From: an uncultured Verrucomicrobiota bacterium
GTDB taxonomy: Bacteria > Verrucomicrobiota > Verrucomicrobiia > Limisphaerales > UBA9464
Direction: 5' to 3'
Assembly: GCA_903939515.1 (NCBI GenBank)
Contig: CAJAHH010000008.1
Span: forward strand, 1 to 64,000
DNA: 64,000 nucleotides
Below, piece after piece: positions 1-64,000 of the stretch. The notes under the pieces are model-generated. The model saw only the letters and a list, made by a program, of their open reading frames with translations, was not told the DNA's origin and searched no databases. Position 1 is the first letter of the stretch; each line of letters opens with the position of its first letter. The translations under genes were made by a program, and so were the position numbers.

Positions 1-460
1 ATGATTCTTCATTACTTTGAAACATTGAAAACATCAATGTAATCATATCAGTTTGATTTAAAACTTGTTTTGAGTATTTTTTACCATCATTCAAAGTCAC
101 CAAAACAATTCCTTCGTTCAATATGTTTTGAACTGTTCCAAATGCGTCCCAAATTTTTTCTCTTGATATTCTATCAATATGTTCACATAAAAGATAAGAG
201 CCGGTTTTAATTTTGTTTGATTGGCACAGATTTAAAAATCTTGCAAGTTCACCTATTATTTTGTTTTTTCCACGAAAACCTGATATTCCTTCATCGTAAA
301 ATGTATCGTTTGATAGATTTAAATTATTTTGCTTACAGTATTCTATAGTCTTTTCAACTTGTCGTCGTTTTGAGTCACCTAAGGATTGTTCAGCCGAAGA
401 AAAACGAATATAACTATATGCTGTTGGTTTTTCTTGGGTTTTGGTTTGGGATGTTTCCAT
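1..460 (-). CDS. Large serine recombinase, N-terminal part (runs off window)
   Basis: Translating the complement from the ATG at 460 gives 153 codons open to the window edge. This is the catalytic domain of a serine recombinase, the enzyme that cuts and rejoins DNA to integrate or excise a mobile element. The start of the domain reads AYSYIRFSSAEQSLGDS (residues 14-30), with the expected nucleophile at Ser21. A later stretch has DEGISGFRGKN (56-66), and HIDRISR (94-100) matches the conserved D-R-x-S-R catalytic motif. The C-terminal DNA-binding part lies outside. Base composition is strongly AT-rich and codon use favours A/T-ending codons, unlike every other gene here, which points to recent transfer. 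The start codon lies about 20-45 bases from the junction with comM, the usual place for an integrase gene beside its own attachment site. The family call is confident; the specific element type is unknown. Confidence 0.9.
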   Translation of the reverse strand, partial: METSQTKTQEKPTAYSYIRFSSAEQSLGDSKRRQVEKTIEYCKQNNLNLSNDTFYDEGISGFRGKNKIIGELARFLNLCQSNKIKTGSYLLCEHIDRISREKIWDAFGTVQNILNEGIVLVTLNDGKKYSKQVLNQTDMITLMFSMFQSNEES

Positions 461-503
461 TTTTTAAACCTAGGACAGTGGGTGGGGGAATCAAGACATC
501 ATC
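461..503. other. Probable attachment-site junction between mobile element and comM
   Basis: Sequence changes here from AT-rich (recombinase side) to GC-rich (comM side). The comM reading frame runs open leftward only to an in-frame TAG at 471-473. Similarity to ComM begins at about codon 495-503, where it reads [10 protein letters not shown]. The crossover therefore lies somewhere in about 474-500. The exact core cannot be fixed without the other end of the element or an uninterrupted comM from a relative. Confidence 0.6.
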
Positions 504-1376
504 TTGCTTATTGGCCCACCGGGCAGCGGCAAGTCCATGCTTGCCCAACGCCTGGCCACCATCCTGCCACCACTAACACTCGCCGAGGCTCTGGAGACCA
601 CCCAAATCCACAGCGTTGTGGGTCAATTAGCTCCAGGTCAGGCGTTGCTCACCCGTCGTCCGTTCCGGTCTCCTCACCACACCGCCAGCAATGCTGGCTT
701 GCTCGGTGGCAACACCCATCCTACCCCGGGCGAGGTTTCCCTAGCCCACCATGGCGTTCTCTTCCTCGACGAATTACCCGAATTCAAGCGATCCGTGCTG
801 GAGACGCTCCGCCAACCCCTCGAGGAAGGTAAGGTGACCATCAGTCGAGCCGCAGGAACCATGACTTTCCCTGCACAATTCATGCTCGTGGCCGCGATGA
901 ATCCTACGCCGGACGGCAAAATGCCCGCCGAATCACGCTCCGGTCCTCGAGAGATCCAGTCTTATCTGGGTCGCATTTCCGGCCCCTTGCTCGACCGGAT
1001 CGACTTGCACGTCGAAGTTCCTGCCGTCCGATTCACCGATTTCGACCGGGCGCGTCCGGGAGAATCCAGCCAAGAGATCCGACAGCGGGTCGAAGCGGCC
1101 CGGGAACGCCAGCGACATCGGTTGCTCGGAAAACCCATTTCCTGCAACGCCCGATTGGGACCCCGCGAACTTCAGCAATTTATCCAACTCGATTCCCCCA
1201 CCCTCTTGCTCCTTAAGCACGCATTGACCGACCTGAATCTCTCAGCCCGCGCCTATCACCGGGTGCTCAAGGTCGCGCGAACCATCGCTGATCTGGCCGA
1301 GTCTGAAAGTGTGAGGCTCGAGCATGTTTCCGAAGCCATTCAGTACCGATCCCTCGACCGCCAGATTTGGGGGTGA
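504..1376 (+). pseudogene. comM: ComM/YifB AAA+ ATPase, 5' end removed by insertion
   Basis: ComM (YifB) is a Mg-chelatase-like AAA+ hexameric helicase that promotes branch migration during natural transformation. This fragment of about 290 codons starts at the Walker A motif ([10 protein letters not shown], 504-536) and contains Walker B ([10 protein letters not shown], residues 85-94). It continues into the normal C-terminal Mg-chelatase domain, ending [18 protein letters not shown]. Full-length family members are about 500 residues, so roughly the first 200 (the Lon-like N-terminal domain) are missing. No convincing start codon or ribosome binding site precedes the fragment; the TTG at 504 is only a formal possibility. 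The simplest reading is that the serine-recombinase element at 1-500 inserted into an intact comM, with the 5' part on its far side. The C-terminal part looks undamaged, so excision could restore the gene. Confidence 0.88.
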
Positions 1377-1484
1377 TCCGGCGACGAAACCATTTTCGGA
1401 ACTTGGGGTTGATACCAAACAATTTCTGATTTGCTTCCCGTTTGAATCCGGGGTCGCGGACTGCTTTGATTCACCTCCAAATCC

Positions 1485-2303
1485 ATGAAGAGACTTCTCC
1501 TACCCATCGCGTTGGCTGCAGCCATGCTGTCCGTTCAGGCTGGCAATCTGGCTGACCAGCTAGCCATCCAGACCTGGACCCTCCGCAACCTGAACTTCCA
1601 GCAAACCATCGACTTCGCGGTGAAGCATGGCATCAAGGACCTTCAGGTCATCGGAAACCACATCGATCCCAACGCCTCGAAGGAGGAGTGGGCCCAGAAG
1701 AAGGCGGCTCTGGATGCGGCCGGCCTCCGCGCCTACACCTTTGGAGTGGCTGGCACTTCGACGGACAAGGAAAAGAACCGTCGCCTCTTCGAGTTCGCCA
1801 AGTTCATGGGCATTCGCCTCATCATCGTTGAACCCGGTGACTTTCGTATTTGGGACAACCTGGAAGAACTGGCCAAGGAGTATGACATTCGGGTTGCGGT
1901 CCACAACCACGGCATCAAGAGCCTTTATGGTAACCCTGCGGTGGTGAAGCAGATCATCCAACACAGGGACTCCCGCATTGGCGTCTGCATGGACGTCGGT
2001 TGGATCACCAGCGCCGGCTTTGACGCGGCAAAGGTGTATCGGGAATACAACGGACGGGTGTTCGACCTCCACCTCAAGGACAAGCGGGTCGAGAAGACCC
2101 AGGGCGACGACGTGGCTTTTGACACCCATATCGGCGAGGGGCAGTCCAACTACAAGGGGCTCTTTGCTGAACTGCACCAGAGTGGCTACAGCGGTCGCTT
2201 GGCCATCGAGACTGACAGCGGCGATTTCGCCAAGAACCCCAACGACTTCGTGGCCAAGGCCAAAGCCTTTGTCGAAGCCCAGGGCAAGGCTCCGGTCAAA
2301 TAG
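1485..2303 (+). CDS. Secreted sugar phosphate isomerase/epimerase-like TIM-barrel protein
   Basis: This 272-residue protein starts with a clear signal peptide (MKRLLLPIALAAAMLSVQA), so it is exported. The rest fits the xylose-isomerase-like TIM barrel (AP endonuclease family 2). It has the expected ladder of metal and substrate residues: a Glu in IIVEPGDF, a His pair in AVHNHG, an Asp in GVCMDVGW, a His in FDLHLKD and a late Glu in LAIETD. Exported members of this family are frequent in Verrucomicrobia and Planctomycetes, often linked to sugar catabolism, but the substrate cannot be read from sequence. The ATG is directly followed by the signal sequence, which fixes the start. It stands alone between comM and a sigma factor gene. 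Confidence 0.85.
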   Translation: MKRLLLPIALAAAMLSVQAGNLADQLAIQTWTLRNLNFQQTIDFAVKHGIKDLQVIGNHIDPNASKEEWAQKKAALDAAGLRAYTFGVAGTSTDKEKNRRLFEFAKFMGIRLIIVEPGDFRIWDNLEELAKEYDIRVAVHNHGIKSLYGNPAVVKQIIQHRDSRIGVCMDVGWITSAGFDAAKVYREYNGRVFDLHLKDKRVEKTQGDDVAFDTHIGEGQSNYKGLFAELHQSGYSGRLAIETDSGDFAKNPNDFVAKAKAFVEAQGKAPVK

Positions 2304-2383
2304 CAGTCTATCGCATCTACCCGCTCCCGAATCATTGGGGCCTACTGGGCATCCGACGGATTTTTGGATTGGCTGCGAAACTC

Positions 2384-3064
2384 ATGCCCGACCAACCCAC
2401 CGATCCCGGCCAGGATCCCGACACCCAGTTGATGCTGCGCGTCAAACGGGGTGATCGGGACTCCTTCACCGAGTTGGTGGAGCATTGGAAGCATCCGGTC
2501 ATCGGGTTTATCTACCGAACCCTGCCCGACCCGGACGAAGCCGAGGATTTGGCGCAGGCCACCTTTGTCCAACTCTGGAAGACCGCCGCTCGCTACCAAC
2601 CGACGGCGCGCTTCTCCACCTTCCTCTTCACCATTGCTCGCAATCTCTGCCTCAACGAGATCCGCAGGCGGGTCCGGCATCCGGCCGACTCGCTGGATGA
2701 ACCGCGACCCGATGACGAAGATCACCCCCTGCGACAAATCAAAGACCACCGGCAACCCGGGGCCGATGCCGAGACAACCCGAAGCGAATTGTTCAACCTC
2801 GTGGATGAGGCTTTGGCCGCACTACCCGAGAAACAACGAACCGCACTCATCCTCTGCCGCGACGGCGAATTAAGCTACGAGGAGATCGCTGCCGTCTTGG
2901 GAACTTCCCTGCAGGCCACCAAATCGCTCATCCATCGTGCACGGGAAACCCTCAAGGGCCGCCTCAAGCCGTATCTGGATTCGGGTGAGTGGCAACGCAA
3001 TCCGTCGGCTGCTCCCGCCCGTTCCCCAAAACCGGGTTCGTCAGAAGGTTGGGTGCGCCATTAG
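2384..3064 (+). CDS. ECF-type RNA polymerase sigma factor
   Basis: The protein is 226 residues from the ATG at 2384; an upstream in-frame TTG at 2369 would add only five residues. Region 2 is clear in the N-terminal half (GFIYRTLPDPDEAEDLAQAT, then TARFSTFLFTIARNLCLNEI). Region 4 is clear in the C-terminal half (ALPEKQRTALILCRDGELSY, then LGTSLQATKSLIHRARETL, the helix-turn-helix that contacts the -35 element). The acidic linker between them is about 40 residues. The last 25 residues are a Pro/Ser-rich tail outside the core. ECF factors are usually followed by an anti-sigma gene; here argH follows after 113 bases and no anti-sigma factor is visible, so its control is unclear. Confidence 0.92.
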   Translation: MPDQPTDPGQDPDTQLMLRVKRGDRDSFTELVEHWKHPVIGFIYRTLPDPDEAEDLAQATFVQLWKTAARYQPTARFSTFLFTIARNLCLNEIRRRVRHPADSLDEPRPDDEDHPLRQIKDHRQPGADAETTRSELFNLVDEALAALPEKQRTALILCRDGELSYEEIAAVLGTSLQATKSLIHRARETLKGRLKPYLDSGEWQRNPSAAPARSPKPGSSEGWVRH

Positions 3065-3177
3065 TCCCGCCTCATGGTGGTTTTCAACCCGGTGAAACCT
3101 CCGGTCTTGATGCCGTCCGGTAGTTCTTCCCGCGTGACTTCGTCCCCACCCTTGCGAAGCTCCGGTCAGCGTCTGAC

Positions 3178-4602
3178 ATGAAGAAACCGCGTCCGTCCCC
3201 CTCCACCGTCGTCTCCCGTTCTGGCCGCTTCACCGATGGCCCAAGCCAGGAAGTTGCTCAATTCTCCCAATCCGTCTCCTTCGACTGGCGACTGTGGTCC
3301 CACGACCTCGTCGGCTCGATGGCTCATGCGACCATGCTGGAGAAGATCGGTATCCTCTCTTCCAAGGAGTGCAAAGACATCATCGCCGGACTCAAGGCCA
3401 TCGGCATGGAGATCGAAGCGGGGCGATTCCAGTGGAAAATGGAACTGGAGGACGTCCACATGAACATCGAGGCGGCGCTGACGGCACGCGTGCCGGCCGC
3501 CGCCAAGCTGCACACAGCACGATCCCGAAATGATCAAGTCGCCCTAGATGTCCGTCTGTGGTTGCGCGATGAGATCGAAGCGCTCCTCGGTGAATTGCGC
3601 ACACTCCAACGCTCTCTGGTCAAACTGGGTGAGCGGCACTCGGAGGTGATTATCCCGGGCTACACGCACATGCAACGGGCTCAACCGGTCTTTTTCGCTC
3701 ACCATTGCCTCGCCTACGTCGAGATGTTCGACCGCGACACCGGTCGTCTGGCGGACGCCTTTGGAAGACTCAACGTGTGCCCGCTCGGAGCAGGGGCCAT
3801 CGCCGGCAGTACGCTACCCATTGACCGTGAGTTCGTGGCCACACTGCTCGGTTTCACCGACACGAAAGGTCGTCCGCGCATCACGCAAAATTCCATGGAC
3901 GCCGTCTCAGACCGGGACTTTCTCATCGAATTCAGCGCAGCCGCGGCACTGATCGCCGTCCATCTCAGCCGACTCTCCGAAGATCTCATCCTGTGGGCCT
4001 CCTCCGAGTTCAGCTTCATCCGCATCGCAGACGCCTACACGACGGGTTCCTCGCTCATGCCGCAGAAGAAGAATCCTGACATCGCCGAACTCACCCGAGG
4101 CAAATCGGGTCGGGTCATCGGTAACCTGGTCTCACTGCTGGTCCTATTGAAAGGGTTGCCCATGACCTACAACCGGGATTTGCAAGAGGACAAGGAGCGT
4201 CTCTTCGATACCGCGGACACCGTTCGCTCCTGTGTTCGACTCACTGCGGCGATGCTCGATCACACCACCGTCCAGGCTCCGGCCTGCGAAGCTGCCGCAA
4301 AAGACCCCCTGTTGCTGGCCACCGACCTTGCCGACTATCTAGTGAAAAAGGGTATGCCCTTCCGCCAAGCCCATCACGCCGTTGGAGCCGTGGTGGCTTT
4401 CGCTGAGAAAGTTGGACGCCCGATCAACCAACTCTCCCTCGCGGAATATCAGGCAATTGAACCCCGCTTTTCAGCCGATGTGCTCGAGTTGTATGATTTG
4501 CAGAAGGCCATGAAACGGCGCGAACTTCCCGGTGCTCCCGGAGTCCGTCAGATGGCCCGTCAATTGGCACGGTGGAAAAAGGAACTAGGCACCCTCGGGT
4601 GA
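3178..4602 (+). CDS. argH: Argininosuccinate lyase
   Basis: ArgH catalyses the last step of arginine synthesis, splitting argininosuccinate into arginine and fumarate in the cytosol. The 474-residue length matches the family. The fumarase/aspartase-superfamily signature GSSLMPQKKNPDIAEL lies near residue 290 and carries the catalytic Ser loop. TARSRNDQVALDVRLWLRDE near residue 115 and YTHMQRAQP near residue 163 are also typical ArgH blocks. The N-terminus begins with a short Pro/Ser-rich segment before SGRFTDGPSQEVAQFSQSV. The ATG at 3178 is the first in frame. No other arginine gene is adjacent. Confidence 0.97.
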   Translation: MKKPRPSPSTVVSRSGRFTDGPSQEVAQFSQSVSFDWRLWSHDLVGSMAHATMLEKIGILSSKECKDIIAGLKAIGMEIEAGRFQWKMELEDVHMNIEAALTARVPAAAKLHTARSRNDQVALDVRLWLRDEIEALLGELRTLQRSLVKLGERHSEVIIPGYTHMQRAQPVFFAHHCLAYVEMFDRDTGRLADAFGRLNVCPLGAGAIAGSTLPIDREFVATLLGFTDTKGRPRITQNSMDAVSDRDFLIEFSAAAALIAVHLSRLSEDLILWASSEFSFIRIADAYTTGSSLMPQKKNPDIAELTRGKSGRVIGNLVSLLVLLKGLPMTYNRDLQEDKERLFDTADTVRSCVRLTAAMLDHTTVQAPACEAAAKDPLLLATDLADYLVKKGMPFRQAHHAVGAVVAFAEKVGRPINQLSLAEYQAIEPRFSADVLELYDLQKAMKRRELPGAPGVRQMARQLARWKKELGTLG

Positions 4603-4670
4603 CCCAGAATCGCCGCGGTCTTGCTCCGCCGCGTTGACGCTCGTCGGCGGCGCGGACAGCCTACCAGACA

Positions 4671-5462
4671 ATGTCTCATCGCTTCTGGAACATCTGCGGA
4701 GGTCTGTTGCTTGCCTGCGTCTTGTGGGTGGGCTGTGACGAACGCCCCTGGGTCAGCGGCAAGGCGGACCCGAAGGAGGAGAACAACTACCGCCAGGCCG
4801 AAGCCTATCAGCGGATGAACCAATACTCCCGGGCCGTGGAGTACTATCAGCGGGCCTTGGACGTAAACCCCCGCAACGCGGATGCACACCTCGGACTAGG
4901 GATCATCCACTCCGACTCGGCCAAACTCCCGGAGTACGGCTTCGCCTATTACCACCTCCGACGGTACGTCACCCTTTCTGGGCGCACCAACGACCTGATT
5001 GTCAACCAACTCATCCGTGCCACCGGACTGCGGTTGGCCGAATTGCATGCTGACACCATCGGCAAGATCCAAACACAAGGTCAACTCGAGCAGATGCGGC
5101 GGGAGAACGATGAGTTGCGCAAGTCCGCGTTGTCCTTGAGCAACCAACTTTCTTCAGCCTCCACCCGCATCGCCCCCTCCGCCTCCAGCCTCCTGGTCTC
5201 CAATCCAACCAACGGAACCATCGCGGCACCGACTCGTGCCCCGAGCACGGTCCCCAAGGCGATAGACCCCCCAGCCCGGTTGGCGCCCCGAGCGGTCGAA
5301 CCCCGCAAGCCGTCCACTCCCAAGACCTACACACTGAAATCCGGAGACACCTTGGCCAAAATCGCCAAGGCCCAAGGAATTACTTTGCAGCAGCTTCAAG
5401 CCGCCAACCCCAGCGTGGATACCCGCAAGCTGAAGCCGGGCGTTGAAATACGAGTCCCCTGA
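4671..5462 (+). CDS. Lipoprotein with TPR repeats and C-terminal LysM domain
   Basis: The 263-residue protein starts with a signal peptide ending in a lipobox (ACVLWVGC, Cys about residue 23), so it should be a lipoprotein. Residues about 40-75 form a TPR unit (AEAYQRMNQYSRAVEYYQRA, then LDVNPRNADAHLGLGIIH). A coiled-coil-like stretch follows (LEQMRRENDELRKSALSLSN), then a Ser/Pro/Ala-rich linker. The last 45 residues are a LysM peptidoglycan-binding domain (YTLKSGDTLAKIAKAQGITL and LKPGVEIRVP). The layout suggests a cell-envelope scaffold anchored in the membrane and bound to the wall. It is followed after 23 bases by an unrecognised protein and then an ABC ATPase, all in one direction and probably cotranscribed. 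Confidence 0.85.
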   Translation: MSHRFWNICGGLLLACVLWVGCDERPWVSGKADPKEENNYRQAEAYQRMNQYSRAVEYYQRALDVNPRNADAHLGLGIIHSDSAKLPEYGFAYYHLRRYVTLSGRTNDLIVNQLIRATGLRLAELHADTIGKIQTQGQLEQMRRENDELRKSALSLSNQLSSASTRIAPSASSLLVSNPTNGTIAAPTRAPSTVPKAIDPPARLAPRAVEPRKPSTPKTYTLKSGDTLAKIAKAQGITLQQLQAANPSVDTRKLKPGVEIRVP

Positions 5463-5485
5463 AAAGCGGGGACTCCCTTCAGAAC

Positions 5486-6280
5486 ATGGCTTCCCGGATC
5501 ACCCTGATTGCCTCCGCTCTCTTCTGGGTGGTGATGAATGGGCTCTTGTGGCAGGCCGAATGGGGAGAGCCTTTCACTTCGGGTTCCGAACTCTCACCAG
5601 ACTTGATCTGGCGGAAGATTCTGGATTCTCCGGACTCCAGCGTGCTGAGCATTCGACACCAAGGCAGGACCATCGGTTCATTGGAATGGCACCCCTCTAT
5701 CCTCGAAGCCCCCCGCAGCACTGTCACCGCCATTGAGGGCATGGTCTCAGCACCTGCAGGACACTCAATCCGAGTCTCGACCCGCTTTCATGGCAGTAAC
5801 TCGTCCCTAGACCGATTGATGATCCTGGGGACTGTGGAATTATCGCCTACCAACACCTGGGAGAAACTTCAGGTCCGAGTCGACCAGCGGCCCAAGAGTT
5901 GGGAGATCCAAGCTGAAGCGGGATCCGACCAGATCCGTATGATTTACGAGGAGGGGCGCCAGCGCTTCGAGCAAACCTTCGAGACCCGCAATCGAGCTGC
6001 TCTGCAACTCATGCTGGCTCCGTACCTCACGGCCCTGCCTTCCGGGCTCATTCCCGACATCGCCCTGAACCACCCAGAATCCTTGGCCCAGAATATTTCC
6101 ATCGACGCTCGATCCGACTGGATGCAAATCGGCCGAAGCCGCGTTCGAGTCTATCGCCTGAGCGCCCGATTGCCCGGACAACTCGAGGCCATCGCCTTCG
6201 TTAGTCGCGCCGGAGAATTACTCAAGATCCAACTGCCCGACCGCCTCCAGTTGGTCAACGACGCCATTGTTGGACACTGA
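5486..6280 (+). CDS. Membrane-anchored protein of unknown function
   Basis: I do not recognise this 264-residue protein. It begins with one hydrophobic segment (ITLIASALFWVVMNGLLW, about residues 5-22) that would act as a membrane anchor or uncleaved signal. The rest is soluble and mostly beta-strand-like, with charged residues spread evenly and no catalytic motif that I can name. Near the end the text VYRLSARLPGQLEAIAFVSR resembles outer-face beta domains seen in ABC exporter accessory proteins, but this is only an impression. It lies 17 bases before an ABC ATPase gene, so the two are probably translated together and may act in one complex. Confidence 0.7.
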   Translation: MASRITLIASALFWVVMNGLLWQAEWGEPFTSGSELSPDLIWRKILDSPDSSVLSIRHQGRTIGSLEWHPSILEAPRSTVTAIEGMVSAPAGHSIRVSTRFHGSNSSLDRLMILGTVELSPTNTWEKLQVRVDQRPKSWEIQAEAGSDQIRMIYEEGRQRFEQTFETRNRAALQLMLAPYLTALPSGLIPDIALNHPESLAQNISIDARSDWMQIGRSRVRVYRLSARLPGQLEAIAFVSRAGELLKIQLPDRLQLVNDAIVGH

Positions 6281-6297
6281 ATAATGAGACTTTCGCC

Positions 6298-7041
6298 ATG
6301 ATTGAACTGGAAGGCCTGACCAAAGACTTCGGATCCCTTCGAGCAGTGGATGGGATCAACTTGCAAATCCCGCGCGGGGAGTTTTTTGCCGTCCTGGGCC
6401 CCAACGCAGCAGGAAAGACCACCACCATTAAGATGATGGTCGGGCTCATCCGACCAACCGCTGGGCGGGCCCGGATCGCCGGATTTGATATCCAAGAGAA
6501 CCCGTTGGAGGCTCGCTCACGCCTAAGCTACGTGCCTGATTTTCCGTTCCTTTACGAGAAGCTCACGCCCGCTGAGTTCCTTCGATTCACCGGACGCTTG
6601 TTCCGGATGCCGGACGCGCAAATCCGCGAGGGATGCGACGAACTGGTGCCCCGGTTCAATTTGGAGGACTGGCTACACCAGCCCATTGAATCCCTCAGCC
6701 ATGGCACACGGCAACGAATCGCCATCGCCAGCGCGCTGCTCCACCGCCCCGAAGTCTTCATCATTGACGAACCGATGGTGGGCCTCGACCCGCACCATGC
6801 ACGGGTTGTGAAAGATATCCTTCGGGAACGGGCGACCGCGGGCATGACCATCTTTCTCAGCACCCATCAGGTTAGCGTCGCTGAAGAGATGGCCGACCGG
6901 ATCGGGATCTTCCACCAAGGACAAGTGATCGCTTGCGGCAGCGCCGACGAACTGCGCGCGCGATCACAAACAACCGGAACACTGGAAGCGGCGTTCTTAG
7001 CGCTCACCCGCGGTAGCCAAACGCAGTCCGAAGTGACTTGA
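6298..7041 (+). CDS. ABC transporter ATP-binding protein, no adjacent permease
   Basis: This 247-residue ATPase has Walker A (GPNAAGKTTT, residues about 35-44), a signature region SLSHGTRQRIAIASALLHRP in which LSHGT replaces the usual LSGGQ, Walker B (VFIIDEPMVGLDP) and the switch His in FLSTHQVS. It resembles the NatA/CcmA-type exporters. The C-terminus ends LEAAFLALTRG, which matches the usual end of NatA-like ATPases. No membrane permease follows: the next gene is convergent, and upstream is a single-anchor protein of unknown function. The transporter partner must be elsewhere, or the upstream protein is a noncanonical partner. Confidence 0.92.
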   Translation: MIELEGLTKDFGSLRAVDGINLQIPRGEFFAVLGPNAAGKTTTIKMMVGLIRPTAGRARIAGFDIQENPLEARSRLSYVPDFPFLYEKLTPAEFLRFTGRLFRMPDAQIREGCDELVPRFNLEDWLHQPIESLSHGTRQRIAIASALLHRPEVFIIDEPMVGLDPHHARVVKDILRERATAGMTIFLSTHQVSVAEEMADRIGIFHQGQVIACGSADELRARSQTTGTLEAAFLALTRGSQTQSEVT

Positions 7042-7272
7042 ACGGTCGAGGTTCAGAGACAGCCCCCTTAAGGCCAGCCCCCAGCCCATCTCAGGCTCGT
7101 GGAGACGTACCATCCCCCTTGGACCGGACCGCTCGGAGATGAATCACTACTTCCAAGACATCGGCTACAGAATCTGCCCGACAGACCTGACAGGCCGGGC
7201 TGGGTGGTTTAAATCGGATAAGCAATTTTTCTGAAAGCGATATTTCTGAGATAATGCCGGTGTTTCTGTGCT

Positions 7273-8976
7273 CTAGTTACCCCCGCTCAGGTTGACCTCT
7301 CCCGGATTCATGGCCTTCGGTGCCGAAGCCAAAAGTTGTTCAGCCAACTTGCTCAAACGCTGATTCTCTAGATCCAGACGCTCCAATTCGGTGGTGATGA
7401 AGAACACATCCCCGCGATCCATCTCTTTCTCGACGGAGGCGATGGCATTGTTGAGCCTTTTATCACCGATCATGTTCGCTGTTTCCTTCAGCGACGTGAT
7501 GCGGCTCCAAGCCGATTTGCGTTGACCGTGGGAGAGGGCGGTGCGGGCGAAGGTGAGCGTCTCCTTGGTCTCGGTATTGACCGCCTGAAGCATCTTGCCG
7601 TAAGCGTGGCTATTAAGCCCCGACTGTTCCTGAGCCTCCTCCAAGGGTATCTTGCTTGCCGCCACCTCTTCCAGGGTCTTGGTCAACTCCTCTAAGTTCG
7701 TTAAGGCCGAGCAGAGAATTATCTCCACCTCGGAGAAGCGCGGGTCGGATTTAACCCGTTGACCGAAATCGGCCCCCGAAATTTCGCCACCATTACCCCC
7801 CACCAAACACAACCGGACCACTAAACCACCATTCATCATCTTCCACGCTTCCTGGGTCGAAGGTGCTTCCGCCGCTTCGAGGTCGAGCCCCGAGACGCAC
7901 GCCAACAAGCGGGCACGATTCCCAAAGTCTTCGTCCACGACCAAAACAGTGTGTCGGGATCGAGATGGCTTGTCCGCTTCAGAAGGCGCTTCGATTCGAA
8001 CGAACTCCGTGTGCTCCCTGAGTGAGGATTCCAGGCTCAGGATCTCGTCGGGAAGAAGTTCCAGCACAATGCCCAACTGCCCGCCCTTACCTAGTGAAGA
8101 ACGTCCGCGTCCATGAATTGCCTTCAACCAGATCTCCCAAGGGGTTCCTGCTCCCTGCTGTCGTAAAGTGACTACCTCATCGGCGAGCGGAGCCAATTTA
8201 TCCGCTTCGGACCTCAACAACTTGTTGGAACCCTCTAACTCACGGATTCGGGTCGCATACTTGGCAATATTCTCAGTCATCTTAGCATCAGCACCACTCA
8301 CCGGGGCAGTCTGCAGAATGGCCTTCTGCAGGGATCGAACCTGAAACCAGAGCAACGCGAGCCCCATCACTCCGAGAACAACTCCCCCACAGGCCCCCAT
8401 CACCTTAATCTGGCTCGTCTCCTTAAAATCCTTGGTCGAATATTTGATCAGATCACGTTCAAGCACATTCAGTCTGGATTCCAAATCGTCGCGCGACCCC
8501 TTCAGACTAGCCCGAATTTTAGGCCGATCTTGATCACCATAGGGTTGGCGAAAATTGATAAAATCGGGCAAGAACCTCTCCTGGAAGCAAACTTCCAACT
8601 GTTGGAACGTTTTCAGATTGTCGGGCTTGAGTCCGGACTTGCCCAACAACTGCATACCGGCCGTCATGGACTCCCTCATACCAGCCAATCGCCGAGACAA
8701 ATCAGCAGGATAGGAGTCTGGATCGTCTGCGAGCAGCTTTCCCAAAAACTTCAGTTCTATTCGAACCTGCTCAGCGCCGTCCCGGGCACTTGAGTGCTTG
8801 TTGAACACTTCAGCGGGCTTGGAGCCTAGGGCAATTTCCAGGATCAACCCTAGGACTGCGATGCTAACGATCGCTACAACCGAGGTAAACCACGCCTGAC
8901 GAAGGTTTGTTTGAACCGATGTATCAGACATGAGAAACGGCCGCGCTAGGCCCAGACTTAGGCCTTCCTCGAACAT
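7273..8976 (-). CDS. Membrane sensor-like protein with degenerate receiver and Hpt domains
   Basis: The protein is 567 residues from the ATG at 8976, which has a GAGGAA-like ribosome site; an internal ATG at 8931 would remove 15 residues. Two membrane segments (about 30-50 and 193-212) enclose an extracytoplasmic helical domain. A coiled coil follows (about 235-275). Residues 343-445 look like a response-regulator receiver (HTVLVVDEDFGNRARLLACV), but the phosphoacceptor position reads RLCLVGGNGG with no Asp. Residues about 470-550 look like an Hpt domain, but the normal His-x-Leu-Lys is ITSLKETANMIG, with Thr in place of His. No kinase domain is present. It therefore looks like a phosphotransfer scaffold that has lost chemistry, perhaps a structural or binding module. 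It lies upstream in neither a two-component operon nor beside a kinase. Confidence 0.75.
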   Translation of the reverse strand: MFEEGLSLGLARPFLMSDTSVQTNLRQAWFTSVVAIVSIAVLGLILEIALGSKPAEVFNKHSSARDGAEQVRIELKFLGKLLADDPDSYPADLSRRLAGMRESMTAGMQLLGKSGLKPDNLKTFQQLEVCFQERFLPDFINFRQPYGDQDRPKIRASLKGSRDDLESRLNVLERDLIKYSTKDFKETSQIKVMGACGGVVLGVMGLALLWFQVRSLQKAILQTAPVSGADAKMTENIAKYATRIRELEGSNKLLRSEADKLAPLADEVVTLRQQGAGTPWEIWLKAIHGRGRSSLGKGGQLGIVLELLPDEILSLESSLREHTEFVRIEAPSEADKPSRSRHTVLVVDEDFGNRARLLACVSGLDLEAAEAPSTQEAWKMMNGGLVVRLCLVGGNGGEISGADFGQRVKSDPRFSEVEIILCSALTNLEELTKTLEEVAASKIPLEEAQEQSGLNSHAYGKMLQAVNTETKETLTFARTALSHGQRKSAWSRITSLKETANMIGDKRLNNAIASVEKEMDRGDVFFITTELERLDLENQRLSKLAEQLLASAPKAMNPGEVNLSGGN

Positions 8977-9004
8977 CGGAATAATTCCTCAGCAACTTAA
9001 GCGC

Positions 9005-10621
9005 TCACTCCTCGCGACACACTCGCGTGTCCACCTGGGTCCAACGCAGATCAGATTCGGGGAAGTCCCGATTGCAATGAAGTCCGCGACTTTCGGTCCG
9101 CTGCAAAGCACTGGCCACAATAATTTCCGCCACGGTGGCCAAGTTTCTCAACTCGAGCAAATCGGCCGTAACGATGAAATCCCAGTAATACTCTCGAATC
9201 TCTTCCTGAAGATTGGCCAATCGTTTCTGTGCCCGCCGGAGACGCTTAGTGGTGCGGACAATGCCCACATAATCCCACATTAACCGACGGATCTCGTCCC
9301 AATTATGTGAAACGACAACCATTTCGTCAGGGTCTGTCGCCCGACCCGTCTGCCAAGGCGGGATCGCTATAGACCCACCGCTTCCCGGCAATGTGAGGAC
9401 CCGCTGGGCAGCTCGGTGCGAACAAACCAAGGCCTCCAGCAATGAATTGCTCGCCAGTCGATTGGCTCCGTGGAGGCCAGTGCAGGCCACTTCGCCCACA
9501 GCAAACAGTCCGTCCAGAGAAGTCTGCCCATCCAAATCGGTAGCCACCCCTCCGCACTGATAGTGGGCCGCCGGAACGACTGGAATCCAGTCCTTGGTCA
9601 TGTCGATACCGAACTCAAGGCATCGAGCATGAATCGTGGGAAAATGACTCAGGATGAATTCACGCGATCGGTGGGTGATGTCCAGATACACGCAGTCGGC
9701 TCCGGTTCGTTTCATCTCCGAGTCGATAGCTCGAGCCACGATGTCCCGAGGCGCCAGTTCCAGTCGGGCATCATAGCGCTGCATGAAACGCTCACCTCCC
9801 GGGGTGCGCAACACACCTCCCTCGCCTCGGACTGCTTCCGAGATCAGAAAGGACTTAGCCTGCGGATGGAAGAGGCAGGTGGGGTGAAACTGGATGAACT
9901 CCATGTTCAGGATGGGAACCCCTGCTCGATAGGCCATCGCTATGCCATCCCCGGTGGCGATGTCTGGGTTGGTGGTGTAGAGATAAACTTTGCCACACCC
10001 CCCGGTTGCCAGCAGCACCGCGGGCGACTGAAACACATCAACCCGCCCCTCGGGATTGTTGAGCACATAGACTCCGATGCACCGGTTGGGGCCAGCCAAC
10101 CCCAGTTTGGCCGTGGTGATCAGGTCGATCACCAGATGGTTTTCAAACACGGTGATCGCTGGACTGGCGGCCACCGCGGCAAGGAGGGCCCGCTCGATCT
10201 CACGGCCCGTAGCATCGGCAGCGTGCAGGATCCGCCGCTTAGAATGCCCTCCTTCTTTGGTGAGGTCCAATTCGCGGCGGCCACCTCCACCTGGAATGTC
10301 TCGTTCGCTGAACTGCGCCCCCAACCGCATTAACTCGGCAATACGCTCAGGGCCTTCTTGAACAATGGTTCGCACCGCGGACTCACGGCACAAACCCGCC
10401 CCCGCCTCAAGCGTGTCTTGGACATGCATCTCGAAGCTGTCCTCTCGGCTCGTGACCGCCGCAATACCGCCCTGCGCCCAGTTTGTATTGGAATCGGCGC
10501 GATTCTTCTTGGTGATGATGGCCACCTTACCTCGGTGGGCCACCTCAAGAGCGTAGGTCAGCCCGGCCACACCGCTCCCGAGAACGATGAAGTCGAATGA
10601 ATGGGTCTGGGCTGAAGACAT
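9005..10621 (-). CDS. nadB: L-aspartate oxidase
   Basis: NadB oxidises L-aspartate to iminoaspartate with FAD, the first step of NAD synthesis from aspartate. The 538-residue length fits. The FAD site is at the start (FIVLGSGVAGLTYALEVAHR), followed by the family block NTNWAQGGIAAVTSRED. Near the middle are FIQFHPTCLFHPQA and SEAVRGEGGVLR, which hold active-site residues. HGANRLASNSLLEALVCSHR and the C-terminal helical domain complete the protein. nadA and nadC are not adjacent. The next gene on the same strand, a sugar dehydrogenase-like protein, ends five bases upstream of this start, so the two may be cotranscribed. Confidence 0.97.
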   Translation of the reverse strand: MSSAQTHSFDFIVLGSGVAGLTYALEVAHRGKVAIITKKNRADSNTNWAQGGIAAVTSREDSFEMHVQDTLEAGAGLCRESAVRTIVQEGPERIAELMRLGAQFSERDIPGGGGRRELDLTKEGGHSKRRILHAADATGREIERALLAAVAASPAITVFENHLVIDLITTAKLGLAGPNRCIGVYVLNNPEGRVDVFQSPAVLLATGGCGKVYLYTTNPDIATGDGIAMAYRAGVPILNMEFIQFHPTCLFHPQAKSFLISEAVRGEGGVLRTPGGERFMQRYDARLELAPRDIVARAIDSEMKRTGADCVYLDITHRSREFILSHFPTIHARCLEFGIDMTKDWIPVVPAAHYQCGGVATDLDGQTSLDGLFAVGEVACTGLHGANRLASNSLLEALVCSHRAAQRVLTLPGSGGSIAIPPWQTGRATDPDEMVVVSHNWDEIRRLMWDYVGIVRTTKRLRRAQKRLANLQEEIREYYWDFIVTADLLELRNLATVAEIIVASALQRTESRGLHCNRDFPESDLRWTQVDTRVCREE

Positions 10622-10626
10622 CAGAC

Positions 10627-12234
10627 CTAGGAACCACTCGAACCGTGATACTCAATCCGAACAATTTTCGTGTCCGAATTGTTGCCCCAGTCCTTGCCGT
10701 ACTCGATGAGATAGAGACAACCATCGGCACCCAATTCCAAGTCCATGGGCCGCTTGAAGGTCGTCGCAGGCATGAAGCGTTCCATCATCCACTTGCCGTC
10801 GGCAGTCTTGGCGATGTTATCGTTCTCATCCAACTTCACAGCGATGATCCAGTTTCGGGACCATTCATAGATGAAGAGTGTGTGATCGAACTGTTTGGGT
10901 AACCGATGCGCTGATGGGTTCTTCGGATCGTAGTAATAGACCGGTCCGGCCATGGCGGTCCGCCCCCCAGAGCCGACCGCCGGAAAACGAGTCGAAGCCG
11001 ACGCCGGATAATAGATAAACGCCGGTTGCGCAGGGGGGAGGTCTTGGATGCCCGTGTTGTTAGGCGATGTGTTCTTGGGGTGCTCCGGGTCAAACACTAT
11101 TCCCTTCGGATCCCAGGCCTCCGGCTTCGTCGGCAATTCAGGAAGATTATTGGTCTCGCCCTTCTTTTTCATCTCCTCGATCTTCTTGCGGACCTGGTCA
11201 TAGGCTTGACGGGCGTCGGTGCCGCGTTGGCGATCGACAAAGTTCACCTTCGTGTAAGCTCGGTTGTCTCCGACGAACAGGGGCCAACCGAAAAATCCGG
11301 GCTTGCGAGCCTGATTCACTTCATCGAAACCAGCGGATCCACGCTTCGCATCGGCATGTCCGGAGTCTGGCCCAACTTCTCCCCAATAAAGATATCCTGT
11401 CTTGCGGTCCACCGAGACGCGGAACGGATTTCGATTACCCATCACATAAACCTCTGGGCGAGTGCCGGCAGTGCCGGGTTTGAAGAGGTTCCCTTTAGGG
11501 ATGTCGTAGCCGCCTTGCGGGCGAGGTTTAATTCGAAGCACCTTGCCGACCAAAGAATTTGCATTCGCGGCACTTCGCTGACCATCCCAAGGGTAACGGC
11601 CAACACGCTCATCGTGCGGAGAGAACCCATCGGAGTCGAACGGGTTGGTGTTGTCACCAATCGACATGTAGAGGTTACCCGCGGAGTCGAAAGTCAACGA
11701 TCCACCGACATGGCAGCACTGTTCCCGCTGGGTCTCGACATCAATGATGGGTGTCTCGGAGGCAAGATCCAGTTGATCGCCCTTCACAGTAAAACGAGCA
11801 ACCCGAATGATGCCCACCTTTCCCTGAGAGTTGGTGGTGGTCTCGGGTAGAGAGCGGTTCACGTAGATCCATTGATTCTTGGCAAACGCCGGATCCAAGG
11901 TGATGCCCAGCGCGCCGTCTTCAAGGCCGGTGAACGTTGCCAACTTTGCGGCAACCACGGTGGATTTGGTGTCGGGCTTCCAGAGCTTAACAACACCTGC
12001 TCGTTCAACCCAGAACACGCGCCCATCCGGTGCCACCGTGAGTTCCATGGGATCGACAATAGTGTCTTTTCGGACCCCATCCACCAAGGCATCCTCATCC
12101 AGAATTGCTTTTTTGAATGACGATTCCGGAGGCATCCAAGTTGAAGAAGAAGGTCCGGATCCAACTGGCGATTGGGCCAGAATCGGGCTTACCAGCGCTA
12201 AGGCCAGTGCGGCGCAGAAACCGAAGGTGCTCAT
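10627..12234 (-). CDS. PQQ-dependent sugar dehydrogenase-like secreted beta-propeller
   Basis: I place the start at the ATG at 12234, which begins a signal peptide (MSTFGFCAALALALVSPILA), rather than at an earlier in-frame start at 12381. The product of about 535 residues is a glucose/sorbosone dehydrogenase-type beta-propeller. Supporting blocks are PMELTVAPDGRVFWVERAG, GLEDGALGITLDPAF, CCHVGGSLTFDSAGNLYMSI and PEVYVMGNRNPFRVSVD. The last of these holds conserved Asn-Arg-Asn residues of the family. The C-terminal part (LELGADGCLYLIEYGKDW) is also typical of large propellers found in Verrucomicrobia and Planctomycetes. Whether it binds PQQ, and which sugar it oxidises, is not visible. Confidence 0.85.
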   Translation of the reverse strand: MSTFGFCAALALALVSPILAQSPVGSGPSSSTWMPPESSFKKAILDEDALVDGVRKDTIVDPMELTVAPDGRVFWVERAGVVKLWKPDTKSTVVAAKLATFTGLEDGALGITLDPAFAKNQWIYVNRSLPETTTNSQGKVGIIRVARFTVKGDQLDLASETPIIDVETQREQCCHVGGSLTFDSAGNLYMSIGDNTNPFDSDGFSPHDERVGRYPWDGQRSAANANSLVGKVLRIKPRPQGGYDIPKGNLFKPGTAGTRPEVYVMGNRNPFRVSVDRKTGYLYWGEVGPDSGHADAKRGSAGFDEVNQARKPGFFGWPLFVGDNRAYTKVNFVDRQRGTDARQAYDQVRKKIEEMKKKGETNNLPELPTKPEAWDPKGIVFDPEHPKNTSPNNTGIQDLPPAQPAFIYYPASASTRFPAVGSGGRTAMAGPVYYYDPKNPSAHRLPKQFDHTLFIYEWSRNWIIAVKLDENDNIAKTADGKWMMERFMPATTFKRPMDLELGADGCLYLIEYGKDWGNNSDTKIVRIEYHGSSGS

Positions 12235-12629
12235 GCACCAAATCCGAGCGGAATTGGTCTCAACAATCAAACCTGATTTGGAAAAGATCGACGGAGATTG
12301 AAAATCGAGGGTCGAGGAAAGGGCTTTCGCTGAAAGCCGCGTCTCTTGTGTCAGTGACGGTGTGAAAACCACTAAGCCCAAAAACTCAACGGATCATCGA
12401 GCCGGTCTGAGCTTATCGGTTGCCCCAAACGAATTCCGATCAACTCTGGTGGACCCCGGAAGTATTTAGCCTCATCTGGAAGAAGAAAGAAACGCGGGCG
12501 CTCATCCTGGAAGGCAACGGATTCAAGGATCCGTCAAAACTTCGGGTTCCAAACCGGCAACTTTCCGTGGATTCCGGAACGCTGCTAAAACTGTTGGACT
12601 ATTCCTCGACAAGTCCATGACTTCGATTA
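12235..12629. other. Intergenic gap without a recognised gene
   Basis: The gap separates two minus-strand genes. It has a short plus-strand open frame of 66 codons at 12420-12620 that I do not recognise and that shows no ribosome site or family motif. I see no RNA gene, repeat or clear terminator. It probably carries the promoter for the downstream propeller gene. Confidence 0.5.
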
Positions 12630-14027
12630 TCAGGGAGGGCCGAGAATGTTCGTTTCCAAGAGGCGCAACCGGTCGGCAGCACCCTGAACCAAGACCCGAA
12701 TCCGAGGATCCACGTCTCCCCGTCGGGCCAAGTTGCCAGTGCTACTGCGTTCCCTCTGGTAAGGATCCAGGATCTCTTGAAGGCGGCGGACCTGTTCAAA
12801 GCGAACCCGCATCTCAGGCTCTGTACCGCCGCCGCCCTGGCGTGAGAAATATCGGAATCCCAAATTAGAAAGATACCGCAATTGGGTGGTTTTCCGTTCG
12901 AGCACCGGCATCTGAGAGGCTAAAGGCCATTGCTCAATTGTCTCAGAAAGACGCAGAACTCGCCTGCCTAACGGAGAGTTCGTGGACCTTGCAACCTCGA
13001 CCGTCTCTTGAAGGATAGCTCGCAAATGCCGATCGAGAGTCTCTGTTGTAATGAAGCGAGACGCATTCTGGGCGTAGAAAGCGACAGAGGTCACCGCCCA
13101 CCATTTCTCAACATCCAGCAAACTCTGAAATTCAGCAGGATAAGTCTTCAGAAGAGCGGTCTGCCAGTTCAAGGAACGATTGAAGGCGAAAACCAACGCA
13201 CCCAAAGAACCAGAACCTCCCCCTTTCGACCGAAGATGATGAACGAACAACGCAGCAGAACCCTGAAATAATTGAAATTGGTTGGTGTCGTTCACCATCG
13301 CATCGGTCGGAAACGCCAATGCATCAAATCCCAAAGGCGAACGCCCTACCGTTTTGGCTGCAATGGCCACCAAAGGATCCATGGAACGGTTAGAATCCTT
13401 AAATTCACGGTTCAATTGCGGAACCAATTCCCTACTCGATTCCCCGATGAGCAAGGTCGTGACCCCTTCAGACAACCACAGCGGAATAGGATTCAATTGC
13501 CCCCCATTTCCTCGATTGGCGATTTCTAAGAGTAGGACCTCCACAGTCGTTCGGACCAGCAATGTCCAATGCACTCGATCCTGAATCTCCAAAGTATAGC
13601 GCCACCCATCGGAAAATTGAGTGGCAACAATAGTTGAAGGAGGGCGCCTTTTATCGGCCGGGAAAAGCCGAACCACGATCGAACCGTTGAAGCGATCTTC
13701 GATCTTTAGAATCCGAAGCACCTCTGATTTGATTCTCTCGCAGGCTACAGAAATGATTGGGGGGCTGAGGGTCGCCACCCCCTGAGAGTCCAAGGGACGC
13801 AAAGGGGTGAAAGCAACCGATCGCTGAGAACCCAAAGGAATTAGAATCGGATTCGGCGCTCTTTCATCCGAGGCAGAAGCTTCGCCTAAAACCAAAAACT
13901 GGCCCGATCTACTTCGAGTCGGCACGCTCTTGGGCCGACGCGAAATCGAACCTACTTGGGCTTCGGCACCCCAATTGCCCGCAAATAGGAGCCAGAGAAA
14001 TGGAATGACACCGAAGAATCTCCTCAT
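12630..14027 (-). CDS. Secreted peptidase-MA-like protein lacking the HExxH motif
   Basis: The ATG at 14027 starts a signal peptide (MRRFFGVIPFLWLLFAGNWG), so I prefer it over the in-frame start at 14135. The mature part of about 440 residues has the layout of the peptidase-MA (gluzincin) family. A helix in the centre reads LLVRTTVEVLLLEIANRGNG where the zinc motif HExxH is expected, and it is followed by IPLWLSEGVTTLL, which matches the family's P-x-W-(L/F)-x-E-G block. The metal-binding His residues are absent, so it is probably not an active metallopeptidase. The C-terminal 120 residues are helical. Its neighbour, after 25 bases, is the FmdB-type protein gene. The function is unknown. Confidence 0.65.
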   Translation of the reverse strand: MRRFFGVIPFLWLLFAGNWGAEAQVGSISRRPKSVPTRSRSGQFLVLGEASASDERAPNPILIPLGSQRSVAFTPLRPLDSQGVATLSPPIISVACERIKSEVLRILKIEDRFNGSIVVRLFPADKRRPPSTIVATQFSDGWRYTLEIQDRVHWTLLVRTTVEVLLLEIANRGNGGQLNPIPLWLSEGVTTLLIGESSRELVPQLNREFKDSNRSMDPLVAIAAKTVGRSPLGFDALAFPTDAMVNDTNQFQLFQGSAALFVHHLRSKGGGSGSLGALVFAFNRSLNWQTALLKTYPAEFQSLLDVEKWWAVTSVAFYAQNASRFITTETLDRHLRAILQETVEVARSTNSPLGRRVLRLSETIEQWPLASQMPVLERKTTQLRYLSNLGFRYFSRQGGGGTEPEMRVRFEQVRRLQEILDPYQRERSSTGNLARRGDVDPRIRVLVQGAADRLRLLETNILGPP

Positions 14028-14052
14028 GAATTCAACGGTTTGCGAACACCCC

Positions 14053-14364
14053 TCAGGTAGAGGGTGATTTCGGGGCCGGAGATGGAGTCGGAGATTGTGT
14101 TGGCTTGGCTGCCGCAGCTCCGGAACTAGAATCACTTGCAGCCGAGGACTTATAACCAGAGCTGCGATAGTCGGTAATATAAAACCCGGAACCTTTAAAG
14201 ATCAGGCCGGAACCTCCGCCAACTCCGCGTTTAACCTTACCTTTGCCCCATTTTTTCTGAGGACACTTGTCTTTGGGGCATTCAGTCAGCGGCGCATCGC
14301 TCATTCGCTGTGACACGTCGAACTGCCCTTTGCACTTCACACAAACGTATTCGTAGGTTGGCAT
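14053..14364 (-). CDS. FmdB/CxxC-type zinc ribbon regulatory-like protein
   Basis: The 103-residue protein begins MPTYEYVCVKCKGQFDV, the hallmark of the FmdB family of small putative regulators. It has a first CxxC (VCVKC) and a second pair in ECPKDKCPQKK, which together could hold one zinc. A glycine-rich middle (RGVGGGSGLIFKGSGFYIT) is typical and often precedes a disordered Ser/Ala/Pro-rich tail, which is present here over the last 35 residues. The original members were described next to formamidase genes, but most homologues have no known role. A promoter is likely in the 14365-14530 gap, which contains a 13-base near-perfect direct repeat (14435-14447 and 14449-14461). Confidence 0.88.
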   Translation of the reverse strand: MPTYEYVCVKCKGQFDVSQRMSDAPLTECPKDKCPQKKWGKGKVKRGVGGGSGLIFKGSGFYITDYRSSGYKSSAASDSSSGAAAAKPTQSPTPSPAPKSPST

Positions 14365-14434
14365 AGCTCAATTCAATCCAAGTAATCGTCGGCCGGTTGA
14401 AACCTGATGCGGTATCAGAAACCAATCGAGTACC

Positions 14435-14461
14435 ATGATTTTTACACGATGATTTTTGCAC
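14435..14461. repeat. Short tandem direct repeat upstream of the FmdB-type gene
   Basis: The unit atgatttttacac at 14435-14447 recurs as atgatttttgcac at 14449-14461, one mismatch, period 14. The position, between the rRNA terminator and the zinc ribbon gene start at 14364, would suit a binding site for a regulator of that gene, but this is inference. Confidence 0.45.
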
Positions 14462-14531
14462 CAAAATTTGTTTCAACCCACTACAGAATCATTCCAATCA
14501 GAATTAATCTAAGTCAGATCTCATCAGACAC

Positions 14532-14562
14532 GAAAAAAGCCGGACTCTTGAGGAGTCCGGCT
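14532..14562 (-). terminator. Intrinsic terminator of the rRNA operon
   Basis: A perfect 10-bp stem (agccggactc, 14538-14547, with gagtccggct, 14553-14562) has a five-base loop. On the minus strand it is followed by a run of T (aaaaaa on the plus strand at 14533-14538). It lies about ten bases after the 5S gene. Confidence 0.92.
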
Positions 14563-14571
14563 TAGGAAAGG

Positions 14572-14687
14572 TTCGGCGGCTACCTACTCTCGCGCAAGCT
14601 ATACAAGCACTACCATCGGCAATGCGGTGTTTGACGGCCGAGTTCGGGATGGGATCGGGTCGGGCCACCGCTTTATGGCCACCGTAA
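14572..14687 (-). rRNA. rrf: 5S ribosomal RNA
   Basis: The complement begins TACGGTGGCCATAAAGCGG and contains CCCGATCCCATCCCGAACTC, the conserved loop A/B region of 5S rRNA. It ends near GAGAGTAGGTAGCCGCCG. The first and last bases are estimated to within a few positions from base pairing of the ends (ACGGTGGC-type 5' arm with the GCCGCCGAACC end). Confidence 0.93.
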
Positions 14688-14720
14688 AAATTTTAAGAGA
14701 ACAAGTCTGCTTGGTTCTCT

Positions 14721-17760
<3,040 letters not shown>

Positions 17761-17767
<7 letters not shown>

Positions 17768-17776
17768 AAAGAACTC
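17761..17776 (-). promoter_or_regulatory. boxA-like antitermination motif before 23S
   Basis: On the minus strand the sequence is GAGTTCTTTGAAAACT, which matches the boxA-like motif (GTTCTTTGAAAACT) found in many bacterial rRNA leaders and spacers. Part of it is also one arm of the 23S processing stem. Confidence 0.6.
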
Positions 17777-17828
17777 AAGAATTTGTACCCATTGAAGTGC
17801 ACAAATTCAAAATTCGTATTTTTTGCTT

Positions 17829-17905
17829 TGGTGGGCCTGACTGGACTCGAACCAGTGACCCTGCGCTTATCAAGCGCATGCTCTAACCAACTGAGCTACA
17901 GGCCC
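17829..17905 (-). tRNA. tRNA-Ile (anticodon GAT)
   Basis: The complement starts GGGCCTGTAGCTCAGTTGG and folds into a full cloverleaf. The anticodon loop TTGATAA is closed by TGCGC/GCGCA, the T-arm has CTGGTTCGAGTCCAG, and the acceptor stem GGGCCTG pairs with CAGGCCC. The CCA end is encoded. It lies in the spacer between the tRNA-Ala gene and 23S. Confidence 0.98.
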
Positions 17906-17990
17906 TTTAAGATTATCCATTAACTAACCTCCAGATTACCTGGACAGTCAAACGTTGGATCTAGGTCACTGCTGATGTTGGAGCTGGGGA

Positions 17991-18066
17991 TGGTGGAGCT
18001 GGGGAGAATTGAACTCCCGACCTTTAGCTTGCAAAGCTACCGCTCTACCAACTGAGCTACAACCCC
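17991..18066 (-). tRNA. tRNA-Ala (anticodon TGC)
   Basis: The complement starts GGGGTTGTAGCTCAGTTGG and folds into a cloverleaf with anticodon loop TTTGCAA, T-arm GGGAGTTCAATTCTCCC and an encoded CCA. The acceptor stem has a G3-U70 pair, the identity element for alanyl-tRNA synthetase. The anticodon stem (GTAGC with GCTAA) ends in a G-A mismatch at its outer pair. It is the first tRNA after 16S, whereas most bacteria place tRNA-Ile first. Confidence 0.97.
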
Positions 18067-18170
18067 AAGGTTTCCATTCAGCCAGAAATTAATTTCAGCT
18101 AGACTTACCTTATTATTGGCCATAGCTGCTCTCAGGCAGAACCAAAGCAAATTATAAAAGAACCACTGAG

Positions 18171-19950
<1,780 letters not shown>

Positions 19951-20589
19951 TTCAATGAACTCAGCGAATTGTCACTTTCGCTCCGAGCTTTTTAACACGA
20001 GTTTTACCTCGTATTAAAGTTTTATAACTCAGAATACCAACCTTTCGGTTGAAAACCACCCTTTCAGGCGACGAAAAATGTGATTGAAGATTATTTCAGC
20101 TTCAATCCGATCCGGCTGATGAACTCAGCGGCTTTTAACCGCGTTGTTCGTAAGAACGAGTACAGTTAAGCCTAGGACCTTCAGACTGACAACACCTTTC
20201 TGGTGAAATTTTTGAAACTGATCAGGAACAGGCTGTTTCATTGGGGTTTTGCTCCACAATCTTTGGAAGATATTTTCACGACGCTGCCTAGGGACACCCG
20301 TTTCCCGATTCGATTCCCCCGCTGAAACAGCGATGGAACCATAAAAAACGACCACTGATCAGGTGTTGGAGATGCGGTTTTAATGGGGGTTTTCGTGTTT
20401 TTGTCTATCTGAGACGGGTTTTTGGGGTCTGAGAAGGCCCTCCTGTTATTCGTCATGAGCGCTGCGCCAGATTGATTTCGAGCGCCCGGGAGAGTGACTG
20501 AGGCCCGCTGGATTCCCCTGGGGATCTAGGATTTTCCGGAACGTCTCGATCTGCTTTATCTAACCATCGAGTTCGCTGTAGAGTGCGCC

Positions 20590-21162
20590 ATGCTGATGCT
20601 GCGTCGTTCAGTTGATCCGGAATGGGCCCCTCGAGTGACCCGCTGTCTGCACGATTTGCTGGTAGATCACGCTCATCTCGAGCGAAAGGCAGCAAGCACG
20701 GCCATTCATCTCGAGAAGTACCGAGAGCTTTTTCCGAAGGTTCACATCCTGAACCGGATCGCGATTGAGGAGTTAGAACACTTCGAATTGGTTCTAGGGC
20801 TTCTGGAGCAACGGGGCTGGGCTTTTGGCCAACCGCAGCGTAGCGAGTGGATTACAGGCATGATGCGGGGCGTTCGTCAGGGGCGCCGTGAGTCAGCCAT
20901 CGACCACTTGGTTGTGTGCACTTTGATCGAGGGGCGTAGCTGCGAGAAATTCCAAATCCTCGCAACCTACCTCGCCAACGAGGCTCCGGATCTATCGCGC
21001 TTCTATCAGTCGTTGGTGGAAACGGAGGGCAACCATTACGCAACCTATCTGATCATGGCCCGGGAGATTGACCTAGATGAGACAAACTCCCGTCTGGATT
21101 GGTTTCTCGACCGCGATAGCGAACTGATGGGGCATCGCCACGATTTGTGCATTCTGCACTAA
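20590..21162 (+). CDS. miaE: tRNA 2-methylthio-N6-isopentenyladenosine hydroxylase (MiaE-like)
   Basis: MiaE is a diiron monooxygenase that hydroxylates the ms2i6A base at position 37 of tRNA. This 190-residue protein has the helical diiron scaffold. LLVDHAHLERKAASTAIHLE holds the first Glu/His ligands near residue 34, and IEELEHFELVLGLL near residue 60 supplies ExxH. TLIEGRSCEKFQILA near residue 117 and ETEGNHYATYLIMA near residue 148 supply the second Glu and ExxH set. The family label comes from the RSCE block, which is typical of MiaE. It is divergent from the rRNA operon. No miaA or miaB is nearby. Confidence 0.85.
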   Translation: MLMLRRSVDPEWAPRVTRCLHDLLVDHAHLERKAASTAIHLEKYRELFPKVHILNRIAIEELEHFELVLGLLEQRGWAFGQPQRSEWITGMMRGVRQGRRESAIDHLVVCTLIEGRSCEKFQILATYLANEAPDLSRFYQSLVETEGNHYATYLIMAREIDLDETNSRLDWFLDRDSELMGHRHDLCILH

Positions 21163-21217
21163 GTCTTGTGTAGCTTCAGTGACTAGGGATCTACGTCCCG
21201 GGGGACGGACACCGCTG

Positions 21218-22144
21218 TTACCGGCAAATCGGCAGCAGCGCGGTCCAATGGCAATCGCGGCAAAGGGTCGCTTGCCGGGTGAACTGCGTTCGACATCGCG
21301 GGCAATATTGGGTGTGAGCGGGGTCCTCGGCCCTAGGAGCAATGTCCCAGAGGGCAGGATCAACACCGCGCTGGCGAGCCAAGACCTCAATGGCCGCACG
21401 AACCTCAACAGAACTGGGAGCATCAACAGGAGTGCCACCAGCGGGATTCTCCGAAGTAACTGAATACCGTAACCGACGCCATTGGTCGGCCGCTAAGGTT
21501 TCCCAACCCTGAAAACCGGGTAGAGCCGCTGCCACAGCCAACGGGTGAAAGCCGTCCAGAGCCATCTTCTGAGCGAGATCCAAAGACCGAATCGCCGCCA
21601 GCGGAGAGAGACTCGCGGAGAGCACCAACCTCAGGCGCTCGTCTCCAAACTCTGAGAAGATTTTGCCGTGGATTCGGGCAAGGAGGCAGGCGTTGGTGAC
21701 CATGAGAATCAACGCTCCGGAACTTAATATCCAAAGCGTTGATGGGAGTCCCAAAAACTTCAGCAGCACCGGGCACACGATCCAGACCAGCCCCCACAGA
21801 CACCAGGAGGTCCAGCGGAGCGGCTGGAACGCCTCCTCAACGCTCTGATAGCGCCTGCCGATCTCCACCACACTGAAAGCTGTGTCGATGGGAGCCCTGA
21901 GGGCGGTCGAACCAGTCGAGCCTGTGGGCGCAGAGGTTCGGACCGAATAGGCCCGACCCATCTGAGGGACCGGGTACACCCAATGCAGAGATCCACGCGA
22001 TGAAGATATCAGCCCCCCTTGGGTGAGCGCCTCCCAACCGCGCCCACGACGCCTGAAGAGCCAGGCGTCGGAGCGCACCCAAACCAAGAACTCGGACAAA
22101 TACAGCAAAAGGAAACACCCCAAGAGCATCGGCACCGGGCTCAT
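21218..22144 (-). CDS. Membrane protein with C-terminal zinc-ribbon-like motif, function unknown
   Basis: The 308-residue protein has one N-terminal hydrophobic segment (LLGCFLLLYLSEFLVWV) and a central pair (SWCLWGLVWIVCPVLLKFLG and TLWILSSGALILMVTNACLL). The part between 40 and 110 and the part after 160 are soluble. The last 25 residues contain YCPRCRTQFT and LCRDCHW, two CxxC knuckles that should hold a zinc. I recognise no family. It is convergent with the miaE-like gene. Its start is 21 bases downstream of the stop codon of the nuclease gene at 22166, so the two probably form a transcription unit. Confidence 0.75.
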   Translation of the reverse strand: MSPVPMLLGCFLLLYLSEFLVWVRSDAWLFRRRGRGWEALTQGGLISSSRGSLHWVYPVPQMGRAYSVRTSAPTGSTGSTALRAPIDTAFSVVEIGRRYQSVEEAFQPLRWTSWCLWGLVWIVCPVLLKFLGLPSTLWILSSGALILMVTNACLLARIHGKIFSEFGDERLRLVLSASLSPLAAIRSLDLAQKMALDGFHPLAVAAALPGFQGWETLAADQWRRLRYSVTSENPAGGTPVDAPSSVEVRAAIEVLARQRGVDPALWDIAPRAEDPAHTQYCPRCRTQFTRQATLCRDCHWTALLPICR

Positions 22145-22165
22145 GACGCAGCTTCCCTGCTAGGA

Positions 22166-23563
22166 TTACACTTCCAAGGCTTCACCCGGTGCTGGTTGCA
22201 GCACCTGAATTTTGGGATGTCGCGTTTGGATCTGCTCACAAATCCAACCCTTGGCTTGGGTGTCGCCATGACCCAAGACCACCACGCGGGGATTGATCTC
22301 TGAAACCATGTTCATGAGGTCGTCACGATGGGCGTGCGCGGTTAGGTCGAAGTCGAAGACCTCGCAGTTTCGATTCAACTTTCCAACCGAAGGGCTGAAA
22401 TGGAATCGCTCACCATGCTTGGCCGCTTTAAGACGACCACCCGGGGTCTCCGAGTCGGCGTAGCCTACAAAGAAAATACCATGCCGCTCCTCGCCCACAA
22501 TACGTGCAGCCAAGGCGTGGGCTCCGGTGTTTTCGCTCATCATACCGGCAGTCATGACGAAAATCCTGCCGCCACGCAGCGACATGGATTCGATGTCTTT
22601 GGTGGAGACCACCTGGATGTTCAGCGCATTGGTCAGCTTGAGGTTCGGATGATGCCGATTGGTCCGGTTGGACTGAAGATCGTAGATCTCGGTGAAGACC
22701 CGTCCCAACCCCCCGATGTACACCGGTTGTTCCCGGAGTTTTCCAGCCCGCATGAGCAGAGCAAGGTAGGCGAGGATCTCTTGGGTGCGCCCCAGCGCAA
22801 AGGCCGGTATGAGTACCGTGCCTTTGCGGGCCAGAACCCGGTTGATTTCCTCGGCCAGACGTTCCAGCTCCTGATCTCGACTAAAATTAGGGGGTAATTG
22901 ACGCGCCCCTCGAGTTGTTTCCATCACCAACACATCGGCGCGCACGCCCTCGAAATCCGCAGCACGAAGAAGGGTCTGGTCGTGAAAACAGACATCGCCC
23001 GAATAAAACATGCTCTGCTTGCGACCCCGCACCAGAACACCCGCCGAGCCCAAGGCATGACCCGCGTCGAAAAATTCTAAGGAAGGTCCATTCCGGCGCC
23101 CCGGAGTGGTCCCCTGGCTGCGGGCAAACTGAGCCCACTCGATCTCACGACGATAGCCAAAGCCCTGAAAGACTGGGGCGTAATCGTCCACTTCTTCATG
23201 CGTATAGAGCGGGTATTCGCGGATTCCCAACTCATCGCGCTGGCGAACCATCACGTTGACCGAATTATGAAGGACTCGCTCAACGATGAAGTAGCTCAGG
23301 TCCGTCATGAGCACCCGAGCATGGGGGAAATACTGAAGGGCCACCGGTAGCGATCCGACATGATCATGGTGGCAGTGGGTCAGCGCGATGGCATCAACCT
23401 CCAAATCCTTCACCGATTCATACAGTGGGAGAGAGGAAAGGCCTTCGCGCTTCGGGTGGGTCCCGGCGTCCATCAAAAGTTGGTGCCCATCAACGGAGAG
23501 CATCCAGGCACTTGCTCCGATGTCGTTGTCTGGGTTGAGGTTCGTAATCCGCATCGCGGACAT
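22166..23563 (-). CDS. Beta-CASP metallo-beta-lactamase nuclease
   Basis: This protein of about 465 residues joins a metallo-beta-lactamase fold to a beta-CASP domain, the layout of RNA-processing nucleases such as CPSF73 and bacterial or archaeal homologues. The zinc motif THCHHDHVG lies near residue 70. FDAGHALGSAGV and FYSGDVCF supply further ligands. The beta-CASP part has TVLIPAFALGRTQEIL, MTAGMMSENTGAHALA and DLTAHAHRDDLMNMV, which hold the C-terminal His residues. I set the start at the ATG at 23563 (MSAMRITNLNPD); one upstream at 23587 and one at 23554 are possible. Substrate and role are not known. Confidence 0.88.
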   Translation of the reverse strand: MSAMRITNLNPDNDIGASAWMLSVDGHQLLMDAGTHPKREGLSSLPLYESVKDLEVDAIALTHCHHDHVGSLPVALQYFPHARVLMTDLSYFIVERVLHNSVNVMVRQRDELGIREYPLYTHEEVDDYAPVFQGFGYRREIEWAQFARSQGTTPGRRNGPSLEFFDAGHALGSAGVLVRGRKQSMFYSGDVCFHDQTLLRAADFEGVRADVLVMETTRGARQLPPNFSRDQELERLAEEINRVLARKGTVLIPAFALGRTQEILAYLALLMRAGKLREQPVYIGGLGRVFTEIYDLQSNRTNRHHPNLKLTNALNIQVVSTKDIESMSLRGGRIFVMTAGMMSENTGAHALAARIVGEERHGIFFVGYADSETPGGRLKAAKHGERFHFSPSVGKLNRNCEVFDFDLTAHAHRDDLMNMVSEINPRVVVLGHGDTQAKGWICEQIQTRHPKIQVLQPAPGEALEV

Positions 23564-23605
23564 GGATAGACCCGGAATCCCTCCCACCGCAAACGCGGAA
23601 AGCGT

Positions 23606-25141
23606 TTATTCGCCGTTGGCGGCTCCGGTGAATCGCGACTCAGAGGTCGATTTAAGGACCAAAGTCGCCACCAATCCACGCTCCCGGCCTCGGGTTAATT
23701 CGAGGCGTCCCTGACAAGCGACCATGCACGTCTTCACGATGGCCAAACCCAGACCTGTGCCTCCGGTATCGCTCGAACGGGACTGATCAGGCCGATAAAA
23801 CGGTTCGCCCAATCGGCTCAAATCGGATTCAGAGACGCCCGGGCCGGAATCCACAACTCGCCAGAGCACCTGGTGCGGGCCCGAAGACACGGCCTCGATT
23901 TGTATGGGACCGTGGGCGGCAGCATGATTACGGGCGTTTCGCACGAGATTCCCCATGGCTCGCTCCACGAGTTCCGGATGCCCCATGGCCCGCAACTCCT
24001 CAGGCACCTGCACAGTGAGATTGAGCGCCTCGGGCATCTCCCGAGCCACCACCCGGCGAGTCATTTCGGCCAGAGGGAGAGACGTCATCTCCGCGTCGGC
24101 GGGTTTCAGCGCCGCCTTGGAGAACTGGAGTAATTCATTCACCAAGGTGGACATGTGACGCACTTCTTCACGCACGTCGTCCACATAGCACCGGACGTCG
24201 TCATTAGTCCGCTGCTCTAAGATCCCGAGTGCCATTTCCATTCGGGCCAGTGGCGAGCACAACTCGTGGGCAACATCTCCCAGAAACCGCTTTTGCCCGG
24301 TCACCAAGCCTTCCAACCGGACCGACATGCGATTAATCGCACCGCCCAGTCGACCCAACTCATCTCCACGCTCTTCGGGCACCACGGTATTGAAGCGACC
24401 CTCAGCGATACGCTCGGTTGCGGCCGAGATTTGAGAGACGGATCGAGTGATTCCCCGCACGAACGGCAACCACCAAAGCACCGAGACAGCGATCACCGCC
24501 GAAGCGGCCCAGAACCAGGATTGGACATCAAAGAATAAACCGCCTGCCGACAAGGTCTCCGAGACCATCGCTATGCGCACCCCTCGCGGAAGACCCGGTC
24601 CACGAATCGGATTGCCATGGACCAACCAATACTTCGCTGGACTACCGGCTCGAAGAAAGACCCGTGGCCCTCCCATCGAGGACCGCGGCCCGGATCGCTG
24701 GGGTGGCGGCCCAGGAGTTCCCATGGGCCCCGGCTCGAAATGATCCTCGGGTGGCTTTCCTGGCGGCGGCCCCGACCTTCGGTCATCAAACCCACCAGGG
24801 CCCGGCAGTGCCAATGCGCGGAGGCGGAGCGCCAACTCGGCGGGCACCTCCAGCTTGGCTCCCAAAAAGAGGGACCCGTCTTCCCGCAACAGCATCAGGC
24901 GCACCGGATAGGCTTCCTCGAAGCGGGCCATCGCCCGTTCCCACTCGACGATCGGGCGGTCCCGCAATTCGGCCATCAACGCCCCGGCTGGAGCCTGAGA
25001 ACGATCCCCTGCGGCCCGGCCCAGCAACGATTCCCCACCGAGCTCGGTCCACAGGAAGACCCCAAAAGCGCCCCCCAAAATAAGCAGGTTCAGGAGCAGC
25101 CAGATGAGGATACGGCTGAACAGTGGAATTCGAAGGGTCAT
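23606..25141 (-). CDS. Sensor histidine kinase (CpxA-like layout)
   Basis: The 511-residue kinase has two membrane segments (about 9-31 and 205-226). Between them is a periplasmic domain that contains an unusual Pro/Gly-rich stretch (about 115-165). After the second segment come HAMP (ITRSVSQISAATERIAEGRF), the H-box DVAHELCSPLARMEMALGIL with the phosphorylated His, the N-box NLVRNARNHAAAHG and the G-boxes VVDSGPGVSESDL and GGTGLGLAIVKTCM. The start overlaps the response regulator stop by four bases (ATGA), so the two are translationally coupled. An EF-hand secreted protein with its own Pro/Gly-rich segments is divergent from the pair, a plausible partner or target. Confidence 0.93.
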   Translation of the reverse strand: MTLRIPLFSRILIWLLLNLLILGGAFGVFLWTELGGESLLGRAAGDRSQAPAGALMAELRDRPIVEWERAMARFEEAYPVRLMLLREDGSLFLGAKLEVPAELALRLRALALPGPGGFDDRRSGPPPGKPPEDHFEPGPMGTPGPPPQRSGPRSSMGGPRVFLRAGSPAKYWLVHGNPIRGPGLPRGVRIAMVSETLSAGGLFFDVQSWFWAASAVIAVSVLWWLPFVRGITRSVSQISAATERIAEGRFNTVVPEERGDELGRLGGAINRMSVRLEGLVTGQKRFLGDVAHELCSPLARMEMALGILEQRTNDDVRCYVDDVREEVRHMSTLVNELLQFSKAALKPADAEMTSLPLAEMTRRVVAREMPEALNLTVQVPEELRAMGHPELVERAMGNLVRNARNHAAAHGPIQIEAVSSGPHQVLWRVVDSGPGVSESDLSRLGEPFYRPDQSRSSDTGGTGLGLAIVKTCMVACQGRLELTRGRERGLVATLVLKSTSESRFTGAANGE

Positions 25142-25881
25142 TCAGGATCCTCCGGATCGACCATCATGTAGCCCGCCGAACGGAGCGTGCGGATGAAGCG
25201 CGGATGCTTGGGGTCGTCGTTGAGTTTTTTGCGCAGTGCCGAGATGTGCACATCGATAGAGCGGTCAAACACGTCGTAGTCCCGCTCTCGAATCTCGTCG
25301 AGCAACGCCTCTCGGGTCTTGACCCGTCCACGGGCCTTGGCGAGCGAGAGCAACAGGTCGTACTCCACCGGGGTCAAGCTCAGCGGGACATCGCCCAAAA
25401 CGGCAGATCGAGAGGCCGGACGAACCCGCAGCGGGCCCACCACAACTTCTCCCTCCGACGTGGCATCAGGCCCCGGGGTGCGGACCGTGCGTCGAGTGAC
25501 CGCCCGCAATCTCGCCAGGAGTTCTCGGGTGGAAAAGGTCTTGGGCAGGTAGTCGTCGGCTCCCATTTCCAGACCGACGATTCGGTCGGCTTCGTCCCCT
25601 CTGGCCGTGAGCATCAGCACAGGCACGTCCACCTTGGCGCGGATCCGTTTAAGAACCTCGAATCCGTCCAAACCCGGCAGCATGAGATCGAGGAGGATCG
25701 CATGCCACGGCTCCCCAACCGCACGGTCCACACCTTCAGGACCTGTGTGAACGGCCTCCACCAAATATCCCATGGGAGCGAGATAATCGCGAATCAGGCG
25801 GCAAAGCTTCCGGTCATCATCGATAACCAAGATACGGGGCAGCGTGTCCCGGGATGCGGAGTCGGCGTGATTGGATTTCAT
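25138..25881 (-). CDS. OmpR/PhoB-family response regulator
   Basis: The 247-residue regulator has a receiver domain (residues about 12-125). ILVIDDDRKLCRLIRDYL gives the acidic pocket, AILLDLMLPGLDGFEVL gives the phosphorylated Asp, and MLTARGDEADRIVGLEMGAD the Thr/Ser switch. The usual K-P is replaced by K-T (DYLPKTF), as often in CpxR-like proteins. The C-terminal winged helix (about 145-240) has PLSLTPVEYDLLLSLAKARG and VDVHISALRKKLNDDPKHPR-type text. It is the first gene of the pair and ends in a four-base overlap with the kinase. Its promoter should lie in 25882-26085, shared with the EF-hand gene. Confidence 0.95.
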   Translation of the reverse strand: MKSNHADSASRDTLPRILVIDDDRKLCRLIRDYLAPMGYLVEAVHTGPEGVDRAVGEPWHAILLDLMLPGLDGFEVLKRIRAKVDVPVLMLTARGDEADRIVGLEMGADDYLPKTFSTRELLARLRAVTRRTVRTPGPDATSEGEVVVGPLRVRPASRSAVLGDVPLSLTPVEYDLLLSLAKARGRVKTREALLDEIRERDYDVFDRSIDVHISALRKKLNDDPKHPRFIRTLRSAGYMMVDPEDPE

Positions 25882-26085
25882 GAGAAAAACAAGGGCAACC
25901 CATCGGTCTTGATGACCAGCAGCCTAGTCGGCACCGAGAGGAACCAGACACATATTTACGCCTGCTTAACAATTTTCCGCGCGAGACACATCATTTCATT
26001 ACAGAAGTGGCGTCTTATGTTTCTAGAACGACATGGCGAGGGTTCGCCAAGCGTCCACTCCAACAACACACACTATCCATCCACG

Positions 26086-26463
26086 ATGAAAACACTGAAT
26101 CACACCTTACTGGCACTGGCACTGGCTGGCGCAACTCTCACAGCCATCGCCCAAAATGAGGAGCGCCCCCAGCCTCCTGGCGGTCCTGAAGGTCCTGGCG
26201 GACGGCCGCGGATGGTCTCCCCATTGATGGAAGCCCTCGATAAGAATCATGACGGCCTTCTGGATGCCGACGAAATCAAGAATGCCGCAACGGCCTTGCT
26301 GAAACTCGACAAGAATGGTGACGGCAAACTCACCCAAGAAGAACTCCGACCGGCTCGACCGGCGGGTGGTCGTGGTCCCGGTGGTCCTGGTGGTCCCGGT
26401 GGACCTGATCGGGAAGGTCGCCCCCAAGGCGAGGGCCGTCCAGGGCGTCCTGAAAAACAGTAA
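26086..26463 (+). CDS. Secreted EF-hand calcium-binding protein with Pro/Gly-rich flanks
   Basis: A longer frame extends left through the antisense of the regulator gene. The real start is the ATG at 26086, which opens a signal peptide (MKTLNHTLLALALAGATLTA). The mature 100-residue protein has two perfect EF-hand loops: DKNHDGLLDADE (residues 52-63) and DKNGDGKLTQEE (75-86). These should bind two calcium ions. Low-complexity Pro/Gly/Arg stretches precede (25-42) and follow (88-125) the pair. It sits divergent to a two-component system and is followed by a strong terminator, so it is a single-gene unit. This recalls CpxP beside cpxRA, although the sequence is unrelated. Confidence 0.9.
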   Translation: MKTLNHTLLALALAGATLTAIAQNEERPQPPGGPEGPGGRPRMVSPLMEALDKNHDGLLDADEIKNAATALLKLDKNGDGKLTQEELRPARPAGGRGPGGPGGPGGPDREGRPQGEGRPGRPEKQ

Positions 26464-26485
26464 TCTCCTCACCTAAAGACTCCAC

Positions 26486-26527
26486 ACCGGCGACTTCCAC
26501 TCCTTGAGGAAGTCGCCGGTTTGCTTT
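26486..26527 (+). terminator. Intrinsic terminator after the EF-hand gene
   Basis: A perfect 13-bp stem (accggcgacttcc, 26486-26498, with ggaagtcgccggt, 26508-26520) has a nine-base loop and is followed by ttgctttt. It lies 22 bases after the stop codon. It may also serve the convergent ABC permease gene, but the T-run is on the plus side. Confidence 0.93.
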
Positions 26528-26584
26528 TCTGAAACACTTAATCAGGGGAAGCCCGGTTGAGGAGTCCAGCACTAGCAAAAAAAA

Positions 26585-28105
26585 CTAATCCCGGCCCAAG
26601 ACCCATCGGGCCAATTGCACTAGGGAGGCGGGCTGTCCGGTCCGCAACACGGCCGTCCTGAAAATGCGAGCGCAGCCCCACAGGACAGCTACATCGGAAA
26701 GCAGCAACAGAACCAGGGTCCCTATCACCTCTCGCAATGGAGGGTTGGCCGCGACCCGGTTCATCATCACGAACGGCGTATAGGGCGGTATCCAGGACAA
26801 CACCGTCGCCACCGGGCCATTCGGATCCTTGGGTATAAAGGCGATCGAAACCAAGGGAACCATCATCAGCAAGGCGATGACTCCGGTGAAATTCTGAGCC
26901 TCCTTTAGATTGTTGCAGGTGCTGCCCAAAGCCAAAATCACCGCGGCATAGAAAAGATAGCCGAGCAGAAAATAGAGAACGAACGCGGGCAGCAGCCAGG
27001 AATCTAGCAGCAAGGTGGCCAACTCCAGAGGTAAGCGGTGAGCAATGGAATCCGCCGCCATAGCCGCAGCCCCCGCCGTGTGGAGGGTCCAAAAGGTCAT
27101 TAAGACCAACGACCCGATCCAGCCCAGGGTCATCACGGCGCCGACGGCGGCCACACCCACTAACTTTCCAGTCATCAACTCGAGCGGCGTCACCGAGGAG
27201 AGCAACACTTCCAAGATCCGGTTAGAGCGTTCCTCGATCAGTGAATTGAGCAGCATCTGGGAGATGCTGAACACGGCGATCCACAGCAGGTACACGAATG
27301 CACTGGGAGCCCATTGCCTGAGCAAATCCGCCACCCCCACCTGCTCCTCGCCTTCAGCTTTGCGGGGATTAAAACTCATCAACTGCGCCTGCGAGCCCTC
27401 CACTCGGGCGATGCTCGATGGGTCCATCCCCAATCGGGAGTACTCGCGGCTTCGAAAATTCCTCGAAAGGGCGTCAACCAGACGGTCCTGCAACTGAGTA
27501 TCGGCCTGATTGACGGACCAAAACCTCAGGATCGGCGGTGCATTGGAGGTGAGTCCGTCCTGCAGGATGGCGACGGCGAAGAGCGGTACTTCTTCGTCGA
27601 CTCCCACCGGCTTAAAAAGGCGTCCTGCCCTCATCCAGTCCCGGAGGCGGCCCTCAAACTCGGAAAGATCACCCCGCCACTGCAACTCTGAGGGCAGTGC
27701 TACCAGACGATTGAGCGGGGCTGGAGGCGCGAACTGGCCCGCATCGGCTTTCATCAGCGGCCCCAAATCTTTCTGCAACCTCGACCACGCCTGAGGTTGT
27801 TTATCCACCGCCGGAAGGGCCTGACCCGGCTTTAGCCTCGAAGCGGCCCATTCGCGAAAGTGAAATAATTCACGACGAGATTCAGCCGTCTTCAGTTGGT
27901 CGAGAACCACATCGAACAAGCGCTCGCCGGCCGTCGTATCGATCAGAGCGACATGGCGGGTGGGAGTCCCCTTGCGGGCCAGGATCAGCGGCACCTGGGA
28001 AGCGACCAACCAGAGCAACGGAACCAACAGGATTCCAAACCAGAACCCCCGGGTCTGGGTGTTGTCGAGGAATTCGCGAACCGCAATCAACAGGGCGTTT
28101 CTCAT
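26585..28105 (-). CDS. ABC-2 type permease (NatB-like)
   Basis: This 506-residue integral membrane protein begins MRNALLIAVREFLDN, followed by a first membrane segment (about 20-42), a large extracytoplasmic domain (about 45-260), then five or six membrane segments in the C-terminal half. EERSNRILEVLLSSVTPLEL marks the cytoplasmic loop typical of NatB/ABC-2 exporters. The start codon overlaps the stop of the ATPase gene by four bases, so they are coupled and form one exporter. NatAB exports sodium in Bacillus; the substrate here is not visible. Confidence 0.9.
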   Translation of the reverse strand: MRNALLIAVREFLDNTQTRGFWFGILLVPLLWLVASQVPLILARKGTPTRHVALIDTTAGERLFDVVLDQLKTAESRRELFHFREWAASRLKPGQALPAVDKQPQAWSRLQKDLGPLMKADAGQFAPPAPLNRLVALPSELQWRGDLSEFEGRLRDWMRAGRLFKPVGVDEEVPLFAVAILQDGLTSNAPPILRFWSVNQADTQLQDRLVDALSRNFRSREYSRLGMDPSSIARVEGSQAQLMSFNPRKAEGEEQVGVADLLRQWAPSAFVYLLWIAVFSISQMLLNSLIEERSNRILEVLLSSVTPLELMTGKLVGVAAVGAVMTLGWIGSLVLMTFWTLHTAGAAAMAADSIAHRLPLELATLLLDSWLLPAFVLYFLLGYLFYAAVILALGSTCNNLKEAQNFTGVIALLMMVPLVSIAFIPKDPNGPVATVLSWIPPYTPFVMMNRVAANPPLREVIGTLVLLLLSDVAVLWGCARIFRTAVLRTGQPASLVQLARWVLGRD

Positions 28106-29025
28106 CGTAAAGCGGTCTCCCGGGCACTCGGACCTACCAAATGGACAAACACTTCGTGGAGATCCGGATCCTGGACATCGAAGCGCCGCAATCGGAGCGA
28201 TCGTTCGAAGCAGGATTCCAACACCGCCGAGGCAGACGCCCCGGGTTCGAGCTCCAATCGCCAGCGGTTGCTGCTGTGAGCCTCCATCGAGCGCACGCCA
28301 GGAAGGATTCCCAGCAGGGGCGAGGCCTCCGCAGTCTCCAGAGTGATCCGAATGGGCAACAGGGAACGAGCCTCGGCTACGGTGCCCTCGAAGAGCCCGC
28401 GCCCACCGCCAAGGATGATTAATCGATCACAAAGACGCTCGGCATGGGACATGACATGAGTGGAAAAGAGAATCGTGCAACCCCGGGCCTTGAGATCGAT
28501 GAGGATTTCCTCCAGTACCTCCTGGTTGACCGGATCAAGGCCGGAAAACGGCTCATCGAAGAGGACCAGTTCGGGATCGTGGGCAATCGACGCGAGCACC
28601 TGAACTTTCTGTCCCATGCCCTTGGACAGGGTTTCCACCTTTTTGTCCGCGAAAGCTCCTAGTCCATATCGACCCAACAACTCTCGGGCTCGTTGATTGG
28701 CTCGGGCGCTGGAAAGTCCTTTGAGCGTGGCGAAGTAAGCGATGACAGAGGTGGCCGTCATCTTGAAGTACAAACCCTTTTCTTCAGGCAAGTAGCCCAC
28801 CCGATTGCGAACCGACATCGCCGAGGGAGATCCAAGCACCGACAGTTCACCGGAGTCGGGCGAGAGCATGCCCAAGATCATTCGCAGGGTGGTAGTTTTA
28901 CCCGCGCCATTGGGCCCCAAAAAACCATAAACCGAGCCCGCAGGAACCGACAGGGAGAGATCTTGGACCGCGTGAAAACGCCCGAATGACTTTGAAACAT
29001 GTCGGAGTTCCAACGCAGCGGTCAT
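28102..29025 (-). CDS. ABC transporter ATP-binding protein (NatA-like)
   Basis: The 307-residue ATPase has Walker A (GPNGAGKTTTLRMILGML), signature ETLSKGMGQKVQVLASIAHD and Walker B LVLFDEPFSGLDPV, with the switch His in LFSTHVMSHAE. LSKGM instead of LSGGQ is common in this exporter family. A C-terminal extension of about 80 residues follows the ATPase core and ends VHLVGPSARETALR, like DrrA/NatA tails. It partners the permease gene directly downstream. The first codons are divergent from the phosphonate cluster, 144 bases away. Confidence 0.94.
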   Translation of the reverse strand: MTAALELRHVSKSFGRFHAVQDLSLSVPAGSVYGFLGPNGAGKTTTLRMILGMLSPDSGELSVLGSPSAMSVRNRVGYLPEEKGLYFKMTATSVIAYFATLKGLSSARANQRARELLGRYGLGAFADKKVETLSKGMGQKVQVLASIAHDPELVLFDEPFSGLDPVNQEVLEEILIDLKARGCTILFSTHVMSHAERLCDRLIILGGGRGLFEGTVAEARSLLPIRITLETAEASPLLGILPGVRSMEAHSSNRWRLELEPGASASAVLESCFERSLRLRRFDVQDPDLHEVFVHLVGPSARETALR

Positions 29026-29169
29026 GGGTTGACAGTGTTCCTGTCGTTCCGCATCGACAAGAACATCCCCACTTCCGGATATCCAAGCATTGAGGATCGG
29101 TTTGTTTCAGAATCGGAACAGCTTCTCGGATTCCCTCCGGGATCCACTGCAGGCATCCTACGGCGCACA

Positions 29170-30426
29170 ATGAAACCGACCGCCCATTCCTTCACCGTCA
29201 ATGGACGCACTTACACCCCCCCGGCCCAGCCCGTGGCGGTGCTGTGCCTCGACGGTTCTGCCGATGCCTATCTGGATGCTGCGATGGCCCGCGGTTTAAT
29301 GCCTCATGCCCAGCGATTGGCCGTCCAGGGGTGGCGAGGGTCGGCTCGGGCCGCTATGCCCACCTTCACCAACGTCAACAATAGCTCGATCGTCACGGGC
29401 GTGCCTCCGTCGGTCCACGGGATCGGCGGCAATTTCTTCTACGACACCTCCATTGGGCAGGAAGTGATGATGAACTCATCGAGCTTTCTCCGGGTGCCCA
29501 CGTTGTTCCCTGCCGCCCAATCCGCCGGTCGCAAGGTGGCGGTAGTCACGGCCAAAGAAAAACTCCGAGACATCTTCGCCAGCGGCTTGATCAGCAAGGG
29601 CGGCATCGCTTTTTCCTCCGAAAAGGCCCGCGACGCTGCGCTGAGCACCCACGGCATCGAGAGTGTGGAAACGCTGTCCGGCCCAACCCCAGCCATTTAT
29701 TCGGGCGACGCCTCGTTGTACGTCCTGAGGGCGGGAGTGCAATTGCTTCGGGCCGGCCGAGCCGATTTCCTCTACCTCAGCACCACCGATTTCATGCAGC
29801 ACAAGTATGTGCCGGATGCACCAGAGGCCCTCGCCTTCTACGCAAGCATCGACGCGGAGGTTGGACAATTGCTCTCGCTCGGAGCCGTGGTGGGGATCAC
29901 CGCCGATCACGGCATGAACTCCAAGCAGCGCGCCGATGGGACACCCAACGTGGTCTATCTGGAGTCGGAACTCAACGCGCGCTGGGGAGAGGGCTTCCGG
30001 GTCATCCTGCCGATCACGGACCCCTACGTCGTCCATCACGGAGCCTTAGGTTCCTTTGCTCAAGTTCACCTGCCGACCGACCGGTCGGTCTCCTTGGCCG
30101 AGGTCCTCGACTTCGTGGCTACTTTGCCCGGGATCACCGAGGTGCTGCCCCGCGATCAAGCCGCTCGGCGGATGGAACTCCCGGCCGACCGCATGGGCGA
30201 CTTGGTCGTCTGCTCCGGTCGAGATGCGGTGATTGGTCGGACCCCCGCCTACCATGACCTGAAGGCCATCGAGGGCGGTCTCCGCTCGCACGGCGGACGA
30301 TACGAAGAGCTCGTCCCCTTCATCTTCAGCCATCCGCTGCGTCCTGAATACGCAGCCCGAGCTCTGGGTGACCCTCGGAACTTTGACATCTTCGACTTTA
30401 CCTGCAACGGCACCACCGCTCTCTAA
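29170..30426 (+). CDS. phnA: Phosphonoacetate hydrolase
   Basis: PhnA cleaves the C-P bond of phosphonoacetate to acetate and phosphate with two zinc ions. This 418-residue protein is the right length and belongs to the alkaline phosphatase superfamily. VLCLDGSADAYLDAAMARGL gives the first Asp, MPTFTNVNNSSIVTGVPPSV holds the nucleophilic Thr, and LYLSTTDFMQHKYVPDAPEA gives a further Asp/His pair. VGITADHGMN and LRSHGGRYEELVPF supply the remaining Asp/His ligands. I take the ATG at 29170 rather than upstream starts because family similarity begins just after it. It is the first gene of a plus-strand cluster with a PLP enzyme and an aldehyde dehydrogenase, as in known 2-aminoethylphosphonate pathways. 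Confidence 0.92.
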   Translation: MKPTAHSFTVNGRTYTPPAQPVAVLCLDGSADAYLDAAMARGLMPHAQRLAVQGWRGSARAAMPTFTNVNNSSIVTGVPPSVHGIGGNFFYDTSIGQEVMMNSSSFLRVPTLFPAAQSAGRKVAVVTAKEKLRDIFASGLISKGGIAFSSEKARDAALSTHGIESVETLSGPTPAIYSGDASLYVLRAGVQLLRAGRADFLYLSTTDFMQHKYVPDAPEALAFYASIDAEVGQLLSLGAVVGITADHGMNSKQRADGTPNVVYLESELNARWGEGFRVILPITDPYVVHHGALGSFAQVHLPTDRSVSLAEVLDFVATLPGITEVLPRDQAARRMELPADRMGDLVVCSGRDAVIGRTPAYHDLKAIEGGLRSHGGRYEELVPFIFSHPLRPEYAARALGDPRNFDIFDFTCNGTTAL

Positions 30427-30433
30427 ACCTGCT

Positions 30434-31726
30434 GTGAGCCACCGCTCTGATAGTTGGGCCTCTCGAGCCCTCCGCCGTTTTCCTGGAGGCTCCAACGGTG
30501 AATTTGGCGTCCCTCCAGAACTCTTGGTCGTGCCGGAGCGCGGAAACGGCGCACGGATCTGGGACACAGAGGGTCGAGAATTCCTGGACTTCACCATGGC
30601 TTGGGGATCGGCGCTAGTGGGGCACGCTCATCCCAAGGTGGTGGAGGCAGCCACTACCGCGGCGCGCGATGGGTTGAACTTCGCTTCCCTGAACCGACGT
30701 TCCATCGAGTTGGCTGAGCGAATTTGCTCGGTGAGTCCCTGCGCTGAGCGGATCCGTTTCGTTGCATCGGGCACCGAGGCCACCCTGCTCTGTCTGCGAG
30801 TGGCCCATGCCGCGACCGGACGTCCGAAAGTACTGCGATTCGAGGGCGCCTACCACGGCCAGCATGCGGTCGGAGTGGCAGGAATGATTCACAGCCGGCC
30901 TACCAACTTACCCACCTGCGATACGGCGGGCGCCGGTGCCCCCTGGACCGAACACAATGTGCTCGTAGCGCCCTACAATGACCTCGAGGGAACCACCCAA
31001 ATTCTCAAGGCTCACGCCTCATCGCTGGCGGCGGTGATCGTGGAGCCATTGCATCGATGCCTCAAACCCCGACCCGGTTTTCTGGAGGGTTTGCGCGCAC
31101 TCACCCGACAGCATGGCATCGTTCTCATCTTCGACGAAGTAGTGACCGGCTTTCGGCTCGCACCCGGCGGCGCCCAAGAATACTACGGCGTGATCCCCGA
31201 TTTGGTGGCTTATGGAAAAGCCCTCGGTGGCGGCTTCCCGATTGGGGCCTTTGCCGGCCGGGCCGAAATCATGGAAGTCTTGGAGGAACAACGACTACCC
31301 GGCCCCCGCTATGTCTGGAGCGCCTCCACCACGGGCGGCAACCCCGTGTCCTGTGCGGCCGCCCTCGCCACTCTGGACATCCTCTTGCAACCGGGTGTGC
31401 ATGCCGAACTGCACGCACTGGGTCACCGCTTCCGCAACGGACTCCAATCGGTCGTCCAAAACGCCGGGGAATACGCGCAAATCCTGGGAGATGGACCTCT
31501 AGGCCAGGTAGCCTTCTCAGCGACCCCAGTCACCGACCATATCTCTTGGTTGGCCAGCGACCGGGCCCGCGGTGGCCGACTCATGCTGGAGTTGTTAGCT
31601 CGTGGTATTTTCCTCAACCCGATGGGCACCAAGCTCTACCTGTCACTCGACCATTCCGAGTCCGTCTTGGCGCGCTTCATGGAGGCTTTTGCTGAGGCCC
31701 TGCAAGCATCAGCGACTCCTCGGTGA
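30434..31726 (+). CDS. Class III aminotransferase-fold PLP enzyme of the phosphonate cluster
   Basis: The GTG at 30434, seven bases after the phnA stop, is my preferred start; an in-frame GTG at 30368 would overlap phnA. The product of about 430 residues is a fold-type I class III PLP enzyme. Supporting blocks are RFVASGTEATLLCLRVAHAA, RFEGAYHGQHA, LIFDEVVTGFRLAPGGAQEY with the PLP-ring Asp, and VAYGKALGGGFPIGAFAGR, whose Lys binds PLP. It resembles glutamate-1-semialdehyde aminomutase-type proteins. Two roles fit a position between phnA and phnY: a 2-aminoethylphosphonate transaminase replacing PhnW, or PbfA, the ammonia-lyase that turns (R)-1-hydroxy-2-aminoethylphosphonate into phosphonoacetaldehyde. 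Sequence by eye does not decide. Confidence 0.85.
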   Translation: MSHRSDSWASRALRRFPGGSNGEFGVPPELLVVPERGNGARIWDTEGREFLDFTMAWGSALVGHAHPKVVEAATTAARDGLNFASLNRRSIELAERICSVSPCAERIRFVASGTEATLLCLRVAHAATGRPKVLRFEGAYHGQHAVGVAGMIHSRPTNLPTCDTAGAGAPWTEHNVLVAPYNDLEGTTQILKAHASSLAAVIVEPLHRCLKPRPGFLEGLRALTRQHGIVLIFDEVVTGFRLAPGGAQEYYGVIPDLVAYGKALGGGFPIGAFAGRAEIMEVLEEQRLPGPRYVWSASTTGGNPVSCAAALATLDILLQPGVHAELHALGHRFRNGLQSVVQNAGEYAQILGDGPLGQVAFSATPVTDHISWLASDRARGGRLMLELLARGIFLNPMGTKLYLSLDHSESVLARFMEAFAEALQASATPR

Positions 31727-31763
31727 ACTGCTCCCAATCCTTTTTCCTGAATTGTCCAAACCG

Positions 31764-33176
31764 ATGAACCTCAAGAGCCTCGTCGCCGGAAAACCGATCG
31801 ATTCGGATTCCGTGCTCACTGTCCGCAACCCCTACGACCAATCCATCTCGGGTACGGTCACCTTGGCCTCACGCCAGCACGCCCTGGAAGCGATCGCCGC
31901 AGCCACAGCGTTCCGGGACACCCCCACCCGCTTCCAGCGGTCCGAGATTCTGGAGAAGACCCGGAGCGCGCTCGAAAGTCGGCGTGAGGAGTTCGCACGC
32001 ATCATCACCTCCGAGACCGGTCTGGCGCTGCGAGAAGCGCGCTATGAGGTCGGACGGACGGTGGATGTTCTCCGCTTCGCCGCCATGGAGGCCTTGCGCG
32101 ATGACGGTCAGATTTTCTCGTGCGATATTTCCGCACAAGGCAAGGCACGCAAAATTTTCACTACGCGGGAACCGTTGCGCTGCGCGGTGGCCATCACTCC
32201 GTTCAACCATCCATTGAACCAGGTGGCCCACAAGCTGGGGCCCGCCATTGCCGCCGGAACACCCATCATCCTCAAGCCTTCCGAAAAGACGCCGCTGGTC
32301 GCTTTGCGTTTTGCCGAACTGCTCCATGCATCCGGACTTCCGGGACCGATGTTGAGCGTGCTGCTCGGACCGACCTCGGAGATCGCAGAAGTGCTGGTCG
32401 GACACCCGGAGGTCGAGGTGGTCGCCTTCACCGGCAGCGTGCCGGTCGGAAAGAAGATAGCCGCCACGGCAGGCTACAAGAAGCTAGTCCTGGAACTGGG
32501 AGGTAATGATCCCCTCATCGTCCTAGAAGACGCGGACCTAAACCTGGCCGTCACGCTGGCCGCCGAAGGCAGTTACCGAAACTCCGGCCAACGCTGCACG
32601 GCGGTCAAACGCATCCTCGTCCAAGAGTCCATCGCCGAGGAGTTTACACTGGCCTTGGTCGAACGAACCCGAGAATACGTCTGTGGGAATCCTTTTGATG
32701 AGGCAACCAAGGTCGGCACGGTCATCGACGAGGCTGCGGCTCGCTCGCTGGAGGCGGTCGTGCACGAGGCCGTGGCTCAGGGCGCGCGGGTACTCATCGG
32801 CGGTGAGCGCAAGGGGGCGTTGCTGCAACCCACGGTCATCGACCGAGTACCCCGCGATTGCCGCATGGTGGTGTGCGAGAGCTTTGGACCGCTGGCCCCC
32901 ATCGTTACAGTCCGCGATTTGGACGATGCGCTCACTCTCGCCAACTCGACCGCCTACGGCCTGAGTTCAGGCGTTGTGACCAACAATTTGGCCCATGCCC
33001 TCAAGGCAATTAAGACGCTGCGTTGCGGTACGGTAAACATCAACGAAGTGCCCGGCTTTCGAGTCGAGAGCTCGCCCTTCGGCGGGATCAAGGACAGCGG
33101 GTTGGGCATCAAAGAAGGCGTGATCGAAGCCATCAAAGGCTACAGCTACGTCAAGACGTTCAGCTTGCCCTGGTAA
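31764..33176 (+). CDS. phnY: Phosphonoacetaldehyde dehydrogenase
   Basis: PhnY oxidises phosphonoacetaldehyde to phosphonoacetate with NAD, supplying the substrate of PhnA. The 470-residue protein is an aldehyde dehydrogenase. AITPFNHPLNQVAHKLGPAI is the Asn-containing oxyanion region, ILKPSEKTP holds the cofactor Lys, FTGSVPVGKKIA the Rossmann loop, KKLVLELGGNDPLIVLEDAD the general-base Glu, and GSYRNSGQRCTAVKRILVQE the catalytic Cys. The C-terminus ends GYSYVKTFSLPW. The specific name rests on the neighbouring phnA gene and on similarity in the substrate half, so it is slightly less sure than the family. The start ATG at 31764 is 37 bases after the PLP-enzyme stop. Confidence 0.88.
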   Translation: MNLKSLVAGKPIDSDSVLTVRNPYDQSISGTVTLASRQHALEAIAAATAFRDTPTRFQRSEILEKTRSALESRREEFARIITSETGLALREARYEVGRTVDVLRFAAMEALRDDGQIFSCDISAQGKARKIFTTREPLRCAVAITPFNHPLNQVAHKLGPAIAAGTPIILKPSEKTPLVALRFAELLHASGLPGPMLSVLLGPTSEIAEVLVGHPEVEVVAFTGSVPVGKKIAATAGYKKLVLELGGNDPLIVLEDADLNLAVTLAAEGSYRNSGQRCTAVKRILVQESIAEEFTLALVERTREYVCGNPFDEATKVGTVIDEAAARSLEAVVHEAVAQGARVLIGGERKGALLQPTVIDRVPRDCRMVVCESFGPLAPIVTVRDLDDALTLANSTAYGLSSGVVTNNLAHALKAIKTLRCGTVNINEVPGFRVESSPFGGIKDSGLGIKEGVIEAIKGYSYVKTFSLPW

Positions 33177-33193
33177 GTCGGTGATCCGCGTCA

Positions 33194-33240
33194 GGGCGGC
33201 TTGGCAAGGACTGGCCCTTGGAGGCCAACACAAGCCGCCC
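33194..33240. terminator. Inverted repeat between convergent phnY and M13 peptidase genes
   Basis: A perfect 10-bp inverted repeat (gggcggcttg, 33194-33203, with caagccgccc, 33231-33240) encloses a smaller ggcc-rich repeat. It lies between the stop codons of two convergent genes, where a shared terminator is expected. No clear T-run follows on either strand, so an intrinsic terminator is possible but not certain. Confidence 0.45.
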
Positions 33241-33254
33241 CGACTCTCTGTCGA

Positions 33255-35321
33255 TCACCAGATCTTCGCGCGGTCTTCGGGCTTGCGCCACTGAGGCGAG
33301 CTCTCGGTGATGCCCCAAGCTTGGTAGAATTCCGGCAGGTTCACATGCGGTCCAATGCCCCGGAATTGGCCCGGTGAGTGAGGATCGACCACCAGACGGC
33401 GTTGAAGTTCTGCCTCGCGCCAGTTGACCCGCCAGAGTTGGGAGAGGCTAAGGAAGAACCGCTGTTCCGGAGTCAAACCGTCGATGAGTCGACGACGACT
33501 GGGGTCCTTGGCCAAGGCCCGCTGGAGGGCTTCGAACGCAATACTGGTTCCACCCAAGTCGGCGATGTTCTCGCCCAATGTCAGCCGACCGTTGACCCGC
33601 TTTCCGGGCAATGCCTCATAGGAGGAATACTGGTCGATGACCTTGGCCGCCCTGCGGTCGAACTCCTTGCCGTCGGCCTCGGTCCACCAGTCGCGCAAAT
33701 TGCCCTCGGCATCGTACTTGCGCCCCTGATCATCGTAGCCATGGGTGATTTCGTGGCCGATCACCACACCGATGGCACCATAATTCACCGCGTCATCCGT
33801 CTCCAAATCGAAGAACGGCGGCTGCAAAATGCCGGCCGGAAAAACAATCTCGTTCAGGGGCGGGCTGAAGTAGGCGTTGACCGTTTGCGGGGTCATGTGC
33901 CACTCGGACCGATCCACGGCCTTGCCGACCCGCGCCAGATCCCGTCGGGATTCAAAGGCATTGGCCCGGAGCACGTTGCCCAGGTGATCGTCCCGTCGAA
34001 CCTCCAACCCCGAATAATCGCGGAAGCTCTTGGGGTGCCCGACTTTCTCGGTGAAACGGTCAAACTTCTGGAGAGCTTGCCAACGGGTGGCTTCGCCCAT
34101 CCACTCCAACTTGGCGAGCCGCTCCCGGAATACGACGCGCAGGTTGGCGATCATTTCCGACATGCGTGCTGAGGCCGCCGGCGGGAAATGTTTTTCGACA
34201 TAGAGCCGTCCCAATGCCTCCCCGAGCGCGCCATCAATGGACTTGGCGGATCGCTGCCAGCGTGGCTCTTGCTGGGGCTGACCTCGCAGGACGGTTCCGT
34301 AGAACGCAAAGGCCTCATTGGCTGGCGCCGCATGCAAGTGTTCAGCGAGGCTGCTCACCAAATGCCACCGGAGGTACGCCAACCAATGGGTCTCTTCGAC
34401 CTCGGACACCATCAGGTCCAGCTCCTTGAAAAACTCCGGCTGACCCACGATGACCGTAGCCGGACTCGCAATGCCCGCCGCCTGAAAATAGGCACCCCAC
34501 GGCAACCGGGGCGTCAACTGATCGAGTTCGGCACGGGTGAGTTTGTGGTAGTTCTTTTCACGATCCCGCAATTCCGTGCGCGTGCGACAGGCTTTGGCCA
34601 GTCGAGTTTCCAGGGCCAGAACGGCTTCCGCCGCATCCTTGGCCTCGGATTCGCCATCCCCCAAAAGCCTCAGTTGAGCGGCGATGTGCTGACGGTACTG
34701 CTCCCGCTGCTGAGCGAACCCCTCGGCCAAATAATAGTCCCGGTCGGGAAGCCCTAGACCTCCCTGCATCAGGTGAAGGGCATAAACCGAACTGTTCTTG
34801 GCGTCTGGCTGAACCCCCATACCAAAACCAGCGCCAATCCCCCGCAAATGCCAGTCCGCCAAAAGAGCCATGGCCGACTCGGGATTCTGGACCGCCTTCA
34901 GGCGCTCCCATTCAGGATCTAAGGGAGCAAAACCCAGCCGCTCGATGCGATTCGTCTCCATGGCAGAGGCATAAAAGTCACCCACCTGCCGGAGAGGAGA
35001 ACCCGCTGGAGCATTGGTGTCAGCGGCGGCCGAAATGAGAATGCCACGGATCAGCCACCAATTCCGCTCTTGAAGCTCATCGAAACCGGCCCAACGCGAT
35101 TTGTCGGAGGGCACCGGGTTGTTCTTGCGCCAGGCGCCGGTGGCATATTGATAGAAATTGGTCTTCGGATCGACAGAGCGGTCCACATAGCTCATCGAAA
35201 ACCGAGGCACCGACGGCGGATTCTCGGCCGCAGATGCCAAGCAGGTCAGGAACAACAGACTCAAAGAAATCGCCAACCTTCGAAGAGGACTGCCGATGGG
35301 GCAGAATGGGGTGCCGAACAT
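33255..35321 (-). CDS. M13 family zinc metallopeptidase (neprilysin-like), secreted
   Basis: The ATG at 35321 opens a signal peptide (MFGTPFCPIGSPLRRLAISL, then SLLFLTCLASAA), so I prefer it to the in-frame start at 35405. The mature protein of about 660 residues starts with the M13 N-terminal text DPKTNFYQYATGAW. The active site is clear near the C-terminal third: NYGAIGVVIGHEITHGYDDQ is HExxH with the catalytic Glu, and LTLGENIADLGGTSIAFEAL gives the third zinc ligand Glu. The invariant FFLSLSQLWRVNWRE and VDPHSPGQFRGIGPHVNLPE complete the C-terminal domain. It degrades peptides outside the cytoplasm. It precedes fliN only by chance of position; a 93-base gap separates them. Confidence 0.95.
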   Translation of the reverse strand: MFGTPFCPIGSPLRRLAISLSLLFLTCLASAAENPPSVPRFSMSYVDRSVDPKTNFYQYATGAWRKNNPVPSDKSRWAGFDELQERNWWLIRGILISAAADTNAPAGSPLRQVGDFYASAMETNRIERLGFAPLDPEWERLKAVQNPESAMALLADWHLRGIGAGFGMGVQPDAKNSSVYALHLMQGGLGLPDRDYYLAEGFAQQREQYRQHIAAQLRLLGDGESEAKDAAEAVLALETRLAKACRTRTELRDREKNYHKLTRAELDQLTPRLPWGAYFQAAGIASPATVIVGQPEFFKELDLMVSEVEETHWLAYLRWHLVSSLAEHLHAAPANEAFAFYGTVLRGQPQQEPRWQRSAKSIDGALGEALGRLYVEKHFPPAASARMSEMIANLRVVFRERLAKLEWMGEATRWQALQKFDRFTEKVGHPKSFRDYSGLEVRRDDHLGNVLRANAFESRRDLARVGKAVDRSEWHMTPQTVNAYFSPPLNEIVFPAGILQPPFFDLETDDAVNYGAIGVVIGHEITHGYDDQGRKYDAEGNLRDWWTEADGKEFDRRAAKVIDQYSSYEALPGKRVNGRLTLGENIADLGGTSIAFEALQRALAKDPSRRRLIDGLTPEQRFFLSLSQLWRVNWREAELQRRLVVDPHSPGQFRGIGPHVNLPEFYQAWGITESSPQWRKPEDRAKIW

Positions 35322-35414
35322 GAAACTTAGGTTGACCCCTTCGTCAGAGAAATCAATCCACCAAGGATGGCCGGACACCCGCCTGAGACCCGGAAAAAAC
35401 ATCAAACCCTAGCC

Positions 35415-35663
35415 TTAAAGCGAGGTGAGTAATTCGGTGATTTTGATACCGAAGCGATTCTCGACCACCACCACCTCACCCCGGGCTACTAACTTGGTAT
35501 TTACATGCAAGTCCACAGGGGCATCGGCCACCTTATCGAGCTGGACGATCGAGCCGGTGGTGAGGTTGAGCACCTCACGCATCGGCAAGTGGCAGGATCC
35601 CAACTGCACACTCACCTCAACGGGAACGTCGAGCAGGATTGAAAGATCGGTAGTTTGGCTCAT
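35415..35663 (-). CDS. fliN: Flagellar motor switch protein FliN
   Basis: FliN forms the base of the C-ring with FliM. This 82-residue protein is the SpoA domain alone (LLDVPVEVSVQLGSCHLPMR, LNLTTGSIVQLDKVADAPVD and ARGEVVVVENRFGIKITELL). E. coli FliN has an N-terminal extension of about 50 residues that is absent here; short FliN proteins occur in other phyla. It is the last gene of the flagellar cluster and begins 12 bases after fliM. Confidence 0.95.
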   Translation of the reverse strand: MSQTTDLSILLDVPVEVSVQLGSCHLPMREVLNLTTGSIVQLDKVADAPVDLHVNTKLVARGEVVVVENRFGIKITELLTSL

Positions 35664-35675
35664 GAGAAGAAAAGA

Positions 35676-36701
35676 TTAGGGATTGGATCCGATGGAAATT
35701 TGGTCGATTTCGACGGCCCAGCGGCCGTCCACGGTGCCGAGACGACCGTAATACCGCTTTTCTGAAGCCAGCTTAACCTGCACGCGTTCGGCAAATTCCT
35801 GCGGCAGCGGCACGATATCGCCCACCCTGAGTCCAACGACATCCTTGGCCCGGAGTTTCAATCCATTGGACTCAGCGGAGACTTGCATCGGGGCGTTGTC
35901 ATAGTGGGAATTCCAGGCCCCACCCTGCTCTGAGGGCACGTCCGGAAGATCTTCGGGGCCAGGTTTCAGCCGGGAACTCAACAAATGGACGATGGGCTCG
36001 ATGGTCCAGTAGGGAAACGCGATCTGCATGGTCTCCGTGCAATCATTGACTGCCGCCTCGATGGACAGCACGAGCATGATCGCATCGGCATCGACGGCCT
36101 GAAGAAAAAGCCCGTTGCTCTCGTGTCCAAAGAGAGCTGGTCGCAAGTCCCGGTACTTGGCCCAGTGGGTGCACCATTCGGTGAGCATCAGCAGCACCAC
36201 TTGGTCGAGAAGCGTCACCTCCAGTTCGGAGAGCTCCCGATTGCTAGTCACCGAGTGCCCTGGACCGCCCAAGAGACGATCTACTATGGTCAAACCCAGG
36301 CGCGGCGGAATATCTAGAATGCAAATTCCTCGCAAGGGTTCCACCCGGAAGAGGGATAGGTGTGTCGGGCTATCGAGGCTTTCACACCATTGCCGGAAGG
36401 AGATGGTGTGCAGCTGGGACATCTGGAGATTGAACTCCACACGCAAGTAAATCGACAAACGCGCGGCCAGCGACTGGATAAACTCTTCGTGATGGATTCG
36501 CAGCTTTCGCAACTCGATGGGCGAAAGGAAGACCGGCGTACGAAAGTCGTAGGCCGATATGGAATCACGGCTCTGATTGCTCCTCCGTCCGTTCGATTGG
36601 AGGACGACGGTATTGGTTTCCTCCTCCTGAACCTGTTGGAGCAGACGCTCCACCTCTGATTGGGAGAGCACATCTCCCATGGATCCAGCCTGGTCCGCCA
36701 T
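35676..36701 (-). CDS. fliM: Flagellar motor switch protein FliM
   Basis: The 341-residue FliM starts MADQAGSMGDVLSQSEVERL. The motif LSQSEVERLLQQV (residues about 12-24) is the N-terminal CheY-binding helix. A central domain (about 60-240) includes PIELRKLRIHHEEFIQSLAA and LGLTIVDRLLGGPGHSVTSN with GGxG-like contacts to FliG. The C-terminal SpoA domain (about 255-335) pairs with FliN. An in-frame ATG at 36680 would leave the family start MGDVLSQ and is also possible. It is followed after 12 bases by fliN and preceded after 18 bases by fliL. Confidence 0.96.
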   Translation of the reverse strand: MADQAGSMGDVLSQSEVERLLQQVQEEETNTVVLQSNGRRSNQSRDSISAYDFRTPVFLSPIELRKLRIHHEEFIQSLAARLSIYLRVEFNLQMSQLHTISFRQWCESLDSPTHLSLFRVEPLRGICILDIPPRLGLTIVDRLLGGPGHSVTSNRELSELEVTLLDQVVLLMLTEWCTHWAKYRDLRPALFGHESNGLFLQAVDADAIMLVLSIEAAVNDCTETMQIAFPYWTIEPIVHLLSSRLKPGPEDLPDVPSEQGGAWNSHYDNAPMQVSAESNGLKLRAKDVVGLRVGDIVPLPQEFAERVQVKLASEKRYYGRLGTVDGRWAVEIDQISIGSNP

Positions 36702-36719
36702 AAGGTTTTTGGTGAAAAA

Positions 36720-37334
36720 TTACTGAACAGCCATATCAGGCAGCACGACCTCCGTGAAAACCCCAGGGCCTAGAACTTTTAGAAACGCATTCTTCAACTC
36801 GGCCTTGATGGTGATTCGGGATCCCTGGCGCTCGATGTCCATGAGGGTCTTGGTGTAGAGCAACGAGGAGGCTGCATCGCGAAGATCAGAACCTCGTGCC
36901 GTCACGATATCCTTCAGTTTGGGATGGGTGCCACGAACACCGATTTTGGCCATTAACAGCCGGGAACCCATCGTACCGGCAACATTGACAGTGACTGGAT
37001 CAATCATCTCAGTCGTGTCCGCGCCACCCCCATGCCCTCCGGCGTCCGATGAGTGCCCCCCCTTGCCTGAATCCGGCGAATGGCTGGCTGGGTCTGCATG
37101 CTTATCTCCATGGGATGCATCACCAGCACCGGCTGAGTCATTATCGTGCCCCGCTTCTGTGGCCGCGGCTGTGGATCCGGCGGAATTTAACCTTGGCAGA
37201 AGCACATACTGGGTCATCGCGAAGGCCATCACGGGCAGTAGCACGATGTTGAGGATTAACGGGAGCATCGCCTTGATGCCACCGGACGATTCGGATTTTG
37301 AACCGTCGTTTTTGTCTGAGGCGGGTGCGGCCAT
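36720..37334 (-). CDS. fliL: Flagellar basal body-associated FliL with His-rich linker
   Basis: FliL stabilises the stator around the motor. This 204-residue form has one membrane segment (about 22-46), a long low-complexity periplasmic linker (about 50-107) and a C-terminal FliL domain (MIDPVTVNVAGTMGSRLLMA, then KDIVTARGSDLRDAASSLLY and FTEVVLPDMAVQ). The linker is rich in His, Asp, Gly and Ser (DASHGDKHADPASHSPDSGK is part of it), which is longer and more His-rich than in usual FliL. It lies between flgE and fliM in the order flgE-fliL-fliM-fliN. Confidence 0.9.
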   Translation of the reverse strand: MAAPASDKNDGSKSESSGGIKAMLPLILNIVLLPVMAFAMTQYVLLPRLNSAGSTAAATEAGHDNDSAGAGDASHGDKHADPASHSPDSGKGGHSSDAGGHGGGADTTEMIDPVTVNVAGTMGSRLLMAKIGVRGTHPKLKDIVTARGSDLRDAASSLLYTKTLMDIERQGSRITIKAELKNAFLKVLGPGVFTEVVLPDMAVQ

Positions 37335-37362
37335 GGCGAGGAAAATAGGTTGAGTCAGGGCA

Positions 37363-38220
37363 TCAACGCTTCAGGTTGATGAGCTCCTGAAGAATTTCAT
37401 CCGAGGTGGTGATGATCTTCGCGTTAGCCTGATAGCCGCGCTGGGTGACCATCAAATCTGTGAACTGGGTGGCCAGATCGACATTAGCCTGCTCCAAGGA
37501 TTGCCAGCGGACTTGCCCCCGCCCGGCCTGTCCTGCGGTGCCGAGGCCCACGGGACCCGCAGCTGCTAGGTTACCAAAACGGTTGTTCCCCACCTTGCTG
37601 AGGCCATTTATGTCCCGGAATGTTTGGACTTGGATCTGAGCAATCTTGAGGGGATCTGGAGGGGTGGCAGGGGGTGGCACCAAAGTGCTTCGCAATGTTA
37701 GATTTACATCACCGTTCGACTCAATGCGCCACGAGACCGCTTCGGTGTCGGCCGGAAGCGCAGGAGCGGTCGGGTTGAGAGTGATTTTGATGTCGCTAGA
37801 AACCCCGGGTGACCCAGGAATCTCTCCCTGAACACGCATCCCTTCAGACGTGGTCAGAAACCCATTGGCATCGGCACGAAAATCACCAGCCCGAGTCGCA
37901 TAGGTCGCATTGTTGGAGGTGTCCCGAACGAGGAAGAACCCGCTCCCGTCGATGGCCATGTCGTAGGGTTGTCCGGTCGAATCGATGTTACCCTGGCCGA
38001 AACTGCTGGAGACACTCGCTAGGGAGACACCACTACCGATCTGGGAGGCACTGGAATTGGTGGAGAACTCCGAGAGTCTCTGACTGAACACATCGACGCC
38101 TTGGGCGCGACCGGCACGAAAACCGACGGTGTTGACGTTGGCAATGTTGTTACCGATGACATCCAGCTTGTCCTGCTGGAAACGAAGGCCACTAATGCCG
38201 CTATTGAGGGATCTGAGCAT
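37363..38220 (-). CDS. flgE: Flagellar hook protein, short FlgE-like
   Basis: The 285-residue protein has both ends of the rod/hook family: N-terminal MLRSLNSGISGLRFQQDKLD plus IGNNIANVNTVGFR, and C-terminal SLEQANVDLATQFTDLMVTQ plus RGYQANAKIITTSDE. The central part (SFGQGNIDSTGQPYDMAIDG) is typical of FlgE/FlgF/FlgG. Position after flgD identifies it as hook protein FlgE, although FlgE is usually 400 or more residues, so it seems to lack the outer hook domain. A FlgG- or FlgF-like rod protein is the alternative. Confidence 0.82.
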   Translation of the reverse strand: MLRSLNSGISGLRFQQDKLDVIGNNIANVNTVGFRAGRAQGVDVFSQRLSEFSTNSSASQIGSGVSLASVSSSFGQGNIDSTGQPYDMAIDGSGFFLVRDTSNNATYATRAGDFRADANGFLTTSEGMRVQGEIPGSPGVSSDIKITLNPTAPALPADTEAVSWRIESNGDVNLTLRSTLVPPPATPPDPLKIAQIQVQTFRDINGLSKVGNNRFGNLAAAGPVGLGTAGQAGRGQVRWQSLEQANVDLATQFTDLMVTQRGYQANAKIITTSDEILQELINLKR

Positions 38221-38244
38221 AGGTTTATCTGAGGTTTTGAACGT

Positions 38245-38844
38245 TTATTGAGCGATCGAGCCAAGGATTTGACCCAGTTTTTTTGGAAGGAGTTTGAGTT
38301 CGGTAGCGCTGAGCGGCAGGGATGGGAACGTGTCGGCCTTGGGGGGCGCATCCGATCCTGCAGGCTTCAAATCTGGCATTTCCGGAGCCCGGACAATGTT
38401 CACTCGAGACAGGTCGTAAGGCACATCGCCAACGACGAGCTGCGGATTTCCCCCATTGAATCGCACCTCAGTCACCAACCCCTCGACGGTCCTCTGGGTG
38501 GCTGGGTCTTGGAGGGACACCCATTGCCCCAGGAATTGATTGGCTTGAGAGCCCTTGAACTGAGTGCGCAGGCCGGCGATGTCCGCCTGCATTAATCGGG
38601 TTTGGTCCAGCGTGTTGAACTGAGCCATCTGAGCGATAAAATCAGTGTCCTTTTGGGGATTAAGCGGGTCCTGGTAGGAGAACTGGGCAGCGATCAGCTT
38701 GAAAAAGTCATCCTGGCCCAAAGTGCGGTTGGGCTTACGACCGGTGATCTGCGCTCCAGAAGGATCGGTCAACGCAGTGGACCCGGTGACACCAGGTGCC
38801 TCGTAGGAGTTGGCGAGGGTTCGGTTGGAAGTGTCGAGATTCAT
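38245..38844 (-). CDS. flgD: Flagellar hook capping protein FlgD
   Basis: FlgD caps the growing hook. The ATG at 38844 begins MNLDTSNRTLANSYEAPGVT; the frame continues far upstream through fliK antisense but that part is not real. The family core is LGQDDFFKLIAAQFSYQDPL followed by NPQKDTDFIAQMAQFNTLDQ (residues about 41-85). A beta-rich C-terminal half (GQWVSLQDPATQRTVEGLVT and GNPQLVVGDVPYDLSRVNIV) follows. The start is four bases after the fliK stop, so translation is coupled. FlgE follows. Confidence 0.94.
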   Translation of the reverse strand: MNLDTSNRTLANSYEAPGVTGSTALTDPSGAQITGRKPNRTLGQDDFFKLIAAQFSYQDPLNPQKDTDFIAQMAQFNTLDQTRLMQADIAGLRTQFKGSQANQFLGQWVSLQDPATQRTVEGLVTEVRFNGGNPQLVVGDVPYDLSRVNIVRAPEMPDLKPAGSDAPPKADTFPSLPLSATELKLLPKKLGQILGSIAQ

Positions 38845-38848
38845 AAAT

Positions 38849-41485
38849 TCAGGCCCAGGATTCCAAAAGAGGACGGTGAGCGGGCTTGAGGGCAGCAGGC
38901 TTGAGGGCGGCGGGTTGGGCCGAACGAGCCTGATGGGATCGAGCCTTCTGCCCCGCCTCGCCACCCATGTCAGGGGCGGAGTCTTGAGCCGACTGCTGGT
39001 TGCGCCCTCGCCCTCCGGAATGAGCCGATCGCTCATCGGCGAGATCCGAGGATGCCTTGGAGGAGTCCGGAGAGCCCTCTCGCTCCAGAGGGAGCAAATG
39101 AACCCCCTGGGTACGGAGCTGTTGCTGCAATTCGGGCCACCCCTCGGCGATGGCTTGTGCATCTCCCCGCTCGAGTGTGGCTCGAATTTCGACCCGCCCA
39201 TCGCGACGCCGAAGTTCGACCCGTAGCTCAGAACCCGCATCGGGCCGAAGGACGGCCGTCATCGATGCGGTGCGCAACCGCTGCAGCAAAACCACCTCAC
39301 CGGAAAGCTGATCCGAGAGCCGGCTGATAGTCCGTGCCTGAGGGAGGGCAACTGCCTCTGCGGTCTCAGGAAATGGATTCAGCACGCTGATCGCAGGACC
39401 GAGGGACGGCATTCTCATCGAGGGATCGACGTCCCTAGCAACAGACAAGGACCCGAGAGGTTCCGAATCCAAGGACCCGGCTCCGCGCCGCTGGGGCGCA
39501 GTCTCAGGGACTGAGGTTTGGAATCGATCGGAAGCCATCGCTATCTCGGCTCTTGCATGAGTCATGCCAGACCGATTACGCGTCGATCCTGCCTCCGCAT
39601 CGCCCCTTTTCTCCGATGGGGTTGCACGGTCCTGAAACACCTGTTTTTCTGGGGTTTCTGGGTTTTTATCTAAGTTAGATTCGGAACCCACCCCATCGTC
39701 TAACACCGCGTTGTTGGATGGTTCTCCCGAGCCCCCGTAGGCAATGTCTGCCGACCTTGAAGGAGGCAAGTTCGTCGGTTGCGGGAAACTTTTTGTCCCC
39801 TCCGGCATTTTCAAAACTCCCACAGCCTCCGGAACAACCTCCTCCGCGCCCCCATCGCGGGGGGCTGAGAGGTCAATTTCGAGAGACTGCCCACCGTTGC
39901 CCGCAGCGGGTTCGGCGATCGCGACCGGTGCGACCTGTTCCCCAAATGATGTCCCCTTCGAAAGTATGGTTTCCAGAGCGGGACCCACCTCTTCGGTTCC
40001 GAGCTTCGCCGGAGCTGCGGGAATTGACCGGAAGACGGGCTCTAGGCCTCGACCAGAATCCGACCGCGAATCCAATGAAGACTGTCTCAGCCTCGTGAAA
40101 CCGGACGGCAACCATTCCCGTGCGGCGACCTCCGGACCTGAAACCGGAGAGAGCGCCACTGATGGGTTCTGAATCGAGACTGGTTGGATGTTCAGTTGGG
40201 GAACCCCACTAGCGAGTCGCTCTGTATCAGTACCATTAAGCTGCGACGGAAAGCCCGTCTTGGCGGCCGGTTCAGACACCGTGGCTACAGTCTCTGGCAT
40301 GGACCCGGGACTGGAGAGCGACCACCAACGTCCCGCAGCCGCCGAACCCCAACGGGCCGACTCCTCTTCGAGGGGCTCACCTGAACCAGAGATGACTGCG
40401 ACACGCGGCACCGAAGGCGACTCTCCGGAGAGCACCGTCGATGCAGTAACCACGGACGGCGTTTCCCCGGTCGAGACGTTGATGCCAACGGAGCGTGGGA
40501 TCAGTGATTCCGATGTTTTCCACTCGCTCCGCGAGCCACGCGATGCTGGGCCCATGGGTCTGATCAGATCAGGCTGCGGTGTCTCTAAATCAACGCGTTT
40601 CCACCGGGTCTCCTGCCCCTGAAACGGTATGGCGCCTGCAACCGTTTCCGGAGGAGGAGTCGTGTCCACAGCGATAGGCGTTGTCGACTCTTGATGCGTT
40701 TGATTTCCGGCGCCGACCGATTCGCCGGGGGGCCGCTGAAGAGCAGGTTGAGCTGCTGTTTGGCCGGCCAACGAGGAGCCCTGCGGGAATGGGGTTGGAG
40801 AAACCCCAAAACCGGTGCGAAGAGACAGCCTCCGACCGGAGGGAGAGGGCGGGCCTGAGGGTTCCGAACCCTCTGAAAAACCCGTTGCAAGCGAGGCCTC
40901 CGCCACCGGAGTCATCACAGGGGGAACCCAAAGGGGTAACACCCCTGGAACTAGGGCCCAAGTGGGCATCCCTCCATTCTCGGAGATCCCCAGACTCGAC
41001 TCACCGGAGACCACTTCATCGTTGAGACCCTCCTTAGGTTCTCGATTTGCCCAGAGAGACGCTTCGGAATCGTCCACAACCTTCGGGGTTGCACAGTCAC
41101 CCCGTCGCAGACCCCAGTGAGGCCTATGGGACGAGGCAGGCGACGGGCTCAAGTCCGAACCCACGAGTGATTGCACAGCCCTAAATCCCTGGACTGGTGG
41201 CACCGTTTTCTCGATGACCGTCACAGGATGAGCCACCCCATTAGCCCCTCCCCCGAAAGACTCCGCTGTCTGAACCGGAAGCGCTACCAACGCCGCTTCG
41301 CCAACGGGTGAGGGCGGATCGACAAGCCCATCGCCGAGCATCGACGTCAGCGCTCCTGTGACCATCGACGCAAACAAAGACTCGCCATCCAAATTTTCTG
41401 GAACCCCGAGAGCTCCGGCTCCTGCCACCGCAGCAACGGTTGGAAACAACAGCATCTCCACCCCAAGCGGACTGAGAGTGCTCAT
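38849..41485 (-). CDS. fliK: Flagellar hook-length control protein FliK, very long
   Basis: FliK measures the hook and switches export specificity. Its C-terminal domain is recognisable near residues 725-805: LLQRLRTASMTAVLRPDAGS, RRRDGRVEIRATLERGDAQA and LQQQLRTQGVHLLPLERE match the FliK C-terminal pattern. The N-terminal 700 residues are Ser/Pro/Gly/Glu-rich, with no visible domain, as expected for a ruler segment. At 878 residues the protein is about twice the E. coli protein (405). Its start overlaps the motE-like stop by four bases. It is followed by flgD after four bases. Confidence 0.88.
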   Translation of the reverse strand: MSTLSPLGVEMLLFPTVAAVAGAGALGVPENLDGESLFASMVTGALTSMLGDGLVDPPSPVGEAALVALPVQTAESFGGGANGVAHPVTVIEKTVPPVQGFRAVQSLVGSDLSPSPASSHRPHWGLRRGDCATPKVVDDSEASLWANREPKEGLNDEVVSGESSLGISENGGMPTWALVPGVLPLWVPPVMTPVAEASLATGFSEGSEPSGPPSPSGRRLSLRTGFGVSPTPFPQGSSLAGQTAAQPALQRPPGESVGAGNQTHQESTTPIAVDTTPPPETVAGAIPFQGQETRWKRVDLETPQPDLIRPMGPASRGSRSEWKTSESLIPRSVGINVSTGETPSVVTASTVLSGESPSVPRVAVISGSGEPLEEESARWGSAAAGRWWSLSSPGSMPETVATVSEPAAKTGFPSQLNGTDTERLASGVPQLNIQPVSIQNPSVALSPVSGPEVAAREWLPSGFTRLRQSSLDSRSDSGRGLEPVFRSIPAAPAKLGTEEVGPALETILSKGTSFGEQVAPVAIAEPAAGNGGQSLEIDLSAPRDGGAEEVVPEAVGVLKMPEGTKSFPQPTNLPPSRSADIAYGGSGEPSNNAVLDDGVGSESNLDKNPETPEKQVFQDRATPSEKRGDAEAGSTRNRSGMTHARAEIAMASDRFQTSVPETAPQRRGAGSLDSEPLGSLSVARDVDPSMRMPSLGPAISVLNPFPETAEAVALPQARTISRLSDQLSGEVVLLQRLRTASMTAVLRPDAGSELRVELRRRDGRVEIRATLERGDAQAIAEGWPELQQQLRTQGVHLLPLEREGSPDSSKASSDLADERSAHSGGRGRNQQSAQDSAPDMGGEAGQKARSHQARSAQPAALKPAALKPAHRPLLESWA

Positions 41486-42132
41486 GACTTCTTGCCGGTA
41501 GGCACCAGTCGCAATTTATCCGACAAGACCGCTGCCAGTTTTGCCCCTTGGACACCGGTTTTGGTCAAAGCATCAAGAATGGGGGCGTTTTGATCGTCCT
41601 TCATCTGGCTCATGACCTTCACGACGAGCTTTTCGTCCAACTCCGCAAAAATCTTCGCGACACTAGAAGGCTCCATACCCGCGTACGTCTTAGCCAATCG
41701 TTTCACATTGATAGCCTCGTCGTCCTGAATCCGGATCACTTGACGATCAATGTCGTCGCGCAAACGGGCCACCGACTGGGTCACGGACGCTAGTTCAGCA
41801 CGTTCGGCCGCCAACCGTTGACCCAACTCGTCCAAATCCTTCTGACGAATCCGGAATGAATTGCTCGTCTGCTTGAGGTATTCGACGAGGAACTCGACGT
41901 CCGTGTTGTAGTATTTCCAGGAAGGGGTGGTCCCATTGAGTTCATCGGCATTCTTACCGGCCAAGGGTGCCCCTTGAATACCTTCTGATTCCTCGACCGC
42001 GGCAACCTTGGCAACCTTAGCTGGCGGCGGCGCTGGCGGCTTGTATCCCTTGAGAATCAAGCCGGCGGTGACAGCCAGATACAGCAGTGCGCCAACCAGA
42101 GATCCGACGAGGGGAATAGCGATGGATTTCAC
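41482..42132 (-). CDS. MotE-like flagellar stator/motor chaperone
   Basis: The 216-residue protein starts with GTG (overlapping the fliJ stop as GTGA). It has one N-terminal membrane segment (PLVGSLVGALLYLAVTAGLI, about 7-26), then a Pro/Ala linker and a long coiled coil (about 90-150). The C-terminal 60 residues (LAKTYAGMEPSSVAKIFAEL, then QNAPILDALTKTGVQGAKLA) resemble the MgtE N-terminal/MotE-type domain that sits between fliJ and fliK in many clusters and assists MotA/B-type stators or FliG. Position and layout support the call; no symbol is given because the homology is judged by eye only. Confidence 0.78.
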   Translation of the reverse strand: MKSIAIPLVGSLVGALLYLAVTAGLILKGYKPPAPPPAKVAKVAAVEESEGIQGAPLAGKNADELNGTTPSWKYYNTDVEFLVEYLKQTSNSFRIRQKDLDELGQRLAAERAELASVTQSVARLRDDIDRQVIRIQDDEAINVKRLAKTYAGMEPSSVAKIFAELDEKLVVKVMSQMKDDQNAPILDALTKTGVQGAKLAAVLSDKLRLVPTGKKS

Positions 42133-42599
42133 AATTTTCGAGAGCTTCCTAGGGCAGCGAAATCGACCGGTCGACGTCGCAAGGCCATTTCATCCAGATT
42201 CTTCTGATCTTCCTTCAACTGCTCACGTTGGTGGTCGACCAACTCCTTAGCACAGAATTTTTCAACCACTTCACGGTCACGACGGCTTAGCAGAACCGCC
42301 TGGAGTGACGCTGCGCTCGCAGAGGTGGCCTCAACCACCTGCTGACGGCTCTCGTGGCACCGTTGTTCTAGCAACAGTCGGTATCCATCTTGTTGTGCGA
42401 GCCGAGAAGCCGGACACCCGCGCATCAAATCAGTCTGCAGTTCCTGCTGATGACGGAATAAGGCTCCTAGGCACTCCTGAAACTGCGCTTCGGCTGCCTG
42501 ACGGTTCCGAAGCGCTCGGGCGTGAACTTGGAGTGCTTCCTCTTCGCGACGTTGTCGAAGCTCTCTGAGAGCTGTGACTCGGGATCGAAATCGTTTCAT
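42129..42599 (-). CDS. fliJ: Flagellar export chaperone FliJ
   Basis: FliJ is a coiled-coil protein that links the FliI ATPase with the FlhA export gate. This 156-residue protein is almost entirely helical and charged: LRELRQRREEEALQVHARAL at the start, then VVEKFCAKELVDHQREQLKE and DQKNLDEMALRRRPVDF at the end. It begins with MKRFRSRVTAL, close to the FliJ family start. It lies 34 bases after fliI and its stop overlaps the next start by four bases. FliJ is poorly conserved, so position is part of the evidence. Confidence 0.88.
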   Translation of the reverse strand: MKRFRSRVTALRELRQRREEEALQVHARALRNRQAAEAQFQECLGALFRHQQELQTDLMRGCPASRLAQQDGYRLLLEQRCHESRQQVVEATSASAASLQAVLLSRRDREVVEKFCAKELVDHQREQLKEDQKNLDEMALRRRPVDFAALGSSRKL

Positions 42600-42633
42600 C
42601 GTGACCGGAGTGACTGTTTTGAAATCAAGGTGC

Positions 42634-43980
42634 TCACGAAGATCTGCCTCCGTTTACGGCCGATTGAAGACCCGACCAGGCCTCGGCGGGAGTCACGCCC
42701 TGGTCAACTCCCTGCCGGAGGAAAGTCTCCAGGGGTTCCTTCAGGCGAATAGCGGCATCAATGGCTGGATTGGAGCCGGCCGCATAAGCCCCCAGGCTGA
42801 TCAGGTCCGCGTTGCGCTTGTAGTTGGAAAGATGCTCGCGGGCCTGCCCGGCCAGACAGAGCTGCTCCTCAGAGCATAAATCCCGAGTAAGACGGCTGAT
42901 GCTCTGGAGCACGTCAATGGCCGGATAGTGGTTCTGTTGCGCCAGCATGCGGTCGAGCACGATATGCCCGTCGAGGATGCCTCGAACCGTGTCTGCTACC
43001 GGCTCGTTCATGTCGTCTCCCTCGACCAAGACCGTGAAGAACGCAGTGATGGCCCCGCTCTGTCCTGAACCAGCCCGTTCAAGCAACTGGGGCAGGAGAG
43101 CAAAGACGCTGGGTGTATAGCCCCGGGTGGCGGGAGGCTCACCCACCGCCAGTCCGATTTCCCGCTGGGCCATGGCAAAACGGGTCACCGAATCCATCAT
43201 CAGAAGGACCGATTTTCCCTGATCCCGAAAATACTCAGCGATGGCCATGGCCGAGTAAGCCCCCTTTATGCGCATCAATGCGGGCTCGTTGGAGGTCGCC
43301 ACCACGATCACCGATTTGGCACGCCCCTCTTCCGAGAGATCCTTCTCTAAGAATTCTCGCACCTCACGACCGCGCTCACCGATCAAAGCGATGACGTTGA
43401 CGTCGGCCTCCGCCTGGGCAGCCATCATGCCCAGGAGCGTGGATTTACCGACGCCCGATCCAGCAAATATTCCTAGACGCTGCCCACGGCCGACGGGAAT
43501 CAGCGTGTCGAGCGCCTTGATCCCGGTTCCAAACACTTCGCTGATCCGGCGGCGCTGCAAGGGGTGTGGTGGTGGTGCCATGCACGGGGCCCGGAACACC
43601 GGCCTCACCGGTGGGAGAGCATCGATGGGCTCTCCCAGTCCATTGAGAACGCGACCCAGCAAATCTGCCCCCACAGGAACCTCCAAGGGGTGCCCCAGTG
43701 CGACAACCTCGGACCCGGGATGGATGCCATGGGTCTCCGCCAAGGGCATTAGAAGCACCCGACCCTGACGAAATCCGACCACTTCGGCCAACGCGTCGCC
43801 CTTCTTGTGGCCACCCTCGATCCGACAAAGTTCTCCAACGGCACACAGAGGCCCCTCGCTCTCAATCACCAAGCCGATGAGTTGAACGACCCGGCCACGA
43901 TTCTCGACCACACGAGTACTCCGCACCCGCTCTAGTATGCCTCCCAATCGTTGCCCCGGCGATGTGCCTAAAGAGTTCAT
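42634..43980 (-). CDS. fliI: Flagellum-specific export ATPase FliI
   Basis: FliI hydrolyses ATP to drive export of rod, hook and filament subunits. The 448-residue length is right. It has Walker A (LGIFAGSGVGKSTLLGMMAA), the following ALIGERGREVREFLEKD block, Walker B (KSVLLMMDSVTRFAMAQREI), and REIGLAVGEPPATRGYTPSV as in F1-type beta subunits. The C-terminal SAVGAYAAGSNPAIDAAI-type segment is present as ISLGAYAAGSNPAIDAAIRL. It overlaps the fliH stop by four bases. Confidence 0.97.
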   Translation of the reverse strand: MNSLGTSPGQRLGGILERVRSTRVVENRGRVVQLIGLVIESEGPLCAVGELCRIEGGHKKGDALAEVVGFRQGRVLLMPLAETHGIHPGSEVVALGHPLEVPVGADLLGRVLNGLGEPIDALPPVRPVFRAPCMAPPPHPLQRRRISEVFGTGIKALDTLIPVGRGQRLGIFAGSGVGKSTLLGMMAAQAEADVNVIALIGERGREVREFLEKDLSEEGRAKSVIVVATSNEPALMRIKGAYSAMAIAEYFRDQGKSVLLMMDSVTRFAMAQREIGLAVGEPPATRGYTPSVFALLPQLLERAGSGQSGAITAFFTVLVEGDDMNEPVADTVRGILDGHIVLDRMLAQQNHYPAIDVLQSISRLTRDLCSEEQLCLAGQAREHLSNYKRNADLISLGAYAAGSNPAIDAAIRLKEPLETFLRQGVDQGVTPAEAWSGLQSAVNGGRSS

Positions 43981-44567
43981 GATTCCATCGATTGCCGCAG
44001 CAGTTCGAGCTTCACCTCTCGGCGGGCATCCACTGTCCCGAAATCGGTGTACACCAAGCAGCCACCGCGCCCGACCTCCGAGGACACTTCGAAGCGGAGT
44101 CGCTCGCCTCCAAGCTCCTTGAGTAATACCGGGCTGTTGACCCCCTCAAGGAGTGCAAGATCTTCGGCATGGAGCTGCACCCGAACCCGACCCGTCTGGC
44201 GGAGCGAAACCAGCGACTCCTCCAAGGCGGCCTCAACCAAGCTGGGGGTGATCTCGATGCTGTTGACGACTTTGCGAGCCGTCTCCCAGGCGATGCCGAT
44301 GAGCGCCTGCTCGCAGTCTCTCACCACCTGGGGAATCGTGTTCTCGAGCTGGACGAAGAGCCGATTCTGAAGATGGCGCAGATCGGCGCGCTGCTGAACC
44401 AGTTGCTCACTCAGAGCTCTTTCACCGGCGGCGACACCCCGCGCATAGGCCTCATGCTCACGCAGACACCATTTGCGCTCCAATTCCGAGAGCGAGACCT
44501 TGATGACTTGGACCTCGCGGAGGGCTTCGACAAAGGCAATAGGGATCGAATCGGGTTTGAGTTGCAT
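43977..44567 (-). CDS. fliH: Flagellar export regulator FliH
   Basis: FliH binds and inhibits FliI. The 196-residue protein has a helical N-terminal half (ERALSEQLVQQRADLRHLQN) and the family C-terminal half: IAWETARKVVNSIEITPSLV, VSLRQTGRVRVQLHAEDLAL and GRGGCLVYTDFGTVDARREV. These match the FliH/YscL C-terminal domain. It lies two bases after fliG and ends inside the start of fliI. Confidence 0.93.
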   Translation of the reverse strand: MQLKPDSIPIAFVEALREVQVIKVSLSELERKWCLREHEAYARGVAAGERALSEQLVQQRADLRHLQNRLFVQLENTIPQVVRDCEQALIGIAWETARKVVNSIEITPSLVEAALEESLVSLRQTGRVRVQLHAEDLALLEGVNSPVLLKELGGERLRFEVSSEVGRGGCLVYTDFGTVDARREVKLELLRQSMES

Positions 44568-44569
44568 AA

Positions 44570-45595
44570 TCAGGAAGAGGTGAGCCCTTCGTTGTCGGCC
44601 TCGGATTTACGGACTAGTTCGATGATGCGCATCTGGGCTGCCTCGATATCGCGCAGCTTGAGCGGCCCCATGAAGCTCATCTCTTCCTGCACCGTTTCGG
44701 CAGCACGTCTGGACACCGCGCTGAGAAGGGCTCCCTTGAGCGTGTCGCTGGCCGTCTTGAGGGCGACTGCCAGATCGCGCAAATCCACCTCGCGCAGCAC
44801 CCGCTGGAGAACCGGGGTTTCCAGAGAGGCCACATCCTCGAAGGTGAACATCTTCTGGCGGATTTGCTGACCGAGCTCCGGATTGCGTTCCTCGATGTTC
44901 ATCAAGAGGGACTTGGTCAAATTCTTGTCGAGCGAGTTCAGCAAATTGGCAGCGCTCTTCAGGCCCCCGGTTTGATTGAGGGCACGCGAGTGCTGGTTAC
45001 CGAGCTTGCGATTGAGCTGTTCGACAACCTTTTCGACAATTTCGATAGGGGTCGCTTGCAGAGTAGCCAGCCGCTCAATGACCTGATCTCGCAGATCGCT
45101 CCGGAGCATGATCAACAGCTGGGAAGCCTTCTCGGGTGGTAGGTAGGAGAGCACCAGCGAGATCGTCTGCGGCTGTTCAAGCTTGAGCAGGTTAAAGATT
45201 TGCCGGGGGTCTAGTTCGACGATTTGCGTCATTGAGGAGACTGGCGTGCGGGTAGGCATCACCCGGCTGATCACCGTGGCCGCCTTGTAAAGGCCCAGGG
45301 CTTTTTCCAACATCGTTTGGGTGAAATCTAAACCGCCACGCAGGGAGGTGCTGGCGTGGATAGCTACATCTGTGAACTCCTTCAGAACCACGTTCTGCAT
45401 CTCGATGGAGAGCATCCCCACCTTGGCCATCTCGGCACAGATGGCCTCCAACTCGTCGGGCTGAAGTCCTCGAAGAAAGGAGATCGCGGTGTCTTCTCCC
45501 AGGACCACCAAGAGCAAGGCGATCTTCTGTGTCCGTGTCAGACGGGCAAAATCAGCGGGGCTCGAGGCCAGAATCTCGGGAACTGGTGCAGCCAT
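44570..45595 (-). CDS. fliG: Flagellar motor switch protein FliG
   Basis: FliG is the torque-generating part of the switch. The 341-residue protein has the expected three armadillo-type domains: KIALLLVVLGEDTAISFLRG near residue 24, DPRQIFNLLKLEQPQTISLV near 125 and the C-terminal ERNPELGQQIRQKMFTFEDV near 230. The stator-contact charges are in QRVLREVDLRDLAVALKTAS. The motif EQPQTI fits the EHPQTI loop that binds FliM. It begins seven bases after fliF. Confidence 0.97.
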   Translation of the reverse strand: MAAPVPEILASSPADFARLTRTQKIALLLVVLGEDTAISFLRGLQPDELEAICAEMAKVGMLSIEMQNVVLKEFTDVAIHASTSLRGGLDFTQTMLEKALGLYKAATVISRVMPTRTPVSSMTQIVELDPRQIFNLLKLEQPQTISLVLSYLPPEKASQLLIMLRSDLRDQVIERLATLQATPIEIVEKVVEQLNRKLGNQHSRALNQTGGLKSAANLLNSLDKNLTKSLLMNIEERNPELGQQIRQKMFTFEDVASLETPVLQRVLREVDLRDLAVALKTASDTLKGALLSAVSRRAAETVQEEMSFMGPLKLRDIEAAQMRIIELVRKSEADNEGLTSS

Positions 45596-45601
45596 AGCAG
45601 A

Positions 45602-47254
45602 TCACTTTGATTTTTCGGCACCGCGGGTCATCCAGGTACGGAGCGCGTGGGTCATATTGGTGGGGTTCTCCTTCATGAGCTGGTTCATCATGTCCGCAGT
45701 CATCACGAAGGGTTGAACTTCATCCGGTTCGCCGGCAGAGCCCGCCCTCAGGCCGGAGGCGAAGCTATTCATCTGAGATCCGCCATCCCCGGAGGCGGCC
45801 CCGATTGGGATTCCGATGGGAATCTCATCGATGCTAGTCTTTTGGAAGATACGCCAGAACAAGGCCAGCACTCCGACACCCAAGAGCGGGAAAACTGAAT
45901 CACGCGCGATCTCGATCCAAAGGCGCTGGCGCTCGCTCTTTTCGAGCCGCTGGGTCAACTCGAAGGCGGGTTGATCATTGAAGGCGATTTCTTCGACAGC
46001 CAGTTCGTCAACCCTTCCGTCCACGCTATTTGTGACAATGCCCAGGGCCGAGCGGACTGCAGAACGAATCTTGATCATCTCAACCGGACTGCGGGGTACG
46101 GCCACACGATTGGTCCCGGTTACCGTGTATTCGATGGGGATAAAAACCGCGGCCGAAATGCGCTTGGTAGAACCTGGGATTTGACTCTGCGTCGTGGTGA
46201 TCTCGTTGATCTCGTAATTGTTCTGGGTGACTTTTTTGCTCGTGTTGTTCTTGGTCGTCGGAGCAGTGCCGGCCGGACTGTTGGTGTCCGTATTAGCATT
46301 GGTCGCCGCACCCGGCGCTCCGACCGCGCCCGTCAGGGTCGAGCTCGTATTGTCGATGCGCTCGTCGGTAATCGTTTCCGTGCGCTTCACCTGACTCTCT
46401 GGGTCAAACTTAGTCTCCTTCCGCTGCAGGCTCGTGTAGTCTAGGTCGACGGACACACGCGCCATAACCCGCGACGCCCCCCCGACGTAAGGGGCCAAAA
46501 ACGACTCCACCTTTTTGGCTAAATAGTTTTCGTATTCGCGGCGTTGCTTGAGCTGCGATGAAGTAGCCCCAGTAATAGGATCATTGTCGAAGGCCTCGGT
46601 CAGGAGGTTGCCGATGTTGTCGGTGATAGAGACCCCCTCCGGATTGAGCCCTTCGACCGCATTGGCGACGAGGAAGCGGATAGCATTTACCGTCGCGGCA
46701 GGGATGGGCACGTTACCCCGCAGCTTCAGGAACACCGAGGCGCTGGGTTTCTTCTGATACTCCACCAGTAGACGGTTCTCGGGCATTACGAGCATCACCT
46801 GGGCGGATTCGATGCCATCGACCCGTGAAATGGTCTGGGACAATTCCCCCTGAATGGCCCGCAGGTAATTGACCCGCTGCACAAAGTCCGAAATGCCGAA
46901 ATTAGGCTTATCGAAGAGAGAAAACCCCGTCGTACCGCCACCGGGAATCCCCTTGCCAGCCAATTGGATGCGCAAGGAATGAACCTTGTCGGCGGGCACC
47001 GAGATGCTACCGCCGCCCCGGACCTTGTAAGGAATTTTGCCCTCATCGAGCGCATTGATCACCTTGGAAGCCTCGGCCTCGGCAAGGTTGCCAAAGAGAA
47101 CGGTGTAGTCTTCACGGCTCGACCAAACCGCGATGCCGCTCAAACCGAGCAAGACGATCAATCCGGCGAGGACGATCGAGACTCGCTGGTTGATGCCGAT
47201 CTCCTTCCAGACGGAAGCCAATTGCTGCAGGAGTTCTTGGAAACTGTTGTTCAT
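45602..47254 (-). CDS. fliF: Flagellar MS-ring protein FliF
   Basis: FliF builds the MS ring in the inner membrane. I start at the ATG at 47254; a GTG one codon upstream is the only alternative. The 550-residue protein has two membrane segments, near residues 25-45 (SIVLAGLIVLLGLSGIAVWS) and 450-470 (DSVFPLLGVGVLALFWRIF). Between them are the ring-building domains: DYTVLFGNLAEAEASKVINA, IQGELSQTISRVDGIESAQV and NAVEGLNPEGVSITDNIGNL. A Thr/Asn/Ser-rich stretch (near 305-345) is extra in this lineage. The cytoplasmic tail (LMKENPTNMTHALRTWM) contacts FliG. Confidence 0.96.
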   Translation of the reverse strand: MNNSFQELLQQLASVWKEIGINQRVSIVLAGLIVLLGLSGIAVWSSREDYTVLFGNLAEAEASKVINALDEGKIPYKVRGGGSISVPADKVHSLRIQLAGKGIPGGGTTGFSLFDKPNFGISDFVQRVNYLRAIQGELSQTISRVDGIESAQVMLVMPENRLLVEYQKKPSASVFLKLRGNVPIPAATVNAIRFLVANAVEGLNPEGVSITDNIGNLLTEAFDNDPITGATSSQLKQRREYENYLAKKVESFLAPYVGGASRVMARVSVDLDYTSLQRKETKFDPESQVKRTETITDERIDNTSSTLTGAVGAPGAATNANTDTNSPAGTAPTTKNNTSKKVTQNNYEINEITTTQSQIPGSTKRISAAVFIPIEYTVTGTNRVAVPRSPVEMIKIRSAVRSALGIVTNSVDGRVDELAVEEIAFNDQPAFELTQRLEKSERQRLWIEIARDSVFPLLGVGVLALFWRIFQKTSIDEIPIGIPIGAASGDGGSQMNSFASGLRAGSAGEPDEVQPFVMTADMMNQLMKENPTNMTHALRTWMTRGAEKSK

Positions 47255-47273
47255 CACTTGGGGCCCTTAATCC

Positions 47274-47729
47274 TCAGACCTGCATCCGCATCAATTCTTG
47301 GTACGATTCGAGGAGCTTGTTGCGCACCTCGACCATCAACTGGAAGGAGACACTGGCTTCCTCCATGGCGATCATGGCTTGGTGCAGAGGCACTCCCTGC
47401 TGAGTGACCAAGCCCCGAACCGAATCTCCAGCGGCTACTTGCTTGTCTGCCACTTCGCCCACAAACCGACCCAGGGTGTCGGCAAAGGCGTCGCGCCCCG
47501 TGACCCTCCCCAACGAGGGGATACCACTCGGATTCACCCCCGTGGGCAGCGGCATCGCGTCCGGGAATGCCTTGTTGAACGGCTGTAGCTTTCCCATCTC
47601 CGAGTCGGGAATGAGTTTTCCCAAGTCTCCCATCCCCGCCTTCTGCAGAGACTCCATCCCGGCCTTGCCGAGGGGGGATTCTCGGAGGGCGGACGGATTG
47701 AACATTCGGAGTGCAGAAAGCGCTTCCAT
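47274..47729 (-). CDS. fliE: Flagellar hook-basal body protein FliE
   Basis: FliE joins the MS ring to the rod. The last 75 residues of this 151-residue protein are typical: FADTLGRFVGEVADKQVAAG, then VPLHQAMIAMEEASVSFQLM and EVRNKLLESYQELMRMQV. The N-terminal 75 residues are extra relative to the usual FliE of about 105 residues and are Gly/Met/Pro-rich. It lies 20 bases after flgC. Confidence 0.94.
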   Translation of the reverse strand: MEALSALRMFNPSALRESPLGKAGMESLQKAGMGDLGKLIPDSEMGKLQPFNKAFPDAMPLPTGVNPSGIPSLGRVTGRDAFADTLGRFVGEVADKQVAAGDSVRGLVTQQGVPLHQAMIAMEEASVSFQLMVEVRNKLLESYQELMRMQV

Positions 47730-47749
47730 CGCAGTGTGTCAGTGAGGGT

Positions 47750-48172
47750 TTAGCGCTTGCCGATCGCCATAGCCTGCTGGGCTAGTTGTCGAGCGTTCTT
47801 CACCACGGCGATGTTGGCCTCGAACGCCCGCGATGAGGCGATGAGGTCCACCATCTCCTCGTGAACGTTGACGTTTGGATACCGAACATAACCTCGGGCA
47901 TCGGCATCGGGATGATCCGGTTTAAAGACCTCGCGAAAGGGTCGATTGTCGGACTCAACACGGCTCACCCGTATGGTGGAACCACTGTTAGCATTGGTCC
48001 CGGCATTGTTGACCAGAGTCTCGAAGACCACCTGCTTGCGCTTGTAAGGCTGCCCATCGACGGATCGGGTGACATTGGCATTGGCCAGATTCTGGGAGAC
48101 GATCTCAATCCGGGTCCGTTCGGCATCGAGCGCAGAGCGGGTGCTTTGAATACTGGGGATGAGTTCGATCAT
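47750..48172 (-). CDS. flgC: Flagellar proximal rod protein FlgC
   Basis: FlgC forms part of the rod. The 140-residue protein has the N-terminal rod signature (LDAERTRIEIVSQNLANANV, residues about 16-35), the family block KPDHPDADARGYVRYPNVNV and the C-terminal motif EEMVDLIASSRAFEANIAVV. A gap of 20 bases separates it from flgB. Confidence 0.97.
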   Translation of the reverse strand: MIELIPSIQSTRSALDAERTRIEIVSQNLANANVTRSVDGQPYKRKQVVFETLVNNAGTNANSGSTIRVSRVESDNRPFREVFKPDHPDADARGYVRYPNVNVHEEMVDLIASSRAFEANIAVVKNARQLAQQAMAIGKR

Positions 48173-48192
48173 AGGAGGGGGCTTCCGAAGGT

Positions 48193-48576
48193 TTAGCTAC
48201 GGCCCGTGATGGCCATCCTCAGCTTGAGCATGGAACCGGTGATGAGTTGAGCTTCTAGGGTGTGGGCCAAGCTGTTCTCATTCATGGCCAACATTTCCTG
48301 CTCCAAATTGACGGAATTGCCGTCGCGATTGGAGGCAACGGCCATTGGATCGACCGAAAGGGTCGGGACCGGGATATTGGCGATCTGCCCCGGATCATTG
48401 GCCTTCACCGCATTGGACAACTGCGCCTGAAACGACGGCGCCACATCGAGCCGCTTGTAGTTCGGCGTCTCAACATTGGCCAAATTGCCGGCGATGGCCT
48501 GATGGCGCAGCACCGTGGCATCCAAGAGCTTCTTGGTGACCACATAGTTGGACTGGTTGAACAGCGATTGAATCAT
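48193..48576 (-). CDS. flgB: Flagellar proximal rod protein FlgB
   Basis: FlgB is the first rod protein. The ATG at 48576 has a good ribosome site (GGAGG, seven bases upstream) and starts MIQSLFNQSNYVVTKKLLDA, so I prefer it to the in-frame ATG ten codons upstream. HQAIAGNLANVETPNYKRLD is the rod signature, and MLAMNENSLAHTLEAQLITG the C-terminal helix. It is the first gene of the flagellar cluster. Its promoter should lie between 48577 and 48756. Confidence 0.95.
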   Translation of the reverse strand: MIQSLFNQSNYVVTKKLLDATVLRHQAIAGNLANVETPNYKRLDVAPSFQAQLSNAVKANDPGQIANIPVPTLSVDPMAVASNRDGNSVNLEQEMLAMNENSLAHTLEAQLITGSMLKLRMAITGRS

Positions 48577-48756
48577 GGACTTGCCTCCGTACTCACCGTG
48601 AAGCAACGACCATGCCGACCAGAAAAACCCCCGTTTTGTTGGGTTTTATAAGAAGGATCTCCCGCAAGTGACGGGACCGGGGCGGAAGCGAAGTCCACCC
48701 ATTCCTCTGCCTGGGCAAAACTTTCCGCCCGGCAACTTTAGAGCCACTCCACCGGC

Positions 48757-49737
48757 TCAGCGGTTGAAAAGGGCCACCAGAAGGGCCCCCAGGAGCCACA
48801 AGACGGCTACCGCGCCTGCCTTCCCCAGACTCGTTCGGGCTAGGCGGTGACTCAGGTGGTGAGTGTCACCCACCCAGAAGGGCTGCCCTCTCCAGGTACG
48901 CGAGAGGACCACGAAGGCCATATCGATGAGGGGTACGGCCGCCACCGCAAACGCGGCCTTGCAGGACTGTTGGAGCCCGCCGTTGGAAATCGTAAAGGGC
49001 CTCACGAACAGCAGCGCCAAGACAGCGATCCAATAGCCAACCCATTGGCTCCCAGCATCCCCCAGAAAGACCGAGGCGCGGGGATAGTTGTAGGGCAAAT
49101 AGCCCGCCAGGCTTCCGGCGAAGAGAGCCGCCCCGCAGGCCAACTCGAATTGACCCTGAAACAGCAGCGATGCAGCCGACACGGCGGAGGCCCCGATCAA
49201 ACCTAGACCCGCACACAGGCCATTCATGTTATCGCTCAAATTGAAGGCATTGGTGACTGCCAGGATCCAGAATACCGTGAGTGGCTGCCTGAGAATGGCC
49301 ATCCCGTCCGGGACAGGCACCTGGACCCCATATATTGCGACCAAAACGGCGATCAGTCCCTGCACAAGAAACTTAATACCGGCCCCGAGATCCCGACGGT
49401 CATCCCACGCTCCCAAAGCCAGCATGCCCACGGCTCCGGCGAGCAGCACTCCGAAGCGGCGTCCCCCCTCCGCTCCGACCCAGAGGGATCCGACCTCCAC
49501 GCGGCCCAGCACTCCTGACGATGCCAGGATCCAAATTAGTAGTCCGCCCAAGAGCCCTCCGGCCGATACGGCAAACCCGCCCGCCAGCGGAATAGGTTGA
49601 GTATGAATCTTCCGGTGACCCGGATCATCGACATGACCCCATCGACGGCAAAGCGCCTGCCACAGCGGCAACGAGACAGCCGAGATGGTGAAAGTCACCC
49701 CGAATGCACCGAGCACGGCCAACACCTCGGATTTCAT
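48757..49737 (-). CDS. Undecaprenyl-phosphate sugar-1-phosphate transferase (WecA/TagO/MraY family)
   Basis: These integral membrane enzymes transfer a sugar phosphate to undecaprenyl phosphate to start polymer synthesis. The frame extends upstream to 49953 but the ATG at 49737 (MKSEVLAVLGAFGVTFTISA) begins the first membrane segment and matches family length (about 326 residues). Conserved sites are HVDDPGHRKIHTQPIPLAGG, GAWDDRRDLGAG with the Asp pair, and VTNAFNLSDNMNGLCAGLGL with the Asn/Asp cluster. GDAGSQWVGYW gives the later Asp. The stop codon of the glycosyltransferase gene overlaps its start by four bases. The sugar substrate is not known. Confidence 0.93.
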   Translation of the reverse strand: MKSEVLAVLGAFGVTFTISAVSLPLWQALCRRWGHVDDPGHRKIHTQPIPLAGGFAVSAGGLLGGLLIWILASSGVLGRVEVGSLWVGAEGGRRFGVLLAGAVGMLALGAWDDRRDLGAGIKFLVQGLIAVLVAIYGVQVPVPDGMAILRQPLTVFWILAVTNAFNLSDNMNGLCAGLGLIGASAVSAASLLFQGQFELACGAALFAGSLAGYLPYNYPRASVFLGDAGSQWVGYWIAVLALLFVRPFTISNGGLQQSCKAAFAVAAVPLIDMAFVVLSRTWRGQPFWVGDTHHLSHRLARTSLGKAGAVAVLWLLGALLVALFNR

Positions 49738-50909
49738 CGAAACGAGCCTCCCGAGCCATGGAGCAGGCGGCGGTACAAGGCATCCAAGGATTGGACGAGT
49801 GCCTCCTCCGAGAAACGCTCCCGCACCCAAGACCGCCCGGTGACTCCCAGCCTCCGGGCCAACTCCGGATCCCCCGCCAACCGGGCGACTCGATCCACCA
49901 GACCGGGCAGATCTCCCGGTTGAAGCAAGAACCCTGTCTCCAAATCCCGGCACACTTCGGCGGCACCGTCACAATCGAAAGCAATCACCGGTTTCCCGGC
50001 AGCCAGGGCTTGAGGCAGCACCCGAGCCAAGCCTTCTCGGCGCGACAAGTGCACCAGAACATCCATCAAGCCCAGATATCGGGAGACCTCCGACGGCGGC
50101 ACCAGACCCGCAAAAACAAACCGTCCGGCCAAGCCGGGCATTGTGGCGGCCATGGTCTCAAAGCGCGCACGCCAGGGACCATCACCCAGCAACAGGAATC
50201 GCACATTAGGGACTCGTCGCACCATCTCAACGGCGGCGGCAAACAACTCATCGTGCCCTTTGAGTTGGAAGAGGCGAGCCACCTTGCCCACGACAAACTC
50301 ACCGGGGCGGATCCCCAGTCGCTGGGCCAGTTCTAGATCTCGCTGAAACCCAAGGAACGGAGCTAAATCAAAACCACTGAAAATCCGGGTGTACTGAGCT
50401 GAATCACCGATGCCGGCGTCGAGGTATTGTCGGGCCATTGCCTCAGCGACCACCACAAAATGATCGGTCTGCCGCCCGGCGGCCCGTTCTGCGCCCCGGA
50501 ACATCGCATTGGCGGCTGCCCCCTGAAATGGACCAAAACTCGGCCCATGGATGGTGTGGATCACTTGGGGAACCCCAGCATGGCGCGCTGCGAAACGTCC
50601 AACGATGCCCGCCTTGCCGCTGTGGGTGTGGACGATGTGTGGACGGGTGCGACGGAAATGACTACGCAACCGCAGGTAAGCCAGAGCATCCATCAGCGGG
50701 TGGACCGGTCGAATGAGACTCGACTCCAAACGCAGGAGTCCAGGCACAGCCCGGGCGATGGGTTCGAGAGACCCTTCCGGCCCACTGGTGAGGCCCGAGA
50801 TGAGTTCTACTTCCCAATCAGAAATTCGCCCCAAGCCAAGAACCGAGCTGAGCGTGTTCTCCTGGGCCCCGCCGACAATCAACCGAGTGATGACATGACT
50901 CACACGCAT
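49734..50909 (-). CDS. Glycosyltransferase family 4 (GT-B fold)
   Basis: The 391-residue protein has the GT-B layout. The N-terminal domain carries RVSHVITRLIVGGAQENTLS, which is the donor-facing Gly-rich loop, and HIVHTHSGKAGIVGRFAARH. The C-terminal domain has RFLLLGDGPWRARFE and SRREGLARVLPQALAAGKPV, the E-x7-E motif that binds the sugar nucleotide. It most likely adds sugars to a lipid-linked glycan. It overlaps the phosphosugar transferase start by four bases. Confidence 0.94.
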   Translation of the reverse strand: MRVSHVITRLIVGGAQENTLSSVLGLGRISDWEVELISGLTSGPEGSLEPIARAVPGLLRLESSLIRPVHPLMDALAYLRLRSHFRRTRPHIVHTHSGKAGIVGRFAARHAGVPQVIHTIHGPSFGPFQGAAANAMFRGAERAAGRQTDHFVVVAEAMARQYLDAGIGDSAQYTRIFSGFDLAPFLGFQRDLELAQRLGIRPGEFVVGKVARLFQLKGHDELFAAAVEMVRRVPNVRFLLLGDGPWRARFETMAATMPGLAGRFVFAGLVPPSEVSRYLGLMDVLVHLSRREGLARVLPQALAAGKPVIAFDCDGAAEVCRDLETGFLLQPGDLPGLVDRVARLAGDPELARRLGVTGRSWVRERFSEEALVQSLDALYRRLLHGSGGSFR

Positions 50910-50962
50910 GGGCTCAACAGGTCGATGGCCAGCGTTCCCAATGGTGCCGGTGGCCCTTGGGA

Positions 50963-53770
50963 TTAGCGCGAGGACTTCAGGGCGGCCAGTCGGCTGATAA
51001 CATTGGTCAATTCAGCCGTGCCCTTCGGAGCTAACTCGAGATAGCGCTCCAATTGCTTCTGCTCCTCCGACGACTGGTTCAATTGGTGAGCTATCTCGGC
51101 CAAACCAAAGCGAACCTGAAAGGTCTCGCGTCCGCCCTTGATCAAGCGCTCGTAATCGGCACGCGACTCGGGCAGTTGTTTGAGCATCAGTCGAGCGATA
51201 GCCCGATTGACCCGGGCCACCGAATTGTCGGGTTCCTGGTCGAGAACCTTGGTCAGGGCCTCGGATGCAGGCCCGTACCGACCCAGTTGCATCAGAATGA
51301 GCCCACGACGGGATGCAGGTGCTGGATCCAACTTCGCAACCTTTTCCCAAGACTCCGTCATGGCCAAAGACTCGTTGGTCTTGCCCAAAAGCAAGTAAAG
51401 GTAGGAGAGGTAATCGTAGAGATCCGGGTTGTTGGGATTGAGGCGCCGAGCCTCCTGCAAGAATACCTCGGCCTCCTGCAATCGGTTCAAGGCGATGAGC
51501 ACACGGCCCTCGGATTCAGCGAGACCGGATTTTTCCACCGGAGTCCAGTTGGCACGGGAGGGATCGGCTTTCAACCCATTCAATGTGTTCGTCGCCGAAG
51601 CCAAATCTCCAACGGCCAGAGCCGCCGCGATGAAGCCAAACTGGTTAAAGTGATTGGTAGGTGACAACTGGGTGGCCCGAGCAAAGCCGACCGCGGCCCG
51701 ACGCACCATGTCGTCCTTCTGAGCGAGGAGCGCCGATCCAAAGATGCGGAGGAATTCCGGTTCATCCACCGGGCCATGCATGTCGAGCAATCCAGGTTTT
51801 CCGTCCCAGAGTTTGACGAGGTCCGGCGAGAGGGGTTTGCCAGCAACCAAAGCACGGTTTACCTCCAGATTAACCCGCGCCGCGGCGTTGTCGGCGTTCA
51901 AGCGAAGCGCCTCGGTGAAAAGAGTTCCGGCCTCCTTCAGACGACCGCCCTCCTGAAGGAATACCCCTGAAGCATTGGCGGAGCGGGACCACATCGCGGC
52001 CACGATTACCGCGTTAGACGAGCCTCGAGCGGCATCCCGAACCACCGTATCCAACGAAGGCTGCACCTCACCCCAAAACCGGCGCACCTGATCCAACTCC
52101 GCCTCATTGGCTGCGCTCGGCAGCAATGCTTTCCGAGGCAGAGCGCCGTGCAACGATCCAACCGGCCGAAAGTCAAACGGCTCGGCAAAGAAGCTAAAGA
52201 CGGTCGACGCAAAGAAGGTCTGATTGCTTTGAGCGCCCCGGGTAGCCAGCGTCAGCCAAAGTCCTGCGATGTTGTCTTTGGCTGTGGCGATTTCACGCAA
52301 TGCCGGCCAACGCTCCGCATACCGACTCGCCAAAAACTGTCGGTACACCCGCACTGGGGCCAGACGGGTATTGACCAACAAATGCCCACCGTTACTGGCC
52401 AGCGTCTCATTCCCGGCCGACAGGGCCATGAACAAGGTGGAGTCATCGACAAACACCAACCCCGGAGCCCGGTGGAGCGGAGCGAGCATGGTGCGCGAGT
52501 AATCCCGAAGACTGGAACCATTGTCGGCCAAGATGATCTTCCAGTTTTTGGCAACCAAGGCCACAGGAACCAGAAGCGTCAGCGACACCACCAAGAGGCC
52601 GGCCAAACGCGACAAGCCCGAGGACAAAGGCGTGATCGAATAGGCGTGTCGAGAATCCGCTCGCCCGGTCCAGATCAGAAGATAATACCCCGCAAAATAG
52701 CCCACCACGAGGGAAGCACAGAAGGAGAAGGTCAGCAGAGGAACCCCATAGCCCAACTGACGGGGGCTGAACTTCAAATCAAACGCGACAGCGATGCAAA
52801 GACCGAACCAAGCGAGAACCAACACCTGCCAGGCGACCATCGCGGCCAAGGTGTCCAAACCGGCACCCATCCGGGAAGGCCAGCGGATGCCGACTCCCAC
52901 CAGCGGCGCGATCATCAACAGAAACAGAAACAGAAAGCGGCCCCGCGGAAACATCAGCAGGTGGCTCGCCTTGAGCTCCAGGCCCGTCCGAAAAAGGCTC
53001 CAGAAGCTTTCGTCAAATCGTCCGGTCATGCGCGCCGACAGCGGAATCCAGATCAGCAAGGAAAGACCCACCAACCCTGCCAGGAACATCCGAGACAGAA
53101 AACCCAAGTGGAAAAACTCCCATCCACGAATCCAAACGATCGCCACCAAGAACATCGGTGCAAACCCGATGAATGCATGGCTGTTGGCGATGCCGACGCC
53201 CATGAGGGCGGCGACAATCCAGAGGCGGGATTCCTTTCGATCGAGTCGATATTCCAGCAGGTTTCGTATCGCTGCTGCGAAGATCAAAAGATCTATCATC
53301 TCCCCGGTGAAGGCCGTGGCATGCTGCCAGAACGTCAACTGGAAGGCCAAGAGACCCACCGCCAGAACCGGCGGCACCCAGGCCAAGGGAATGGTCAGCA
53401 ACGCAATATCCGAGAACTCACGGATGCGCTCCTCGTGGCGCCGATCATGGGGAAGTAACGCCACGCAGCGGGCCAGCAAATAGACCACTGCTGCAGCCAT
53501 GGCTGCCGTGAGGATATTGGCCTGAGCGGGAAACCCGGTGCCCGTCAGCGAGGACACCACGAATCCAAAGATCTGGTTGAGAGGTTGGGAGAACGCGTTG
53601 TCAAAGCCCCAACCCGCCGCCTCGTAAACGGGCCGCAGGCTGTTAACTCCGATCCAGGCATTGCGTGTGAGCAGGAAAACGACAAAAGCCGCTACCGCCA
53701 AGATCCATGGCAATCTCCGGGTGACGAAGAGTTTCGAGGAAACGGGGGCGTCATCCATAGGGTGTGACAT
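50963..53770 (-). CDS. DUF2723-type membrane protein with C-terminal TPR repeats
   Basis: The product of about 935 residues has some 12 membrane segments in its first half. The N-terminal part (RNAWIGVNSLRPVYEAAGWG) and AFTGEMIDLLIFAAAIRNLL recall DUF2723 and protein O-mannosyltransferase-like proteins. The second half is soluble and has TPR units (FTEALRLNADNAAARVNLEV, FLQEARRLNPNNPDLYDYLS and ALTKVLDQEPDNSVARVNRA). The exact start is uncertain: the ATG at 53770 (MSHPMDDAPVSS) is preferred over 53818. It lies upstream of the two glycan genes. A role in glycan polymerisation or protein O-glycosylation is inference. Confidence 0.8.
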   Translation of the reverse strand: MSHPMDDAPVSSKLFVTRRLPWILAVAAFVVFLLTRNAWIGVNSLRPVYEAAGWGFDNAFSQPLNQIFGFVVSSLTGTGFPAQANILTAAMAAAVVYLLARCVALLPHDRRHEERIREFSDIALLTIPLAWVPPVLAVGLLAFQLTFWQHATAFTGEMIDLLIFAAAIRNLLEYRLDRKESRLWIVAALMGVGIANSHAFIGFAPMFLVAIVWIRGWEFFHLGFLSRMFLAGLVGLSLLIWIPLSARMTGRFDESFWSLFRTGLELKASHLLMFPRGRFLFLFLLMIAPLVGVGIRWPSRMGAGLDTLAAMVAWQVLVLAWFGLCIAVAFDLKFSPRQLGYGVPLLTFSFCASLVVGYFAGYYLLIWTGRADSRHAYSITPLSSGLSRLAGLLVVSLTLLVPVALVAKNWKIILADNGSSLRDYSRTMLAPLHRAPGLVFVDDSTLFMALSAGNETLASNGGHLLVNTRLAPVRVYRQFLASRYAERWPALREIATAKDNIAGLWLTLATRGAQSNQTFFASTVFSFFAEPFDFRPVGSLHGALPRKALLPSAANEAELDQVRRFWGEVQPSLDTVVRDAARGSSNAVIVAAMWSRSANASGVFLQEGGRLKEAGTLFTEALRLNADNAAARVNLEVNRALVAGKPLSPDLVKLWDGKPGLLDMHGPVDEPEFLRIFGSALLAQKDDMVRRAAVGFARATQLSPTNHFNQFGFIAAALAVGDLASATNTLNGLKADPSRANWTPVEKSGLAESEGRVLIALNRLQEAEVFLQEARRLNPNNPDLYDYLSYLYLLLGKTNESLAMTESWEKVAKLDPAPASRRGLILMQLGRYGPASEALTKVLDQEPDNSVARVNRAIARLMLKQLPESRADYERLIKGGRETFQVRFGLAEIAHQLNQSSEEQKQLERYLELAPKGTAELTNVISRLAALKSSR

Positions 53771-53930
53771 AGTTTGGAAAAGCCGCAGGAAAGGCAAAGT
53801 CGATTCAAACTGAAACACGTAACATTTCTTCGGCTTCCGTTATAGAGCTGACATCAAAACGCTCACCCCACAAGGCAGCACGCAGCCCTAGGACTCGATC
53901 TCAGCGGCAAATCCGTTGCCCCCAAGAAAC

Positions 53931-53957
53931 AAAAAGGCGCCCGGTACTGGGCGCCTT
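53931..53957 (-). terminator. Intrinsic terminator of the HU gene
   Basis: The stem aaggcgccc (53934-53942) and gggcgcctt (53949-53957) encloses a six-base loop, with a T-run on the minus strand (aaaaa on the plus strand at 53931-53935). It lies about 28 bases after the HU stop. Confidence 0.9.
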
Positions 53958-53984
53958 GAACAGAATGACCGAGAAATCTTTCGA

Positions 53985-54281
53985 TTACTTCGTGCCGAGG
54001 ATCGCGTCCTTGGCGGCCTTGGCCACGCGGAACTTAACGACCTTCTTGGCGGGGATCTTGATCTCAGCGCCGGTGGCCGGATTGCGGCCGACACGGGCCT
54101 TGCGGTTCACCAACACCAGCTTGCCTACGCCGGGGAAGGTGAAGGTGTTCTTGGCGTTCTTGTAGGCGAGCTCAGCGAGTGCCTCAAGAACCGCCAACGC
54201 TTGCTTCTTGCTGATCTCGGCCTTCTCGGCGAGGACGGCGGTGATCTGAGACTTGGTGAGGGCTTTAACAACTTTGGCCAT
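53985..54281 (-). CDS. HU-family DNA-binding protein
   Basis: HU is an abundant nucleoid protein that bends DNA without sequence preference. The 98-residue protein has the family pattern: KSQITAVLAEKAEISKKQAL at the N-terminus, FTFPGVGKLVLVNRKARVGR with the DNA-contacting arm RNPATGAEIKIPA, then KVVKFRVAKAAKDAI. A single HU gene cannot be assigned to hupA, hupB or ihf subtypes by eye, so no symbol is given. The ATG is at 54281. It is divergent from aguB with a 268-base gap that holds both promoters. Confidence 0.96.
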   Translation of the reverse strand: MAKVVKALTKSQITAVLAEKAEISKKQALAVLEALAELAYKNAKNTFTFPGVGKLVLVNRKARVGRNPATGAEIKIPAKKVVKFRVAKAAKDAILGTK

Positions 54282-54549
54282 AAATTTTAAGCTTAAGAGT
54301 TGGGATGTGTGATTGATCCGAAGTGACTTCGGTGCGGATTTAGCAACGCGTCACACGCCGTCGCAAGAGAAAACCCAATGAAAGCATGGTTTTTATCTAT
54401 TTCACCCCTTCCGATGGCCCTGTTAGCGGTTTCCTCACGCGGGGTCCTTGACTTGCACCACTCCCCCAACACCATCGGGATCCTCTTCGGGCGATGCGAA
54501 AGATTGAGCTCATAGCACCCTTGCCCGGGGATTGAACCAAAACGCCACC

Positions 54550-55446
54550 ATGAACCCACGTCCAAAGACCCGATCGGTGACCCTCGGTCTTTTGCAACAT
54601 GCCTGCGGGCCCGATCCCGAGGAGAATCTGAGGTTGTGCCTGGAGGCGGGCGCGCAAGCCGCCAAGAACGGAGCCAACATCCTTTGCACTCAGGAGTTGG
54701 TCCGATCGCAATATTTCTGCCAGTCGGAAGAGCACCGGTATTTCGACCTCGCAGAGCCCATTCCAGGTCCGAGCACGCGGGCTTTCCAACGTCTCGCCCA
54801 GGAGCACGGGGTTGTGGTGATCGCATCGCTCTTCGAAAAGCGCGCCGAAGGCCTCTACCACAATACCGCCGTAATCATCGATGCGGACGGGTCCTTGCTG
54901 GGCATCTACCGGAAGATGCACATCCCGGACGATCCCCTCTTCTACGAAAAATTCTATTTCACTCCAGGGGACACCGGATTCCGAACCTGGGACACCCGCT
55001 TCGGCCGCATCGGCGTGCTCATCTGCTGGGACCAATGGTACCCCGAGGCGGCTCGACTCACGGCGATGAGCGGGGCCGAGATTCTCTTCTATCCCACCGC
55101 CATCGGTTGGCACCCTTCAGAGAAGGCCGAATACGGCGTTCATCAGCACGGTGCCTGGGAGACGATCCAACGCTCCCATGCGATCGCCAACGGCTGCTAC
55201 GTGGCCGCCGTGAACCGAATTGGCTTGGAACGCCCCATCGGCGGCGACGGGCTCGAATTCTGGGGGCAAAGCTTTGTCGCTGGCACCAGCGGCCAATTGC
55301 TAGGCAAGGCTTCGGTGGACCAGCCTGAAAATCTGCTGGTGTCCGTGGACCTGGCGAAGGTGGACGTCACTCGGACGCACTGGCCCTTCCTACGCGACCG
55401 ACGTATCGACGCCTATGGCGACCTCACACGACGCTACCGGGACTAA
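54550..55446 (+). CDS. aguB: N-carbamoylputrescine amidohydrolase
   Basis: AguB hydrolyses N-carbamoylputrescine to putrescine in the agmatine route to polyamines. The 298-residue nitrilase-superfamily protein has the catalytic Glu (ANILCTQELVRSQYF), Lys (LLGIYRKMHIPDD) and Cys (IGVLICWDQWYPEAARLTAM). The text GDDPLFYEKFYFTPGD-like segment IPDDPLFYEKFYFTPGDTGF, and IGWHPSEKAEYGVHQHGAWE, are typical of carbamoylputrescine amidases. I start at the ATG at 54550 (MNPRPKTRSVTLG) rather than an upstream TTG. Its 3' end overlaps the next gene by 32 bases. aguA and speA are not in the window. Confidence 0.93.
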   Translation: MNPRPKTRSVTLGLLQHACGPDPEENLRLCLEAGAQAAKNGANILCTQELVRSQYFCQSEEHRYFDLAEPIPGPSTRAFQRLAQEHGVVVIASLFEKRAEGLYHNTAVIIDADGSLLGIYRKMHIPDDPLFYEKFYFTPGDTGFRTWDTRFGRIGVLICWDQWYPEAARLTAMSGAEILFYPTAIGWHPSEKAEYGVHQHGAWETIQRSHAIANGCYVAAVNRIGLERPIGGDGLEFWGQSFVAGTSGQLLGKASVDQPENLLVSVDLAKVDVTRTHWPFLRDRRIDAYGDLTRRYRD

Positions 55447-56287
55447 ATCAGTGCCCCAGGGGGCGCTGAGCGGACTCTCTTTGGTGATTATCGGAGGGAC
55501 TCGAGGCCTCGGTTGGTCTGCAACTCAGGCATGCCTCCGCGAGGGCGCCCGATTGGTTGTGGTGGGGCTCGACCCCATCCCGGAGGTCCCACAGATCAAG
55601 GATGTACACGATCGGCTGGAAGTGATTTTAGCCGACGCCCGGGACGCCGGGGTGGCTGATCATGCCATCGAACGGTGTGCACAACGGTACGGCCAGTTTC
55701 ACGCCCTGTACCACGTCGCTGGAGGCAGTGGACGAGCCTGGGGAGACGGACCCTTACACACCATTCCTTTGGAAGGTTGGCAGCAAACCTTGGAACTAAA
55801 CCTAACGACAGCCTTCCTCTCCAACGGCGCTGCGATCCGCTGGTTCCTTCGCGAAAATCAACCGGGGTGTATCCTGAACTGCGGATCCGTGTTGGCGAGT
55901 TCCCCTTCCCCCAACTTGTTTGGCACCGCAGCTTACGCGACTGCCAAGTCTGCTCTGGTGGGCCTGACTCAGGCCACGGCGGCCGCCTATGCCCCGCACA
56001 ATATCCGTGTGAACCTTCTGGCTCCGGGACTCACCGCAACCCCTATGTCCCTGCGGGCCCAATCCAACCCCGTCATCCAAGAGTTCATCACCCGCAAGCA
56101 ACCTCTGGACGGCGGTCGCATGGGGCGTCCGAATGACCTCGATGCGGCGGTGATTTGGCTCCTTTCCGAGGGAAGTCGATTCGTCACGGGTCAGGTCATT
56201 GCCGTGGACGGCGGGTGGTCGGTTTCTGACGCATCCCCACCGCAAGGACTCTCACCCCAATCCGGTTCAGCACCCCTGGTTCCATGA
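55415..56287 (+). CDS. Short-chain dehydrogenase/reductase
   Basis: The 290-residue protein is a classical SDR. The cofactor loop is GLSLVIIGGTRGLGWSATQA (TGxxxGxG-like), HVAGGSGRAWGDGPLHTIPL follows the NAG position, the catalytic Ser is in NCGSVLASSPSPN, and Tyr and Lys are in FGTAAYATAKSALVGL. VNLLAPGLTATPM and the C-terminal SRFVTGQVIAVDGGWS are also typical. The substrate is unknown. It starts inside the end of aguB (ATG at 55415) and its stop overlaps the ROK start by four bases, so the three genes form one operon. Confidence 0.94.
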   Translation: MATSHDATGTKSVPQGALSGLSLVIIGGTRGLGWSATQACLREGARLVVVGLDPIPEVPQIKDVHDRLEVILADARDAGVADHAIERCAQRYGQFHALYHVAGGSGRAWGDGPLHTIPLEGWQQTLELNLTTAFLSNGAAIRWFLRENQPGCILNCGSVLASSPSPNLFGTAAYATAKSALVGLTQATAAAYAPHNIRVNLLAPGLTATPMSLRAQSNPVIQEFITRKQPLDGGRMGRPNDLDAAVIWLLSEGSRFVTGQVIAVDGGWSVSDASPPQGLSPQSGSAPLVP

Positions 56288-57198
56288 ATTCAACCTCGGA
56301 AACCGAGCCCTATTTCTTGGGCGTCGACCTCGGTGGATCCCGCATCAAATCGGTGGTCGTGAACGCCCGCGGCCAGACACTCGAGCACGAGTCCATGCCC
56401 TTTGAAGATCGGGCGATGGAATGGGCCGACCGGATCCGCGATCGAGTGGAGTCCCTTCGCCTCCGTCGAGGTGAACCAGCGGCGGTGGGGCTTTCGGCAC
56501 CAGGACTGGCTGCCCGAGATGGCCGGTGTATCCTCCACATGCCCGGGCGTTTGAAAGGATTAGAAGGGTTAGATTGGCAGCAATTTCTCACCGTTCCAAC
56601 GCCGGTTCCCGTGCTCAACGACGCTCACGCTGCTCTCTTAGGAGAGGCTTGGATGGGAGCAGCCCAAGGGTTGGAAAACGTGTTCATGCTCACCTTGGGA
56701 ACCGGGGTCGGTGGGGCGGCCATCGTCGACGGGCGCCTGCTCCGTGGAAATTTGGGGCGAGCCGGGCACTTAGGACATATCACCCTCGATTCTCGAGCCC
56801 AAAACGACGACGTCGGAACACCCGGATCTCTGGAAATGGCTATCGGCAACAAAACCCTGACCGAGCGAAGCCATGGGTGCTACACCTCCACCGAAACCTT
56901 GGTTCAACACGCCCGAGCGGGCGATCCCAAAGCGGTTGCTCTCTGGCAAGAATCGGTGCGGGGATTGGCGGTGGGCATCAATTCACTCATCAACGTATTG
57001 GATCCCGAAGCGGTTATTCTAGGAGGCGGAATCGCTCAGGCGGGCCCTGACCTGTTTGACCGGCTTTCGGAAATCCTGGAGGGGCATGAGTGGCGTCCAA
57101 AAGGGGCCCGCGTGCGCATTTTGCCAGCCGCCTTGAGCGAATTGGCCGGGGCCTACGGCGCGGCGCGTCAGGCCATCCTGTCTCGGCAAGAGTGTTGA
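56284..57198 (+). CDS. ROK-family sugar kinase-like protein lacking the zinc Cys cluster
   Basis: The 304-residue protein has the ROK N-terminal phosphate loop (YFLGVDLGGSRIKSVVVNAR), the catalytic Asp in PVLNDAHAALLGEAWMGAAQ (D113), the TLGTGVGGAAIVDGRLLRGN block and the C-terminal VILGGGIAQAGPDLF. The family zinc motif CxCGxxGCxE reads NDDVGTPGSLEMAIGNK (residues about 174-190), so all three Cys are replaced. The His of GHLGHITLD is kept. It could be a kinase stabilised without zinc or a noncatalytic sugar sensor. It has no helix-turn-helix domain. It is the last gene of the aguB operon. Confidence 0.88.
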   Translation: MNSTSETEPYFLGVDLGGSRIKSVVVNARGQTLEHESMPFEDRAMEWADRIRDRVESLRLRRGEPAAVGLSAPGLAARDGRCILHMPGRLKGLEGLDWQQFLTVPTPVPVLNDAHAALLGEAWMGAAQGLENVFMLTLGTGVGGAAIVDGRLLRGNLGRAGHLGHITLDSRAQNDDVGTPGSLEMAIGNKTLTERSHGCYTSTETLVQHARAGDPKAVALWQESVRGLAVGINSLINVLDPEAVILGGGIAQAGPDLFDRLSEILEGHEWRPKGARVRILPAALSELAGAYGAARQAILSRQEC

Positions 57199-57340
57199 CC
57201 ACTGGCGCGAGGCACAGGCCTTGTCGGCGCAGAAATTAGCAACCGCTCCTTCAGAGGAAACAGACCAACCTTACGGTTCCGAGGCTGTTGTAGCCGGCCC
57301 CGTTAGAGGAGTGAACTCTGTTGGGCACTCTAAAAGAAAA

Positions 57341-57368
57341 AACCCACCTTGGTTGCCCAAGGTGGGTT
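57341..57368. terminator. Intrinsic terminator between convergent ROK and PEP-CTERM genes
   Basis: A perfect 12-bp stem (aacccaccttgg, 57341-57352, with ccaaggtgggtt, 57357-57368) has a four-base loop. The plus strand has a-rich sequence before it (taaaagaaaa), giving a T-run for the minus-strand PEP-CTERM transcript. It may also end the plus-strand operon. Confidence 0.92.
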
Positions 57369-57387
57369 TGAATAAACAATCTAAAAA

Positions 57388-57954
57388 TTACTTGCGACGG
57401 CGCAAGAGGAGCGCTGCGGCACCGAGAGCGCCGAGAGCGATCGTGGTGGGCTCAGGAACAACAGGAGTGCCACCGCCGGCCGCCAAGTTGAAGCTCTTCA
57501 AGCCTTCCATGCCGCCGGGGATCGCCAAAGGATCAGCCGGGATGGCATAGGTGAAGGTCTCGGACAAACCGGTTCCGGCAGTCTTGGAGAGAGCCTGAGC
57601 GGCGCCGACACCAGCGAGGGCGGAATCCCACACAGCGACCTGCATGGTCACGGTGCTACCCGGAGCGAAACCGGTGAGGGTCGCGATCGCGCCCGGACCG
57701 CCGGCGGCGGCCGGATTCCAGCTACCAGGGTAGGTAGTGGTGGAAGCGCGGAACGGGGACGGAGCGAAGGAGCTGGTCAAGGTGCTAGCGGAAGCACCGT
57801 ACCAGACCTGAGCAACGAAGGTGGTGCCCGTCAGGGGCTTGCCAGACGCGTCATTGACCAAAGCCAAGCCGCGGTTGTTGAGGTTGATCTGTCCTTGACC
57901 GAAGGCCGAAACAGCCAGCGCCGAGGCGACAACGAGGTATGCGAACTTATTCAT
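57388..57954 (-). CDS. PEP-CTERM sorting-signal protein
   Basis: The 188-residue secreted protein has a signal peptide (MNKFAYLVVASALAVSAFGQ) and the C-terminal sorting signal VVPEPTTIALGALGAAALLL followed by RRRK, which is the PEP motif, a membrane helix and basic residues. Such proteins are processed by an exosortase and released to the surface or into extracellular polymer. The middle is Gly/Ala/Ser/Thr-rich (GQINLNNRGLALVNDASGKP), with no named domain. It lies 21 bases after the next gene upstream and is followed by a terminator, so the two form an operon. Confidence 0.93.
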   Translation of the reverse strand: MNKFAYLVVASALAVSAFGQGQINLNNRGLALVNDASGKPLTGTTFVAQVWYGASASTLTSSFAPSPFRASTTTYPGSWNPAAAGGPGAIATLTGFAPGSTVTMQVAVWDSALAGVGAAQALSKTAGTGLSETFTYAIPADPLAIPGGMEGLKSFNLAAGGGTPVVPEPTTIALGALGAAALLLRRRK

Positions 57955-57975
57955 GGTATATTCTGTTAAAAATGA

Positions 57976-58584
57976 TTAGTTGACAGAGAAGTTCCGAGCA
58001 TAGGTGCGAGCAGTGCCCTTGAGGAAGAAGCCCTCGCCCACCTTGACGGTCGGAGCGGAAGGAGCCCAGGCGCCGTCGACGAATTCCTTGGCGGCGAAGC
58101 CGGAACCGGTCCACTGATAAACCACATCACCTTCGGCGGCGGTCAAACCACCAGCAGCGGCGTCAGCCAGACCACCGGCCAAGGGCACGGGGACGGACAG
58201 GAGGCTGTAACCAGCGGCCAAAGCCGTGCTGTTGGCCAAGCTCACTTCACCGATCAAGGTGATCGTGGTGGCGGCCGGGACGTTGATGAAGAAACCTTCA
58301 CCCGGGGCCAAGGTCATGGCCGGAGCGTCCCAAGCGCCGTCAACGAAGGCGTTGGCGACGTACTTGCCGCCGGTGAACTTATAGACAGCAGTGCCATCCG
58401 GAACGTTCAACACGGTGCCGATGGCGTTATTGCCGTTGTTCAACTGGTTGCCGATCAGGTTGTAACCCTTGGCGAGGCTCAGTCGGACATATCCAACGAT
58501 GTTCTGGCTGGTCACCTGGGCGGAGCCAGAGACTGCACCGACAGCCGCGACGAAGGCGGCCAGGAGGAGCGATTTGGTGTTCAT
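57976..58584 (-). CDS. Secreted protein with an internal duplication, function unknown
   Basis: The 202-residue protein begins with a signal peptide (MNTKSLLLAAFVAAVGAVSG). The mature part consists of two similar halves. The first has KGYNLIGNQLNNGNN, then VYKFTGGKYVANAFVDGAWD and LAPGEGFFINVPA. The second has AGYSLLSVPVPLAGG, then VYQWTGSGFAAKEFVDGAWA and VKVGEGFFLKGTA. I recognise the pattern from many Verrucomicrobia secreted proteins but not its function. It is the first gene of a two-gene unit with the PEP-CTERM protein. Translation probably uses the ATG at 58584. Confidence 0.88.
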   Translation of the reverse strand: MNTKSLLLAAFVAAVGAVSGSAQVTSQNIVGYVRLSLAKGYNLIGNQLNNGNNAIGTVLNVPDGTAVYKFTGGKYVANAFVDGAWDAPAMTLAPGEGFFINVPAATTITLIGEVSLANSTALAAGYSLLSVPVPLAGGLADAAAGGLTAAEGDVVYQWTGSGFAAKEFVDGAWAPSAPTVKVGEGFFLKGTARTYARNFSVN

Positions 58585-58628
58585 TGTGGTTTGATTTGTT
58601 CCGTGTGTGGGGAAGTTCTGTCAGGGCC

Positions 58629-59540
58629 TCAAGCGAGCGTCAACGGATTTTTCAGAAAAAAACCGGACTGCCTTTCGGCCGCTGTGGCGGTGTTGGCCAA
58701 GAGCATGGCGATGGTCATCGGACCGACCCCGCCTGGATTGGGCGTAATCCATAGGCACTTGGGTTGCACTTCACCAAAAGCAACGTCACCAACCAGGCGT
58801 GTTCCGCTCTTGCTGGAGGGATCGCTGAGGCGATTAACCCCCACGTCGATGACCACAGCCCCTTCGCGAACCATGTCGGCTCGGAGAAATTCCGGGACCC
58901 CCATTGCAGCGATGATCACATCGGCCCGGCGACAGTGTGCAGCGATATCGCGCGTGGCGCTGTGGCACAGCGTGACCGTGCAATTGGCCCGCGATGACTT
59001 CTGGATCAGGATGGCCGCCATGGGCTTGCCTACGATGTTGCCACGCCCCAGAACCACCACCTCAGCCCCGTTGAGCGGTACGCGGCTGCGCACCAGCAAT
59101 TCGTGAACGCCCGCAGGCGTGCAGGGAAGAAACCCGCCCACGTCACCCAGCATGAGCCGACCCACGTTCACAGGATGAAAGCCATCCACATCTTTTTCGG
59201 GCAAGACCGCCGAGTAGATCACAGCCGCATCGATATGCCTGGGCAGCGGAGCCTGAACCAAGATGCCGTGGCAGCGCGGATCGGCATTGAGGCGAGCGAT
59301 GAGCACCAACAATTCGGCCTGGGTCGTTGTCTCGGGAAGAACCGTGGTGTGGGAGAGAACCCCCAACTCCCGCGCCTTCTTTTCCTTCATGCCCACATAC
59401 ACTTGGGAGGCGGGGTCTTCCCCGACTCGAACAAAAGCCAACCCCGGCTGAATGCCCTGATGTGTGAGAGCAGAGACGCGAACCAATGTCTCCTGGTGGA
59501 TGTCGGCAGCGATGGCTCGACCGTCGATGAGATTGTTCAT
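58629..59540 (-). CDS. folD: Bifunctional methylenetetrahydrofolate dehydrogenase/cyclohydrolase
   Basis: FolD interconverts 5,10-methylene-, methenyl- and 10-formyl-tetrahydrofolate for one-carbon metabolism. The 303-residue protein is of normal length. It has LAFVRVGEDPASQVYVGMKE with the catalytic Lys nearby (KKARELGV), the block GILVQAPLPRHIDAAVIYSA, PEKDVDGFHPVNVGRLM, and the cofactor site EVVVLGRGNIVGKPMAAILI. The C-terminal ITPNPGGVGPMTIAMLL is also invariant. It lies 89 bases after the stop of the upstream SH3 gene on the same strand. Confidence 0.97.
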   Translation of the reverse strand: MNNLIDGRAIAADIHQETLVRVSALTHQGIQPGLAFVRVGEDPASQVYVGMKEKKARELGVLSHTTVLPETTTQAELLVLIARLNADPRCHGILVQAPLPRHIDAAVIYSAVLPEKDVDGFHPVNVGRLMLGDVGGFLPCTPAGVHELLVRSRVPLNGAEVVVLGRGNIVGKPMAAILIQKSSRANCTVTLCHSATRDIAAHCRRADVIIAAMGVPEFLRADMVREGAVVIDVGVNRLSDPSSKSGTRLVGDVAFGEVQPKCLWITPNPGGVGPMTIAMLLANTATAAERQSGFFLKNPLTLA

Positions 59541-59614
59541 GGGAATTTGTTAGGCCGATATTAGGCCGCGATCAGACCGAGGCCGCAATCAGACCTGAGC
59601 AAAGTTGAGGCTGC

Positions 59615-60646
59615 TCAACGGGCCAAAACTTCTTCGATGGATTGCACGCGCAGGAGCACCTGGGTTCGGTTGCGAGGATCCACGTATTCCTCGGCGACCA
59701 CTTGAACCGTCTTACCGCGAAACCCCGCAATGGGAGTCTTAGGGTCCTGACCCACCAAGAAACCCAGCATCCCCTCACCTGCCTGCGGGCTGCGCAGTTG
59801 GTAATAGGACGGCGATTGGGGCTCCAGGCTCCGGACCACCTTGCCCACCCGGGTCACGATGCGAATCTTCTCGGAAGAATATTGGATCGACGACTGAGCG
59901 ACACCACCAGCCCGATCCCCAGAAGTCGCCTCGGATGCCCTGGGGCTCAGCGAGATCGGATCAACCACGGCCACTGAAACCGGAGCCGGAGCTGACGGAA
60001 TGGCCAGCGAGGGTTGCGGTGTCGGCAATGACGGCACGGGAGCCACAGCGAGTGCGGAGGACTTCGATCGGGTCGGATTAGGAACGGCCGGCAAAACCGG
60101 ATCACCAGCAACCGGATCACCCTCTGCCGGGAGAATCCCTCCGGTCTTGACCGCCGCGAGCTGGGTAGCCGGAGCGCCTGAAACTTCGATGAACTGGGCA
60201 CCCACGTAGGCCGAGAGGCCCGCGGGCGGTTCTACCTGAAGCCAGCCATCCGATTCACGGATCTCGGTGAGGGCCGCCCCTTTCTTGAGCACGCCCAACT
60301 CGCCGTAATTGCGGCCAGGACCCACCCGCAACCGGGCCTCGGGAGCTTTGATTTGGTGTGAAGCCCGATCCACCAGTGGTCCGTAGACCCAGACGGCAAC
60401 CTTGGAGGGCAAGGCGATGCGAATGAAACCGTCTTTGCTGCTCCCTTGAGTTTCTACCGTTTCCCCTCGCTTCATCCAGACGAGCACTTCGCCATCCAAG
60501 GAGGGTTGGGAGCGGATGTTGACCCGGTCGCCCCGGATCACAACCGTGTCCGCCAACGCAGGGATCGCGCAGGTCAACGCTGCGAGGAGAAGGAATCGAG
60601 GACGAAGATCGAGGGACGAAAGGACCGAAACGGACGAACAATTCAT
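59615..60646 (-). CDS. Secreted protein with two bacterial SH3 domains
   Basis: The ATG at 60646 overlaps the pseudouridine synthase stop (ATGA) and starts a signal region (SSLDLRPRFLLLAALTCAIP). The mature protein of about 310 residues has two SH3b-like units: VVIRGDRVNIRSQPSLDGEV near residue 36 and EARLRVGPGRNYGELGVLKK near residue 105. These bind peptidoglycan or peptides in other proteins. A Pro/Ser/Ala-rich linker follows (about 170-260). The C-terminal 110 residues have AGEGMLGFLVGQDPKTPIAG and VQVVAEEYVDPRNRTQVLLR, which I do not recognise. Translational coupling to rluB is likely. Confidence 0.85.
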   Translation of the reverse strand: MNCSSVSVLSSLDLRPRFLLLAALTCAIPALADTVVIRGDRVNIRSQPSLDGEVLVWMKRGETVETQGSSKDGFIRIALPSKVAVWVYGPLVDRASHQIKAPEARLRVGPGRNYGELGVLKKGAALTEIRESDGWLQVEPPAGLSAYVGAQFIEVSGAPATQLAAVKTGGILPAEGDPVAGDPVLPAVPNPTRSKSSALAVAPVPSLPTPQPSLAIPSAPAPVSVAVVDPISLSPRASEATSGDRAGGVAQSSIQYSSEKIRIVTRVGKVVRSLEPQSPSYYQLRSPQAGEGMLGFLVGQDPKTPIAGFRGKTVQVVAEEYVDPRNRTQVLLRVQSIEEVLAR

Positions 60647-61359
60647 GCGTTCGAAAGCAATGACCGGATTTCGGTCGGCGTCAATGCGCGCCACTTGCCC
60701 AGCGGTAATTCTCCCAGTTTGATCGGTCCGATCTGAGTCCGTCGCAGCTCAACGACCGTGTGCCCCAAGACCTCAAAGAGACGGCGAATTTCCCGATTCT
60801 TGCCTTGAGCCAACTCCAACTCCACAACGCTGTGGGAGTTGTTGGCATCGACCAATCGAATGCGTTCAACCTTCAGCATCTCACCCTCGTCCTCAACGCC
60901 CTGAGTGAAACGGGTCAGCTGTGAGGATTCCAATCGCCCCTCGACGACCGCCACATACTTTTTACGCACCCCGTACCGCGGGTGGGTCAGTTTCAGCGAG
61001 AAATCACCGTCATTGGTGAGGAAGATGAGCCCCTGACTATCTCGGTCCAACCGCCCCACAGTGAATAGATTGGACCACTCGGCCGGCAGAAGGTGGGAGA
61101 CGACACGGCGCGTTTCCGGATCGATTCGGGTACAAATGAAGCCGGGCGGCTTATTCAGCGCGATGTAGAGCTTCTTGCGGGTGCGCACTGGCGCCCCCTC
61201 CACCGAGACCGCGTCGTGGAGCGGGTCTACCTTGGACCCCAACTCGGTCACCACGCGACCGTTGATCGTCACCACGCCGCGGATAATCAACTTTTCGGAG
61301 GCGCGCCGCGAGGCGACACCGGCATCGGCAAGGAACTTCTGAAGTCGGACAGTGGACAT
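60643..61359 (-). CDS. rluB: RluB/RsuA-family rRNA pseudouridine synthase
   Basis: This 238-residue enzyme converts a uridine in rRNA to pseudouridine; RluB acts on 23S position 2605 in E. coli. An S4 domain (RLQKFLADAGVASRRASEKL) precedes the catalytic domain. The catalytic Asp is in FTVGRLDRDSQGLIFLTNDG, preceded by LNKPPGFICTRIDPE. VELELAQGKNREIRRLFEVL is the C-terminal RsuA/RluB signature. RluB is more likely than RsuA or RluF from length and the S4 layout, but not certain. Confidence 0.92.
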   Translation of the reverse strand: MSTVRLQKFLADAGVASRRASEKLIIRGVVTINGRVVTELGSKVDPLHDAVSVEGAPVRTRKKLYIALNKPPGFICTRIDPETRRVVSHLLPAEWSNLFTVGRLDRDSQGLIFLTNDGDFSLKLTHPRYGVRKKYVAVVEGRLESSQLTRFTQGVEDEGEMLKVERIRLVDANNSHSVVELELAQGKNREIRRLFEVLGHTVVELRRTQIGPIKLGELPLGKWRALTPTEIRSLLSNA

Positions 61360-61514
61360 GGGATGGGGGAAAATCGCGACGCCGATTGCGGGTTAAATTG
61401 AATCACCCACAACCGGCGTCATTGGAGTTTGAGTCCGTGATTCTATACGTCAGCCCGACCCATTGGAGCCTGCGTTGAAGACGCAGGGGCTCTCCGGCCG
61501 GGCAGGCCGCACGA

Positions 61515-61670
61515 TCACTCGGGCGGACGAGTCTTGCGCAGACCGGTCACGCGATCGCCTTCCTTCCATTGGGAACGGCCCTTGAGAACGGCGACGCGCT
61601 CGAAGCGCTTGAGGACATTACGTTTGGCCCCGGTGGACCCGGAGGCGCGTAGGCTGTTGTGCTGCGACAT
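61515..61670 (-). CDS. Verrucomicrobia-type small basic protein (51 residues)
   Basis: Reading the complement from the ATG at 61670 gives a 51-residue protein. It starts MSQHNSLRASGSTGAKRNVL, continues KRFERVAVLKGRSQWKEGDR and ends VTGLRKTRPPE. This matches the small basic protein family (TIGR04137-type) known from Verrucomicrobia, Chlamydiae, Planctomycetes and relatives. The family motif KRFER...QWKEGDRV-GL-KT is intact. Its function is unknown; the high charge suggests RNA or ribosome binding. It lies alone between rluB and a hydrolase gene on the other strand. Confidence 0.9.
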   Translation of the reverse strand: MSQHNSLRASGSTGAKRNVLKRFERVAVLKGRSQWKEGDRVTGLRKTRPPE

Positions 61671-61869
61671 AAAATCGAATGTTCCGCTTAGGACGATGAA
61701 GGTCCCTCGAATGGACCGACCGCCACCAGCGAGCCAGTGGTTGTAGCGGGAGGCGTGAGAGATGCAAATCGGATTTTTCAGAGAAATCGTATTTACCTCC
61801 CGTCACCTTCCTTGTTTGCCCTCACTTTCCGCATGCATTCCCAGCCATTCCAGGGAGAGGGTGAAGCCC

Positions 61870-62844
61870 ATGCCGCTGGTAGCCCAATCAACTTTTCGAC
61901 CCCTGATAGGGCTGGGAAACCCTCACCTGCAAACGCTCCTTCCGGCCATCGCGCGACACATACCTCCCCTGCCCTGGTCTCGGGAACGGTTGGAATTAAT
62001 GGATGGGGATTTTCTTGATTTGGATTGGCTCAATCCTGGGCAAGGCCGATTACTCATCCTTTCTCACGGCCTGGAAGGAAACTCCCGCCGGCCCTACGTC
62101 GCCGGCCTAGCACGGGCTGCGGCCCGCCGAAATTGGTCGGTGCTGGCCTGGAACTTCCGAGGCTGCTCCGGAGAACTCAACCGCCTGCCGCGATTTTACC
62201 ACAGTGGGGCTTCCGAAGACCTCGCTGCAGTCGTGAGCCACGCGGCACAGACCGGCCGATTCGAGGTCCTGGCGCTCGCTGGATTCAGCCTCGGCGGTAA
62301 TATGACGCTCAAATACTTGGGCGAACGCCACGCCTCAAGGGTGCCCGTGGCCGCCGGGGTTGCCCTTTCTACCCCGTGCGACCTGGCGGCGGCCTCGGCC
62401 GCGATGGAGACCCTCCGAGCCTGGCCCTACATGTCGCGATTCCAGAGGGACATCCTGCGCAAATGGACCCTCAAAAAAGCCCTGTTTCCGGGACTGATCC
62501 CGGAGATCAACCCCCGCTGCCAGCGAACTTTTCGCCAGATCGACGACACCTTCACCGCACCTCTCCACGGGTTCACCCATGCGGAGGCCTACTGGCAAGC
62601 CTGCTCGGCCAACGCCTTTCTGCCGTCGATCCGAGTGCCCGCCCTCATTCTGAATGCGGCGGACGACCCGTTCCTGGCCCCCAGCTGTTTCCCGCACGAA
62701 TTCGCCAGTCAAAGCCCTTGGGTTCATTTGGAGGTTCCAAAGCACGGCGGTCACGTTGGGTTCATGGACCGCTGGGGATCCCGCTGCGATTTGTGGTCCG
62801 AAGTTCGGGCCCTCGAGTTTCTGGAGTCATTCTGCCCGATGTGA
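61870..62844 (+). CDS. yheT: YheT-like alpha/beta hydrolase
   Basis: The ATG at 61870 (MPLVAQSTFRPLIGLGNPHL) follows a purine-rich ribosome site and matches the YheT family start, so I prefer it over the in-frame start at 61762. The 324-residue protein is an alpha/beta hydrolase. LILSHGLEGNSRRPYVAGLA is the oxyanion region, LALAGFSLGGNMTLKYLGER holds the nucleophilic Ser, ALILNAADDPFLAP the Asp and PKHGGHVGFMDRWGS the catalytic His. RGCSGELNRLPRFYHSGASE is also typical. YheT/ABHD-family substrates are not well known. Confidence 0.92.
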   Translation: MPLVAQSTFRPLIGLGNPHLQTLLPAIARHIPPLPWSRERLELMDGDFLDLDWLNPGQGRLLILSHGLEGNSRRPYVAGLARAAARRNWSVLAWNFRGCSGELNRLPRFYHSGASEDLAAVVSHAAQTGRFEVLALAGFSLGGNMTLKYLGERHASRVPVAAGVALSTPCDLAAASAAMETLRAWPYMSRFQRDILRKWTLKKALFPGLIPEINPRCQRTFRQIDDTFTAPLHGFTHAEAYWQACSANAFLPSIRVPALILNAADDPFLAPSCFPHEFASQSPWVHLEVPKHGGHVGFMDRWGSRCDLWSEVRALEFLESFCPM

Positions 62845-62928
62845 ATCGGCCTCCATTCGGCGGTTGAACCGCGACGGGCCCCGCGATCGAGGGCTTGCCA
62901 ATCCCTGTCCATCGTCCATCAACACGGT

Positions 62929-64000
62929 GTGCTTCACCGACTCGTCCTCGCGTTGTGCCTGTGGGTCAGCCCACTCCTGGCGGAAGACTGGCCCCGACTC
63001 CTGGGGCCACGGCTCAATGCTACCAGCTCCGAAAGCGGCCTCCTGCCCCGCATCCCCAGCAATGGCCCGCCCGTGCGCTGGGACAAAGCCATCGGCACCG
63101 GATATGCGGCGCCGTCGATCGCCCAGGGGCGACTCTTTCTCTTTCACCGTCAGGGCAACCAAGAACTCACCGAGGCCTGGGACGCCCAAACGGGCACCCC
63201 GATTTGGAAGCACACGCAACCCAGCGCGTACCGGGACCCCTATGGCTACAACAACGGACCTCGTTGCACACCGCTCCTTCATGACAACCGGGTGTACACC
63301 TTTGGGGCTGAAGGGCTTTTGAGCTGCCTCGAGGCCGAGACTGGTAAACAGCTTTGGCAGCGCAACACGGCCGCAGAATTCGAGATTCCCGGGGCCTTCT
63401 TCGGTGTCGGCAGCACCCCTTTAATGGAGGGCGGGAAGCTGCTGGTCATGGTCGGCGGACAACCCAATGCCACGGTCATCGCGCTCGATCCGAAGACCGG
63501 GAAAACGCTCTGGGAATCAGTAGGCGAAAAAAATTGGACAGGCCAACCCATGCTCGGATGGCCCGGTGAGCGAACCGTCCAGTGGCGACGCTGGGAAAAG
63601 ACCGCCAGCTACGCCTCCCTGATCGCCTCAGAAATTCACGGACGACGTGTCGTTCACGCCCTCACCCGCCAGGGACTCACGGTGCTCGACCCCAACGACG
63701 GCCAAGTACTCTTCAGCCGTTGGTTCCGCGCCCGAGCCGATGATTCCGTCAATGCCATGACCCCCTTGGTGATCGGGAATGACGTACTTATCTCCAGCGC
63801 CTATTACCGTTCCGGGTCGGTGCTGCTGCGCGGAGGCTCCGGGGCCACGAACTTCACCGAAGTCTGGTCCGGCCTAGGATTGGAGATGCACTGGAGTCAA
63901 CCCATCCGAGTCGGGGCTCATCTCTATGGCTTCAGCGGACGCAATGAGCCCGACGCGGTCTTGCGCTGTGTGGAGTACGAGACCGGCACGATGGCTTGGG
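62929..64000 (+). CDS. Secreted PQQ-type beta-propeller protein, truncated by window end
   Basis: A reading frame open to the edge (357 codons) starts at GTG 62929 with signal-like text MLHRLVLALCLWVSPLLAED. It then has repeated propeller blades: EAWDAQTGTPIWKHT, SCLEAETGKQLWQRN, IALDPKTGKTLWESV and TVLDPNDGQVLFSRW. This (D/E)-x-x-(T/N)-G-x-x-(L/I)-W pattern is the PQQ-like repeat of BamB and alcohol dehydrogenases. No ATG is better placed. Similar secreted proteins are numerous in Verrucomicrobia and Planctomycetes. The C-terminus and therefore any extra domain are unseen. Confidence 0.82.
   Translation, partial: MLHRLVLALCLWVSPLLAEDWPRLLGPRLNATSSESGLLPRIPSNGPPVRWDKAIGTGYAAPSIAQGRLFLFHRQGNQELTEAWDAQTGTPIWKHTQPSAYRDPYGYNNGPRCTPLLHDNRVYTFGAEGLLSCLEAETGKQLWQRNTAAEFEIPGAFFGVGSTPLMEGGKLLVMVGGQPNATVIALDPKTGKTLWESVGEKNWTGQPMLGWPGERTVQWRRWEKTASYASLIASEIHGRRVVHALTRQGLTVLDPNDGQVLFSRWFRARADDSVNAMTPLVIGNDVLISSAYYRSGSVLLRGGSGATNFTEVWSGLGLEMHWSQPIRVGAHLYGFSGRNEPDAVLRCVEYETGTMAW

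Follow-up and report, generated by a model that had tools for sequence, protein, structure and literature searches.

A serine-integrase element very probably inserted beside the Walker A codons of comM in a Verrucomicrobiota bacterium, with a survey of split comM genes in its class

The first 503 bases of the window are, with high confidence, the right (attR-side) end of an integrative element which was put into the competence gene comM by a large serine integrase. The window is the whole stretch of DNA analyzed here (64000 nucleotides); it covers the first 64000 bases of the 72951-b contig C8 in the draft assembly G000 (4.71 Mb in 160 contigs), window base 1 being C8 base 1. The other end of the element lies on contig C13 of the same genome (92463 b). 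The assembled parts amount to about 0.5 kb at the C8 end and about 1.5 kb at the C13 end, and the interior is absent from the assembly. Against this reading count the facts that the two ends are not connected on any one contig, that the C-terminal half of the recombinase beside attR (SR1) is missing and that the left side holds another serine recombinase (SR2). The features are as follows.

Window 2..460, minus strand: N-terminal 153 aa of a large serine recombinase (SR1), the probable integrase, reading away from comM
Window 475..491, plus strand: P arm ACAGTGGGTGGGGGAAT, with an inverted copy (16/17 identical) at C13:90958-90974, the opposite element end
Window 492..503, no strand: 12-bp spacer from the P arm to the crossover, the last element bases before comM (attR)
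Window 504..505, no strand: proposed crossover dinucleotide TT (attR core), with its partner attL core at C13:90944-90945
Window 504..1376, plus strand: comM 3′ half, covering approximately residues 218-507 of 507, Pfam Mg_chelatase and Mg_chelatase_C, ending at the stop
C13:90293-90943, near the C13 end: 5′ half of comM, followed by AT-rich DNA with the second serine recombinase
C13:91175-91846, minus strand: SR2, the second serine recombinase, 223 aa, in AT-rich DNA about 230 bp from attL

Window 504-1376 encodes the ATPase domain and the C-terminal domain of ComM; the Pfam search of window 480-1376 gave Mg_chelatase from profile position 25 along with Mg_chelatase_C, and the nearest named ComM proteins are those of uncultured Verrucomicrobia and Limisphaerales MAGs (75-78% identity). 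The ChlI domain, which forms the ComM N-terminus, has a single match in the genome, at C13:90350-90718, and the comM sequence of C13 breaks off after GGCCATAATATT-TT. Joining of the two halves at the common TT (C13:90944-90945 / window 504-505) gave an uninterrupted ComM of 507 aa with no codon missing and none extra, and the 12-bp spacer is placed outside comM, since the gene closes exactly when it is left out. A precise empty site is thereby restored, and a relative of the same genus (G148) carries an uninterrupted comM with AAAGGHNVLLIGPPGTG at the corresponding place. These two pieces are the only comM fragments in the genome, where no intact comM was found.

The original prediction had placed a serine-recombinase element within comM, in its Walker A region, and had proposed to look for the missing 5′ part beside an AT-rich island. 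Both points were borne out by the 5′ half and the opposite attachment site on C13 and by the attP symmetry described below. It had also let comM start exactly at the nucleotide-binding loop, where the region was right and the exact point was not: comM resumes at window 504 and the Walker A codons (GPPGSGKS) run from 513, hence the crossover is located 8 bp ahead of these codons.

The base composition changes sharply at the junction, with a GC content of 0.31 in window 1-503 against 0.57-0.60 in the kilobases beyond, and the element end on C13 is likewise AT-rich (GC 0.36 from the comM break to the contig end). No overlap of the C8 or C13 element end with any other contig was detectable. Such a change could also arise from an assembly chimera in which an AT-rich organism was joined to a Verrucomicrobiota contig, as the genome is a draft of 160 contigs and the contig stops within the AT-rich part. 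However, the comM halves on the two contigs meet at the same dinucleotide with no base lost or gained, both contigs carry AT-rich serine-recombinase sequence with mirror-image arms, and the genome yielded no unbroken copy of the gene. A chance join of two organisms, which had been named beforehand as a possible refutation, is ruled out because the breakpoints are complementary to the base; the chimera was rejected on this complementarity of the halves, its probability being close to nil.

When the two element ends are united around TT they read ACAGTGGGTGGGGGAAT-CAAGACATCATC-TT-ACTTTTGTTTCA-ATTCCCCCACCTACTGT, a quasi-palindrome in which the 17-bp inverted arms lie exactly 12 bp from TT on both sides. 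Over 33-bp arms, 21/33 positions are symmetric at the TT crossover, none of the 16 neighbouring offsets exceeds 13, and shuffled arms gave a mean of 9.6 symmetric positions (sd 2.5). Elsewhere in the AT-rich ends, matches of 22-23/33 arise by chance, so the weight of the symmetry rests on the crossover position and the GC-rich block. attL and attR share the core and no long common sequence, as expected for a 2-bp serine core. The element ends taken together match the layout of a serine-integrase attP of about 60 bp, with inverted arms around a 2-bp core.

The same 17-bp inverted repeat at both element ends would also be expected of a terminal-inverted-repeat transposon (Tn3-like or Tn7/AbaR-like) lying in comM with the serine recombinases merely as its resolvases, and AbaR Tn7-like elements do interrupt comM in Acinetobacter baumannii (PMC11472951). 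The repeats are nevertheless not terminal, being set 12 bp inward of the crossover on either side, and the 12-bp spacers match neither comM nor one another, which leaves no target-site duplication; moreover, comM junctions repeatedly carry integrases of the same subfamily. Repeats at the outermost ends together with a target-site duplication, which mark the AbaR/Tn7-like elements, are thus not found here, and we rejected the transposon as very improbable on the position of the repeats and the lack of a duplication.

The integrative element carries SR1 beside attR, the gene starting 43 bp inside the element. The prediction of an AT-rich recombinase fragment reading away from comM agrees with its minus strand, its low GC content and its match to Pfam Resolvase (E 2.8e-17). 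SR1 also matches the phage integrase family phrog_95 (‘integrase’, E 1e-20), and it has the catalytic domain with the Y-x-R-x-S and D-R-x-x-R residues, S21, R19, D96, R97 and R100 being invariant among 13 SR1 relatives (alignment A1). Its best relatives in the class mostly have uninterrupted frames 535-761 aa long, and those tested (566-672 aa) have Resolvase and Recombinase domains, one also having Zn_ribbon_recom; the window copy ends at 153 aa. It is ended by the contig boundary and not by mutation, because the window starts at C8 base 1. A search of the genome with a full-length relative as query did not recover the C-terminal half, and the contig scan with SR1 as query returned no relatives. 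Relatives of SR1 are present on 401 viral contigs, and many of the best of these lie less than 1 kb from a contig end, the contigs measuring about 26-55 kb. We regard SR1 as the likely integrase of the element, because SR1-like genes adjoin comM elsewhere, it matches phrog_95 and it has viral relatives.

The role of integrase could instead belong to SR2, or two nested elements could be present at the site. SR2 lies about 230 bp from attL, and SR2-like genes are near SR1-like genes in two further genomes (G067, G006) and more weakly in another two (G116, G302). On the other hand, SR2 has only a partial Recombinase domain, below the Pfam cut-off, three further SR2-like genes of this genome are located away from comM, and comM junctions elsewhere hold SR1-like and not SR2-like proteins; we therefore regard this alternative as unlikely. 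No SR2 relatives were found on viral contigs. The SR2 family in this genome consists of four serine recombinases of about 220-230 aa (C13:91175-91846, C60:1356-1991, C134:1651-2286 and C59:27636-28265), in all of which the Recombinase domain is only partial, and the C59 copy stands tail-to-tail with a 378-aa gene resembling a tyrosine recombinase. The left-end open reading frame at L008:11983-12462 matched no Pfam family above the cut-off and no PHROG.

With SR1 as the probable catalyst in place of SR2, integration would proceed by site-specific recombination between the attP of about 60 bp and an attB inside comM, at the TT that precedes the Walker A codons by 8 bp; once circularized as proposed, the element would have SR1 and SR2 on opposite sides of attP. 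The insertion parts the ChlI domain from the ATPase motor, and consequently ComM should be lost until precise excision. The element is putatively phage-like and may be capable of excision, and the host would be deprived of recombination of divergent DNA. With both sides of the attachment site mapped to single-base precision, the attP/attB pair is open to testing.

Related integrases are found at competence genes of other genomes. An SR1-like gene adjoins comM at this very Walker A place in G158 and G092, at residue 31 in G191 and at about residues 327-340 in G141 and G302. On one viral contig (L116), a proteobacterial-looking 5′ half of comM stops at GGHNLL, the Walker A place, and a recombinase follows directly, so that here the opposite comM half is beside the integrase. 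As a separate observation, at L052 (G006:C26, 542-4035) an SR1-like gene adjoins a frame with the ComEC/‘Competence’ domain which is without its N-terminus, and the end of the contig holds an SR2-like gene; this locus is probably an element in another competence gene, comEC.

The annotation ‘magnesium chelatase’ used for such targets is that of the ComM/YifB family. Durrant et al. 2022 reported that many distantly related LSRs target a ‘magnesium chelatase/ATP-dependent protease’ gene, which accounts for 12.4% of predicted site-specific integrases, and that DNA competence genes are enriched among the targets (PMC10083194). The present element shares this target annotation and differs in that its host belongs to Verrucomicrobiota and that the exact Walker A-proximal site and a 60-bp attP are given. 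In Wolbachia, the serine recombinase of the phage WO variant sr1WO integrates the prophage into a magnesium chelatase gene (PMC9203015); gene portions lie on both sides of the prophage as they do here, although the host phylum is different and the present element is known from its two ends alone. Interruption of comM by AbaR and by other elements lowers natural transformation in A. baumannii (PMC7508600, PMC11472951), for which intragenomic conflict is the proposed reason (PMC11472951). AbaR is likewise a mobile island interrupting comM, yet it is a Tn7-like transposon, whereas the present element uses serine site-specific recombination. As comM is already documented as a top LSR target, the present element belongs to a known type. 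The split comM genes of the survey below, broken at several conserved motifs, extend to Verrucomicrobiota what is known of competence genes being disabled by mobile elements.

The survey of the class gave a ComM match in 354 of 384 genomes, and 43 suspicious genomes were followed up for a split comM. The pieces lie apart on one contig in 11 genomes, with islands of 8-209 kb (G200 79.7 kb, G110 208.6 kb, G297 64.9 kb, G268 71.8 kb, G124 39.5 kb, G383 71.8 kb, G257 26.7 kb, G302 38.1 kb, G346 8.0 kb, G074 24.3 kb and G092 29.7 kb), and both pieces lie inside different contigs in six more (G009, G141, G271, G278, G335 and G368). Together with G000, G158 and G191, about 20 genomes have a split comM, with breakpoints near residues 31, 217, 290, 327-340 and 355. 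The gene argH of the window was taken as control and searched in an equal number of class genomes, where only the scores were compared; low scores occurred in about 10 genomes, all of at least 180 contigs, and in none with 100 contigs or fewer. Good assemblies show nothing for argH that compares with the loss of comM.

A separate observation concerns the 8-209 kb islands near comM residue 355 (NPCPCG motif; L063/L064 of G200, L065/L066 of G110 and others). No serine recombinase was found in most of the junction stretches examined at these islands, and G200 has a 17-bp repeat, AACCCCTGCCCGTGCGG, at both junctions, which suggests another integrase type. A single kind of element for all comM islands was considered and dropped, given the G200 repeat and the several residue-355 islands without a serine recombinase in the junction stretches examined.

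Tentatively, and as a possibility that we hold to be somewhat less than even, comM may act in Verrucomicrobiota as an integration hub with multiple sites. Separate element families would each use a different conserved motif (about residue 31; Walker A, about 217; about 290; PLEDG, about 327-340; NPCPCG, about 355), two of them occasionally in the same gene, and a related integrase lies next to a truncated comEC as well. The best account of such a pattern would be selection for elements which shut down the recombination of incoming divergent DNA, since this recombination could otherwise delete them. The comM islands of about 20 genomes provide a natural set for testing the conflict idea.

Two single loci may be added. 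In G092:C27 (L043, L082), comM residues 211-294 are parted from residues 285-507 by the 29.7 kb island, with a serine recombinase adjoining the residue-211 side, and this comM seems to be split at two places. In L076 (G257:C24), two tandem comM 3′ ends (residues 311-506 and 360-506) stand about 3.3 kb apart, as if integrations had accreted successively.
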